A DNA stretch of 64,000 nucleotides. Origin: Riptortus pedestris (taxonomy: Eukaryota; Arthropoda; Insecta; Hemiptera; Alydidae). Where the stretch lies: assembly GCA_019009955.1 (NCBI GenBank), contig CM032231.1, forward strand, positions 106,942,001 through 107,006,000, given 5' to 3'. How positions within the stretch are numbered: the first letter of the stretch is position 1; every line of letters starts with the position of its first letter. The translations under genes were made by a program, and so were the position numbers. Of this stretch, positions 1 through 64,000 are shown in pieces. The notes below the pieces were generated by a model. It saw only the letters and a program-made list of their open reading frames with translations, was not told where the DNA came from and searched no databases.

Positions 1-137
1 TAGATGTAGGATTTAGCTAAGCCACATTACTGCGGCAAATAAATTTATCCATCTCTTTCAGAACAGTAAATATAAGAAAGTTAACATATCTCAGATAAAC
101 CTCTAACTGAATATGTTGTGTAGCTAAAACATATTTT

Positions 138-178
138 ATTTATTAACGTCCACTTTTAGAAACTATGACTAATTGGGA
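138..178 (-). repeat. 3' tail fragment of tRNA-derived SINE
   Basis: On the minus strand this matches the tail shared by the better SINE copies at 42880-43092 and 45037-45270, including the ATTAACGTCCACTTTT segment and the following ACTAATTGGGA. Only the tail survives. The rest of 1-463 shows AT-rich sequence with no other recognisable feature. Confidence 0.5.
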
Positions 179-463
179 AGCTAAAACATAACTGTATCAA
201 TGATACAAAAATATTAATTGTGCGCTCTTCTCAAATTTAAAATTGCCTCTTCAGTATAACCTTAAACAAAAGGTTGAAAATATTTGATTAAAAAAAAAAT
301 AAAAATAAATAAAAAAATGTTAAATCTCTATGTATAAATATGAATCACCAAAGTATTAATAAATAAATAACTGACAGATTATTAATATCATTGCCATGAT
401 TCTCAGGCATATTTTCAATATTTTAATAAGGTCCCCAGACCTTAAAGTGTGTCCTGGTCTCAC

Positions 464-544
464 CTCATGGTTAACATCATGATTTTCCCATTTTAATTGG
501 GGATCTACCATCTCCACCTTCCACCCTTTACCTATCACTTCCTT
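464..544 (-). CDS. Isolated 27-codon internal exon of an unidentified gene
   Basis: On the minus strand a pyrimidine-rich tract ending in TTGCAG is followed by 81 open bases ending GAG and a GTGAGA donor. Read in phase 0 it gives KEVIGKGWKVEMVDPQL and then KWENHDVNHE, an ordinary charged protein segment. I do not recognise the family. No partner exon is obvious within the window, so the gene may continue to the left, with its upstream exon hidden among the repeats to the right or nested in the intron of the plus-strand gene ending at 2792. It could also be a chance ORF with good splice-like flanks. Confidence 0.4.
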
Positions 545-1383
545 CTGCAAGAGAAGTGGAAAGTCAGAAATTGTACTCGTAGTATACATATTTTAATTTT
601 TGCGGCATAACTAATTTAAATCTCATGGCATTTTTATAAATAGCAGAATTTCAAAATTCCCAGTATTAAGGATTTTTGCCTTAAAGATTAATTTTCTCTA
701 AACTGTTTCCTAGTTCTTAATTACTTATAATTTAACTCCCCTTTTTTTGTCTATTAATTTTCACTAGAAATTTCCCAAAAAATGTGTACATTTTTATTTG
801 TTTAGCTTACTTTTTAATTGTTTACATTGTGAACAAGAAACTCCCTCCTCCATTTCTTCAAGTGTAAAGCCAAAATATAATCATTAAATTATGTGTCTCA
901 AAATAGAATGAACTAGTAGATGACAAGGCCTTTTTATTGATCCCAAAATTACCCAATGTCCAAAAAGCTCCTACATATCATTAAATAGTGCGGCTCTGGT
1001 TCACTGTCAGCTGAACAGATTCTGTCTTGACTTCCCACCTATACAATATGGGGCTCTTTGTAGCAATGTGCATTAAAGTTTTGCTCTTAATACTCATGGC
1101 AAATATATAGTTCTTTTGTGTTCTTTTCTTCCACGAGTAATGGGAATTTATTTAGTAAAAAATGTCAAATAAAATCTTTTATTCCAAACATGTTAAAAGT
1201 TGTAATTTAAAAAAAAAATAACTTTTCCCTTATGAAAATAACTATAAATATTCTATGAAAATAAATTTAAAATTAGAGTAATTAAAAAATACATTTATTC
1301 TGGATGTTTTCTCAGGTTTCTATAAAGTGTTGTGTATTTTTTTTTAATTTTGAAATTTTCATTGATTAAATTAAATATTTCAG

Positions 1384-2792
1384 AAGAGAATAAAGGAGAT
1401 GGAGAAGACTTTGACAATAAGAATTTTAGGGCACTAGGGAGAGGAAGGCTTACTGATAAACTAATGGCAGAAGGCCTCCTAACACCAAGTATGATAAAGC
1501 AACTCAGAAAAGAACTCAATAAACAGGTATACGTGATGCTATATATTATTTAATGTCATGTAAACCCTGTATTTTATTTAACCTTGCAATGAAGTGGTTC
1601 ATGTTATAACAGCTTACTGTCATGATGACCGAAAACTAAAATATGGAAATATCTCAGTTAATAAAGAGTAAATATTCAATATAGTGAAAACATATACATT
1701 GCAACATTTATAGAACATTATGTTTGCAATAAGATTGGTTCTATTCAATTTTTCTATTTGATGCATAATAACAGATATTTTGAAGTTTCAAAATCAGTCC
1801 CTCTAAACCCCCCCTCGCCCATCCACTGGGCAGATTTCAACCATTAACGTATTTGATCTTTAATTTACGTAAAACATTTAAATATCAAGCTTGGTAACAA
1901 GTAGGCTAGGCATAAATTGCGTCTGCTAGAGCATTTATAGACAAATATATCTATCTATATGTATATGTATGTATGTACATAAGTATGTTAGCTTTTTAAT
2001 TATAGTATTGTTTAAAAAATACTAAACGTTTTACGAAGTATTATTTTGTCCAAATTATCAATCGCTGCACCTTGGCTCGGCTATTGGAGAAACGAATACA
2101 TAGTCTAGTTTATATTATAGCCACTAAATGTCAGTTATCTTCTGTTTTACTTGGTAACTGTCATATGTTTGAATTGAAAGCAGTTTGAATATGTGTAATA
2201 TTTTCTTCAGGAACATGAGGGCGGCCAGGACTTTCCTTTACATACACAACCTGTATCTACAAACTGTCGATACCATCTGCAAATGTTCCACTCATTGGAA
2301 GATCAATTTGGTACCTCAATCTGAAACGTCTTTGCACTGGAATCACGGAATTGCACTTCACAAGCTTGAGAACACAAAATGATTTCTGCTGTGGAGTAGT
2401 CATGTTAAACATATGACGGTTATCAAACTAAACAGAAGACAACTGACATCTAGTGGCTATAATATAAACTAGACTATTTATGATTGTTAACTAAACAGTT
2501 AATTAAGGAGCAGGAGAATTTGGAACCAGGAAATACTGATTATAAATCTTCTAATGCTAACCATATATCACATTTTCTCGTCTCATTTAGAAAGTTTTTG
2601 AGTTGTAGATAAAAATAAATTTTTATGATTTTGTTAGTTCATCTGTTATTTAATTTGTTTAAATATCGATTCAGTTAAATGAAATTTGCTGGGTTTTAAT
2701 TAAGTTTTACTATGTTCCAGGATTACTCCGATGAAGACGATTATTTGAGTTATTCAAGAAAAGTAAAGCGGAAAAGAAAACCAAAGCACTAA
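1384..2792 (+). CDS. 3' end (last two exons) of an unidentified lysine-rich protein gene
   Basis: The penultimate exon is 1384-1526 (acceptor TTTCAG, donor CAG|GTATAC) and the last exon is 2721-2792 (acceptor TTCCAG, stop TAA). The phases agree: two bases complete a split codon at 1384, then phase 0 between the exons. The readable tail is about 70 residues. It holds an acidic start, a segment GRGRLTDKLMAEGLLTPSMI that looks like a conserved amphipathic module, then DYSDEDDYLSYSRK and a very basic end, KVKRKRKPKH, resembling a nuclear localisation signal. I suspect a nuclear or chromatin-linked protein but cannot name the family. The intron between the exons contains an element-H core (1565-1960) and a MITE (2096-2483). 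The 5' exons are left of the window. It converges on the CCDC142-like gene with under 200 bp between stop codons. Confidence 0.65.
1565..1960 (-). repeat. Element H (HINE-like) core, decayed
   Basis: On the minus strand this carries the core order seen in intact copies: the GCTAGAGC block near 1930, the block coding for neither protein nor RNA that reads TTAACGTATTTGATC in plus orientation, a C-rich tract at about 1800-1820, and the TTGCAATAAGATTGGTTCTAT block. The ends are missing. It lies in the intron of the plus-strand gene. Confidence 0.6.
2096..2483. mobile_element. MITE with about 75-bp terminal inverted repeats
   Basis: The left arm (about 2099-2170) runs from TAGTCTAGTTTATATTATAG to the CATATGTTTGA block. 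Its near-complete reverse complement is at about 2405-2480, ending in CTATAATATAAACTAGACTA. The centre has no coding sequence. The size and long arms fit a non-autonomous DNA transposon; the superfamily is not clear. It is nested in the last intron of the plus-strand gene. Confidence 0.7.
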
Positions 2793-2899
2793 TTCCATTG
2801 TTGTAATCTTATTATGTTGTAAATAGTGGATTAATGCAAAGGAAAAAAAAAATCATGTTTTATAAATATAAAAAAATAGATTCTCCTGGTTTTGGAATA

Positions 2900-2905
2900 T
2901 TTATT
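2900..2905 (-). terminator. Polyadenylation signal AATAAA for the CCDC142-like gene
   Basis: The minus strand reads AATAAA about 80 bases past the proposed stop at 2987-2989. The spacing supports the short last exon. Confidence 0.4.
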
Positions 2906-2986
2906 TTAAAAACTTGCATGAAACAAATTAAAAATTATGTACATAAATATTTAGATAATCAATTCATCCGTAGTTCATCATCACAG

Positions 2987-5900
2987 TCATGATGGAGGTA
3001 CATTCTGAAACAAACCAAAAATATTTTAAAGACTATTTAAAATGTTTATCTGCTTCTACACTCAACCGCAAAAAAAAAACCGGACACTTAGATTTAGTCT
3101 TATAATTTTGTTAAATACTTAATATATATGTATATTAATCTTTTTAATTAAAATAATTGGTTAATCTATATGTTATTTAAATAAAATCTGCCAAAAGTGA
3201 ATAATTTTTATTGATTATTTACACAAAAATACAAAATAAAAAAAAATAAAAAGATAAATTAAGACATTTAAAAAAAAAAAATTATTCTTCAGTGAATGGT
3301 AGACTTCGCTACCCCAAGCGTTTCGGCAATGTAACGTAAGCTCCGGCCTTCCATCTAAGTTTGAAAGACCCATTATTCTGGACCGAAATAAAAATAAAAC
3401 ATTAATTAAAGAAAATGCTTGGTTAATAATTAAAGATGTTTAAATGTGCGAAAAACTACTTAAAGTTTAGAATAGATCAACTTCACGACAAATAAATCTA
3501 ATCTGAGTTTTATCTAATTGTTTAATAATCCTGAAGGGATTAGCTCAATGGACTTAGACTCTAAATTCTCTGTAATAACTAGAATACCCACATAAAGAAA
3601 ATTAGCTTTTAATACGACAAAAATGAAGTGTCCGGTTTTTTTTGCGGTTGAGTGTATTTATAATGAGCTATCTAAATCAATTCTAGTCAAGACAAGAGGC
3701 AAAGAGCTTTATTTAGTGAATAGGAAATAATATCCACAGCTCTCTTGATAGTTGATCCTAAGACCCCAAGTTCAATGTGAGCCTGAAAATCATTCACTTT
3801 GGCTGTAACTTAACACATGGCTATAGGTAGTCTACAATTAGAAATTCTAAATATAAGCATATCAATATTATAAGTGGTGGCAGTGGTTGTAAAGTGGATA
3901 TATTTTTATTAGAAAATAGATTTTCATCATCACTTAGTCCTAGATAATTAGGCATACATATAAATTAAAAGAACTTCAACAAAACAATATAAATTCAAAT
4001 ATTTACTCTATTATTATTCATATTTTAGAGGAAAAAATGGTATTTTGATTACAGTTAAAAAAAAAAAGTTGCTCGGCATTTACAGTGTGTTATTTGAATA
4101 TAGCTCTACATGTTTCAAATGCCAGGAACTTAAATTAAATTACACTTACTAACTTCACATTACATAGTGCAGTCTGCATTCTCCCAAGAATTTTATCAAC
4201 AATAAGGTCCAATAAAAGTCCGTCACGCAGGGGCTGCGTAAACTAAGCAGATTTCCCACATGAAGTTTTACAATAGAGAAATTTCACGAGCCGTACAGTT
4301 ACGGAAAGGGCCGAACTAGTTATTGACGGAAACTCATGACTAGTACTGAAGTTAGCTGATCTCATCTCGTCCGTTATCTGCATACGATTAATAAAATGCA
4401 AATATCTCGGTTAATATTCAAGATAGGGAATAAATATATATATATATAACAATATTTATAGTAAATGTAATTTGCAATAAGATTCTATACAATTTTTCAT
4501 ACAATAAGATCCGACACATAGTAACGGAGATATTTCGGATTTTCAAAATTCCCCCCCTTCCACTGGTCTGATTTCAGCCATTAACAAACTTCATCTTTTT
4601 TTACATAAACCGTAAAATATTGAGTTTGGTAACAATCAAGTAAAAATTGTGACTGCTAGAGTGTTAACAGACAAATATATGTATATTTTATATGTATAAA
4701 ATTTTGAACAGACCTCATTTTCGTCATCTCCTGATAGTAGGATCGATGGCATTTGAAAAAAAAAAATTATGAAAATCACGTCATGAGTACTTAAGGGAAA
4801 TCTGCTAAAATTCGACATGCATTATTTGATAATAGGAATGCCAATCTGATTTACAAACAAAATTACATAGTAAGATGTATAAAACATAGAGCTATGTTGC
4901 AATAAACAGTTTGAATAAGTGTTTAATTTATTGGTCTCTTGGCTAATCATCTTTGAGAATACGGTAGGTACTTGGTGTTATTCTAATGATATGTTGTTTT
5001 GTTCTTTGATAAACAAAAGTCCTGTCCAAAGAAAGAAATTTTAGTTAAGAATTATTTTTTTTTGCAATTGCAGTTAGGTATTAAAACAAAAAAAAAGCTT
5101 ACAATACGAAGAGTTGAGCAGCACAAGGAAAAATAATTGCTTCTTGGAGCCCTTAGTTCAAGCCATTGTGTTTGGTTAGGAACATACATTTCTGGTGGCA
5201 TTCGGGTTGGTGAATTTTCATTTTCATCTGCACAAAATAAATTTTGAAGTGTTTAAATAGATTAATTCTTTTTTAGCTGTTTCATAGTAATAAATTCAAA
5301 ACGTAAAAATATATAAGTTTTGGTCAACAATGATATTCAAGAATGCATATTTTACCCTTTCCTAAACCTCTAGTCCTCCTCGTCCGGTTTTGCCCATTAA
5401 CAAACTTAATTTTTAGTGATTTAATTCAACATTCAGTAGGTCTGCTCCAGCAGAGCTGCTTACAGAAGTCTAGCTCTGAGGATGGTAGTATTAAACAAAC
5501 AAAAGCAATAAGCAATATCATTTATAAATTAAGAAATCACAGTTTTTTTATTTCCTTTAGGGCATCTTGAGGATAGAATGGTCATTGTTTAAGTCACATT
5601 GAGAATTTATTCTTATAGGAAAGGTCAGATGATAACAGTACAATGTATTTAAACTTAAAATAAAATGTTACTTGGTATATTTATTTAATGTCAATGTGAT
5701 ATGAGTAGAAGAGAGTGCTTTCTGAAGCCAAAAACAAAGTGTCCAAATAATTATATTATTATTGAAAGTTAGAGAAAAAAGTACGCAACAGTAATTATAG
5801 AATATTACATCTGCATCATGATTGGTTATATAACAAAGAGATTTCAAAATTTTATTTTATCCCTCCTCTAAACAAATTGATTTTATCCACTCGTCCAATT

Positions 5901-8003
5901 ACAGTTAAAAACAGACTTCAACTTGATCTTTAGATAGATAGATAGATATTTTATTGGCTTATGTTTACAACATGTTGCCAAGAGTCCGGCCAATTCTCCA
6001 AGTAAAGTAGATATACTTAAAATATTCATCAAATCCTAAGTAAGATCATTAGAAATTTGAAAACAATTCTCAAAAATCATGTCATTGGTACAACCGCAGC
6101 AGAAGATTTTGCTAAAGTAAAATGCTACTAATGAGGAGTTTGAACGATGTGAAACCAGTAAATAAACAATTAATAAGTGAAAAAAAGAATTTTGACCTTC
6201 CCAGAACCCTTAAAAAAACTTTTTATCACTACATAGGTATTATTCATACCTTGGTATTTCCTGATGGTTTTATCTACCATTGGAATTCTGTGCCCAGGCT
6301 GAGAGAGAAGCAGTCTTCCTACTCCTTCACATCTCCGAAGCATCTCCGTTGATAAAAGATTTGGAGTAGCCTCGACTCTTTCCATCAGCCAAGTTGGAAC
6401 AGCTCCAAAATCGGCCAATAATTGCAGAGCTCCCCATTCCCTGGAATAAAATATTGTAGTAACAGTTTTACTTCTGTTTCATTATTTATAATTATTATGC
6501 CATTAACTTTAGTTAAGGTTCATAATCTGAACTGGCAATGATAACCACTGTTGATGGGTTAAATTGTGGCCCATTTGTGATACTTAAATAACAATATTTT
6601 ATTGGAGTACATCAGCAGATTTCTGCCCTGTAAGATCTTTCTTGAAAGGTCCTAAGCTATGAAGATGACATTGTAAATTGCTGATAGCACTAATCGTTTA
6701 TAAAAATATTTTTTTATGAGCTACAAAATTGTTTTTTGATAAACCTGATTCATTACCTTCACGACCAGCAGAAATAATAATGAATGAACTATATTTTCCC
6801 CATATCTAATGTCAGACTAAGGTTTGTATGGAGCTGCTTAGACCACAAAGGTGGTTAATTAAACACTAGTTTCAAGACAATTAATTAATTAAATTGAGCA
6901 CATTTAATTTTAGAGTTAAAAAAATTTCTGTAATTCTGTGTATAATTCACCAAGCTTGTTTTATTATACATGCAATTCTTGACTTGCTTTTGGCTAAGGA
7001 AAATGTGACTTCCTTTACTCAATGACTGGGACAATTCAAGTTCGGTTAAAGAGTTTCTGCACCTATAAATACTTGACATAATGTCTCTCTTTTTATCTTA
7101 AGCAAATATCAAATAACATCATTCGTTACACCTCATAGAGTTCTGTTCATTCTGCTCATTCACACCATGCAATTCATTCACTTGATGATAACAGTTTTTC
7201 TTGTCAGGAGTTAGAAAAAAGTATTGCGTTAATCCTTCATCAAAATTTTACAACTTAGTGAGACCTTATTTTCATCGTTAATTGGACCTTGTTCTTCCAA
7301 ACATTGGGAGGGTCTCTTTTTCTTCAACTGCTGAGAGTTTTAAAATTATCAGATCTAATTCTGGTTTTAATTTTGTAAAATATTCTTTTAAGTTCATTCC
7401 CATAAATAAGATATGTTTGCTTAGCATTCCTTGTTTTAATAACCACAACTATTGCACTGGAATTCAATAAATATTCAATATAATACATAGTCATACATAT
7501 TTTTGAGCTGTCTTTTGAAAACGTGATCAATGATCTATCATCTAATGATGACTATGTGATTCCTACTAAAGTAGTCTCGGTTAACTATAGTTTTGGAGCT
7601 TCAGTTCATAATTTTTCAAAAGGAATTACTGAAAGATGGCTTTCCACAAGGAAATAAACTATATTGAATTAGACTGATTCTTATGTTTTGGTTGCCCTGT
7701 AAACTTGCTAATGTAGTGATGTTAAAAATTAAAGAAAAAAGTATTACTAAATTACTGCAATGAAAATCCATTGAATTTTATTATTATTACTTACGTGAAC
7801 TTTATTTTATTTTTGTAGATATGATCCAACCAAGCTTCACACATTATGTCAAGAACTAAGCAAGAAACCTTTTGCTGTACAGGATTCTCCAAAGCTTTAG
7901 TTGCATTAATAACAGGCTTCAGAACTTCTTCTGTAATAAAAAAACAAAAATTAATAGCGAAACCTAAATCAAACCAAATGATATATATATATATATATAT
8001 ATA

Positions 8004-8044
<41 letters not shown>

Positions 8045-11000
8045 TTCATAGAAAAAGTTTGGGATAGCCAGAATTCGAGCTCTTGTTTTATTTTTTCCTA
8101 GGCAACTATGTTACTAATTATGCTACCAGCTGGTAGCCCACTCATTTGACCTTAGCCACCACCCACTTTGGAGTAAACTACTACCAGTAATGACATTTGA
8201 GTTTTCTTGATACCTCACATTGATTTGATATTGGCTGAAATGACAAAATGTTTGAGGTAGTCTATACTGAAGCTAGTAGTGAATTTAGCAATGCAGTCAC
8301 CTGGAATGAAATATTAAGGTCTCTAATTAGCTTTAACACCATTTCACTAATATATAATAAATACAAAATATTATGGAAACGACACTGTGTCTGAGGACAA
8401 GTATATATGAGCCATTAATTGAATTATTCTAAATTCTCTATGAGGCTGTAGTAATAGAATACAAGATTTAGTTCGTTCTCACCAATTCCACTGAAAAAGT
8501 TTATTGAAGAGGTAACACCTGGTTCCTGGATTTCTTCAGTTCAATGATAATATATTTAAGGAACTTTTAATCAAATTATAGTTGATACACTCATGTAGGA
8601 GTTTAGAAAACAAATTATGAAAGCAGGCTGATTTATAACCACAAACAACCAGCACTTCTTTTCTTTTTTCCTTGTACAAAGTATTGTAATTGAAAAAAAA
8701 AAAAAAAAATCAAATTTCAGCAGAAGTATTCATTCTGTACAGATGTGTCTGAATATATCTTGACTAGTTTTAAAATGGCACATGCATAACTCAAAAACAA
8801 CTAGCCATAGAATGTTGAAATTTCATATTTAGGAGTATTGTGGACCTCTCTTTTTGATTAAAATCGACTAAAGAAATGGAATGGGGTGTTTAGTTAAGAT
8901 AAGATAGAAAATTAAAAAAAAAGGCAATTGTCTCCATACCTACATATTAGAGTTACAGAATATTTGTATAGGACTTTTTTTTATCATAAAAAGATCTATA
9001 AATTATGTCATATCATTTTGATCTTATGCATCAGAATGTAGATTTCATATGAATTAAATGAAATAAGTTTAATGAAGTACAATAAAAAAATATATTTTGT
9101 ATATTTAATTTAATAGGATTACAATGAATTTGTGTATTACACACAAATAATGGCAATGATTGTTCTAATAAGTAATTTTACATAAAATCAGAAAATAACA
9201 ACTTTTATCAGGTCTCACATCAAGCTTGTTTGACAAAATATTGGTCATCGGTCCAATCAGGACTTTGAATTCGTAATTGTTTCAAAGTGCGAGTAAACAA
9301 TCAATTGGTCACTTCATGGATTCTTTATTAAATGGCTTTAGAGCTTCCAGTTCCTTTACATCTTATTTATTACAACTGCTGCTTTAATTTTAATTTACTC
9401 TATGAAAATTGTTTTAAAATTATGACTAAATTAAGAAATCAAACTCATTTCTTTTTGATTTTTGTCTATCTATTCTTTACAGAATATAGCTATTATTAAA
9501 TTATGAAAAAAGTAGAAATGAAGAACAGTGAAAGTTAGCCATTTACGTTATTCGAAATTCTTCTTGATCAAATATGGTTGCATATTTTTATCTTATGAAC
9601 TAAAAATAATAATAATAAATTTCATGAAAAGTAATAAATAAAAGCTACTACAAATAAATAAATGCCTTATTAGATAGTTTAATTGTTTATTTACTTGTTT
9701 GTTACCTAAATAATCTTCAACATATTTACTAGCATACTGTGGAATTTCATCAAAACTTTGTTTCCAATAAGGTGGTGGTGGAAACATCAACTTCAAATTG
9801 GCCAAACAAAATATTCGACAAACACTTGAGAGGACTTCTATACTTTGTGATGGTACCTCCTAAAAATTTAAGGACTATTTTAATTTAAAAGAAAAAAAAA
9901 AAAAAAAAAAAGAAAATTCAAATTAATAAATCATGCTAAACTTAATGGCATGGACATTCTATTTTACTCATCAGGTCATAAAATTTATCAGATAACTGCT
10001 CCTTAGTTACAACATTTGAAACTCTAATGATTAAAATGAAACAAAACTGGCTGTTAAAGATAAATTACTATTTTATTAATTTGAAAAAGCGGAGAATTTT
10101 ACAGTTATCCAAAATCCATGACTACAAAAATTAGTTGAGCTTAAAATCATGTTTTAGAAAAGAAAACTTTGGGAACGAAAATAAAAATTGATAATTTTTT
10201 CCCATTACTTTATTTTACTAAAACAAGTTAAGAATATTTAACATATAAATCTGAGTGTTTATAGTTTTGTAAAAACACAGTACTTTTTTTTTTGGCTAAT
10301 TATTCTTTCATTCTAACATGATAATGCAGAATTAAGGAACTAAGAACGGAAATAATTTATAAATTCACTCTTTGCTGGAAAACCAAAGAAACAGGTCAGC
10401 ACTAAAGTATGGCATGGATATGCTGGAATGCATAGTGTAATAAAAATCTGTGCTTCATTGTGAGAAGTTCCAATCCCACTCTTCAATTCCTTTCATTATT
10501 CTTGAACATTCAATATCTTATAAAATAAAAGTACAAGTGTTTAGCGTTCTTTAAATGCAATCTTTATAATTATTATACTTTATTCTAATTCATGCATCTT
10601 AAAATAAATCAATTTCCTGTAAGTCATTACTACTCAATCATTATTTACTTGTAATTGCATCACATTATCATTAACTTCTGAGACTAATTTGGCTCTCATC
10701 TTTCCGCACACCATCACATGTACACTGCATTCTGGTCCTAATAAATCAGTCTGACTGGCAAACTAAAACAAAATAAATATTAAACAGAAAAACGTGTGAA
10801 GTTCAATAACTCTCAGAAGTGTTCTGTTTGACTAAATGTCTTTTTTCTAATTCTTTCACAGAAGCAGCTACATCAATTTGTGTCACTCTGAAAAACTGAT
10901 CCATGTTCCACATATTTGAAAGTTGCCTAGCTTTACCTTGAGCCCACAATCGACAAGTATGAACCTGAAACTCAAATTAAAAATTATATTAAATTAATAT

Positions 11001-11103
11001 AAAAAGTTATTTGTATTTGGCAAAAAAATATCAGTGTATATTTTCTAAATATTTACGTATATATATTTAAAATACTACTATAATTATCCATAAAACATAA
11101 TTA

Positions 11104-11150
<47 letters not shown>

Positions 11151-13899
11151 TAAAAATAAATATTGGGAAGTAAACTTCAAAGATTAATGTGAAAATAGTA
11201 CTTTTCCAGAAATTAAAAGTTTATTCTGTCTAACTATATTTCTTATGAGAAAGGTGCTCTTCGGAAGTAAATCTCTAAACTGGATTCAGCAATATTTGTT
11301 CACTTCTTTGAAATTGATGCCTATAACCACAACTTCAAAGGATTTTCAAAAATGATATATATCAATTACAAATGTGAGGGCTGGTTTCAATGCAAAGATT
11401 GTCAACATTTTTGAGCTCAAAGCTGCTCTCTTAAAAAGTTTATTCTCTTAGAATGTACTTCAGCCACAGTAAATCTTCAAAACATATTGGGGTTTATTAG
11501 AGGGCTAAATATAAAAAATCTCACACTAATCACTCCTCAGTATAGACACCTTATATTAACTAATCAGCATTACAAAATTTAATTTTACAGTGTTCAACCA
11601 CTTAAGCTGGCATTTTATTGTACATACTCTTATCAAAATTAAATTCACTTACAAAGAGCGCATCGATTTTTAGAGAAAGTGTTTTTGTTTTACAAGTACA
11701 CAGGTATATCTGTCCTTCAAATGGTTTCAATTTAAGGAATCACTTTTTATTTTCCACTCAAATTGAACACGTGTTCAATTCATCTTCATCTTATTACAAT
11801 AGGTAGAGAATGAAAAAAGTTTTCAAAATAATCATTATAAAAAATCAACTTTACCTGCATGAAGTATGATTAGTTTATAATAAATACCGTGTGATCAAGT
11901 CGGTGAAGAATTGGTATTTGCTCAGTAAGTGGGAGCTCCTCAAGATTCGCTACCGTCCAATTCGACCCTTCACAGCTGTTGCTCAGAGAAATCAATTCTG
12001 CAAACATTTCACTGAACAATAAACCTGGATAAGTTCCCTAAAAAGAAAAGAAACCACATCAGGAGGCCCCCTCAATACTTTTAAATCCAGATTAGATTGA
12101 AAACATGAGATTTTTTTTTGGTTGTCAATTGTCCAGTGAGTGCTTAGCATAATGGACATTAGCATTGGCTACTTTTCACTGACCAGTGGAAGTTGTTTCC
12201 CAAATTTAGTATAATTCCGAAAATTGTTTTCATACATAAATATATTATTGATGTTTTAAAGATTAGACTTATAGATTTATTCTGTATGTGATAACTTACA
12301 TTCTCATGATTTTGAGTGATATACTTGCTGTTTTGATAGCCAGCTGCAACTAATGCTTTTCTGAACATGAAGTCCCAGGTAACAGTAGATATGTGTGCAC
12401 ACAAACCATCTACTAGACTTTGGAGAGCAGGTTTCAGGAAGTTCGGTAAACCAGCTGAAAATCCAATGCAATTTGCTTAATTTATGATCATTAAAAATAA
12501 CAAAAAAAAAAACCATATCATTTTTAAAAAAACCTTAAATGATTTAAATATATGATCCTAGTTTATTGTGTATTCCTTGGTACAATGTTGGTAAATAATG
12601 GCCAATTTTTAAATTATCAGGATTCATAAATAAGAAATAAAGAAGGTTTATACCATTTATAATTTCATTAATGTACAGATTTCTCTTCGTTTTCCTGCCA
12701 CCTCTTGGAGATTCAAGAAAATTTACAAAATATCAGGTTGATTCAAAAGTCTGAGTTATGTATTTAGGTTACGGAAAAAAACATAGAACAATAATAGCAT
12801 TTTACGATCAGACTCATAATAAAGGATATATTTTGAATTTTCCCTATCCCTATATTTTGACTAGCCCCTGTCTGATTACAGCCAATAACAAACATGATCT
12901 TTAATATACAAAGTAGAAGTTCAATGAAAACAATATTTGGGTTTTAACCTTGTAATGAAGTGGTTTATGATGTAACAGCTTATTATTAATATGACATTAG
13001 TAGGAGTTGGGGTTTCCTGAAAACTGAAAAATGCAAATATATCGGTTAATATTCAATATAAAGAATAAATGTATATAACAATATTTATTCTAGATTTAAT
13101 TCGCAATAAGAGAGATTGGTTCTATACAATTTTTTGATCCGACGTATAGTAATGAAGATATTTCGAATTTTTGAAAATTCATCCTCTAACCTCCCCCCCT
13201 CCCATTGGTCTGATTTCAGCCATTAACGAACTTGATCTTTTTTTTTTGCATAAAAAGAATAAATATTGGGTTCAGTAATGATCAAACAAAAATTGTGACT
13301 GCTAGAGCGTTATCATTTTCTATTTCTCTTGAAGCCACCACTAAGCCAAATTTTCAATGTCATTCCAATACTCTACTTAATTTTTGATGGAAAAAAAAAG
13401 CTCTATACACTCATTTACCACTTCCTCAAGTGGTTTAAAACATTTTTCACTGAAGAAGTGTGCGATGGTCTAGAACAGGTGGTAATCCAAAGGTGTGAGG
13501 CTAAACCATTTGAGGAAGTAGATTGAATTCCAACTCCATGATTTTTGATCGTGGATGTGTGGAGGCCGAGATTGTCTTCTTGCAAAATAACTTGCTTTCT
13601 ATTCAACTATGCTGAGTATCATTTGGCTAGAGCTGCATGTTCTCTCTCAAAATGGAGAGAATGAACTTCTGACGTAATTGTCGAATTCTCAGGTGTTACT
13701 CTAAATGAGCGATACCCTCAAAAATTTTACCATATAAAGATCATAACTTTTTAGCAGATTTCCCTTAAGGGAAATCAGCTATTGAGGTTGTACTCATGAT
13801 GCGATTTTTGAAATTTTTCTTCAAATGTCCATCGATCCTACCCAGGAGATGACGAAAATGAGGTCCGTTCAAAACTGTATATATATATCTATATATTTT

Positions 13900-13939
<40 letters not shown>

Positions 13940-16900
13940 TCTATAGATTTTTGAAATACACATATATTTCATCACAAGCTATAATTTGTTTGACAAAACA
14001 AAGGCCGTTTGGGGTTTCACCCTTTGTTTTGCCTGCTTAGGAACACTTCTGCTCATTCCAGAACTAAAAGTTAATGCAAGTGATGGGACCTGTACTCTTA
14101 GCTCTAGAGAAAGTTCCAGCATGCTTGTGCTTAGTTATTTTTTGATACACTCTCCCAGAGTCTGTAATAAAAGTAGTACCTCAGAATTGCAAAACTTTAT
14201 ATTAATTTAGGAATTAAGAAGATGAGGCATAGGTAGCTGGATTTTGTGACAACTTAGTTATTGAATTGATTGTCTGAAATTATGTTATAATTTATAAACA
14301 AAAAAATCATACATACAACGATATATGAATAACTAATGAGACTTACTATTTGATATAAGTTTTCTCAACCATACAGCCCATCGACTACATTCTTCATCGT
14401 GGAAGCCAATAGCCCTCCATATGAGCTTGTATTCTGCATGAGCTCCTACTAGACCCCAAAGAACTTCTTGGTAATATGCCAAGACTTTTTGTCTTGCTCT
14501 CATGCTCATTCTAAAATCACCTAATAAATATTGATTTGTAATTATTATTTAGTATACGAACAATAAAATATTGTATATAGTATTATAAAATTATTGAAGA
14601 GCATTTATCTATCTGCTTAAGCTTTTTATTTACTAAATCTTGTTACCAAAATTTGACTATATATAATTTATTTCAGCCTCCATCCATGGTTAGTTATGTC
14701 CGATTTCTTCTTTTCACTCAATTGGTGTCAACTGCTCAATTGTTCAATCTTATATTAAATATATAGTTAAACTGAAAGAAAAAATACCCTTGGGCAGAAC
14801 AAATACTATCATTTGAATACAGCAGTGGCGGAGTGGGTAAGAGTTCTGCACTACTATACTAAAGGTATGGTACACTAAATGTCTGAGTAGTATCTGTATG
14901 TGTGAAAGAACATATTTCACATTATTTAAAAATGAGGAGCCTTAGAATGTTGAAATTTCATATTTAGAAGTATCGTAACTTCAGTTATGCACCTCTTCTT
15001 TTGACTGTGGGAGAGGGGGAGGGGGTTTAGAGGGAGCTGAAATTAAAAATTGAAAATTTCTTTCCACATATTAGAGATTCAAAAAACTACGGAACCATTT
15101 ATTTTTTTATCGCGAAAAGTTGCCTAAACTATGTTCTATATCATTTTTTGATCTGTAGTATTGGAATGAATATATCATGTGTTTTTTCAAATGATATTTT
15201 AAATTAAGTGCATCAAAATATTTTGTTAATTTAATTTAACTGAAGTAAAAGGAAGTCATCTAGTGTCTACGTCATATTTTGTTTTTTGGATACAGTAAAC
15301 AAAACAAATATCGTTATGGCAATTGCGAATTTTTTATTTTTTATTTTTTTACTTCATCTGATCTAGAAACAAAGGTGATGAAGTTACAAGGAACTATGAG
15401 TCATATTCGGCAACATAAAAAAGTATACTATATCTGGTATCCAAAGCACTATTCAAATCCATTTCGCTTTTCAGTGTAATTTAAAATTTTATTTTTATTT
15501 TAAGAAATCATTTAATGTTTTTTTAATGAAGTTAATTAATCAACATGATATTATAAAACCTTTAAGTTTTTTTCCTCATTAATATTGCTGAAACAGTGAA
15601 TAAACCATTTTTCCACGTTCAATTGGACCTGATGCAACAAAGAATTTCTACAAAGTCTATTCTCACAATAAATACCAGTCCATGATTGTGACTGTAAATG
15701 AAAATAAAACCTTTAGTTTCGTTTAAATTAAAAAAAAAAAAAAAGTGTTATGGTATAAACATTTTTACCTTTAGATTTTGATTCTTTTATCGAGTAAGGG
15801 CCAAGTCTGTCAGGAGTTTCCTTAGCCATAGTATCAAAAAGATACTTAAGTTTTCGGCATTCAATAGCCATTAATCCTTCAAGCATTGATGCTTCTGGTG
15901 CAACTGGCTTTCCATTTCCCCCTTCTTTAATTTCACCACTGGGTGCGTGTATTGGAGACAAGTTTTCAGTTAAGGCCCTAAGATTAAACAAATAATGTAT
16001 AATTCAATTTACAATGCATCATTAATATAATTTTTTTTTCCCCAGTTTACTATTATTCTGTATTAGTCAACACTTTTAAGGTGATAAATTATCTTTCCCA
16101 TAAGCTGTTAATAATTAATTGCTCTAGTCAATGCTTCATTAATCTAAAACCTCCTATTTTGTTTTAATAGGAATATTTTTCTTTATATTATTAAGGATCG
16201 TGTGGAGAGAGGGGGGGTTGAATACCGTTGGCAAAAACAACACCCACCCAAAAAAATTCAGAGTGTTATCAAGGCATTTACCCCATCATCAGTACTCTTA
16301 TAGATCAGAATTGTTTGTCCCGGCTACTCTTCAGCTAGGCTCTATTATTATTATTATTATATAAAGGTTAGAATGAGAGGCATTCATATATCTAAGTGGA
16401 GGATTAACGATATTCCATCAGCTATTCTATTCATTGTTCTTTACACTTTCCAATTTGCATATCAATCAAAACTCCTCATTTCACTCATGCCTATCTTTAA
16501 TGACAAAAAAAAGAGAACAATCCACACCAAATTTATAACATTAAGCTTATGGACAAAAAAAAACTGGACAAAATTTCCAGGATGCCCCACTAGAAGTTTC
16601 CCTAGAACACCAGCATAAGAACAAATATCTGCATCAAACTAAAAACTATCTAATTCCAAATTCTGGTAAAACGTTGGGGTTCAAATTTCTCTTTTAATAA
16701 TTACAATCTTAGTTTTGGAGCAGTTTAAGAAGTAATATGTAATAAGGATGCAAGAAAGACATGTGTTGAACACCTTGTTCATTCAGCCTTTGATCACTTT
16801 TAAAAACTTTCTCTGATATGGTGCAAATAAGTGAAAAAGATCAAGTTCTGGAAGGTTTTTGGGAAGTTACTGCATTAACGATTTTCATAAAACTGCTGGC

Positions 16901-19900
16901 TTACTGATCCAGTCAAGGAATATAATATAAAGCATGACTGCTATATTGTTTAATTAAATTTGTTTGTCATGAAATATAAGTAACATAGAGTACCTGTAAA
17001 CTTCCATACTTGAATTATCTGAAGAAGGATATTCTGAATCTGCCTTTTCTCCTTCATTCTTTAAGTTCATTAAAATATAAATCAGCTGTTGGCCACAATC
17101 TTCAGCTCTTATATGTGCAATTACCTATAGATGAAACTGAGTTGTTACATTAAGTATTAAATAAAACGGACAAAATTAAAGTATCCAAAGATAACCTGCA
17201 GAATTTTGGTGAGTGTCAATTTTCTCATGGGATGCAGTAGTGTTGGACACGTATTTCGCACAATTGAAACACATTGGTTTTCAGTCCCGTTTCCAAGGGA
17301 AAGAAGATTGTCAAAAAATACTATCAATCTTGAAAATGAAAGAAGAACAAATTAATTACTATATCATTTAAAATTATTTTAAAACATAAGCAAAGCTACA
17401 TTCATGAGAATGTTTATGTCAGTATTGAGTAGCTAAAAAAAAAAAAAATAAATTCAGTAGTAGCTAAAAAGAAAAACTATCACAAAAAAATTAAACATAA
17501 TTTACACAGTTTTATTTTATTGGCATTTTCTTTATTTTGCTTCAAATTTCTGAATAAAAACAATCCGGTCTGATTATAAGAGAAATACTAAAAGCTAGTG
17601 AGTTGTTTTATACAGGAATTATGAAGTTAGAGTTACTAACAATAACTAACTACCTAATTCTTAGATCAGATGTTGATAAGTTCAATTGTCTTATACAAAA
17701 ATATTTTTTTGTTTAAAAAGAGACTTTTTTAAATATTTTTAATGTAAATTATGAATTACACTCACTTTTTTTCCAGTTCGCTGCCCCCTCCCTCACTCAA
17801 ACAGAAAGTCTGTGCCAATGCTGGGCACCATCAGCCAAACATGGTGTTCAAAGTACACCAAACACTCAAAACTCTACCAAACATGACTTTATAAACCTAT
17901 CATGTCTCATAATTGGATTTGGTAATTTAACCGGCGTTAACCACTGCTCGTGTTTGTAAGGATTTCGGTAAAAGATCCATTTGAAATAACAAGTGACTAT
18001 TCTATACAAACAAAATCCGAGTGTCTTTAGGGTGGGTAAGTAGTTCTTGACGTATGTCTACCCAATGTTGGGTTTGTGCAGCTGTCTGGGTACAAATGGG
18101 CAAACACTAAAATTTCTTCTGAGGGATTTGAAATGGTATCATATTGTTTCCTTAGAAAGTCCAAGAATAGTTGGTGACAGTTGGTGTGAACTGTTTTACA
18201 GTTTTTCAACTTCTTTTTTTCTGTAACTCAATGTTTTACACATATGGGCATCCAGAATGGGGTTCATCTTCAAGAACACAGTTGTGGCCATTGAATTTCC
18301 CCAACTAATATTAATTCACAACATCCTCTTCTTCCACTTCACATATTTTTCAAGCAGCAGCAGCCACTCCAGTAAATCTAAGTTTCTAATAATGCTCAAA
18401 ATTATATGAATTTAAAATTGGGGGTGAAGGTTACCCAGGCTCTTTTGTAACTAGAAGATTGGTGACCCTGACTTCCAATTTACAAAATTTACAGTGGTCA
18501 CTGTAAGCCTGGTGTAGGGGGGTGTCACACCATAAGGAAAATTTCTACTGTCTCATTATGGAGTGGATTTCATTGATTATGGAGTTAGAGGGAATTTTCT
18601 GCAAGGATACCATGCATTTTGGACATTATTTTGTTGAGAGATGTCAGACATTGAGAACATATTGCTAGAATATTTCTTTCAACAAAACATATATGATTTC
18701 CCCCACAGGTTGTATTAGAACTAACAACAGGGTTTTTTTTTTCCGTACCATATCTTCATTTAAAATTTTATTTTGTAGGACTTATTTTATCGCAAATCCA
18801 AAATTTCTCATTAAACATAGAAAGTTTATTAAATATTGAGAAAAAACACAAAGGTTTTTTATGGTGAATTACTAAGATATCCAAGTAGCTGATGCTCGAG
18901 TGAAAATAGAAAGATTTCTGTAATAATAAAAAAAAAAAAAAAGAAGTTAATTTTCACATACCTTAATATATAAATTAATTTTGTAGGATTTTCAAGGAAC
19001 TTTGATATTGCAGCAGAAATAACTTGATTTAATAAATACATTACAGATAATCTTTTTGTTCTAATGTGTTCCCTCCAGTGTTTGCACTTATAATGTGACA
19101 CTATTCCAACTCGATGGTCTCCTGAGACTTTTGTAAATAATTTTGTAATATTATCCAAATCATCAGTAACTGCTTCAAGCCCCTAATAACAACATAAAAA
19201 AGAATGAATACATTTTCACTATTCAAATCTTTTATTTCATTCTATTTATTGACCTAAAATGTTCATGTTTGCCAAACAATATTAGAAACTATTTAGTTCA
19301 GTACTCAATAAACCCTGTAATTATATAGATTAAATTATGTTTTTTTAGTCCTGGGTCTTGTTAATAAGAATAATACTAATTTAATTGGATAATTTATTAA
19401 TACTTTTCACTTCAAGTAATTATGTTAGTACTAAAACACGTGAAACATTATAATGAGCATTTTGCTTCAAGTAGTGGACATAATTTTTTAATAAGTTGAG
19501 ATTTACACCCATTTTAGGCAGGTTACTACTCATTTCTAGCCAGGAAATAAGTTTATTCAGTGAGGCAAAAATTAAATAAAGCACTTAGGAGAATATCAAC
19601 TTCGAACCTATTGTAATTCAAAAAGGATTAAAATAGTTAATAGTGTTAATAGTAGTTGTCATTTAAATATAGTGGATGTATTCAACTACTGTGGGTAAAT
19701 TAATATAGGAGGGGTTTAAAGGGAGTAGTTAAAAATAGGGTCTGTATCATTGAGCCAAATAGCTCGGGAGAAAGGATACTTCTTATTTATTTAAATAATT
19801 ATATTTACGATTGGTATACATGCTTACACTGTATGCTTCATCATTGTCAAATAGCATAGTTCCTAATTTTCCTTCTAGGTCAGATGACAAACTGTTGAGT

Positions 19901-19968
19901 TTCTTACAGTTTACAACAAATTCTTGAATTGCTGTATCTTCTTCAGGAATCCATTTCGTGATGTTCAT
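2987..19968 (-). CDS. CCDC142: Coiled-coil domain-containing protein 142 (CCDC142)-like, 15 exons
   Basis: Exons on the minus strand: 19968-19828, 19182-18962, 17328-17196, 17124-16994, 15977-15769, 14520-14347, 12454-12300, 12037-11888, 10964-10833, 10762-10649, 9859-9706, 7930-7795, 6440-6250, 5227-5103, 3004-2987. All phases join and the coding length is 2184 nt (727 residues plus stop), close to the length I know for vertebrate CCDC142. The assignment rests on the C-terminal third: CEAWLDHIYKNKIKF, EWGALQLLADFGAVPTWL, a leucine-rich stretch and NQTQWLELRAP, which match my memory of the CCDC142 C-terminal domain. The protein is mostly helical with no signal peptide or membrane segment; its molecular role is poorly known. 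The ATG at 19968 is the first after an in-frame TGA. Weak points are the exon 9 donor (TTA|GTCAAA) and the tiny last exon (NVPPS, stop). A minus-strand AATAAA lies at 2900-2905. Introns carry MITEs, element H and a mariner fossil. Confidence 0.75.
3059..3654. mobile_element. Tc1/mariner-type internal-deletion element (MITE), empty-site copy
   Basis: The ends are perfect inverted repeats, CACTCAACCGCAAAAAAA and its complement followed by CCGGACACTT, and the element is flanked by TA duplications at 3057-3058 and 3655-3656. Internally, 3300-3385 on the minus strand still encodes a helix-turn-helix-like start (RYIAETLGVAKSTIH-type reading) related to the transposase fossil at 51765-52735, so this is a deletion derivative of that family. 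It lies in the last intron of the CCDC142-like gene. A second copy at 34223-35502 carries an extra insertion. Confidence 0.85.
4213..4808 (-). mobile_element. Element H (non-autonomous Helentron/HINE-like), both ends present
   Basis: The 3' end reads in plus orientation AAAAGTCCGTCACGCAGGGG, with the hairpin ACGCAG-GGG-CTGCGT type stem, then the subterminal repeat AAGCAGATTTCCCAC. The core and a short (TA)n follow, then the 5' end TTAAGGGAAATCTGCT at about 4793-4806. Part of the region next to the 5' palindrome is deleted. It lies in the last intron of the CCDC142-like gene. Confidence 0.75.
5320..5935 (-). repeat. Two element-H core fragments
   Basis: About 5330-5420 and 5790-5935 each retain the C-rich tract, the CCGGTTTTGCCCATTAACAA-type block and, in the second, the GATTGGTTATA block of the core. 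Neither has ends. Both are intronic. The second ends in a short TAGA run. Confidence 0.45.
7978..8040. repeat. (TA)n microsatellite
   Basis: An uninterrupted TA tract with one CTA break in the CCDC142-like intron. No element-H core was recognised next to it. Confidence 0.9.
8775..9100 (+). repeat. Interspersed repeat, copy 1 of 2
   Basis: This shares a series of blocks with 14935-15240: TAGAATGTTGAAATTTCATA, the following TATTTAG and AGTAT, the ACATATTAGAG block, and a stretch with TTTTTTTATC and ATGTCATATCATTTTGATCT-like sequence. There are no inverted ends or coding sequence. The family is unknown. Confidence 0.55.
11107..11145. repeat. (TA)n microsatellite
   Basis: A pure TA tract in a CCDC142-like intron. 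Confidence 0.9.
12935..13315 (-). repeat. Element H core
   Basis: On the minus strand this carries the GCTCTAGCAGTC block, the GTTCGTTAATGGCTGAAATC block, the G-rich tract, the ATTTCGAATTTTTG region and the TAAACCACTTCATTAC block, all in the standard order. It lacks both termini and is intronic. Confidence 0.7.
13753..13935 (+). repeat. Element H 5' end with palindrome and (TA)n
   Basis: It starts AGCAGATTTCCCTTAAGG, containing the 20-bp palindrome GATTTCCCTTAAGGGAAATC, continues through the GAGGTTGTACTCATGA and GACGAAAATGAGGTCCGTTC blocks, and ends in the TA tract. The rest of the element is absent. Confidence 0.8.
14935..15240 (+). repeat. Interspersed repeat, copy 2 of 2
   Basis: This is the second copy of the unit at 8775-9100, sharing its TTAGAATGTTGAAATTTCAT start and later blocks. 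It also carries a G-rich tract at about 15005-15030. It is intronic and the family is unknown. Confidence 0.5.
17765..18390 (-). pseudogene. Fossil mariner transposase in CCDC142-like intron 2
   Basis: Read on the minus strand with frame breaks and stops, the region follows the mariner transposase order: an acidic-basic start (VEEEDVVN, then GKFNGHNCVLEDEPHSG), a segment SPTILGLSKETI in place of the second helix-turn-helix, VCPFVPRQLHKPN, and RIVTCYFKWIFY followed by EQWLTPV. The last part corresponds to the mariner block RIVT-DEKW, but the catalytic Asp and following Glu are replaced (YF). Several in-frame stops make it inactive. No inverted ends were recognised. Confidence 0.75.
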
Positions 19969-20834
19969 AGCTTCAGAATTGTTAAATAGCCAGAATTGCT
20001 CTGAATTTTGAGTTTTTCATTTTACTTAATTTCCTTATGGACATTTTCCTTTTCATTCCTAAGTAAAAGTGAAATCATTTTTAAAAAAAACTTATATGGA
20101 AGACATCTTTCTTATCCTAAATAGATCTACGCATCTCTACATATTAAAAAAAAATATTTATTTATTTTATACAAGGATTTGGTCATTGACAGGGTTTAGA
20201 GGTTTCATTTTTTGAGTCAGTTACTAATTAAATTCAATATGCCCATCCGAGAATCAAACACGATGCAAAATTATTTAAGAGTATTAATACCTATCTACTC
20301 CTTCAACAGCCATTGCCAGCCTGAACCCCAGAAAATAATGTCACCAATGTAACCTAGATTAATTAAGTTAATAGAGTTAAAATTTTTAAGAGAGGAGGTA
20401 TCAACAAAAAAAAAAGACATTTTATGATTCTTAAAGATACATCACTGGGATGAGTTAATGAATTTAACTGCTAGTTATCAAATCCTTTCTTCAATCACTG
20501 TTCAAAACCTCTATGGTTTCCTACCATTACAGAGAAAATTTTATTTCTCTGGTCCCTAGGAATATAATATATACGCATGCACACATGTTTCGCCTAAAGA
20601 AAGCAATCATATGGGAGTAAGAGCACAGCAACTGTATCAAAAAGCTGGTAGTTAAATCGATTTAAGTAGAAATTAATAAACATTTTCAGATAGCTTCTAT
20701 AATAAAGCACTTATTCTTCGCTTCTATAACTTTTTCATGTAAACAATTCATGAATAAAATTGCACCTATTGTGAAGTATGTTATGATTTTATAATTAAGT
20801 ATGGATGTAGAGATTAATATATAAAAGTGTTTCA

Positions 20835-22070
20835 TGCAAAATTAAAGGCCACGTTGGGCCAACATAGCTGAAATCAGACCAGTTAGAGGGGGGCTTTAGG
20901 GGAATTTAAAAAAAAAATCTCCATTATTATGTCGGATTGAAAAATTTACTATAAATGATGTTATAAACATTTATTCTCTAAGTTCAATATTAACTGAGAT
21001 ATAGCATTTTTTAGTTTCCGTTAAACCCCCACTCCTGTTCATGTCATATAAACAATACTCTGTTTTATAATAAACCAATTTACCCAAAGGTAAAATACCA
21101 AATATTGTTTTCAACAGGTATTTACTAGATGAGGTTCTTACAAGGGGGGAATAATTGAAAATTTCAAATATCTCGGTTGGATATAAACTGAGTTGGACTG
21201 AAAAAGTTTATACAACAAATCTTGAAATTATTATTAAATACATATTTTTTTTTAAAAAATATTAAGCCAGTTATATGTTGTTGTTTTTTTTTATCTTTTC
21301 AGCTTTATACCCCCACTTAATATCGTCTGATTTTTACTATAAGTGTATAACTTGTCTGTTATCAATTCTATTAGTCACAATTCTTGTTTGATCTCTACCA
21401 AACTCAATATTTAAACGTTTTATGTAAAACTAAAGATCAAGTTGGTTAGTGGCTGAAATCGGATTAGTGAGAGTGGGAATTTAGTAAATTCAAATATCTC
21501 CTTATTATATGTTGTATCGAAAAATTGCAGAGAACCATTCTTATTTCAGATGTTATTTCCATAAGCCATTTAGATTTGCATAACCAAATATTGTTTTCAT
21601 TGATCTACTGTGTGAGATACAAGCATATACATTGTGTGATGAAGCCATCAATTTTACATTCTTAACACAAAAATGGTTATTTGATCTATACCATAATTGA
21701 TATTTAAACATTTCATGCAACACTTAAGTCGATAGTCATTAATGCATAAAATTGGAATACGAACAGGAGGGGGGGGGAAGTTAGAGGGGGAATTCGAAAA
21801 TTCAAAATATCTCCATTATGTGTGATATTGAAAAATGAAATAGAATCAATCGTGTTAAAGTATTAATGCTCTATAATCATTGTTCTATACATTCATTCAT
21901 AGCTCAAATATTAAGTGAGTCGTTCATACTTTCTTATTTTCAGCCTTCAGTACTCATCAAATTTTTACTTAGAATTAGAAAATACATGGTTTGAACTGAT
22001 CAATAGTGTGTTATACCAGAACGTGGGAAATTGCTTATTTTACATAGCCCCTGCATGAAGGACATTTTGA
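20835..22070 (+). repeat. Cluster of decayed element-H cores with one 3' end
   Basis: The core order (GCTGAAATCAGACC, G-rich tract, AATATCTCC, CGGATTGAAAAATT) appears at least three times, starting near 20870, 21440 and 21740. The block ends at about 22015-22070 with GGGAAATTGCTTATTTTACA and GCCCCTGCATGAAGGAC, a mutated 3' terminus. It separates the CCDC142-like gene from the repeat-poor block to the right. Confidence 0.6.
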
Positions 22071-22350
22071 GCTTCCACTGTAAACGAGTCTGTACAGTTT
22101 CTTTTTCAAGTCAATATTTAATTGGCTTATCTCTTCTTGTTGCATACCATCTACCTAACCTTTTTAATACTCTGACAATCTGATAGACTTATTAGGTAAT
22201 GCCTCTTATCTCGACTGCCACAGCCGTACTGGGAAATGGGAGGTAAATAGTTTCAATGAGTTTAATAAAACATTGCTTTCAATTTTAGGTTTTCAAAATA
22301 TGTAGGGAATGTTGAAAGAATAAATATGACATTAAGATAAACAGGAATAC

Positions 22351-22356
22351 TTTATT
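22351..22356 (-). terminator. Candidate polyadenylation signal (AATAAA, minus strand)
   Basis: The minus strand reads CAATAAAGTATTCC here, at the lower edge of the repeat-poor block. It is one hexamer in AT-rich DNA, so chance is possible. Confidence 0.3.
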
Positions 22357-25300
22357 GTATGAAACATATTACATAATAAAAAATTAAAGTTATTTGACTG
22401 AAATTAAATTGTTTATAATTTTAGTAAGGTACACTTTCATATCACAGCAAAATATATGAACATAAAAAATACTGGAAAGAAAATAAGTGTATAGAAAATA
22501 TAAAAAGCCATTGTTAATCTACAAATATAAATTCAAATTCTCACAAAATGGATGCTCTTTCCAAATCCCCTAAGTATACAATAAAAAAATAAACTCTAAT
22601 ATTCGTTCAGAAGAATAAGCAAGCATAAATACAATAATAAAAAATGTATAGAAATATATTCTAAAGATGTCAAAGATATATTATAAATTATAGTTTAGAT
22701 ATAATTAAATGACTCTTTTTTTTATTTTTTTTTTTTTTTTTCAATATGATGCTAGAATAAATCTGATTCTTTAAATGTACTGCAATAAATTGCTATAAAC
22801 CATTCTCTAAGAAATATGTCAAACTCAGAAGAGAATAATAATCAAGTTGAGTAGCAAAATACTATTTATTGAGCTAATGAAGTATAACTCACTAACAACT
22901 CGCTAATAGCCTGCTGCTCACCTACTACTCTTCAATAGTACCTACATAGCTCTTATACAATTTTCCAATTTAATTATGACAATATTTTATCAATGCATAA
23001 AGGAAAATGAATAATTAAAAAAATAATTTTCTTAAATTTAAGAGATTTTTAGGATAAAATAACAATAAATATTGTAATTTATTTATAAATTCCCTGAAAT
23101 TTCAATATTTTATGGTCACCACTTTATTTTATTTATTTTTTTTTTACATTCTTTTACGCTTATTTATATAAAAATTTTATTGTACTTAATGGAAAAGTTT
23201 TTCGAGTAAAAAATAAGTAAATATCAATAAAATCACATTTAGTTATTTAATGTTTAAAAATAAAAACGAATCTATAAGGTAGTAAAAATTACAATTATAA
23301 AATTTCTCTAAGTAAACTGATATTAAATTATTTACATTTAATTATTGTTGTTTGGTCTTTACAGCAACTTTACCTCAAATTGCTAATGCCTAAATATATC
23401 TTTATATATAAAATATATGTCTTTCATGAATACATAAACTTAATATAAAGAATTAAAGATTGACTAATATAATAATATGAAGACTAAAAATCAACCAAAC
23501 TATTAAAAAATGTATGAATTAAATATATACCCATAGGCTTAAATTTCAAGTTAATTTACAAATGCTTTACGTAAAAAGTTACCCATCACAGTGTAGAAAC
23601 CCATAAACAGAGCTGATGAAGAAAAATATTTCATTATGTGGATAGTCAAGAATGAAAAAAGTTAAAGAATAAAAAGAGATTCCCAAACAAATGACACACA
23701 TTTCAGTCTCAGAGGAAAATAGAGTTTTTATTTACAAAGAGAGAAATTAGGAAATATTTGTATTTAAATTATCACAAAAATATTTAATCAATAAAAAAGT
23801 TTAACAGCTTTGATCTTTTACAATGGGTTTCCAATGAATGAATTGTCTAAACACTGAGTTTCACTTTGGCTATTTAGCAGGAAAACTTATAAATTGCTCC
23901 TGGAGAAAAACATTTAGGAATCCCAATATAAAAAATAGAATATTAAAATTGCACTACCTAGAAACATACAAAATGTATATTGAGATTATCTAGTTGAGAG
24001 TAGACATTTTGCTAAATGTATTCTAACAAATACCAGTGATAACTATTAATGATTACATGTATAAATAAATCTCTCTCTGCCCACTTATATTTGTTTAATG
24101 TAATAACAATTTTGCACTTTGCAATATTTAGATTGCATTACCTAACTGGTCAATAATACTAGTATTAATTTGTACATTCATGAATTTTATTTCTTCAAAT
24201 AGACTGAAAAACTACATATGAAACAAAGCTAACTAATGCATGATTCAAATATGAAATGTAAGTGGAAATTGCAAATGGTGAACATTTTTTTCACAATAAA
24301 GGTACTTAAAGCAATATAATTTGTTTATAAAAGGAAAGTACATTCATGAATTAGTATTAATTCTCTAAAGGAATTTATTATCAAAATTAGTCTACGAGTC
24401 ATTCATACTTCATATTACAAATTTTGAAAATAAGAAGTTCGTAAATGAGCGCCTGAGAATTACAGAAGTCTTGGCAAATCAATGTAGATTTTAATAAATA
24501 CGATCTAAGGATTTCAAATAGAGTAAAAATAATACTCCCATTTTAATCTAATATGATTGTAAATTACTCCGATCAAGTAAAAAAAAAAAAACTTTTAAAG
24601 TATTTAAATAACATGCAGAGAAAGAGAGAAATACAACTCCCGCAATAAAGGACAACTAGTGAGGTGACAAATTAAAGACGTATGTCCATTGTCACATCAC
24701 ATGTATAACACTTTATACAGTGTAAAAAGAAATGCCTAATACCATGGAGTTATTAGCTTAAGCAATGTTGAACATTAATAAATCTAAAAAATGTTTATTT
24801 TGTTCTTTCAAATTGGATTTAAGTCAAGCTTCCTACACTGCCACATGGCTTAGAAATAGGTAACTTCACATTACGATATCAAAATTAAAGATTAAATTAC
24901 AATAGTGATAGTATTAGTTAAGTCCAAAATTTTCCAGGATACACTATAATAAATATTTTGGCAAATGTGCAATGCCATGGAAGAATAAGTCCTAAACAGA
25001 GATTTTATAAAACACTAAAATTCTAGTGTTGCTTCAATACAACTCACAACTTTAGGAGCCTCAATTGTTTATATCCACCCATGATAGATTTTGAACACTG
25101 AGAAATGACTCCAGATTTGAACGGAAAAAAAAAATACATGTTTCTTTTCCTAAAGTAACATTTTTCTTGAGGTATCTTCAAATTTTCAAAATTGAATTTA
25201 AATTAAAATAAAATAAAAATTAACTAATAGTGAATATTTTTATACCAATACTTTTATTATAATCTATTTTTATCTTTATTAATCACTATATTCTCAATTC

Positions 25301-27120
25301 CTTATTAAAAATTAAATTTTACAAAATACTCGTAAGTTCAAATAAAACACAACTTTTTTCGCAGTATTTCAGCCATTAATTTTACAAGGAGGAAGTTACT
25401 GGCATAATAAATCAATTAAATTTCCAAAATACTAACTCGAATAAGAAAATACTTCACAGCAGTGAATTCAGGACACACACACTTGATCTCGCATACATCC
25501 ATAAAAATTCATTCACAGCATATTACATTTCTTTGGTTCAATTTGCTCGGGCTACAGTTCTTTATTACTAGAAAAATCGAATAATATTAAAACAGGCACA
25601 TAATTAAATCTTAAATTATCCCATATAAAGTGTTTAAATAGAGCACTCATAAGATTAATGATGAAATCTAAAATAAGATAATATAAGCATTTTCTTTTTA
25701 ATGCTCTAGCATTTAGATCCTTGAGTAATATTGGGTTCCGAAACTGCAAACAAATAACACATATTTTTTATGAGAATAATTAGTCATAATGACAAGAAAT
25801 GCCCAATACAGTCTTGCCCTGAAATTTCTATAACTAATAAATTCTAAGACCATTTTCAACAAGAGAGAGCTAGATCATTTGAGTAAAAACACTAAGGGGA
25901 CAGCCTCTAAGAGCACATTGTTACCTTAAACTACTAAAAATTAACTGATTTAAGGCATGTGAATAATAGCAGATTGGAGTAAAAATATAAGTTATAGTCA
26001 TGTCCAACTGAAATATATATTCACAGAAGCGATACTAACAAAATTGTTCAAAAAGTACATTGAAATAACAGCATATATTAAGAGGATTATTTACGCAATA
26101 TAATATCATTTCATAACAATGTTTAGTTTAGTTTAAAAATAAAAATTAATATTCAAAATCATTTTTAATTTTAAATTTGAGAGTCAGTATCTCTAGGATG
26201 AATGAAAGTGTTTTAATGTTCATGATTAAATAGAATTTGGATGACAAACCAAAATGATTTCAGCCACAAAAACCTTATTATTTATGTTCCTTTTATGATA
26301 CAGAAATGTTTCTAGTTTTAATCTCAAGCAGACGGAGGAAAATGCCTGTAAAAACTAGGATCTTCGAAATTATAAAATCTCTTTTCAGCCCTTGATTGTT
26401 GAGTTAAAATAGGCTATTTTGATAGATATCATTTAGGTGCATGCACTACCAAAATATCAATAGTCTCTACATTCAAAAGTAAACACTAAATATGTAAGGA
26501 GAATCATTTTCCAGAGTGGATAATCATTTTAAATGATGGAATATATTTGTGATGTGTCATTGATATCAAAATTCGTAAAAATAACTTCTTTTTTTTTAAT
26601 GATTTGCAATGGGGAAACAATACTAGATGAAGGTTTAGCACTGGCAGAATATATCATACTCGTTTGTCAAAGGTAATTACCAACCTGTTTTTTTCCAATA
26701 AATAATTAATACAACCATAATCAACCACAAAACTATAATAATAATAAAAAAATGTTTTTTTCCCCAAATCATCTTACAATTTTGTCAGGTCATTAAGAAT
26801 GAGTGAAACATGATAAATACAGCATGAAGTCCATTTGATATACTGAATATTTAAAAATTAATTTGCCACCAAGGAAAGTTAATTTTTATAGATTAACTAA
26901 TAAATACTTATTAACATAAAATACTGTTACTGCTCTGAGCACGGCTATTGGCTATACATTCAACATAGAATATTTGGAAAAAAAATAAATATGAACATAT
27001 ATACACATACATATACATGTTTTATTTACTAAAGGAATTGCTACAATTTCAATAAAAATATATAGGGGGGGGAAGGTATTAAGAATATGATTTTAATAAA
27101 AATCCTCCAAGATTGTCAAA

Positions 27121-27124
<4 letters not shown>

Positions 27125-27180
<56 letters not shown>
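27125..27180. repeat. (TA)n microsatellite
   Basis: A pure TA tract inside the repeat-poor block, not adjacent to an element-H core. Confidence 0.9.
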
Positions 27181-27185
<5 letters not shown>

Positions 27186-27654
27186 TATAAGGTTTATTAT
27201 ATATCATAGATAAATATTTTTTTTTTATTTTTTCAGTTGAGAGAGATCCAATATTTAAAGATCTGAAATAGAAAACAGATTGAGACGGGGAACAAAGAAT
27301 AAATGACAGTTATATTTGTTCACGTGCCACAATCATTCCTTAACAGGGAAAGTCAATCTAATCAGAATAATTTATGCCATACACTAATGATCTAACAACT
27401 GAGTTAACATCCTAAAGTACCAATAACTGTTCACCAAAGGTATATATGACCGTAATAATAATCAAAATCCAATTTCTAAATATAAATATCATGAAGATTA
27501 TAAGCCTGATAAAGTAACAATTTTTAGCTATGAAATTCTGGTCCCATAAAAGTTGTTTCCTGTACTGAGTGGAAAAATGAAGCAACTACACTACTGGTAC
27601 TTTGATGAAAAAACAAGTTCTAAAATCTTTTTTATGATTATGCTAAATTCATCT

Positions 27655-27890
27655 GAATGAGTGCTTGGTTGGCTTGAGAGTTAAGGCTTATAACTTAATG
27701 TTCATGCTGAACCTAGAGTGGCTGGTTAGAAGTCCTTGTGAGGACTGGGAATGTATTTGTAAAAATAAAGTTGTTTATCTGTAGATAACAAAATGTATTG
27801 CGAACTATCTTGGCTAAAAGAAATTTGGTTATCTGTAGATAACACACTCTTATTAGCAGTAGTAGCATGAAGTGGGTGTTAATTTATAGC
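27655..27890 (+). repeat. Degenerate tRNA-derived SINE
   Basis: It retains the order of the intact plus-strand copy at 42880-43092: CTAGAGTGGCTGGTT in the B-box region, CTGTAGATAAC, then GTAGCATGAAGTGG and a TAAATAAATAAA-like end. The A-box region is poor. Confidence 0.6.
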
Positions 27891-29771
27891 AAATAAATAA
27901 ATTTATCAAAAGGCTTCTATTACGGGAAGAATTTGAAGGTCCGAACAAAACATGAATATTTTCATAACTCATTAACGAGTTTTTTATGGGATCAAACACA
28001 CGTACCTTAAAGGGAATTAATGCAATTTATAAATGTTTCCCTACCATCATCAATTAAATTAAAATATAATATTGTATATAAAATAAGTAAAAATAACACA
28101 AGTTTCTCATTAAAATGTATTGAATTATACTGAGTAAGTGAAGAGCTTCAAGGATACAAGAGGCGTAATAAGTATTTTAAAAATATAGGTTTTTAAATGA
28201 TATATTAAAAATTGTGGGGGGGGGGAGCTAAAACTGTCAGAGCTTGTACTAATGTTTTTTTGTTTACACTCAAAAGCGTTAACAATAATTATTTTTAAAT
28301 TTCTTTATTCATTACTTTTCATTCAACTGATGATTTATTAACAATAATAATATAGTAATATGTATTCTAATGATATGGAACATTTAAAAATTAAGTAAAA
28401 GTCAAAAAATAATTTTAAAAATATTATAACGAACAGTTTTTTTTGAAAATATTATAAAAAGTTCAATCATGTTCTTACTTAGCTTTTCAATTCTATAAAA
28501 TAGCCAAATAATTCTTATAGTAATAATACAATATTGTACTAAATCGTGTATTATTAATATAATATAAAATAAATATAATATCAGTATACAAAATTTTGTA
28601 CCAAAAATCTTCAAAGTTATGCAATGTCAATCCCTATTCTTTTCGTGAATTAAAAATCGATCATGTATTATAGTTTTAATAATTATTGAATCAGTTAATC
28701 AAATCGAGTGAGTATGCAAATTAAAGATAGGACAACCTAATACTGAAATGATACCAGAGTAAAAGAGTAAGAAAAGAACAATCTTAATTCTTAATTAGAA
28801 GTAGTACCTAAAAATATTATACTTAGACACCCAGCTATATATATTTAATTTAGTCTTTGATACATTTGAATAAAAATCAGAATTTTAAAAATTTTGTCTC
28901 CTTGTTAAAGTTATGTACTTTCCCTAGAATCATCATATCAGTTTATGAATATATATATATGTATATATACTGATAAGGTATTCAAGAGAAACCTCGTCAC
29001 TCATTGAAGTTTGTAGAATTTGGAATTTTTAACAGTTGGCAGGGGTATGAGTATACTGTATGATATAATATATAATTTTAAGCATCAGCATTCATAACAA
29101 AATATGCTTCCATTCTTAATAATAAAAAAACATTTTTCACTTTAAAAAATGTGTTAAATATCCTGACAAAGTAATGGGTATTTCTGTAATGGTTATTTGA
29201 TTTTTAGAAATTGATTACAGATTATTTTCTAATTGCTTTAAGAACGTTCTGTTTTACATTTTTAGTGATATCAAAAGTGTTTTGAGCACAGAATCAAAGG
29301 AGGATTAGAAAGGAGAAGAAAACCTAGAAAGCTTACTTTACTTCATGATGCTGCAAAGCTATTTGAAGCATAACAGCTAATGATGTTTTTTTAAGGACTC
29401 GGATTGCCAGTGTCATCTGAGAGGTGATTCAGTGATTACCTCAGTTCACAAGTCTCCGCCACATAAGATGAACAGTATTTTTTTCAAATAACGAATACAC
29501 ATTTGCCCAGTAATACTACTTCATTAATACCAGAGAATTCAAAAAATGAATCCTATCTCGTCAAAATCATTCTTTTCTGGCATCCCTTCAAAGGGTGCTA
29601 ACAACTGAAGGAGTTACTTATCCCAACAACTTAAAAGTACATAAAAAAATATATTTTTACCATTTTAGTAAAATATATAATTATCAATAATAAAGAAAAT
29701 ATAGAAATATAAAGCTTCATTTTAAGATGCCCATTAATGTCTAGAGAGAGAATGAACAAGAATATCAAAAA

Positions 29772-29775
<4 letters not shown>

Positions 29776-29823
<48 letters not shown>
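29776..29823. repeat. (TA)n microsatellite
   Basis: A pure TA tract in the repeat-poor block. Confidence 0.9.
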
Positions 29824-29827
<4 letters not shown>

Positions 29828-30396
29828 ATATTGCTCAATATTGAAACAATACAAAAACAACTTCAAAACATATAACTACTAATTAGCTCACATTTCGGGA
29901 ACAATAACAAATCCCTTATAAAACATATAATAATATATAAAAATTAAAGGCACCAATTCAATAGAAAAAGAGAAAAATATCAAACCTCTAACCATAAGAA
30001 AAACATAACCACCCAAGATATGCCATTATTTAAAAATCATAAGAAATATACATTATCATAATGATAGAATCTCAGGTGAAGGTAACATTTGGGTTAATTA
30101 AAGTTCGATAGATAGGATATGCAATTTGTCTTTAATATATTACCTTAATATCTAATAAAATGTTTAGAATAGACTAAAGTAAAGACTATATTAAAATTCA
30201 TAGATTAGTCATTTCTATAGTTCTCATATAGTTAGTGGATAAAGCATATCAAACAATAGTTTAGAAATGTGAGTTTTACAAATCCATTTTCAAGAAGGCA
30301 ACAAATACAGATAAAATATATGTTGAAATACTGTACTTCGTTGAAACAGTGAAATTTTTTATTCGAAGCATTATGGTGTTCCTACTGCCCTTAACT

Positions 30397-30482
30397 TCAA
30401 TCTGCTCCAGCAGGCGAATTTTCGGAAGGACTTTGGCCTCCTTCATCATCATAATGCAAGAGCTTCGTTGTCAGGCTGAGGC
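30397..30482 (-). CDS. Possible C-terminal exon of an unidentified minus-strand gene
   Basis: After a minus-strand acceptor (TTTATAG at 30483-30489) the frame starting with a split codon reads LSLTTKLLHYDDEGG then QSPSENSPAGAD and a TGA stop, 27 residues. The acidic, serine- and proline-rich tail looks like a real protein end rather than AT-rich noise. The donor exon was not found: NUP42 on the same strand (30758-31795) is complete and intronless, so this would belong to another gene whose intron contains NUP42, or to an alternative transcript. Evidence is composition and one moderate splice site. Confidence 0.35.
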
Positions 30483-30757
30483 CTATAAAGCATGTTTAAG
30501 TCTCTGAAACTTCACGATTTTAACAAAAATTCAACCAGTGGGTTACCAGATCAAAGTTAAGAGAAGGTGACAGCTCTAGAATGAAAAGTTAAACTAGTAT
30601 TTAAAGTAGTAAAAAAGAATAATACCTCAAAGTTTTAACAACTTCATATCAAACAAAAATCAGAAGCAGGCTTGATATTCAAAAAACTTTGTACGTGCTA
30701 TTGGTCTGAATATCAATCATGTGATAAAACTAAAATCAAAATGCATTACTCTTCAAA

Positions 30758-31795
30758 TCAACATAGTTCTTTAGGTGGAGGTTTCAAAGGTGTTTTACCA
30801 TAAGTAAATGTCGTTGACTTATACTGTTCCAGTTCCTCAGGATTTAAATCTTCGATGTGTGAGTACAAAACATTCACACTTACTTGTTTTGAATTTCCTT
30901 GAGTTGGAAATGCAGGTTGTACAAACGAAACAGTAGTAGAATTTTGAAGTGGGAAGAAATTTGTGGCGCTGCTGGGTTGAGAACTTTGAAGTGCTCCCCC
31001 AAATATATTTTGTTTGAAATAGTCAGGAGTGCCAGTTTGAGCCTGCGAGAATTGTGATGGCATGGGTTCTGGAATTACGGGCTGGCCAAAAATATTCCGT
31101 TGTACAGGTTGCCCAAACATATTGCTGTGTAATTCACCAGGGTTCTCAGTCAAAGCTTGAGCAAATATATTTGTATTAAATGCTTCTGTAGGCTGTTGCT
31201 GGGCTCTGAGGTCTGTCTGATTATTCATCCCAAAAGAATTTTGGTGGCCAGAAAATGGAGATGTATTAAACATACCTCCACTGGGAGAAGATGTACTTTC
31301 TCTTTTGGACCCGTTTAAAAGATAAGAATTCAAAATGGATGATGCAGTTGGGCCTTTGCCAATAAAAACACTTCTTACAGCAGCAGCCTTCTTAAGAAGT
31401 ACTTGGGTTTCTTCGACATATGCTGGAAATTTCCCAATTGCTCTGGCTTCATAAGCTCTCCATCTTAATTCCTCAGGAGAAAGGTCTTCAAATCCATCAA
31501 GATTTCCAAATGCTGGAAGGCATGCATAACAAGAAAGAGGCCAAATACCTTGTTCTTCAATCGCTTTGACAGCCAAGGCTACATCTTCTGTAAACCTTTT
31601 CAAATCCACTTGTTCATTATTTTGGGGTGGGGGATAATAATTCGATTTGCTCATAGAAGAGCTTTTAAGAATGGAAACTCCAGATGGCTTGCTCCTTGTG
31701 TCATAATACTGTTGCTCTTCATAGACATGCCTATAGCGGCATTTGTTTCCGTAACGACATGAATTCGTTAGGAAAAATTTACAGACCCCCGACAT
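30758..31795 (-). CDS. NUP42: Nucleoporin NUP42 (NUPL2/NLP1-like), single exon
   Basis: A 345-residue protein. NUP42 lies on the cytoplasmic side of the nuclear pore and works with GLE1 in mRNA export. Residues 5-23 form a CCCH zinc finger (C5, C13, C19, H23; spacing 7-5-3) starting MSGVCKFFLTNSCRYGNKC. Residues about 85-112 carry the family motif around WPLSCYAC and GFEDLSPEELRWR. A glutamine/asparagine-rich middle holds few FG motifs (SFG 187-189, MFG 226-228, IFG 235-237, IFG 264-266). The end, DLNPEELEQYKSTTFTYG then KTPLKPPPKEL, matches the conserved GLE1-binding tail. It is shorter and poorer in FG repeats than the human protein. The coding region has no introns, unlike its neighbours. 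ATG and stop are clear; no promoter motif was recognised upstream. Confidence 0.93.
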   Translation of the reverse strand: MSGVCKFFLTNSCRYGNKCRYRHVYEEQQYYDTRSKPSGVSILKSSSMSKSNYYPPPQNNEQVDLKRFTEDVALAVKAIEEQGIWPLSCYACLPAFGNLDGFEDLSPEELRWRAYEARAIGKFPAYVEETQVLLKKAAAVRSVFIGKGPTASSILNSYLLNGSKRESTSSPSGGMFNTSPFSGHQNSFGMNNQTDLRAQQQPTEAFNTNIFAQALTENPGELHSNMFGQPVQRNIFGQPVIPEPMPSQFSQAQTGTPDYFKQNIFGGALQSSQPSSATNFFPLQNSTTVSFVQPAFPTQGNSKQVSVNVLYSHIEDLNPEELEQYKSTTFTYGKTPLKPPPKELC

Positions 31796-32792
31796 TACCT
31801 CAGATTTCTGCGCAAAAACTTCAATTCAAAAAAATCTCTTATCAATCTGCAACAAACCAACACAACTTATCAGCACTTGTAACCTCCCTAAGACTCGATA
31901 GCTACTGGATATCGACTGAAAATTAATCACATTAAGAAACTATATTACAATAGTTCTCCCTTTCTGTCTACGTTTTCTTAAATTTTATTGACATGGTCTT
32001 TTCTTTTTTTTTAAGAACTTTTTTACAAATTTCAGGTATCAAACCAAGCTAATCAAATATTAATTAAAATAATTCCTTTCACGCTATTTTTTAGTTAATT
32101 AACATATAATAATAACTCAATTTTATTGCATTTGACCACTATATTAAACCTTATAATTTACAACTTTTAAGAGTATTAGTACAAAATATTTCTGGCAATT
32201 GGGGGGGGGGCGGAAGAGCTTCAGTGAGATTACCCTAGTATCCCTAAATTTATACCAACATATAACCAATCGCCTTATATTTTGGTTGACTTAAGAGCTT
32301 TTATTGAGGAATGGGGTTTCAGCGTATTTCTCAAGTCATTCAAAATTAATTTAAATTAAACTATACTTAAAATTTATTTCAATTAAGAAACTATTTTTGT
32401 GGTATATTTTGATTCAGTCAGTGTTCTTATCGATTGTAACACCTGTTGGATTTAATTTTGTTTGAGTATTAAAGGTAGCGTGATAATGGAGAGTAAAAGT
32501 AACATCTGTGAGGAGACGTTTCCAACCGCTGTTCCACTGTCACGGGATCGACCAACAAAGAATTTGGTGGAGTGCGACAATCGATGGAGGGAATGAACTA
32601 GTAGGCCTAAGACACGCCAAGGTTCGCGACCATGAACTAGTTCTTCGCAATAAATAGGTCAAAGTAGAATGTCGGCTTACTTAAATTAATTTAACAGGGA
32701 TTATTCGGCTTTTAGTTTAAAATATGGCGGAACTGGGTTGGAAATATGGCCAACGTAAGAAAAACAATTACTGAAATATCTGAACATAAGAT
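31796..32792. other. NUP42 upstream region, no recognised gene
   Basis: This is the likely promoter side of NUP42. A 36-codon plus-strand ORF starts at 32485 (MESKSNICEETF) and ends TGA near 32595; the surrounding 32500-32640 is less AT-rich than the average. It has no clear donor and no recognised homology, so it is noted but not called as a gene. A C-less G run of ten lies near 32200. Confidence 0.3.
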
Positions 32793-33178
32793 TGTTACGT
32801 TTATTACAAAATAACGTAGACGTTGTTGATTAGAGTTCTTTTGGATTGCAAAATTAAACAAACACTGGCTTTATCAGTTTTTATCACTGCACAATTTATT
32901 TAACAATACACCACACACTTGGTTAATTATTCTTAACTACTACTCACAGTAAGCACTGATAGCTTCACTGTTCTTCTTATTACAGAGTCCAATAACTCAC
33001 TCACGATCACTGAAGTTCACAAAAACACGGCACTGCACTGATCTTCGCAAAGTTAACGGCACTGCACTGTCCTTTACTTAAACACGGCACTATACTGTTC
33101 TTTGCATAATCACGGCACAAGACTATTCTTCACATAAAACACTTTACCGCACTGCAACGAAGACGCACTGTTCACTGT
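32793..33178 (-). mobile_element. Truncated solo LTR (family shared with 55140-55725 and 62966-63525)
   Basis: In plus orientation it starts TGTTACGTTTATTAC, the complement of the LTR 3' end, and runs through TAGAGTTCTTTTGGATTGCA, the CACGGCACTGCACTG repeats and the GCACTGTTCACT block. It stops before the U3 region present in the 62966 copy. No internal retrotransposon sequence was found. Confidence 0.75.
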
Positions 33179-33194
33179 TTGAAAAATAAATGAA

Positions 33195-33325
33195 TATATA
33201 AATTTCCATAACGATTGGTTATGTCGCATTTACCGATCCGACTTATAATAACAAAGATATTACGATTTTTCGATTCCTTCCCCTTTAACCCCCTTCCCAT
33301 CCTCGATTTTAGCAATTGGCGAATA
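33195..33325 (-). repeat. Element H core fragment
   Basis: On the minus strand the G-rich tract and the CGGATCGGTAAATG-type block follow core order. It is truncated at both sides. Confidence 0.45.
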
Positions 33326-33332
33326 TTATTTT

Positions 33333-33415
33333 AGCAGATTTTCCTTTTGGGAAATGAGCTACTAAGGTCGTACTCGTGACCCGGGAGATGATGAAAATGA
33401 GGTGGTCCGTTCAAA

Positions 33416-33480
<65 letters not shown>

Positions 33481-34015
33481 CTTTTAACGCTCTAGCGGTC
33501 GTTCACCCCTACCAAACTTAATATTTAATCGTTTTATATAAAAATAATGATCAAGTCGTTAGTAGCTGAAATCGGACCAGTGGGAGGGGGATTTTCGAAA
33601 ATTCAAAATATCTAAGTTACAATACGTCAATGGAAAAATTGTACAGAAGCAATCTTATTGAAAATTAAATGTCCTATAGATATTGTTATATTCTCTATCT
33701 TGAATATTAACCAAGATACTTGCATTTTTCAGTTTATAGCACTCAACAAACCCCCACTTTTGCTCAAGTTACATTAACGATACTCTGTTATATAATGAAC
33801 CTCATTATTCGAGGCTTAAATACCAAATATTGTTGTAAAGAGACCTTTATTATATGCAAATATGATCTGGTGACCCCCCCCCCCAAAAAAAAAAATGATT
33901 CTGATCCATTACAAATTACAGTACTAGACATATTAAATAGTTATCGATAAAATTAATATGTTATTTTCTGATATATTTCATTAATTATTAATCTTTCGGG
34001 TGAGGGCTTGACAGA
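33333..34015 (+). mobile_element. Element H with 5' end, (TA)n and core
   Basis: The mutated 5' end AGCAGATTTTCCTTTTGGGA at 33333 is followed by the GGTCGTACTCGTGAC block, a TA tract (33420-33466) with a GTGTGTGT tail, GCTCTAGCGGTC and the core to about 33990. The 3' hairpin is missing; the next copy begins at 34027. Confidence 0.7.
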
Positions 34016-34147
34016 CCTGTTTGTTAGCAGATTTCCCTTACGGGAAATCAGCTATTGAGGTTGTACTCATGACGGAATTTTCGACATTTTTCTTCAAATG
34101 TCCATCAATCCTACCTAGTAGATGACGAAAATGAGGTCCGTTCAAAA

Positions 34148-34222
<75 letters not shown>

Positions 34223-34225
<3 letters not shown>

Positions 34226-35502
34226 TCAACCGCAAAAAAAACCGGACACTTCATTTTTGTCGTATTAAAAGCTAATTTTCAGCTATTTTCTTTATGTGGG
34301 TATTCTAGTTATTACAGAGAATTTAGAGTCTAAGTCCATTGAACTAATCCTTTCAGGATTAGTTAACAATTAGATAAAACTCAGATTAGATTTATTTGTC
34401 GTGAAGTTGATCTATTCTAAACTGTAAGTAGTTTTTCGCACATTTAAACATCTTTAATTATTAACCAAGCATTTTCTTTAATTAATGTTTTATTTTAGCA
34501 GATTTCCCTTAAGGGAAATCAGCTATTGAGGTTGTACTCATGACGGAATTTTCGACATTTTTCTTCAAATGTCCATCGATCCTACCTAGTAGATGACGAA
34601 AATGAGGTCCGTTCAAAACTGTATATATATATCTATATATATATATATATATATATCTATATATTTGTCTGTTACCGCTCTAGCGGTCGCAATTTTTGTT
34701 TGATCCTTACCAAACTTCATATTTAAGCGTTTTATGTAAAAAGAAAGATCAAGTTCGTTAACGGCTGAAATCGGATCAGTGGGAGGGGGGGTTTAGAGGG
34801 GAGGATTTTCGAAAAATCGAAATATCTCCGTTACTATACGTCGGATCAAAAGAGTGTATAGAACCAATCTTATTGCAAATTAAATTTACTATAAATATTG
34901 TTCTATACATTAATTCTCTATCTTGAATATTAACAGAGATATTTGCATTTGTATTCTGCGTGTCACCAATAGGCTATGTTCGGAGTTTCCGACGAGAGCT
35001 CTGGTGGCCGTTTCTATAACTATCGTCTCTCGTGAATCGGTTTAGAGGTTAGGTTAACTGTTAGAAACTACTGGGTTATTACGCCCTAAATAATGTTTTA
35101 GGTTTAGAGGTTTTTTACTACTACAGTTGTTATTAGGCAGATTTCTCTATTGTAAAACTTCACGGGGGAAATCTGCTTAGTTTACGCAGCCCCTGCGTGA
35201 CGGACTTTTTATTTCGGTCCAGAATAACGGGTCTTTCAAACTTAGATGGAAGGCCGGAGCTTACGTTACATTGCCGAAACGCTTGGGGTAGCGAAGTATC
35301 CCATTCACTGTAATAAAAATTTTTATTTTGTATTTTTGTGTAAATAATCAATAAAAATTATTCACTTTTGGCAGATTTTGTTTAAATAACCTATAGATTA
35401 ACCAATTATTTTAATTAAAAAGATTAATATACATATATATTAAGTATTTAACAAAATTATAAGACTAAATCTATGTGTCCGGTTTTTTTTTGCGGTTGAG
35501 TG
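34223..35502. mobile_element. Tc1/mariner-type MITE, filled-site copy
   Basis: It has the same inverted ends as 3059-3654, in opposite orientation, and a TA duplication at 34221-34222 and 35503-35504. Removing the internal element H (34497-35209) leaves about 570 bases aligned to the other copy throughout. It sits in the microsatellite of a larger element H. Confidence 0.88.
34497..35209 (+). mobile_element. Element H, full length, nested in the MITE
   Basis: It starts AGCAGATTTCCCTTAAGG with the perfect 20-bp palindrome, has a (TA)n tract with CTA breaks (34623-34662), GTTACCGCTCTAGCGGTC, the core with AACGGCTGAAATCGGATC and a G run, and a 3' part ending GGGAAATCTGCTTAG, ACGCAGCCCCTGCGT hairpin and GACGGACTTTT. 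The host copy at 3059-3654 gives the empty site: five T's become four T's before the element and the remaining T after it, so no target duplication is needed. Confidence 0.85.
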
Positions 35503-36187
35503 TATATATGTATATCTATCTATATATTTGTCTGTTACCGCTCTAGCGGTCACAATTTTTGTTTGATCGTTACCAAACTCGATATTTAGTCGTTTTATGT
35601 AAAAAGAGAGATCAAGTTCGTTAACGGCTGAAATCGGACCAATGGGAGGGGGGGTTTAGACGGGAGGATTTTCGAAAATTCGAAATATCTCCGTTACTAT
35701 ACGTTGGATCGAAAAATTGTACAGAATCAATCTTATTGCAAATTAAATTTACTATAAATATTGTTATATACATTTATTCCCTATCCTAAATATTAACCGA
35801 GATATTTGCATTTTTATTAAATTTGGGCCGGTAACGGTTTTTTGAATTTCCCGCCAAAAGTTAGTTCGGCCCTTTGCCGTAACTGTTTGGCTCGTACGGA
35901 GATTTCTCTATTGTTTTAAATTTACTATAAATATTGTTCTATACATTTATTCTTTATCTTGAATATTAACTGAGATATTTGCATTTGTATTCTGCGTGAG
36001 CTCGGCAGCAGTCTATGTTCGGACTTTCCGCCGTGAGCTCTAGCGGCCGTTTTCGCAACTATTCGTCCCTCGTGAATAGGTTTAGAGGTTTCTTACTACA
36101 ACAGTTGTTATTAGTCAGATTTCTCTATTGTAAAACTTCACGTGGGAAATCTGCTTAGTTTACGCAGCCCCAGCGTGACGGACTTTT

Positions 36188-36677
36188 TGTCTGTTACCGC
36201 TCTAGCGGTCGCAATTTTTGTTTGATCGTTACCTAATTCGATATTTAGTTGTTTTATGTAAAAAGAAAGATCAAGTTCGTTAACGGCTGAAATCGGACCA
36301 GTGGGAGGGGGGGGGGTTTAGAGGGGAGGAGTTTCGAAAATTCGAAATATCTCCGTTACTATATGTCGCATCGAAAAAGATTACAGAATTAATCTTATTG
36401 CAAATTAAATTTACTATAAATATTGTTCTATACGTTTATTCTGTATCTTGAATATTAACTGAGATATTTGCATTTGTATTCTGCGTGTGCTCGGCAGCAG
36501 TCTATGTTCGGACTTTCCGCCGTGAGCTCTGGCGGCCTTTTTTGCAACTATTCGTCCCTCGTGAATAGGTTTAGAGGTTTCTTACTACAACAGTTGTTAT
36601 TAGTCAGATTTCTCTATTGTAAAACTTAACGTGGGAATTCTGCTTAGTTTACGCAGTTCCTGCGTGACGGACTTTTT
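36188..36677 (+). mobile_element. Element H unit joined head-to-tail to the previous copy
   Basis: Directly after GACGGACTTTTT of the preceding unit the sequence resumes with GTCTGTTACCGCTCTAGCGG and runs through the same core to a 3' end at 36677 (ACGCAGTTCCTGCGT hairpin). It lacks its own 5' palindrome and TA tract, so it is a partial tandem unit. Confidence 0.8.
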
Positions 36678-36870
36678 ACTTTTCAGACGCTTCCCGTAGT
36701 GGGGTTATTAAATTTGACTGAAAGATTTCTTTATTATATATCTTACCGTTTGTATTTATTCACTTAATATTCACGTTGGTGTTGCGTTAGCATTATGTAG
36801 ATTAATCTATTGTTAAACTTCACGAGGAAAATCTGCTTAGTTACGAAGCCTCTGCGAGACGTACTGTTCA
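36678..36870 (+). repeat. Diverged element-H 3' region
   Basis: ATCTATTGTTAAACTTCACG, AAAATCTGCTTAG and GCCTCTGCGAGACG at 36800-36862 are a mutated 3' terminus of a subfamily also seen at 45790-45869. The sequence before it (TATTCACTTAATATTCACG) is shared with that subfamily. Confidence 0.6.
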
Positions 36871-37373
36871 GTTTTTCATAAAGCGGTTAACGAGGAATTA
36901 TGAATTTATTATTCCCCCCCCCCTCTCCCTTAGACGATTTCGATCAAAATGGAATGAGGAATTAGATTTTACATTAATCCTAAATCTGGAATGTCAACAT
37001 TTGCAAGCCTTTACGATTTATGCGAGATACGGACATACAGACATCCCGCTTTTCCATGATTACAATACTTTGACGTCGTACAATGAAGTAAACAAAAATA
37101 AAAAAAGCTCTAAATTCAATAATTAGTTGAAACTATTATCAATATTAAATCAGACCAAACACATTCGATTTGTTTATACTTCTACAAACATGTTTTTCTT
37201 TCATTAAAGTTCCATAATAATTTATTCTGTTTGCTGTTCGTTAATAAAAACAATTGAACAAATATTAAACATGTTTTGTGCACTTGTTGGCAGGCGGAAA
37301 TTTCTTTCATCTTTTAAGAGCATTTGAAATATACAGTAAAAAAAATCAAAGAAAACGAATTTTATTTTATATA

Positions 37374-37785
37374 TAGGGTGTCCCAACTTCCCGTGCCACT
37401 TCATTAATAAAATCGCCAATTGTTTTAATACTAGGCTGAGACATGGTGTGCCATAAATGTGACCCCTGAAGAATCGTTTCTGTCCATATAAAAAAGATAA
37501 TGATAAGTACATTTTCCGGCTAAAGGAAGCGCCAAATCGAAAAATTCACCAAAATAAACTCGTTTTAGACTTTGATTTTCTACAACAATGCGTCCCAAAA
37601 AGTATGGCATTCAATTGGAAATTCCAAAGTTACGGTCGTTGGAGAAGTACTGAAGATTATGCGGTTGAATATGGAAGGAAAAGATTCCTAAGGAGTCACA
37701 ATTACGGCAAACTAAGTCTCAGCTTTTTATTAACACAATTGCAGATGTTAAGGTAGTGGCACGGGAACTTGGGAAGCTGTATACA
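37374..37785. mobile_element. MITE with GGGTGTCCCA inverted ends
   Basis: The left end GGGTGTCCCAACTTCCCGTG is answered on the right (about 37755-37780) by the complementary GGCACGGGAACTTGGGA. Inner blocks (TGAGACATGG and GTCTCAGC) also mirror each other loosely. No transposase remains. A half copy lies at 38700-38872. Confidence 0.65.
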
Positions 37786-37814
37786 TAGATACAATTTTAA
37801 ACGGACCACATTTT

Positions 37815-38527
37815 AGCAGATTTCCCTCAAGGGAAATCAGCTATTGAGGTCGTACTCATGTGGCGATTTTCGAAAAATTTCTTAAATGTCCATCGATTCT
37901 ATCTACTAAATGACGAAATCCGAGGTCCGTGTGGTCCGTTCAAAATTGTGCATATATATATATATATATATATTTGTTTGTTATCGTTCTAGCGGTCGCA
38001 ATTTTTGGTTAATCGTTACCAAACTCGATATGTAAGCGTTTTATGTAAAACTTAAGATCAAGTTCGTTAACGGCTGAAATCAGACAGGGAGGAGGGAGGG
38101 GGGTATAGAGGGGATGAATTTCGAAAGTTTTTAATAACTGCGTTATTATGCGTCAGATCGAAAAATTTGTGTAGGGGCATTATTATTGTAAATGTAATGT
38201 TCTATAAATGTTCTTATGCATTTTTTTTTATCGTTACGAAACTCGAAATTTAGTCGTTTTATGTAAAAAGAAGATCAAGTTCATTAACGGCTTAAAACGG
38301 ACCAGTGGGAGGGGGGGGGGTTTAGAGGGGAGGATTTTTTAGTTTTCGGCCTTCAGTAAACCCCCTCCTACTCATGTCATATAAACAATAAGCTGGTATA
38401 TGAAGTACATCATTAGAAGCATTAATGCGAATTATTGTTCTAACGAAAATTTTACTTTTCGAGATAAATGCAAACACATGGCACACATGGGAAATCTGCT
38501 AAGTTTGCGCAGCCCCTGCGTGACGGA
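37815..38527 (+). mobile_element. Element H, both ends present
   Basis: The 5' palindrome variant (GATTTCCCTCAAGGGAAATC) is at 37818-37837, then the GTCGTACTCATG block, TA tract (37950-37972), TCTAGCGGTCGCAATTTTTG, two partial cores, and the 3' end GGGAAATCTGCTAAGT, GCGCAGCCCCTGCGTGACGG. The second partial core begins at about 38230. Confidence 0.8.
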
Positions 38528-38699
38528 CATTTCGTCTCCTGGCTAGGACCTATGGACATTTGATGAATTTTTTCGAAAATCGCGTCTTAATGGAAATCTT
38601 CCATGAGTAGTCGGGGTAGAGTTACTGAAGGCTGAAAACAAGAGAGTACGAATAAATCGTTTAATACTTGAGTTACGAAAAATGCATAGGATAAAAATT

Positions 38700-38872
38700 A
38701 TAGAACATCTATAGTTTAACAACTTTGGAGTTGCTCTACTGGAAAAGTTTACGAGGATGAATATGGACTGAGAAGATTCTTCAGGTGTCACAATTATGAT
38801 TCACCAAGTCTCAGCCTTACATTAAAATAATTGGCGATTTTAAGGGTGGCAGCACGGGAACGTGGGACACCC
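38700..38872. repeat. Half copy of the GGGTGTCCC MITE
   Basis: AGTCTCAGCC, AATTGGCGATTTTAA and GGCAGCACGGGAACGTGGGA reproduce one arm of 37374-37785. The other end was not found. Confidence 0.5.
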
Positions 38873-39222
38873 CGCACATCTTTTACAGACGAAAAAGTGA
38901 ACATATAATATATCAAGATTGTTAATCATATATAAAAATACGAACACCCTCATAGATATACGATCTAAGATTGGGTCCCTCATGTTTCTTTGAGATTGTA
39001 TCTCTCATAGTTTCAAGATAGGGATTTAGGATTCTACTAAGATTGCTGAGGTAACATATTATCGCTTTAAAAGTCTCTACAGTAAGGAGAACCTGTATAT
39101 TTACAATGTAGTCATCAGGCCAACAATTAAAGAAGGCAACAAAACGTAGAGTCGAATTTTCGAAAATTATAACTATTTCGAGTAACATTTGTTATATACA
39201 CTTTTTTGGTACACTGAATTAT

Positions 39223-39785
39223 AAACGAGATATACGCTAAAACCTATAGCGGAAGTGAACAATTTTATTTGGGACAAAAGACCCAACCGAAATAAATGAA
39301 ACTCGGTATGTGTATTAGCACTAACGCTTTCATTATAATAAGCCATACCAACATTTCTAGGGACGGGCAGGAGTGGGGGTTGTAAGGGTGGCCTGAATTT
39401 AAAATAGCGGTATTTCGTTTTCTATTCGTTTTTTGGCAAAAAATGAACATAACACAAGTTGTTTATTTTGTTATTTAGAGTAACTTTTGTGATATTCATT
39501 TTTGTTTTTTAACAATGTATAAACGAGATATACACTATAAACTAAAGCGGGAGTCAACTATTTTATTAGGCGCTAACGATTGAACCGAACTTAACAAAAC
39601 TCGGTATGTCAATTAGCATTAATTCTTCCATGATTATAAGCTATATTAAAATGTTTAGGTTAGAACGGGAGTGGGGGTTATAAGGGAGGCCTGAAATAAA
39701 AATTCGCGATATTTCATTGTCTATTTGTTTTTCGACAAACATGTACATAACAAAAGTTGTTTACTTTGTTATTTAGATTAACTTT
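39223..39785. repeat. Two tandem repeats of about 298 bp
   Basis: The unit beginning AAACGAGATATACGCTAAAA at 39223 recurs at 39521 (AAACGAGATATACACTATAA). Both contain the AACTCGGTATGT, GGAGTGGGGGTT and TTGTTTATTTTGTTATTTAG-like blocks, and both resemble the arms of the foldback element at 39990-41222. Confidence 0.75.
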
Positions 39786-39928
39786 TTTTTTAATACATTT
39801 ATCCAGGAACAATGTGAAATATTGATATGCTCAACAATTCATTCCTATTTGAACTATCATACATATACCAAGTTTCATAAAATTCGGTTCAGCCGTTTAT
39901 GCGTGAAAAGGTAACAAACACACAAATA

Positions 39929-39929
<1 letters not shown>

Positions 39930-39975
<46 letters not shown>
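39930..39975. repeat. (TA)n microsatellite flanking foldback element
   Basis: A TA tract ending in ATATGTATATATGTATATA immediately left of the foldback element. Its partner is at 41223-41262. Confidence 0.9.
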
Positions 39976-39988
<13 letters not shown>

Positions 39989-39989
39989 A

Positions 39990-41222
39990 TATATACTAGC
40001 TCAGATACCCGGCTTCGCTCGGGAATTCATTTGAGGCTGAATGGTGATGGTATATTTTTGGCAAGGCTTTACTTTGCACAAAATTTTGACATTTACCCCA
40101 GTTTAGGGTGTTTAGGGTTAATACCCGTTAATGGCATTTGTTAATAATAAAATTATTTTTTTATGTAAGACTTCACTGTCCTGCATATTGTCATATTTCC
40201 CGTCTCCTGTGCATTATGCATAGATTTGAATTATTAAGGAGAAAATATTGACATACATTTGAATTAATTTTTTCAGGTGAGGTACCTGGTAGTTCATATT
40301 GAAAAGAAGTGTTGAGCAAATTTCTCTAAATAACTAAATAAACAACTTTAGTTATGTGTATATTTGCCGAAACCCTAATAGTAAATCATTACTATTAATT
40401 TCAGGCCTCCCTTATAACCCCCACTCCTGCCCGTCCCACTCCTGTTCTTCTCTGAGAATATTAATATAGGCTAAAGTCTAAGTTGGGCTAGTAGTAATAT
40501 ACATACCAAGTTTCATAAAATTCGGTTCAGCCGTTTATGCGTGAAATGGTAACAAACAAACAAACAGACACGAAAGAAACAAAATGTAGTTATGGTGTCT
40601 ATGACATGTGAAACGAAATTTCACGATAACATTTCGTTTTACATGACATAGACAACATAACTGCATTTTGTTTCTTTTGTGTCTGTTTGTTTGTTTGTTA
40701 CCTTTTCACGCATAAACGGCTGAATCGGTATGTGAGTTAGCACTAACGCCTTCCTTATAATAAGCCATACTAACATTTCGAGGGAGGGGCAGGAGTGGGG
40801 GTTATAAGGGAAGCCTGAAATTAAAAATAGTGACATTTCGTTTCCTATTGGGGTTTCGGCAAATATGCACATAACAAAAGTTGTTTATTTTGTTATTAAG
40901 AGAAAGTTGTTCAACAATTCTTTTCAATATGAACTATCAGGCACCTCACCTGGAAAAATTAATTCAAATGTATGTTAATATTTAAAAATTCAAATATATC
41001 CATAATGCACAGGAAACGGGAAATATGACAATATGGAGGACAGTGAAGTCTTACATAAAAAATTAATTTTATTATTAACAAATCTACAGAAACGACGGGT
41101 ATTAACCCTACACACTGGGACGGGTAAATGTCAAAATATTGTTCAAAGTAAAGCCTTGCAAAAAAATTCCATCAACATTCAGCCTCAAATGAGTTCCCGA
41201 GCGAAGCCGGGTATATGAGCTA
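39990..41222. mobile_element. Foldback element with about 600-bp inverted arms
   Basis: The left arm starts TACTAGCTCAGATACCCGGC and the right arm ends GCCGGGTATATGAGCTAGTA. Both arms contain CATTTGAGGCTGAATG, TATGTAAGACTTCACTGTCC, CACTCCTGCCC and TTCAGCCGTTTATGCGTG in mirrored order, meeting at a near-perfect palindrome around 40615. No transposase was recognised. The TTCAGCCGTTTATGCG block followed by GGTAACAAACAAAC is a motif common in arthropod repeats. TA tracts lie on both sides. Confidence 0.85.
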
Positions 41223-41264
<42 letters not shown>

Positions 41265-41394
41265 TTAAGGGAAATATGCTAAAAAATATTTGGAGGTGTG
41301 AGGGTACCAACGTACCAATGATAAGAAACAAAGTTGACTTACTGTCATGTTGTACTTATATAACATGCCTAATATAATCCATGCTTTAAGAAAG

Positions 41395-42082
41395 TTCCTC
41401 ACGCAGGGGCTGCCTAAAATAAGCAGATTTCCCACGTGCTGGTATAACACACTAGTGATGTTTTCTATCACATTTCTAGGATAAATAACGGATATATTTT
41501 CATTTTATAATTCTCTGCCTCTCTAAACCCCTCTACACGGGCCGATTCCAGCCATTAACTATCATGATATTTAGTGTTGAATGAAACATTTAAATATGAA
41601 GTATGGTGTAGAATAAATGAACATTTTCGAGTTAAGAAAGTAAAATCGTAAAAGATGATGCTATCACTCAACGTATTTGCAAGTACCTTCTCATCTGTTG
41701 AAAACAATATTTGGTATTTAATCTTCAAATGAAGTGGTTCATTATAAAACAGACTATAGTTTATGCGATATGAGTAAGAGTGCGGGTGTACTGAAGGCTG
41801 AAAACTAAACAAATCCAACTATCTGGGTCAATATTGAAAATAGAGAACAAATCTACGTAACAATATTTAAAGTAGATCTAATTTACAATAAAATAGATTC
41901 TAAACAATTTTTCGATCCGACTAATAATAAGAGAGATATTTCAAAGTCTTGAAATCCCTATCCTCCCACTTGTCCGATTTCACCCATTAACGAACTTGGT
42001 CTGTAGTCTTGCATGAAGTACATATACATCGAGTTTGGTTACGATCAAACAAAAATTGCGACCGCCAATATATAATTATAAT

Positions 42083-42139
<57 letters not shown>
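41395..42139 (-). mobile_element. Element H, minus orientation, missing its 5' palindrome
   Basis: The 3' end in plus orientation reads CTCACGCAGGGGCTGCCTAA, AAGCAGATTTCCCACG, followed by the core (CCGATTTCACCCATTAACGA block at about 41975) and the TA tract 42090-42138. A loose 5' end fragment, CCTTAAGGGAAATATGCT, lies at 41264-41281 after the neighbouring TA tract. Confidence 0.7.
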
Positions 42140-42141
<2 letters not shown>

Positions 42142-42175
42142 GTGCTGATGTTTTCGACCAGGTTGTATTTATATA

Positions 42176-42604
42176 GGGTGTGTTATTCTTCTCGGAGTTT
42201 TGGTCAATGTTGGTGAAATAAATCTTAGTTTATGCCGATATTTCGAGAATCTTTATTTTCTCTTCTTCAGGGCTGTAAAATTACATGTACTACTTTATAA
42301 TATTGCACTTTGTTATTATACATTATTGTAAAAGGGGTTACAAAACAAGGAAGGTTACTATAACCCTAGTCATAGTGCAATAAGAATGTATAATAGTTTA
42401 TAGATTATTTAGTCTTGGTAAGTAATAATAAGGAAAAAAAAACCCTTTTACAATAATGTATAATAACAAAGTGCAATATTATAAAGTAGTACATGTAATT
42501 TTACAGCCCTGAAGAAGAGAAAATAAAGATTCTCGAAATATCGGCATAAACTAAGATTTATTTCACCATCATTGACCAAAACTCCGAGAAGAATAACACA
42601 CCCT
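42176..42604. mobile_element. MITE with about 165-bp near-perfect inverted repeats
   Basis: Left arm AGGGTGTGTTATTCTTCTCG to TGTAAAAGGGG (42176-42342) is mirrored by 42443-42604, ending CGAGAAGAATAACACACCCT. The flanks are TATAT on each side, consistent with TA duplication. The short centre (about 42343-42442) is unique. No coding sequence. The transcript of either strand would fold into a long hairpin. Confidence 0.85.
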
Positions 42605-42879
42605 ATATATATATAAATCTAAATTTCTTTTTTTTTGGACGATTTAAATGTTGCTATTTTTAAAGTCTCTTCAACTAGAGCTTTTCAATAATGAATTTAT
42701 TTATAATGCATGCCCATGCTTAACTTCCAAAGCCCAAAACTACATTCCACGCATTTATTGTTCCAAACGGAATCTGTGAAGAAATTTTCAAAAGGAACTA
42801 TCGAAACGCTTATTTATAAACGAACCCAGGTTGAATTTCTTCAATGTCAAATTACGAGGCTATAATGACTACTTTTTTT

Positions 42880-43092
42880 GGGGCTCAGTTTGGGCGTTGG
42901 TCTTAATCTCGCGTGGTAGGTAGGCCTAGAGTGGCAGGTTCAATTCCCGCCCTGAGCAGCAGAAATTTATTTAGTGACGGACTCATTAAATAAACTCTTT
43001 AAGCCCACCCTGGCTAGAAAAGGGTAGTAACCTGTAGATAACCCATGCCGATTAGCCATAGTTGCATAAAGTGGACGTAAATAATAATAAAC
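42880..43092 (+). mobile_element. tRNA-derived SINE, plus strand, with target duplication
   Basis: It begins GGGGCTCAG, has an A-box-like segment and the B-box-like GGTTCAATTCCCG at about 42938. A conserved body follows (TTTATTTAGTGACGGA, CACCCTGGCTAGAAA, CTGTAGATAACCC) and it ends in a TAAATAATAATAA tail. Flanks AATGACTACTTT (42864-42875) and AATGATTACTTT (43093-43104) are a 12-bp target duplication with one change. Confidence 0.8.
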
Positions 43093-43446
43093 AATGATTA
43101 CTTTCAGAGACAACGGTAACTCAAAAATAAAAATACACTTCCGTAAATATTATTAGGTAATCTTGGTCTAATTATATACAGATTATACTTGACTTAGTTA
43201 GTGAAGTTAATTTCTGGGACCGAGGCGTGAAACATTCAGTTTGTTCAATATTGGAAAGCTTGACTTAGCAACCTCTTTGCCTACCAACCCATTACTGATT
43301 AATCCTTAACAACTTCATGTATTAGCAGATTTCCTTTAAGGGAAATCAGCTATTGAGGTTGTACTCATGACTCGATTTTCGAAATTTTTCTTCAAATGTC
43401 CAACGATCCTACCCAGGAGATGACGAAAATGAGGTCCGTTCAAAAC

Positions 43447-43499
<53 letters not shown>

Positions 43500-43500
43500 A

Positions 43501-44807
43501 TGTTACTGTAAAACCCCGGAGTGTGGTAAATCCTAGGATTTCCCGGTAAATCTTAGGATTGACCAGAAGCGTTGGTAAATGTCCGATTTAATCTTTCAAA
43601 ATGGACTATAGCCAGTAAATCTAAGGATTTCCCAAGAGGCTCGGTAAAAGCTAGAATTATCTCAATCAGGACGCGTCTTTCGGACTTTTACCAACAGATT
43701 TTGGTAAATCCTAACATTTCCCAGCGTCTGCCGGTTAAAGTTGGAATAAAGGTAATTTGAAATGAAAATTTTAGAATATGTTTTATTATTATTTGTTACA
43801 GCATGGGAGAGAATTGTGGCACTTTGAATTTCACTTCATATTAGCTAACTTCCACAAACATTTCTTATTTGAACATTTTTTTAATCAGTTGCATTTTTTG
43901 AAACCCTGGCCACCAACCAATGACTTTTGACGAACTGCGGTGCGAAGGCTCATCTCTTCGACGGGCAATTCATCAGGAGACATGAAATTCTCGGTGCAAA
44001 TTGTAAACTGATTACGCGAATATAATGTATTCAATTTTTCTGAAGAAGTTCCGAGTTGGTAGAACCCATCTTCTTTTTTGACGATCACTGCAATGCTTTT
44101 GGGGTCGATTTTAGATCGGTCGACATCAGGAATTTTGATCCTCACGTTCTGGCTAACTTCGGGATCTTGGGATTTTCCTTTCGTCGTTTTCCCCCATTTT
44201 TCTTAGCCTATGATTCAAGACCTTCCCTTGCTGCTGGCGAATTTCTTTGACAGAGGACATCTTCTGTTTGGACATTTTTGTCATATCTTCCTCAAGAGCC
44301 AACGTTTGAACCTCAAAGTATTATCAAGAATTTGGTCAAGCTGTTTTTCAGAGGCGAGATTGGTTATCATATCACGAGGTTATCATATTTCGAGGTAGCC
44401 AAACCCATTTTCATGGGGGCTCCCATGGCTTCATAGGGAGAGCATTTGATTCCTTCGTGGTAGGGTCTGTTTTTCATGGCCTGAATAAACCTAATCCCCT
44501 CAGACCACTTTGAAGTATCATTGGTTCTCATCCATCCCTGTCCTCCTCCTCTTCATTGGAAATTTACCAATGAGCCTTGGGAAATCCGCACATTTACCAA
44601 ACAGCATTGGTAAAAGTACGAAATCTCACATTTATTTAATGTTTTTCGGGCATTTACGAAGGCAGACGGTAAATCCGGGGATTGACCAACTGCCAAGCGG
44701 TAAAAGCTCGAATTTCATCTAGCTTTCGGACTTTAACCAGTGCTCTTTGTAAATCCTAGGATTTACTGGTAAGTCCTGACATTTACCACACTTCGGGGTT
44801 TTACAGT

Positions 44808-44811
<4 letters not shown>
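43501..44811. mobile_element. 1.3-kb DNA transposon with inverted ends and KRBA2-like transposase remnant
   Basis: The ends TGTTACTGTAAAACCCC and GGGGTTTTACAGTAACA are inverted, and subterminal GGTAAATCCTAGGATT-type motifs repeat many times inside both ends. The flanks are TA repeats. Coding remnants are on the minus strand at 43885-44510. Most of the transposase is missing, so the copy is non-autonomous. Confidence 0.82.
43885..44510 (-). pseudogene. C-terminal remnant of KRBA2-like (integrase-type DDE) transposase
   Basis: On the minus strand 44510-44400 reads KWSEGIRFIQAMKNRPYHEG and IKCSPYEAM, the end of an integrase-type catalytic core. After stops and a frame change, 44145-43885 gives VRIKIPDVDRSKIDP, GFYQLGTSSEKL, YSRNQF and GGQGFKKC before the stop. 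These are hallmarks of transposase proteins related to the domesticated KRBA2. The N-terminal part with most catalytic acids is absent and there are at least two stops, so it is inactive. Confidence 0.8.
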
Positions 44812-44865
<54 letters not shown>

Positions 44866-45036
44866 TATTACCGCTCTAGCGGTTGCAATTATTGTTTAAT
44901 CGTTACCAATCTCGATATTTAGTCATTTTATGTAAAAAGAAAGATCAAGTTCGTTAACGACTGAAATCGGGCAAGGAGGTGGGGAGGATTTTCGAAAATT
45001 CGAAAAATTGTATAGAACCAATCTTATTACAAATTA

Positions 45037-45270
45037 CTACTATTATTACTATTTATTAACGTCCACTTTTTGCAACGTAGGCTAATCGGGACGGGTTATC
45101 TACAGGTTACCACCATTTTCTAGCCAGGGTGGGATTTTAGGACGTTATTTAATGAATTTCGTCACTAAATAATTTCCTTTGCCCAGGCGAGAATCGAACT
45201 CGCCACTCTAGGTTTACCATGTGAGATAAAGGTCAACGCTTTAACTCGCATGGCTAACCTGAGCCCCTTT
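45037..45270 (-). mobile_element. tRNA-derived SINE, minus strand, with 13-bp target duplication
   Basis: On the minus strand it starts GGGGCTCAGGTTAGCC, contains GAGTTCGATTCTCGCC (B box) and ends with the GTCCACTTT, GTTAATAAAT tail. The duplication TTATTACAAATTA is exact at 45024-45036 and 45271-45283, and matches one uninterrupted copy of that block in other element-H cores. Confidence 0.88.
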
Positions 45271-45889
45271 TTATTACAAATTAAATTTACTGTAAATATT
45301 GTTATACAAATTTATTCAATATCTTGAATATTAACCGAGGTATTTGCATTTTTCAGTTTTCAGGCATTAGCAAAAAGCCACTTCTACTCATGTTACATAA
45401 ACAATACTCTGCTACATAATAAATCACATTATTCGAAGTTTAAATACCAAAAATTGTATTGAAGAGACCTTAATTATACGAGATACATGCACATATGTTC
45501 TGCCGCCCCCCCCCTGTCTTTAATTCTTAGACTACTAAAATTTGATTGATTGAAATAAAAATGATGCTGATTCATTATAATTTACAGTACTAGATATAGT
45601 AAACAGTTCTCAATAAAATTACTATGTTATATTCTGATATATTTCAGTAATTTTTTTTCTTTCCGGTGTGAGGCGGGCAGACCAGTTTGTTTACATTTCT
45701 AACTCAACGCTTCCTTTCGGCACGTTATTGAAATTGGATGAAACATTTCTTATTTCTATGTCTATTTATTCACGATGGTGTTGTCTTAGCAGTATGTAGA
45801 TTTATCTATTACTAAACTTCACGAGGAAAATCTGCTTACTTTACGCAGTCCCTGCGTGACGGACTTTTTAAGCTTACAATAAAAAGGCG

Positions 45890-46200
45890 CATGTTATAAC
45901 AGCTTATTGTCATAATGACATTAGTGGGAGGGAAGGCTGAAAACTAAAAAAAATCCCAAAATCTCGTTTAATGATCACATGAGAGAAAATTTAATGATCA
46001 CATGAGAGAAAACTTCTATTACAACATTCATTGGCAATTAAATTTACAACACGATTGGTACTATACTATTTTTCGATCTAACGTATATTAATGGATATTG
46101 CGAATTTTCAAAATCTTTTAAAATCAGAAAAACTTTTAAATATCAAGTTAGGTGAATTTAAAACAAATATTGAGGCCGCTAGGATGTTACAAAACTTATT
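45890..46200 (-). repeat. Element H core fragment
   Basis: On the minus strand the GCTGTTATAACATG block, the TATTAATATACGTTAGATCG block and the end of the core are recognisable. No termini. Confidence 0.5.
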
Positions 46201-46289
46201 TTATTGTTCCCATAGGAAGTACCTGATGTAAACCAAACGTGATATTTAAGCAGAGCTTGTAAAATATTTTTTAATATGTTTATTTATTT

Positions 46290-46740
46290 ATTTAAATGAG
46301 TTCCGCAACGCCGGCTATTTACTCATTATTCAAGTGTCATTAAACAGCGAAAAAAGAGATAGAAGGGGGAGGGGAAGAAAAATTAAATAAATAAAACAAA
46401 AAGGAAAAGAGATAACCAAAAAAAATGAAAGCTTTTACCCCCTGCTAATGTAGGAAATAAGTCAAGAGTGTGTAGAAATTGTAGACTATAGTGTGTTGTG
46501 TATGTTAATGTTTTTTAGATGAATGAGTCTATGTAATTACTTTTATCGGTCAAAAGTTCATGTAAGTCATGTGGAATATCTAAATTGTATCTCCGTCGAC
46601 AGTTAGTCAATATGCGATGTACATTCAAGGTTTCGTTACAATGTCTACAAGTTGGTGTGTCCTTGTTTGTCATTAAATGTCCATGAGTCAGCAAGGAATG
46701 GGCAATGCGAAGTCTGGGCAGCATATTTTTAATAAAATAG
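46290..46740 (-). pseudogene. 3' end of a non-LTR retrotransposon ORF2
   Basis: On the minus strand 46724-46515 encodes 69 residues: LPRLRIAHSLLTHGHL, then a zinc-knuckle-like C-x2-C-x8-H-x4-C arrangement (CRHCNETLNVHRILTNC). This matches the C-terminal end of ORF2 in jockey-like non-LTR elements. The reverse transcriptase itself is absent (5' truncation). The A-rich stretch at 46370-46430 on the plus strand lies downstream of the ORF. Confidence 0.75.
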
Positions 46741-46849
46741 CTAAAGTTGAAAATCGTAGGAGTATGGTTTTATAAAAGGCAGAGAACACAAAAGGCTCTG
46801 TTAATTACCGGGAAAGAGTATTAAGTTTTCAATAACATCGGATGAATAA

Positions 46850-46998
46850 TATTTTTTGGATTCGACTCTTAATGCTTAGACATTTGTAAAACATTTTCCC
46901 CCGTTTTAACCTCTCACTGATCGGATTTCAGCCTTTAATGACCCTGAACTCCCACTTTTCATACGATTAAATATCAAGTTTCGTAACGATTTGTATGT
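46850..46998 (-). repeat. Element H core fragment
   Basis: On the minus strand it holds the AAGGCTGAAATCCGATCAG block and a following G-rich tract. No ends. Confidence 0.5.
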
Positions 46999-47309
46999 GT
47001 GTGTGCGTGTAATAGAATATATATCATGCACTGGGCATTCATGAACTGTTTGAACCATAGAGAGTACAGAATGGTTTATTTTTGAGCCGACCTATCGAAG
47101 TAGTACCTGCTCCCATATTATGACAGGGGGTCTTGACCTAGCCATGGGAGATCGCAGTGCGGGAGACGGTGTCAGGCACTCAGCATCGATCTCCCACATT
47201 CAGGGACGTTCCTCTTGCGAACCATGGACAATCGGGTAGACACTGCCTTGTCTCTTTTATCACATATGCACCTTATATCAGACTTACCTTAAGCGAAGTA
47301 AAAAAAAAA

Positions 47310-47362
47310 AATGTCTTCAAATGTCCATCGATCCAAGATGATGAAAAAAATGAGGTCCGTTC

Positions 47363-47402
<40 letters not shown>

Positions 47403-48210
47403 GTTAACGCTCTAGCGGTCGTAATATTTGTATGACTGTTACCAAAGTTGATATTTAATCATTTTATGTAAAAAGAATGATCGTATTCGTTAATGGCTGA
47501 AATCAGACAAGTGAGGGGGTCTAGAGGGGCTTTCGAAAATTCAAAATATCTCCGCTACTATAGTCGGATCGAAAAATTGTATAGAACCAATCTTATTGCA
47601 AATCGTATGATCTATAAATGTTGTACTATACATATTTTCTGTATCATGAATATTAACCGAGATATTTGAATTTAATATTTTTTCGCTTTCAGTAAACTCC
47701 TCCCACTGATGTCATATTAATAATAAGCTCTTATATCATGAACAGATTCATTACGAGGTTATATTCCAAATATCGTTTTCATTGAACTTTTACTTTCTTT
47801 GGTATATCCACATACGTTATGTTGATCCCGTCTTCTTTTTTGCATTACTAAAATTTGAGTATTAGCATAAAAAGTATTCTGATTCATTATAAATTATAGA
47901 ACTAGCTATAATAAATAGTTTTCAATAAAGTTAATGTGTTATATTCAGATATATTTCATTAATTGTTTGTCTTTGCAGTCAATCTATCTATTCAGCGCTA
48001 CGAGGTTGGCTGGCCCGTTTGTTCACAATTCAACCGCTTTCCGTTTTAGTAATTATTAACTTGTATTGTAAATTGACTTTTCTTATTACAGTTTGTATTT
48101 CTTCACTTAACATTCACGGTGGTGTTACCATTTGATTTATCTATTGTAAGCCTTCGCTTGGGAAGTCTGCATAGTTTACTCAGGCCCTTACGTAAGGGAC
48201 GTTTTTAATT
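47310..48210 (+). mobile_element. Element H, diverged, nearly full length
   Basis: The 5' palindrome is lost but CAAATGTCCATCGATCC, GAGGTCCGTTCAAAAT, a TA tract (47370-47400), TAACGCTCTAGCGGTC and a long core follow in order. The 3' end at 48150-48205 reads TGGGAAGTCTGCATAGTTTA, with CCCTTACGTAAGGGACG replacing the usual hairpin by another palindrome. The region 47020-47300 before it is unassigned. Confidence 0.65.
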
Positions 48211-48830
48211 TTATTTGTTTATTTTGGTATTTGTCGACATTATGATATAATGTCGTAGAGTAGCTAATATTATTATTATTTTTTAAATAGCGTAGCTAAT
48301 ATCATTAGCTACACACATTTAAAAAAAATTGTCCTAGGAAACCACATTTGTTCATATTTTACAGTCATGTTTTAGATCTAAAGGTGGAGGCTTAAAACGT
48401 TTAGGAGCCTCGGAATTTTTTATTCACCTCACCAGCAGCATTTTGAAATAATTAAAAATGGTTTCCATGCCTGTTGTCACTTCAGACATAATAACTAAAA
48501 TACTTACGATTTTATATGTCAACCCCATTGGTTATTCTTAAACCAATTTCAGTCAATAGCGAACTTGAAATTCAATTTTACATTAAACCATGAAATGGAA
48601 AATGTTTCTAAAAATCTACTTATAACTATTAAAAGAATAACTAAAAACTTAAGCATCATAGGTGATAAATTTTCCATCTCATGCTTCTAAAGTACAATTT
48701 ATCTTATGTGGAGACCAAAAGAGTTCATTGTATTTCTATTAAAAGAAATTAATAAACGGTTTGCAGCTCTTCAATTAAAACTTGGAATTAAATGGAAATA
48801 TACAGTATTTCCGGACCAATGAATCGTATC

Positions 48831-48951
48831 AAAAAGTCCGTCACGCATGGGCTGCGTAAACTAAGCAGATTTCCCACAAAGAAGCATTGCCAAAAACAAA
48901 ATAGAATATTTCCGTCTCAAATGATTTCCCGATCGAAGCCGGGTATCTTGG

Positions 48952-49017
<66 letters not shown>

Positions 49018-49157
49018 TATATAGCTATATATAATTTTGAACGGACCTCATTTTTGTCATTTCCTGGGTAGGATTGATGGACATTTGAAGAAATTTTTCG
49101 AAAATCGCGTCATGAGTACGACCTCAATAGCTGATTTCCCCTAAGGGAAATCTGCTA
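48831..49157 (-). mobile_element. Element H ends joined by a foldback-element fragment
   Basis: In plus orientation it starts AAAAAGTCCGTCACGCATGG, AAGCAGATTTCCCAC and ends TAAGGGAAATCTGCT, so both termini are present. The core is replaced by CTCAAATGATTTCCCG, GAAGCCGGGTATC, an end fragment of the 39990-41222 foldback family, followed by a TA tract (48955-49022). Confidence 0.7.
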
Positions 49158-49204
49158 AAAAGTACGACGTAAAAGTGCTTCGTTAACTATACATATTTTT
49201 CACC

Positions 49205-49645
49205 TGCTGCAATACCAAAGAAAAACAATTGCTGAAATATTTTAGAATATAACACATTAATTTTATTGAAAACTATTTCCTAAATCTAGTACTGTAATTT
49301 ATAATGAATCAGGATAACGTTTATTTCAATCTATCAAATTTTAGTAGTCCAAGAATAAAGACAGGGGGGGGGGCGGCAGAACATATTTGCATTTATCTCG
49401 TATAATAAAGGTCTTTTGAAAACAATATTTGGTATTTAAGCTTCAATAAAGTAATTAATTATATAACAGAGTATTGTTTAAGTAACATGAGTAGAAGTGG
49501 GGGTTTGCTGAAAGCTGAAAAATACAAATATCTCGATTAATATTCAAGATAGAGAATAAATGTATATAAAAATATTTATAGTACATTTGTAACAATATGT
49601 ATAGAATCAAGGTTGTTAAACTATTGATGCACTACAATTGTTCTT
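49205..49645 (-). repeat. Element H core fragment
   Basis: On the minus strand the order from the AATATTTTTATATAC block to GAAATATATTC-type sequence matches the downstream half of the core. A plus-oriented 3' terminus of another copy lies at about 50255-50308 (GTGGGAAATGTGCTTAG, ACGCAGGCCCTGCATG). Confidence 0.5.
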
Positions 49646-49711
49646 CTATTCATTTTTTAGAAACTGAAGTATTAAGCTAGTAATTGCTATTTTTTTTGTT
49701 TTAGTCAGGAT

Positions 49712-50067
49712 CAGTGGCGGCTCGAAGCTAAAATTAGTGGGAGTGCTGCTCCAGAAAATGTTTAGCCTTAGCACGCGGGGGTCGGCACTGCGGGAACGAC
49801 AGTGCTCTATCTCCCTTGCAGCCTGGAGCTTCCTCTGTGACAACAGTCAAACACCTCGCCGCTGCAACTGTGAAGCTCACAGTTCCATACATAGATTTTT
49901 GTATCTTTTTTCGTAAACTGGGGGATGGTTACTGCATTAAGCTTAAGGATTATATATTATACAAGTATAAAGAAAGAATTAAAGAAAAAAGGCTCATTAT
50001 ATTAAATGTTATAAAGTTTAATTGGGGGTGCTGCAGTTCCACAGTGGCTATACACGAGCCGCCAATG
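49712..50067. mobile_element. hAT-type MITE with 8-bp target duplication
   Basis: The ends are CAGTGGCGGCTCG and CGAGCCGCCAATG, inverted with one mismatch. Direct repeats GTCAGGAT at 49704-49711 and 50068-50075 are exact and 8 bp long, the hallmark of the hAT superfamily. A GC-richer subterminal part lies at 49740-49880. No transposase is encoded. Confidence 0.88.
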
Positions 50068-50623
50068 GTCAGGATAGGCAGTAAGATGAGATCACTAGTA
50101 TCAGAGATTTATTAAGAGTAGGCAAGTAATTAGCGAGTATTCGCACTTCCTTGGTTTCAGCATTCAATACCCCCCCCCACCCCCGCTCATTCGTTTACGC
50201 TTTTTGCATAGAAATAGGGAAAACGTGGTGAGATGAAATCAAAATTATGTTATACCAGCAAGTGGGAAATGTGCTTAGTTTACGCAGGCCCTGCATGACG
50301 GATTTTTCTCTGTAGAAATTGAACCCATGGACACCGAGGACTTTGTGACCTACGCATGAGTGCTCACGTCTATCTACTTGAAACAAAGTAAATAAACTTA
50401 CTATCAATATATATTCATGTGGTTCGCACCTGTTTAATACTAGGTAATTCTATCGATAAGGTTATAAGTCTTAGATATGTGAAGGTTAACTATTGATGTA
50501 CAGACCTCGATTCCCAAGGCGCTCGGCGTCCTTGGTGCATTGGAACTGCCGGACTGTGTTGTAAGATGTGCCCTAATAGATTGCGGAGAAGAAGCGCGCT
50601 CTACCGGAAGGACAGGTGGATGA

Positions 50624-51199
50624 ATGAGCTGGATCGAGAGGATCTGGAGAAGGACGGTGAGGGCTTTCCGGAGGAGGCCTTCACCAGCACCCCCTCCACC
50701 TCCCCCACCGCCTCCTGTATACTACTATCCAGGTAATCAAACTAAACAACATTTTAGAAAAAAAAAGTCCGTCACGCAGGGGCTGCGTAAACTAAGCAGA
50801 TTTCCCACGTGATGTTTTACAATAGAGAAATTTCACGAGAGCCGAACAGTTAAGGAAACGGCCGAACTAGCTTTTGGCGGGAAAGGCACTCGTCCGTTAG
50901 CCGCCCAGATTTAATAAAAATGCAAATATCTCGATTAATATTCGAGATAGAGAATAAATGTATATAACAATATCTATAGTAAATTTAATTTGCATTAAGA
51001 TTAATTCTGTGCAATGTTTTCATCTGACGTATAGTAACGGAGATAAATCGAATTTTCGAAAATCCTTCCCTCTAAACCCCCCCTCCCTCTGGTCCGATTT
51101 CAGCCGTTAACGAACGTGATCTTTCTTTTTACATAAAACGACTAAATATCGAGTTTGGTAACGATCAAACAAAAATTGCGACCGCTAGAGCGGTAACAG

Positions 51200-51271
<72 letters not shown>

Positions 51272-54200
51272 TATGTGAACGGACCTCATTTCCGTCATCA
51301 ACTAGGTAGGATCGATGGACAAAAATTTCGAAAATTCCGTCATGAGTACAACCTCAATAGCTGATTTCCCTTAAGGGAAATCTGCTAAAAACATAAACAG
51401 TTTAAGGAGCTTGGATTGATTATTGATATACATTTCACAACAACAAAAAAACCGGACACTTCATATTTTATATTTAAAAAGCAGATTATCTGCATTTTGT
51501 TTCTTTTTGTGGGTGATCCAGTTAATCCTGAGTATGCACGGCCACTGCCTATTGAACTATTCCCTTCAGGATTAACAGGGCACGAAATAAGGCTCTCATT
51601 TGTCTGGAGATTGCGTTACGTGACTCTACTCTCCTAAACTGTAAAGTAGGTTTTTACACCTTTGAGAGTGTTTAGTTTTTTAACAAAGCGTTTACACTCA
51701 TTATTGGACGTTGCATTTCCCTTCAAGTCTAGGAAAATTGTTCTTTCGGCATTGGATGTAGCCCGGTCTTGATGCCTTGGCAAGGGAAGGCCGGAAGTTT
51801 CGCTATATCGCCCAAACTCTCGGAGTGACAAAATCTACTAGCCATGACGCACTCCGGTGTTTGGAAGAGACTGGGAGTTATGGGCAGAGTGTCGGCAGTG
51901 GCCGTCTTAGTTTTGAGAGACAGGCTTTTAACCGCTCCTGGGGTTCAGGTGAGGCTCCAAATCGCCCGAAATATTGTCGTCAGCTCGGACATCATATGAT
52001 GGAGGCTGAGGGAGCACGGTCTTCAAACGGGCGGCACCCTGCGTCAAGGGCCCAACTCCTGAAAATACATCAAAAGGAAAGACGGATATTTGCTGAACAA
52101 CGGACAGAGGAACAATGGACAGCTGCTTTATTCACAGATGAGTCTAGATTTGGTCTGTATCTGTCGTACGGTCGAGTCAGACTGTGGAGACGACCAGGAG
52201 ATCGTTTCGCTCAATGTACCTCTTCGCGAGTCCCGGCCATTCGAAATGCGATCAGTTATGGTTTGGGGTGGAATTAATATTCATACCAGTAGCGAGATGA
52301 TTTTTCTTGATGGATAGAATGGAGGTCTGACTGTTCGGAGGTACATTCAGGAAGTGCTTCAAGAGGCTGTAATCTCATTTGCTACATTTATTGGTGACGA
52401 GTTCATTTTAATGCAGGATGATGCTTGCCCGCATACCTCAAGAATTGTCACCGAATACTTGGAGCATGGTAATCACAGTTCTGGACTAGTATGCATGATC
52501 TCCCGATATGAATCCTATACAGCATTTTGTGGGATTATTCAGGGAGGTGTGTTAGGCGTCGTCATCCTCCTCCTAGTGATTTAAACCAGCTCCACAATGC
52601 TCTTCGTGAAAAGTGGGATGTTGTGCCGGTGGAGGATATCAAAAATTTAATTTCTTCGATGCCTGACAGAATAAGGGCCCTTCACCATGAAGGGGGGGGG
52701 GGATAATACCCAATATTAGAAGGCCACCCGAAAAAAAAAATAAAAATGTTAAAATTATGAATTATTAGAATTGTATTGTATACGACTTTCGAAACATTTC
52801 ATCAAATGTCGATCCTACCCATGAGATGACGAAAATGAGGTAAATTCAAAATAATACATATGTAGATCTATATATGTATGCACAAAAATATTAATCGTGA
52901 TGTTTGCATTTTTTTAATTTTCTTTATTCAGAAAACCTCCACTTTTAGTCTTCTCACGTTAAAAATAAGCCAAGTATATCATGATACGTCTTACTCCACG
53001 CTTAAATACCGAACATTGTTTCCAACGGACTTTTGCAATGTGAGATACATTCAAATACGTTATGTGATTGCGTCATTAATTAAAATATGTTCTTGAATTG
53101 GAAATGTTTCATGATCTATACTGTACACTATAATTAACCGTTTTATTCAATACTATAGATCATACTTGAATCTCTTGGCTGGTGGGGGTAGATGTATAAA
53201 TCCATGGTTGAAAAAAAAGAGTTAACACCTGCACTAGGTTACAAATGTTAATTTCAGAGCCAGATTTCGAGGCCCTACCTCAACATCAGTTCTCTTTCTC
53301 TATATATAGGCGATGTTGACTGGCTCCTGCTTCTGAGTGGGAGATCTCTGTTATTATGTGTGGGATTGAAAAATGTTTGTCACTTTTTCCCGGAAGAATT
53401 TTCATCCCGGTCTCTCTTCCGATAAAATTTATTTATTTTATTATTTATTTTAATCTGTATTCTTATATTATTAGGATATTCATGGGGGTTCTATCGGTGA
53501 TATAAGTAAGAGCTATGTTATATCGTTTTCAAGAAGGACTCGACAATTCCACCCCCTCCTTGTTTTCTGTTCCATCCGCTAGGATTAATCTATTTTATTG
53601 CTAATTTTCTACCGCTGTCTTCTTCATGCGATCCAGTAGATTTCAGGTTTTTCCCGCTGGAGCGAGAAAAAATTAAATTGTAAACAAATGTATGTTGCAT
53701 AGGAGTTAAACCAAAAACTGCATTGTGGGATGTAATTAAGTGTTAGGAAATAATTATTCATATTTGTAACATACTAATGATTCAACTGAAAATTTCATCG
53801 AAAATCGGATACCAAAATATCACAACTATTGTTAAAAAAAGTCTTATAAAAATAAATTGTTAAAAATGTTAAAATTTATAATGCAACAAATATGAAGTGT
53901 CTAGTATAATAATTAATGATCAGTAAGATCGTGTGAGATTTATTTTTCTATTAATTTTTAACCACCTATATACATTTATCACGTTTGTCACAGCAGGAAA
54001 TAACACTATGGATATTCTCAACAAAAAAAATCTTTCTTAAGAATATTTAAGAATAAATAGGTTATACATAGAAAATGTAATTTTAAAAACTACACTTCGA
54101 AGGGTTCACAGGCTATGAATTTACTTTAATAGATCAAAACTTCATATCATTAGAGAAGAAATTATCACTGAAAGGTTTTACAGAGGAATGAAAAATTCTT

Positions 54201-56689
54201 TTTCATTTCGTAATTTTGTGTACAATACAAATACTATGTATTGTATTGTATTGTATAAAATTGTGTACTCATATAGTGGTAATTGATTCTAAAAACTGAT
54301 GAAATGACCTATTTGTTCCTAATTTACAGTGTCCTCATAATTTAGGAGAAAAAAAGGTTTAATACTTACAAAACATCACGAAAATACTAGGTTCATTCTA
54401 ACTCAATAAATAATAGAAATAGATATTGCACGGAGGTGATGAAATCAAATCACTTATTTTCAGTTGACTTAAGAAAGCTTTACTCGCTAGAATATATATT
54501 CTCTTGAGGAGTATAGGGTCTTAAAATAAATTCAAATTAGTTGAATTACTCCTATGTTCTCATAAGAGGTACGTCAAAAAACTTGATTTTAGTTACTTTA
54601 AGGGTATAAACCCTTGAAGAGGCCATTTTAATGTAGTGATATATATATATATTATTGAATTATATATTATATTATTGAATATGGTTTATTGAATTTAAAA
54701 GTAGGAAGTGATTCTATTTCACTACCCTCTGGCAGCATCTATTCCTTCCTGAATGAGATTGGTTCAATGATGATACGGTGTAATTATGTCATGCAGTTTT
54801 TAAATAATATAATGTGTGTTAACAGATATGAAACATTTACCTGTTTAGTTGATTATTTCAGACTGGAAAAGTCCAGTGTTTCTCCTAAATAATCCTCTAT
54901 AATGTGATAATGCTATTCTATTTCGTGATTATCAGCGAGAGTGACTCACCTGAAGTGTATGTGTTTGTAGGAGGTGTAGTTATGAGGCCGAGATCGGCGC
55001 TGGGGGGAGAGCAGGGAGGAAGGGGCCCTAAACCGGAGATGAAGCGCATGCGGTACCAACCCCCCACCCCGGAGGCACTGGCGCTCATCAAGGAAGCTCT
55101 AGATGAACAGGTATCATCTATATATATATATATATATATAGTTTCGTTTATTACAAACAGTAATAAACGTTGTTTACTAGAGTTCTTTTGGATTGCAAAA
55201 TTAAACACGCACAAGCTTACTGCACAATTTATTTAACAATGCACTACACACTTGGTTAATTACTACTACTCACAGTATGCACTGATAGCTTCACTGTTTT
55301 TCTTACTACACAGTCCAATATCTCACTCACGATCACTGAAGTTCACAAAAATACGGCACTGCACCGATTTTCGCAAACATACCGCTCTGCGCTGTCCTTT
55401 ACTTAAACACGGCACTATACTGTTCTTTACAGAACCACGGCACAAGAGTGTTCTTCACATAAAACACTTTATCGCACTGCAATTAAGACGCACTGTTCAC
55501 TAAGGCTGCACTGAACGCACTGGTATTCACTTGAAGAGAGTTGAGGAAAAAACTAACTCTCGGGACGAGCGGCGACATCAATGGGCCAAGAATGGGCTAG
55601 ATGTTTAGTCTAGGCACTTCCGACGCCAACGGCCCTTTCATCGGTCGGCTCCGTTAATCTTTTTCGTACAACATAAATATGCGATTAACTCTGTTTAATT
55701 TTACATATACGTAGTTTTCGTAACACTATATATATAGCAATCACAGCCAGATTTTCCAACTCATTAATTGTACTAAGACCATCTATGATTAGGAAAAGAC
55801 CAACTCCAAACATTGTTCCGTCACTGAAATCAGTCGGCACAGGACTCTCACAACTCGTGTTCGATTCCGTGTTTCGCCTTGATTAAAAAAAAATCTTGCT
55901 ATAAAAATAAAGAAAGGGATAACACAGTGCCCCATCCAGAGATTAAAGCTCTGTATTACTAAGTTAGAGGTGTCAAGTTCAAATTCCGGAAATGCGTTCT
56001 AAATATTTAACGCGTTATTAATATTTTATTTAGTTATACTGTCACGGTGCATTGAGGTTGGATTTCGCATCAATAAGCAGCATTATTGAGCAATTGAGTA
56101 GCTACTTCAACAGCACAGAGCGTTTGCCTTTAACGCAGCGACAGTTCAGCATGTTATGTCAAACTTGACCTCCCACCCAACAAATCTTTGAGGCAGGCTG
56201 TTGAGCCAAGGATTTTTATTTTCATAACGCATTACCTGATTTAAGATTACTGTAAGTTGTATGACCAGTGGAGGGGAGGGTTTACCGAAACCTTAAAACG
56301 ATAAAATATCTGTTAGGGAATGAATATTTTAATGACTGATTTATATCTCTTTAGCTAATTGTAAGTTATAGGTTAGGTTGAAACATGTTTTCTAAATTCT
56401 TAAGAGAGGCTTTTGTTTTCATTTTGATGAGTTGAAGAATAAAAAGACACATTCTGATAAAGCATGCTAAACCTTTCTTTTTTTTTTTTTTTGTACTTAA
56501 GAACAATATCAACAATTTTGTTTAACAATTTTGACCTGATCACTTAGACTGTCTCAAGCAAGGAACTCTAAAAATATTTATGTTTTCTGTGTGTTTCAGG
56601 CTTACTCCTTCAAAGATGATATTGTGAAAGGAATTTCAATCAGTAATCCTGACTTCGGAACTTCTGATTCCCAACAGCAGCTGGAATAA
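50624..56689 (+). CDS. Unidentified small protein, three exons, proline-rich
   Basis: Best model: exons 50624-50732, 54971-55110 and 56600-56689, phases 1 and 0, giving 112 residues. The start MSWIERIWRRTVRAFRRR is basic and amphipathic; residues about 20-36 are a polyproline run ending VYYYP; then GGVVMRPRSALGGEQGG, a probable helix (TPEALALIKEALDEQ) and a serine/glutamine tail ending QQQLE. In the polyproline run the varied bases fall at wobble positions, which favours this frame. An in-frame TGA lies just before the ATG. An alternative uses the overlapping acidic frame (ATG 50566 or 50620, MNELDREDLEKDG) spliced to an earlier acceptor near 54937. I do not recognise the family. Exons are far more GC-rich than their surroundings; both introns are full of transposons. 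Confidence 0.5.
50763..51387 (-). mobile_element. Element H, canonical full-length copy
   Basis: In plus orientation: AAAGTCCGTCACGCAGGGGC with hairpin ACGCAGGGGCTGCGT, AAGCAGATTTCCCACG, core, GACCGCTAGAGCGGTAAC, a TA tract (51208-51271), GAACGGACCTCATTTCCGTC, and the perfect palindrome GATTTCCCTTAAGGGAAATC ending at the CTGCT terminus. It is the best complete copy and lies in intron 1 of the small proline-rich gene. Confidence 0.85.
51434..52735 (+). pseudogene. Tc1/mariner-type transposon with broken transposase
   Basis: The left end AAAAAAACCGGACACTTCAT matches the termini of the MITEs at 3059-3654 and 34223-35502, and the following 300 bases align with their left part. The transposase starts near 51765 (RYIAQTLGVTKST), with FTDESRF (first Asp) at about 52131, QDDACPHT (second Asp) at about 52414 and SPDMNPIQHF at about 52500, where the usual third acid (Glu) is Gln. 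Frame breaks occur near 52260 and 52480 and a stop at 52316, so it is dead. The right end is not preserved. It lies in intron 1 of the small proline-rich gene. Confidence 0.85.
52780..53200 (+). repeat. Element H fragment: 5' region and partial core
   Basis: CGAAACATTTCATCAAATGT and GATGACGAAAATGAGGTAAA at 52788-52850 match the 5' region; 52890-53100 matches the later core. TA tract and G-rich block are lost. From about 53200 to 54900 I see no further identifiable element or gene, apart from a short TA tract near 54640. Confidence 0.55.
55119..55139. repeat. Short (TA)n microsatellite next to solo LTR
   Basis: A TA run just after the exon 2 donor of the small proline-rich gene, directly bordering the LTR. 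Confidence 0.8.
55140..55725 (-). mobile_element. Solo LTR, minus strand
   Basis: On the minus strand it starts TGTTACGAAAACTACG and runs through a CATCTAGCCCATTCTTGG block, the CGTCCCGAGAGTTAG block, the repeated CAGTGCGTTCAGTG and GTGCCGT motifs and TTTGCAATCCAAAAGAAC to a mutated end at 55140. It aligns with 62966-63525. No internal retrotransposon sequence accompanies it. It is in intron 2 of the small gene. Confidence 0.8.
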
Positions 56690-56706
56690 CAATTTCTTTT
56701 GTCATC

Positions 56707-56712
56707 AATAAA
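56707..56712 (+). terminator. Polyadenylation signal AATAAA of the small proline-rich gene
   Basis: AATAAA lies 18 bases after the TAA stop at 56687-56689. The tight spacing supports this as the true gene end. Confidence 0.6.
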
Positions 56713-56719
56713 AATGTTA

Positions 56720-57801
56720 CCTTCATCCAAACTTTATTGATTTTATCTCTTCATCTCACAGCGAATTACTTCCATGATATATTTATTCTGGTCAAAGTTA
56801 ACCTCAAGGTGTACGACTTTTATGTTTTAATAACCATTAAGATTATGAACAACTCATTATAACCTGGGGAAGCGCAAACCTGCTACTGGGTTAAGGTAGA
56901 CTGAACTATACCAATCGAATTTCCAGAACATTTTCAGTGCCTTTCCGATTTGTATGTAGGTTGAAATAGTAAAACTCCTGCCTTTGGGAGCCAAATCGAA
57001 ATAGTTTCTGACACATATAATCATGAAATGTACTTTGGCTAAGTGTTTCTAAGACGTTGAAATGTACCTCTGACAGTTAAACATATACTGACTGACTGCA
57101 GACACCGCAATGACTTGCATATACCACAAGAACTACTGAGAAAAAGAGGAGTCCATACATAGGTATAGTTGAGTTCATGGTACATGAGACAGTCGGCGCA
57201 TAGGGGTGGGGATGGGTGGTAGGCTTGGTGGGGATGAGAGGACGTGTACTACCCAAGCTGAACATATTTGCCAGCATGCCGTACACTTGCTCCAGCCCTT
57301 TAAGTATCGATACTGAGTACCTGCAGTCTAACCTTTCTCTAGTATATGTTCTACTTTTCCTAATTTATATAAAAATCTAGTGCAGAAAATGAGAAGCAGC
57401 ATTGATTAAAAAATTATTAAAAATCAAACATGAATAAAAAAATAAAATAATAATTTATTTAATGCACAAAAAACGTAATTTATTATTGATTAGTGATAAT
57501 AGAAAGTTAGTGGAATTGCATATACTTGCATAGTTTACATAAATAATATTTTGACATTATTATTTAATTTTTTTTTTAAACTTACAGATAATTATTTTTA
57601 ATACTTAAAGATATATTTTTAAAAATGTAAAGATCATTTTTTTTTTATAAATTACGCAATGATTTGTGATACTTAAAACTTACAAATACCTTTTTAAAAA
57701 CCTACAGATAATTTTCTTACCAAAATTACATTTCAAAAAATATCAAAATAACTTGTTTACCACCTAAATTAATAGAAGTTAAATAAAATATAACAAGTTA
57801 A

Positions 57802-57866
<65 letters not shown>

Positions 57867-58661
57867 GCTTTAAAATTGGTCAAATGACCACCCCATCTCT
57901 TCAATGCCGCTTAAGGGCTCACAATTATCATCGCCGCTTGAATGTATGTCACTATCACTGTCAATTTAAATTTAAATGGCGACTTATTGACAGGTACACT
58001 AGGGATGGTGAAAAAATATTAATATCTAAATAATACTTGATATTTCCCCCCCCCCCCCCCCCCCGATATATCGGTATTTCGATATTAAAATTCAAGTATC
58101 GAAAACCGATTTCTTTTTTTAAAAACAAAAATAATTGTTGCAACGTATTAGCTTGAGGTTAGAGCAAGACCTTGCAGGGATTTATATCGACATTTCTTCC
58201 TACATCACCAAGATAGGGTTAGATTTTAGCTTCATACACACTGAGGGCTAATGTTTTCAGGACGCCCGATACATATCCGTACCTCACGAGAGTCGTTAAC
58301 AGACTGATAACGGGAGCATGCGCAATAGCCTTCTTTGCTACTGCGCATCCTAGCCACTGTCTCATGACTTATGAACTCAGCTATACATATATTTTTATAC
58401 TATTCTCCAACATTTAAAGACTACACTCCTATTCAAAAATCTGAGGAAGTGATATATTTTTATGCATTCCATTCTTATTTTTGCAACAGTTTCGGGTGTA
58501 ACCTTTTTTCTTCTAGTTTTCACATACACATTTTTGAAATTTGTAATCTTTTTTTTTTTTATTATTATATTATGCTAGTACATCTGCTTACATTTTCATT
58601 TTTAATTACATCCCTAATGCATTTACATTAATAATATGTTTAATTTATTTTAACCTATTAT

Positions 58662-58723
<62 letters not shown>

Positions 58724-59240
58724 GTACTGTACGTGTGTATGTCACTGAACTCCTAGACGGCTGGACCGATTTGAATGAATTTTTTCTTACGCGTTTGGGT
58801 GACGCCGCGGATGGTTTCCGCCGAAATATATAAATAAGTATTTCTATTCCCGATAAACCATCTTTCTACTTTTCACAATATAAGTACCAAACAACTGAGG
58901 TGCACGTATCATTAATGCAGAATATCGGTAAAGAGTCAGACATCTGTATTTCTTCATACATATAATTCCATACACGCACGATATTGACCTAACTACCGAA
59001 ACTTCTACAAACAGCAGGTATAGAGCCATGAAGAAAGAACAGTCAAAATGGAATCACTTTTATAGTGAATTCCATGACCATCAACTCATTCTGTAGGCCT
59101 AATCTTACCCTGATGACTTTATGTGACTATAGAACCTAATGTTTAACTGGACAAACTTCAATACCATCAGTAATTAACTGGCATTTATGAATATCAACAG
59201 GCGGAGTAAAATCAGGTCATTTAGCCTCACATCTACTAGG
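56720..59240. other. Intergenic stretch, no recognised gene
   Basis: It holds a long TA tract (57808-57863), a homopolymer of about 17 C at 58048-58064 within ATATCGG-rich flanks, and a second TA tract (58667-58720). The latter is followed by CTAGACGGCTGGACCGATTT, a motif common in arthropod interspersed repeats. Nothing else was recognised. Confidence 0.6.
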
Positions 59241-59590
59241 GCGTATTGAAAAGTAAGGTCTCCTATTTTTTTTTCATAGAAAATTTAATTTATTTACAAC
59301 TTTGGTTACATCGTTGGAAGGGTGGAATATTTACCTATTTTTCTACATATTCGCCTTGACGATCAATAACTTTTTGCATTCTGTTTACCAGCTTTTTAAT
59401 GCCGGTGCCGTACCACTCTCCCGCCGCGTCACGAAGCCAACTGACGACTGCTTTTCAAGACGGAGAAGTCAGCGGGAAAGGTTATGGCCACCGTTTTCTG
59501 GGACCGGAACGGGGTTCTGGTTGATTTCATGCCAAAAGGAACAACAACCAACTCAGAAAGCTACTGCAAGTCTTGCTGAGAATTAAAAGT
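59240..59590. pseudogene. Rearranged mariner fragment, two transposase pieces in opposite directions
   Basis: 59243-59455 starts with a mariner-like end (GGCGTATTGAAAAGTAAGGT) and on the minus strand encodes the C-terminal end (remnants of VVRHRH, KQNAKSY, RICRKI). 59456-59580 on the plus strand encodes the middle of the catalytic domain, KSAGKVMATVFWDRNGVLVD and FMPKGT. The two parts are head to head, so an inversion or deletion happened between them. Confidence 0.75.
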
Positions 59591-59797
59591 TTACTTGCTA
59601 ATTATGCAGGTTCTAGAACTTTTGGATTAGTAGCCATTTTTTTTTATTTTTATTGAAAAAGGCCTCCAAATCTTTACAAAACCACCTAGTCACCTTTGGT
59701 GCGCTCTTGTTTGAAATAAAGATACAGAAAGGACATACTTAAGATTATTTCTGTTTTTCATTCGAAATTATATTTATTAATTTTGAGTAGCTTTGGT

Positions 59798-62479
59798 TTA
59801 ATTATCTTCATCATCATAATCGCCACTAAAAGTAGATGAACACTGTAAAGAAGGTATGTCTCTGAGAGTCCTGGTTATCCAGTCATATTCACAGCAGTAA
59901 ATGTAACCTTCGGCATAGTCTTCCTGATACTCGGGCCAGTCGTTCTCAGAACACACTTCTTTGCACAACCGTCGAGGTTTTTGTCTTGCGAAAGGGTTGT
60001 TTGACGCGACGAAGGCAATACACGAATTGTTCTGAGTGTTCCTCAATACTTTCCAGAAGAACTCAGGAACTGGGACTTGAGAATCGGAGAGAGTGATCAT
60101 CCTCGGTCCTTTGCTCCCCTTCAGGCGGAGAATACCAGAGTTACCGGTCACTATTTCCAGTTCTATTTCAAGCTAGAAGAAGAAAAAGGTTTATTGAGTA
60201 ATAAAAGCTTGGGCTGGCCAAATACATTGCAAACTACTATTGAAGCTAAATAATCCACGTTGTCGATATTTAATTTTAAAAAACGGCAGTTTTTCAAATT
60301 AATATTGGTATAAATTCAGAAAATGGAATGTTAAAATAAGGAGTGATAACAGGAATCTACTAAATCAATATAAAATATATACAAATGATAAGAAAGAACA
60401 AAAAAGTTTTATATGTATAATAATGAAAAACAAAAATAAAAAAAATTATTCACCTACAAACACCAATAATAATATGTAGAATAAGTACTCAGTAACATAG
60501 ATAAAATATTGTGCCATTCAATAGAATTAAGATTAGGTTTTCTGTTGCCAATAAAAAAATAGATTATTTACTAAGTCCTCCCATGTTTTCTTCCAGTTGT
60601 AATAGAAATGCCCACGCTACGTTGATTATAGATAACATAGGACGTACAACTATAATCAAGGAGTCCAAATTTAAATAATAATAAAAATATGTAAGTAAAT
60701 ATTGTATTATTGTTTTTGCTACTACGGTTGATTGAGGACTGTTTATCTACAGCTACTAATTTATAGACAAATTAGGAGCATGTTTTTGTTTTTTTTATCC
60801 GAGACCCAGCTTCTTGGTGTTGGTTGGTGATAAGTTCCCCTTCTACTGAACTATAGTTCCATTTTAAGGGAGGTGGTATTTGTGGCGGGGTGTAATGGAA
60901 CTAAAAAAGGTAGATGACCCGGTAGCTAGTGATACCGGGTGGGTTGACTTAAGAGTATGGATTTTATTTAGCAAGTTCTTAACTATATAAATCCCTACTG
61001 CCTCGGCAGGAAACGAAGCCATATTATTCACAATTTCAAAATTGAAGGAGAGTTTAGGGAGGAGGTATAAACGAAAATTCGATGTCTCCCTTATTATGAG
61101 TCGGATAGAAAAATTGTATGAACCAATCATTTAGTAAATTTAATTTCATTCAACTATGATTTTATACTATTAGAATATTAACCAAGATATTTGTATATTT
61201 AGCTGATTTTTTTCATATGAAATCTAATGTTTTTAGCCCTTCCTAAGTTACTAAAGTTCTCATGCACTTCTTACATTTGAATTCCTGTTTATATACGCCT
61301 ATTACTAAGGATAGGTAGGGGATAGATATGGGATTAAATCATCAGCATGACCAGGACTTGGGAAATCTGCTCAGTTTACGCAGCCCGCGGACTTAAAACT
61401 ATATTTTCTGACTTTAAGAAAAGTCGACATCCGAAGTATTGTATATCCCTGTTGGAGACCATAAAATTTGAAATTGTGTTACTAATTATTAACGCTATTT
61501 TTATGGTACTGCTGCAAATCGGGACGGGTTATATACGGATCTCCGACCTTTTCTAATGCTAAGGACTTCATTTAGTAAGTCGTTTTCCAAATAAATTCCT
61601 ATTTCTGTCCCAAAACTCTAGGTTTGGCGCCTTAACTCATATATCTCCAAAGTATAAAATTTAATTAAAACATGGAATTATTAACGTCCACTCTATGTTA
61701 CTAAGACTAACTGGGACGGATTGTCTATACTATGGTATGCTACCACCCTTTTCAAGCCAGGCTGGATTTAATTCAATGAGTTTTTCGAGGACTCTGTGCA
61801 AATATAAAGTTCTGATAAAGACTACAGTCTTAAAATTTGGAATAACTAAAATAACGCTCTTCTCAAGCGGAGAATGTGTACAAAGGCGCAGAATAAAGTA
61901 CACTATGTGCAAGAGGTTTTAACACAAATAGCATAAAGCACTCAAAGAGAAACATAAGGCCGGAAGTTTTCAAAACAACACTTTTCAACACCCATGTTGA
62001 GGTTTTTTTTGACAGCCTTTTATATAGCGAACGGCCGCCCACTTGGTCTACTGTCACATCAAGTTACTGGTAAACAGTAATCCCCGAGGGAGTACCCGCT
62101 ATAAGTTCGTCATAAAATAAATTGGAATAAATATAGGTTTGCCAAGTGAGACTAAGACCAACGCCTTAACCCACATGGCTAACCTGAGATTTAATTTTAA
62201 GTTACAACTTTTGTTTAAGATAAGATATATAATTTGTGTTACCTTCGAGGCCAGCTTTCTAATATGTTCCTCCAATCGAAGCCAGTTTCCTGTGTTGATG
62301 GAATGCCACTGAGGTGCAATGTTTGCATAGTTGTAAGTAGCTAGTTGATGGGGACTAAGAAGGAAATCCGCTTCAGGAGCCAGCTGTCCTCTGGTCAGGA
62401 AGTTGCCCGACTTGTTATTAAGCATCCCTTCAGCAAGTTCTTCACCAAGCAAACGCTTGAACACTTCCATTTGGTTTTT
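59798..62479 (-). CDS. DNA/RNA non-specific endonuclease, 3' half (two exons), active-site His replaced
   Basis: Exons 62479-62243 (79 codons, phase 0 at both ends) and 60172-59798 (124 residues plus TAA). The 5' exons, with any signal peptide, lie beyond the right edge. The first exon carries the ββα-Me active site: FLTRGQLAPEADFLL, where the family has RGH; the general-base His is Gln (codon CAG). The following metal-site elements ANIAPQW, SINTGNW and RLEEH are intact. The second exon holds WKVLRN, NPFARQKPRRLCKEVC, a cysteine pair in YIYCCEYDW and an acidic tail ending YDDEDN. The cysteines and layout match secreted arthropod nucleases. The protein is probably exported and may have lost catalysis. 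The 2-kb intron carries element-H and SINE remnants. Confidence 0.88.
61040..61395 (+). repeat. Element H core with 3' end
   Basis: AATTGAAGGAGAGTTTAGGG, ATGAGTCGGATAGAAAAATT and AATATTAACCAAGATATTTG follow core order; 61358-61395 reads TTGGGAAATCTGCTCAGTTT, ACGCAGCCCGCGGACT, a damaged 3' terminus. It is in the endonuclease intron. Confidence 0.65.
61500..62190 (-). repeat. Two decayed SINEs in the endonuclease intron
   Basis: 61505-61660 retains CAAATCGGGACGGGTTAT and the CTCTAGGTTTGGCGCC region. 61677-61790 retains the tail and body (TTAACGTCCACTCTATGTTA, AGCCAGGCTGGATTT), and 62130-62190 the start (AACGCCTTAACCCACATGG, CTAACCTGAG); the part between is unrelated, suggesting an insertion. 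Confidence 0.65.
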
Positions 62480-62784
62480 CTTTAAAAAAATAAACATTCT
62501 TGTAAAATGAAGTTACATCACTGAACTTACAGTGTCCAACGTTTTTTGCTTGAAGTTCAAGAACAAAAATAAATGAACTATATTTCTATTTCTAAACTAA
62601 TTAATGGCAATAACCCATTCAAATAAAAACAATTTGATCCTTTTTATTTCATCCTAGCTATTTTGTGGCTTCTTTGGAACCTCTTCAGAGGCTATAGATC
62701 CCCAAATGTAACCAATTGTCACCGATATCATTACATTTGTGGAATTATATGCTTTTATTGTGCATAAGGGAAATCAAAATTTAT

Positions 62785-63700
62785 GTAATACTCACGGCGC
62801 AATTTTCGAAACATGCCAACAAAATTTCCAACGATCCTGCCAAGTAGATTACGAAAAAGAGGTCCTTTGTCATTTTTATTCGATCGTTTCCAAACTTGAT
62901 ACTGTTAAATTAAGAATCCAACTGAAATCGAGTCACCAGCAGGAGGGGTTTAGGTTTTAAAATATTGTTGCGAAAAATACGTAATGATGGCGTCGGGAGT
63001 GTCTAGACAAAGGATCTAGCCCATTCTAAGCGTTCTCCTTTGATGTCGCCGCCCGTCTATAAAAGTGGTCCAGATCGTCCCGAGAGTTTAGTTTGTTCTC
63101 AGCTCTTTTCAAATGAATGACAGTGCGTCCAGTGAAACCTTAGTGAAAAGTGCGTTTTAGTTGCACTGCGGTAAAGTTTTTTATGTAAAGAACAGTGTTG
63201 TGCCGTGATTCTGCAAAGAACAGTATAGTGCCATGTTTATGTAAAGGCCAGTGCAGTGCCGTTAACTTTGCGAAGATCAGTGCAGTCCCGTGTTTTTGTG
63301 AACTTCAATGATCTTGAGTGAGTTATTGGACTCTGTAATAAGAAGAACAGATAAGCTATCAGTGCATACTATGAGTAGTAGTTTTAAAAATAATTAACCA
63401 AGTGTGTAGTTCATTGATAAATAAATTGTGAAGTGATAAAAACTGATAAAGCCAGTGTTTGTTTAATTTTGCAATCCAAAAGAACTCTAATAAACAACGT
63501 TTATTATTTTGGTAATAACGTAACAATAGTAAGCTCATTAATGGCTGAAATCTGGCAGGGAGAATTATTAGTTTAGAGATGGAACAAATTAGAAAATCAT
63601 GAATACAACAGCGTCCGATCGTTAATCCATTAAACCCCCAAAGTGTCATTGCAGAACTTTGCAAATTGCTCAGTTTATGTAGAGTCTGAGTCATGGGAAT
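62785..63700 (+). repeat. Element H, decayed, interrupted by a solo LTR
   Basis: TTTTCGAAACATGCCAACAA and AGTAGATTACGAAAAAGAGG match the 5' region, then core blocks to 62960. After the LTR the AATGGCTGAAATCTGGCAGG block and a mutated 3' end (GCAAATTGCTCAGTTTATG) follow to about 63700. No TA tract remains. Confidence 0.6.
62966..63525 (+). mobile_element. Solo LTR, complete (TG...CA)
   Basis: It begins TGTTGCGAAAAATACG and ends AATAACGTAACA, with a TATA box (TATAAAA at 63058-63064) preceding the repeated GTGCAGTGCCGT motifs. The flanks ATAT and ATAG may be a worn 4-bp target duplication as in Gypsy-type elements. It is the fullest of three copies in the window. Confidence 0.82.
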
Positions 63701-64000
63701 ACTCCACTCACCCCTGCCACTGATCTCCCTCCCCCCTCGCCTGATGAAACGAAACAAAATTAGGTAGGTCCTCGCCATATTAACTTCAATAAAAATCAAT
63801 ATTTTTTCAAGTAAATAATTGCAATAACTAATAAAGCGCTGCATTTAATTTTCTTAAAATTTTAGTTTCAATTACATTGTCGGCACTAAAATGTTGCAAC
63901 TTGAACGACTATGACTTACGCCCCCACCCCCTCTTTTAACTTTGATCTTGTGTACGCTCTTGACTCGAGTGACGGATTTTTACATTTGTTATTTTTCTCT
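63701..64000. other. Right edge, nothing recognised
   Basis: AT-rich sequence with C-rich patches near 63720-63735 and 63920-63935. No exon of the endonuclease and no repeat family from this window was identified. Confidence 0.5.

What the first reader, a model, noticed from the sequence alone, without database searches (positions are those of the whole stretch)
34497..35209. Empty and filled insertion sites define the ends of a Helentron-like element
The same MITE is present without (3059-3654, opposite strand) and with (34223-35502) a 713-bp insertion. The empty site GTTTTATTTTTATTTCGG becomes GTTTTATTTT, then AGCAGATTTCCC...GACGGACTTTT, then TATTTCGG. So the element starts AGCAG, ends in CTTTT and inserts between T's without target duplication. 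HLE2/Helentron-type rolling-circle elements are known to do this.
Basis: partly seen in the sequence, partly recalled or inferred. Interest (0 to 1): 0.8.

Follow-up and report, generated by a model that had tools for sequence, protein, structure and literature searches.

The report
Helentron-derived mobile element with deubiquitinase-carrying partner
A short, gene-less jumping element inserted itself into another mobile element at a run of T's; its ends match those of a large rolling-circle transposon in the same genome, whose single protein joins the usual copying enzymes to a probable ubiquitin-removing enzyme.

Summary
A TA-flanked MITE occurs empty (3059-3654, minus) and filled (34223-35502) with a 713-bp element H at 34497-35209. 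The Helentron reading is supported. H has no ORF over 44 aa inside it, a palindromic 5' end, an exact 12-bp subterminal inverted repeat and a 3' hairpin. Its 27-bp 5' end has 37,483 exact genome matches, 0 for the reversed control. The MITE site alone cannot separate "no target duplication" from a TTTT duplication; other copies can. In 4 of 40 copies the left flank is TATT or ATTT and the right is still TTTT, so no 4-bp duplication. The autonomous partner was found: an element of at least 10.3 kb on contig C50 shares H's last 44 bp exactly, and its 5' leader continues into an H-type terminus in another copy. Its 2,430-aa ORF has Rep, PIF1 helicase, an endonuclease-like region and a C-terminal USP-type domain. 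OTU and VTD deubiquitinases are described in Helentrons; five searches aimed at a USP showed no report. Similar USP domains occur in a springtail, two scale insects (one partial) and an unnamed JGI sequence. H is an ordinary HINE; the USP-bearing partner is the new variant.

The parts
34497..35209 (+). Element H: non-autonomous Helentron-derived element (HINE), 713 bp counting the terminal TTTT
34497..34524 (+). 5' terminal palindrome AGCAGATTTCCC-TTAA-GGGAAATCAGCT; its first 12 bp are the 5' asymmetric/subterminal inverted repeat
   Evidence: (first 70 bases fold as DNA with z -3.5)
34622..34664 (+). internal TA-rich microsatellite
   Evidence: self-matches
35166..35177 (+). 3' subterminal inverted repeat GGGAAATCTGCT, exact reverse complement of the first 12 bp, 32 bp from the 3' end
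35184..35198 (+). 3' hairpin ACGCAG-CCC-CTGCGT, 11 bp from the 3' end
   Evidence: (last 70 bases fold with z -2.1)
35199..35209 (+). 3' terminal GACGGACTTTT
34223..34496 (+). left part of the host MITE (TIR CACTCAACCGCAAAAAAAACCGGACAC, TA flank)
35210..35502 (+). right part of the host MITE
3059..3654 (-). same MITE without H (empty site)
34026..34222 (+). 5' part of an older H-family element into whose TA microsatellite the MITE inserted
35503..36187 (+). rest of that older H-family element, ending GACGGACTTTT
50763..51386 (-). another H-family element with both ends (624 bp), TTTTT|AGCAG ... GACTTTT
4214..4806 (-). another H-family element with both ends (593 bp) and a different middle, TTTT|AGCAG ... 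GACTTTT
37815..38532 (+). another H-family element with both ends (718 bp), TTTT|AGCAG ... GGACATTT

Best explanation
H is a HINE, a non-coding derivative of an endonuclease-bearing rolling-circle transposon (Helentron). Shown: it inserted into a T-run inside a MITE; other copies sit directly after TTTT or, less often, TATT; no 4-bp target duplication is made; both its ends occur on copies of a Rep-helicase element of the same genome that also has an endonuclease-like region and a USP-type domain. Inferred: the partner's Rep nicks at the 5' end, helicase-driven rolling-circle copying runs to the 3' hairpin, pairing of the 5' and 3' inverted repeats marks the stop, and the endonuclease cuts the T-run so that the single-stranded copy joins without duplication. 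Also inferred: the USP domain removes ubiquitin, possibly protecting the transposition protein or altering chromatin.
For: Empty/filled sites: the MITE (2 empty copies) and paralogous empty sites for L020, L022, L025, L028, L030, L032, L040 and L046 (L046 ambiguous by one T; L018 and L033 unusable). Flanks of 40 copies. In 65 distinct 5' ends and 81 distinct 3' ends in hand: left TTTT 54 and TATT 7 of 65; right TTTT 69 and TATT 0 of 81 (Fisher p 0.003; ends not paired). Genome count: TTTT precedes 28,817 of 37,483 exact 5' ends, 76.9%. Partner: the C50 copy ends with 44/44 bases of H 670-713; three more loci with its 3' UTR (L086, L087, L089) carry the 40-base end with one change each, and L071 carries it unchanged. 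Its leader (C50 1-926) continues in L074 at 95% into TTTTT|AGCAGATTTCCCTTAAGGG, with H 1-168 at 92% and H 126-459 at 85%. ORF domains. Hairpins.
Against: No partner copy with both termini on one fetched stretch was seen: C50 starts inside the H-type leader, and L074 was fetched only around the leader. H's 5' module is 85-92% identical to the partner's, so the partner that last moved H may be a closer, unseen copy. H 460-669 has no clear match to the partner in hand. Pfam did not score the endonuclease in the query itself, and a single-sequence fold of it was unusable (mean pLDDT 41). Two partner 3' ends continue GTTG and TTCG instead of TTTT, and of the 14 stretches scanned L092 and L095 showed no such end. 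In most copies TTTT on both sides is also what a TTTT duplication would look like.
Confidence: 0.93

Rival explanations
1. H is a cut-and-paste DNA transposon derivative that duplicates a 4-bp TTTT target.
For: Most copies read TTTT[AGCAG...GGAC]TTTT, and at the MITE and L040 exactly four T's were gained.
Against: In 4 of 40 copies the left four bases are TATT or ATTT and the right ones TTTT; left TATT 7 of 65 versus right TATT 0 of 81; at L032 the paralogous empty site is CTATTTTAAAT and the filled one CTATT[H]TTTTTTTTTTAAAT. The inverted repeats are asymmetric (0 and 32 bp from the ends) and the partner encodes Rep-helicase.
Confidence: 0.03
2. H is a canonical Helitron (HLE1) mobilised by one of the Rep-PIF1 families without a detected endonuclease (L068, L069).
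For: Both families are present. The L069 type has 13 rows of equal PF14214 score with open frames of 791-1844 aa. H-like stretches occur in 3 of the 20 Rep loci held as L048-L067: an H-like 5' end fused to a Rep fragment in L050, and H-like 3' parts 1.1-2 kb downstream of the Rep domain in L053 and L062.
Against: H does not begin TC, end CTRR or insert at A|T. In L068 and L069 no H-type pair of ends was found: BLAST of H found nothing in L068 and only an H 5' fragment in L069, which spans a whole tandem period; the motif scan covered the gene strand only and gave one 2-mismatch 5' motif in L068. With tens of thousands of H-family copies, nearby insertions are expected.
Confidence: 0.03
3. H spread as part of the MITE or by segmental duplication.
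For: One MITE copy carries it.
Against: Only 5 of 780 pairs of H copies resemble each other in both flanks, and two of three MITE copies seen lack H.
Confidence: 0.01

Closest known systems
HINE / DINE-1 (non-autonomous Helentrons; PMC4067079, passages read)
   Same: Palindromic 5' subterminal repeat, 3' subterminal repeat and 3' palindrome, microsatellite in some copies, insertion in T runs without detected target change, variable number of T's, autonomous Rep-Hel-EN partner with the same ends. Identity to the partner of 85-92% falls in the 84-99.9% given for the mite family.
   Different: The repeat lies 32 bp from the 3' end (38-60 in mite HINEs); >95% identity to the partner is stated for the Culex HINEs.
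Helitron2 with asymmetric TIRs, Helitron-1N1_CRe (PMC3627910, abstract and passages read)
   Same: 5' ATIR within a 5' hairpin, 3' ATIR just upstream of the 3' hairpin, insertion right after TTTT, no duplication.
   Different: Helitron2 is said to lack the endonuclease (PMC4067079, passages); the partner here has an endonuclease-like region.
Helentrons carrying VTD or OTU deubiquitinases (PMC9741609, passages read)
   Same: A deubiquitinase-class domain encoded with Rep, helicase and AP-type endonuclease.
   Different: Here the domain is USP-type (Pfam UCH, PF00443) at the C-terminus.

Membership tests
HINE / Helentron (HLE2) | no long coding capacity in the short element | tested here: met
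   longest ORF fully inside H is 44 aa; a 63-aa one runs out into the MITE
HINE / Helentron (HLE2) | palindromic 5' (sub)terminal repeat and matching 3' subterminal repeat | tested here: met
   12/12 exact
HINE / Helentron (HLE2) | 3' palindrome near the end | tested here: met
   ACGCAG-CCC-CTGCGT ends 11 bp from the 3' end
HINE / Helentron (HLE2) | insertion in T-rich / TT target | tested here: met
   36 of 40 copies after TTTT, 3 after TATT, 1 after ATTT; 76.9% of 37,483 exact 5' ends after TTTT
HINE / Helentron (HLE2) | no target-site duplication | tested here: met
   0 of 4 informative copies repeat their left tetramer; L032 empty site. A TT duplication cannot be excluded
HINE / Helentron (HLE2) | autonomous partner with Rep and helicase sharing the ends | tested here: met
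   the two ends were seen in different copies
HINE / Helentron (HLE2) | AP endonuclease fused C-terminal to the helicase | tested here: inconclusive
   query region not scored by Pfam or by phmmer against PDB (one hit at E 0.49); its homologous region in P0001 scores PF03372 at 5.7e-9; N37, E64-T65, G172-D173-N175 and H233-P235 invariant in 6 rows (catalytic roles recalled); lone fold unusable
Canonical Helitron (HLE1) | 5'-TC, CTRR-3', insertion between A and T | tested here: not met
TIR cut-and-paste MITE | TIRs at the extreme ends and fixed-length duplication | tested here: not met
USP-type deubiquitinase (partner's C-terminus) | USP sequence family and fold | tested here: met
USP-type deubiquitinase (partner's C-terminus) | catalytic Cys, His and Asn/Asp in place | tested here: met
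   SCYAN, SGHY, ANDT/TNDT in both copies (roles of the motifs recalled); activity not testable here

The most novel reading that the evidence does not exclude
[quoted passage not shown] That would mean rolling-circle transposons repeatedly recruit unrelated deubiquitinases because transposition needs that activity, and this genome's tens of thousands of HINEs are products of such a USP-bearing machine.
Probability: 0.5. Interest if true: 0.6.

Novelty: new variant of a known kind. Interest (0 to 1): 0.42.

Why it matters
H alone is ordinary: another HINE family, though very abundant. The useful part is that the partner is in hand, with termini linked to H, and carries a USP domain. Helentrons were already known to carry OTU and VTD deubiquitinases; another unrelated class in the same kind of protein suggests that removing ubiquitin is a recurrent need of rolling-circle transposition, and gives a testable handle on why. 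The TATT-site copies also answer, for this family, the target-duplication question that T-runs normally hide.

Tried and rejected
Considered and rejected: a 4-bp TTTT duplication; canonical Helitron ends; the L068 and L069 Rep families as partners (an absence in the stretches read, not a proof). The 20 Rep loci held as L048-L067 were first screened for H ends; H-like stretches in L050, L053 and L062 were set aside as chimera or nearby insertions.

Led nowhere: phmmer of the endonuclease region against PDB; single-sequence fold of that region (mean pLDDT 41); VIA-align on the joint model lists only USP-family chains, or complexes that hold one, and says nothing about the endonuclease part. Of 11 empty-site cases drawn, two (L018, L033) aligned too poorly to use and L046 is ambiguous by one T. 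Genome-wide counts of TATT before the 5' end and of the 3' end with TTTT or TATT after it were asked for and never answered; so was a search for COX1 (PF00115) meant to place the species, which stays unidentified. In the tree whole homologues were aligned with the query cut to residues 641-1860; 1884 columns filled in at least 60% of rows were kept, quick search, no mixture model, and the endonuclease columns were not taken out. DUB labels came from the Pfam domains listed, except P0001 and P0008, labelled USP from the alignment (Pfam does not score USP in either; P0001 lacks the C-terminal His part); unlabelled rows may carry unscored domains. The 45 homologues were chosen by hand from 123 listed; one search found 836 matches. 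USP needs at least 3 changes on that tree (2 forced by well-supported branches; shuffles as low in 25 of 500), which may be one gain and losses. Of the paper searches, the ten papers listed (of 91) hold no mention of Helitron, so it adds little.

Changed on rechecking: flank counts restated as pairs, the unmatched part of H corrected to 460-669, the L053/L062 H-like stretches added, search counts narrowed.

Full report
Observation. Window 34223-35502 (+) and 3059-3654 (-) are the same MITE, with near-identical TIRs of about 27 bp and TA on both sides. The first holds 713 extra bases, 34497-35209. The joined flanks match the empty copy at the junction except for the T count: 5 T's when empty, 4 left and 5 right when filled. 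A second empty copy, seen over 151 bp, lies in L006. The window lies in an unnamed 1.08-Gb genome in 138 contigs.

Anatomy of H. The first 28 bases form a palindrome, AGCAGATTTCCC-TTAA-GGGAAATCAGCT; the first 70 bases fold as DNA with z -3.5, the last 70 with z -2.1. Bases 35166-35177 are the exact reverse complement of the first 12. They precede the hairpin ACGCAG-CCC-CTGCGT and the tail GACGGACTTTT. The longest ORF inside H is 44 aa. A TA microsatellite lies near base 126-168 of H.

Family size. One search reported 3785 candidate places and scored 40, each full length or one base short. I fetched flanks for the 39 other than the window's. With the microsatellite masked, mean pairwise identity of the 40 is 99.0%, range 96.6-100%; as the best-scoring copies they overstate similarity. 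Only 5 of 780 pairs resemble each other in both flanks, all among L012, L020, L022 and L046. The exact 27-bp 5' end occurs 37,483 times, and 0 times when the pattern is read backwards. This count includes related subfamilies. At about 0.7 kb each this would be roughly 2% of the genome, an inference that ignores truncated copies.

Target. In the 40 copies the four bases left of H are TTTT in 36 (L014 counted despite a mutated first base), TATT in 3 and ATTT in 1. The four right of GGAC are TTTT in 39 and TGTT in 1. Over the 65 distinct 5' ends and 81 distinct 3' ends in hand, left is TTTT in 54, TATT in 7 and other in 4; right is TTTT in 69, TATT in 0 and other in 12 (Fisher for TATT p 0.003; ends are not paired and include older subfamilies). 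Genome-wide, TTTT precedes 28,817 of 37,483 exact 5' ends. Of 11 loci compared with paralogous empty sites, the gain of T's was 4 for the MITE, L040 and L030, 3-5 by paralogue for L028, 4-5 for L046, 5 for L020 and L025, 6 for L022 and 7-8 for L032 (two loci unusable, and the T-runs of paralogues may themselves have changed). L032 is the informative one: empty CTATTTTAAAT, filled CTATT[H]T10-AAAT, so the TATT on the left was not copied to the right. No 4-bp duplication is made; a TT duplication cannot be excluded.

Partner. PF14214 hits in the genome fall into at least three groups. Two families (L068, L069) showed no H-type pair of ends in the 9.5-9.9 kb read. H-like stretches do lie in 3 of the 20 L068-type Rep loci, L050, L053 and L062, which I read as nearby insertions or a chimera. 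The third group, on C50 and C1, has one ORF of 2,430 aa with DUF6570, Helitron_like_N, PIF1/AAA and a UCH-class domain. In C50 the element ends 44/44 identical to H 670-713, and a C1 copy matches 40/40. Three other loci with the same 3' UTR carry the 40-base terminus with one change each (L086, L087, L089). Two of these ends continue GTTG (L071) and TTCG (L087) rather than TTTT, and L092 and L095, of 14 stretches scanned, showed no such end. Upstream, C50 31-358 matches H 126-453 at 88% and the sequence runs to the contig start. In L074 the same leader (C50 1-926 at 95%) continues into TTTTT|AGCAGATTTCCCTTAAGGG, with H 1-168 at 92%. Thus both H ends belong to this element, though seen in different copies.

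Literature. PMC4067079 (passages read) describes HINEs with palindromic subTIRs, 3' palindromes, T-rich targets, no detected target modification and variable T numbers. PMC3627910 (abstract and passages) describes Helitron2 with 5' hairpin and asymmetric TIRs, and Helitron-1N1_CRe inserting after TTTT without duplication. PMC9741609 (passages) reports VTD and OTU deubiquitinases in Helentrons. Five searches aimed at a USP in Helitrons listed no title or abstract start that reports one; I did not open the other papers listed, one search added little, and the library holds only open-licence papers.

Mechanism. Shown: site, ends, lack of 4-bp duplication, shared ends with the Rep-helicase element. 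Inferred from what is known of Helentrons: Rep nicking, rolling-circle copying to the 3' hairpin with ATIR pairing as end signal (suggested in PMC3627910), and cutting of the T-run by the endonuclease. The USP's role is a guess; PMC9741609 suggests protection of transposition proteins from degradation for the VTD case.

Nesting and age order. The MITE itself sits in the TA microsatellite of an older H-family element, 34026-34222 plus 35503-36187. Order: older H-family element, then MITE, then H. This is inferred from nesting.

Noticed in passing
window 36186-36676: A 5'-truncated H-family copy starts directly at the 3' end (GACGGACTTTT) of the older element 34026-36187, a head-to-tail arrangement; L039 shows a complete H directly after another H 3' end.
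   Followed up: partly
L069 (G000:C2:72442000-72451900): A second Rep-helicase family lies in tandem with a period of about 8,688 bp (99.9% identical over the 1,213-bp overlap); 13 rows of equal PF14214 score suggest recent activity; an H 5' fragment sits inside it.
   Followed up: partly
L068 (G000:C1:225888000-225897500): A third Rep-PIF1 family (1,127-codon open frame) with, by eye, a probable intron upstream of the Rep domain and no endonuclease among its Pfam hits.
   Followed up: partly
L050:1370-1486: An H-like 5' end is fused directly to an internal piece of the L068-type Rep gene.
   Followed up: no
L071, minus strand, 6283-6458 and 7380-7545 of the reverse complement: After the partner's 3' end comes an inverted copy (84%) of part of the downstream leader region, and the end reads GTTG instead of TTTT; possibly a rearranged tandem joint.
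   Followed up: no
L086 3' end and L032: An autonomous partner copy and an H copy seem to have inserted at similar positions of the same repeat (flank ...TTTCAGGCCTCC / ...AATTCAGGCCTCC).
   Followed up: no
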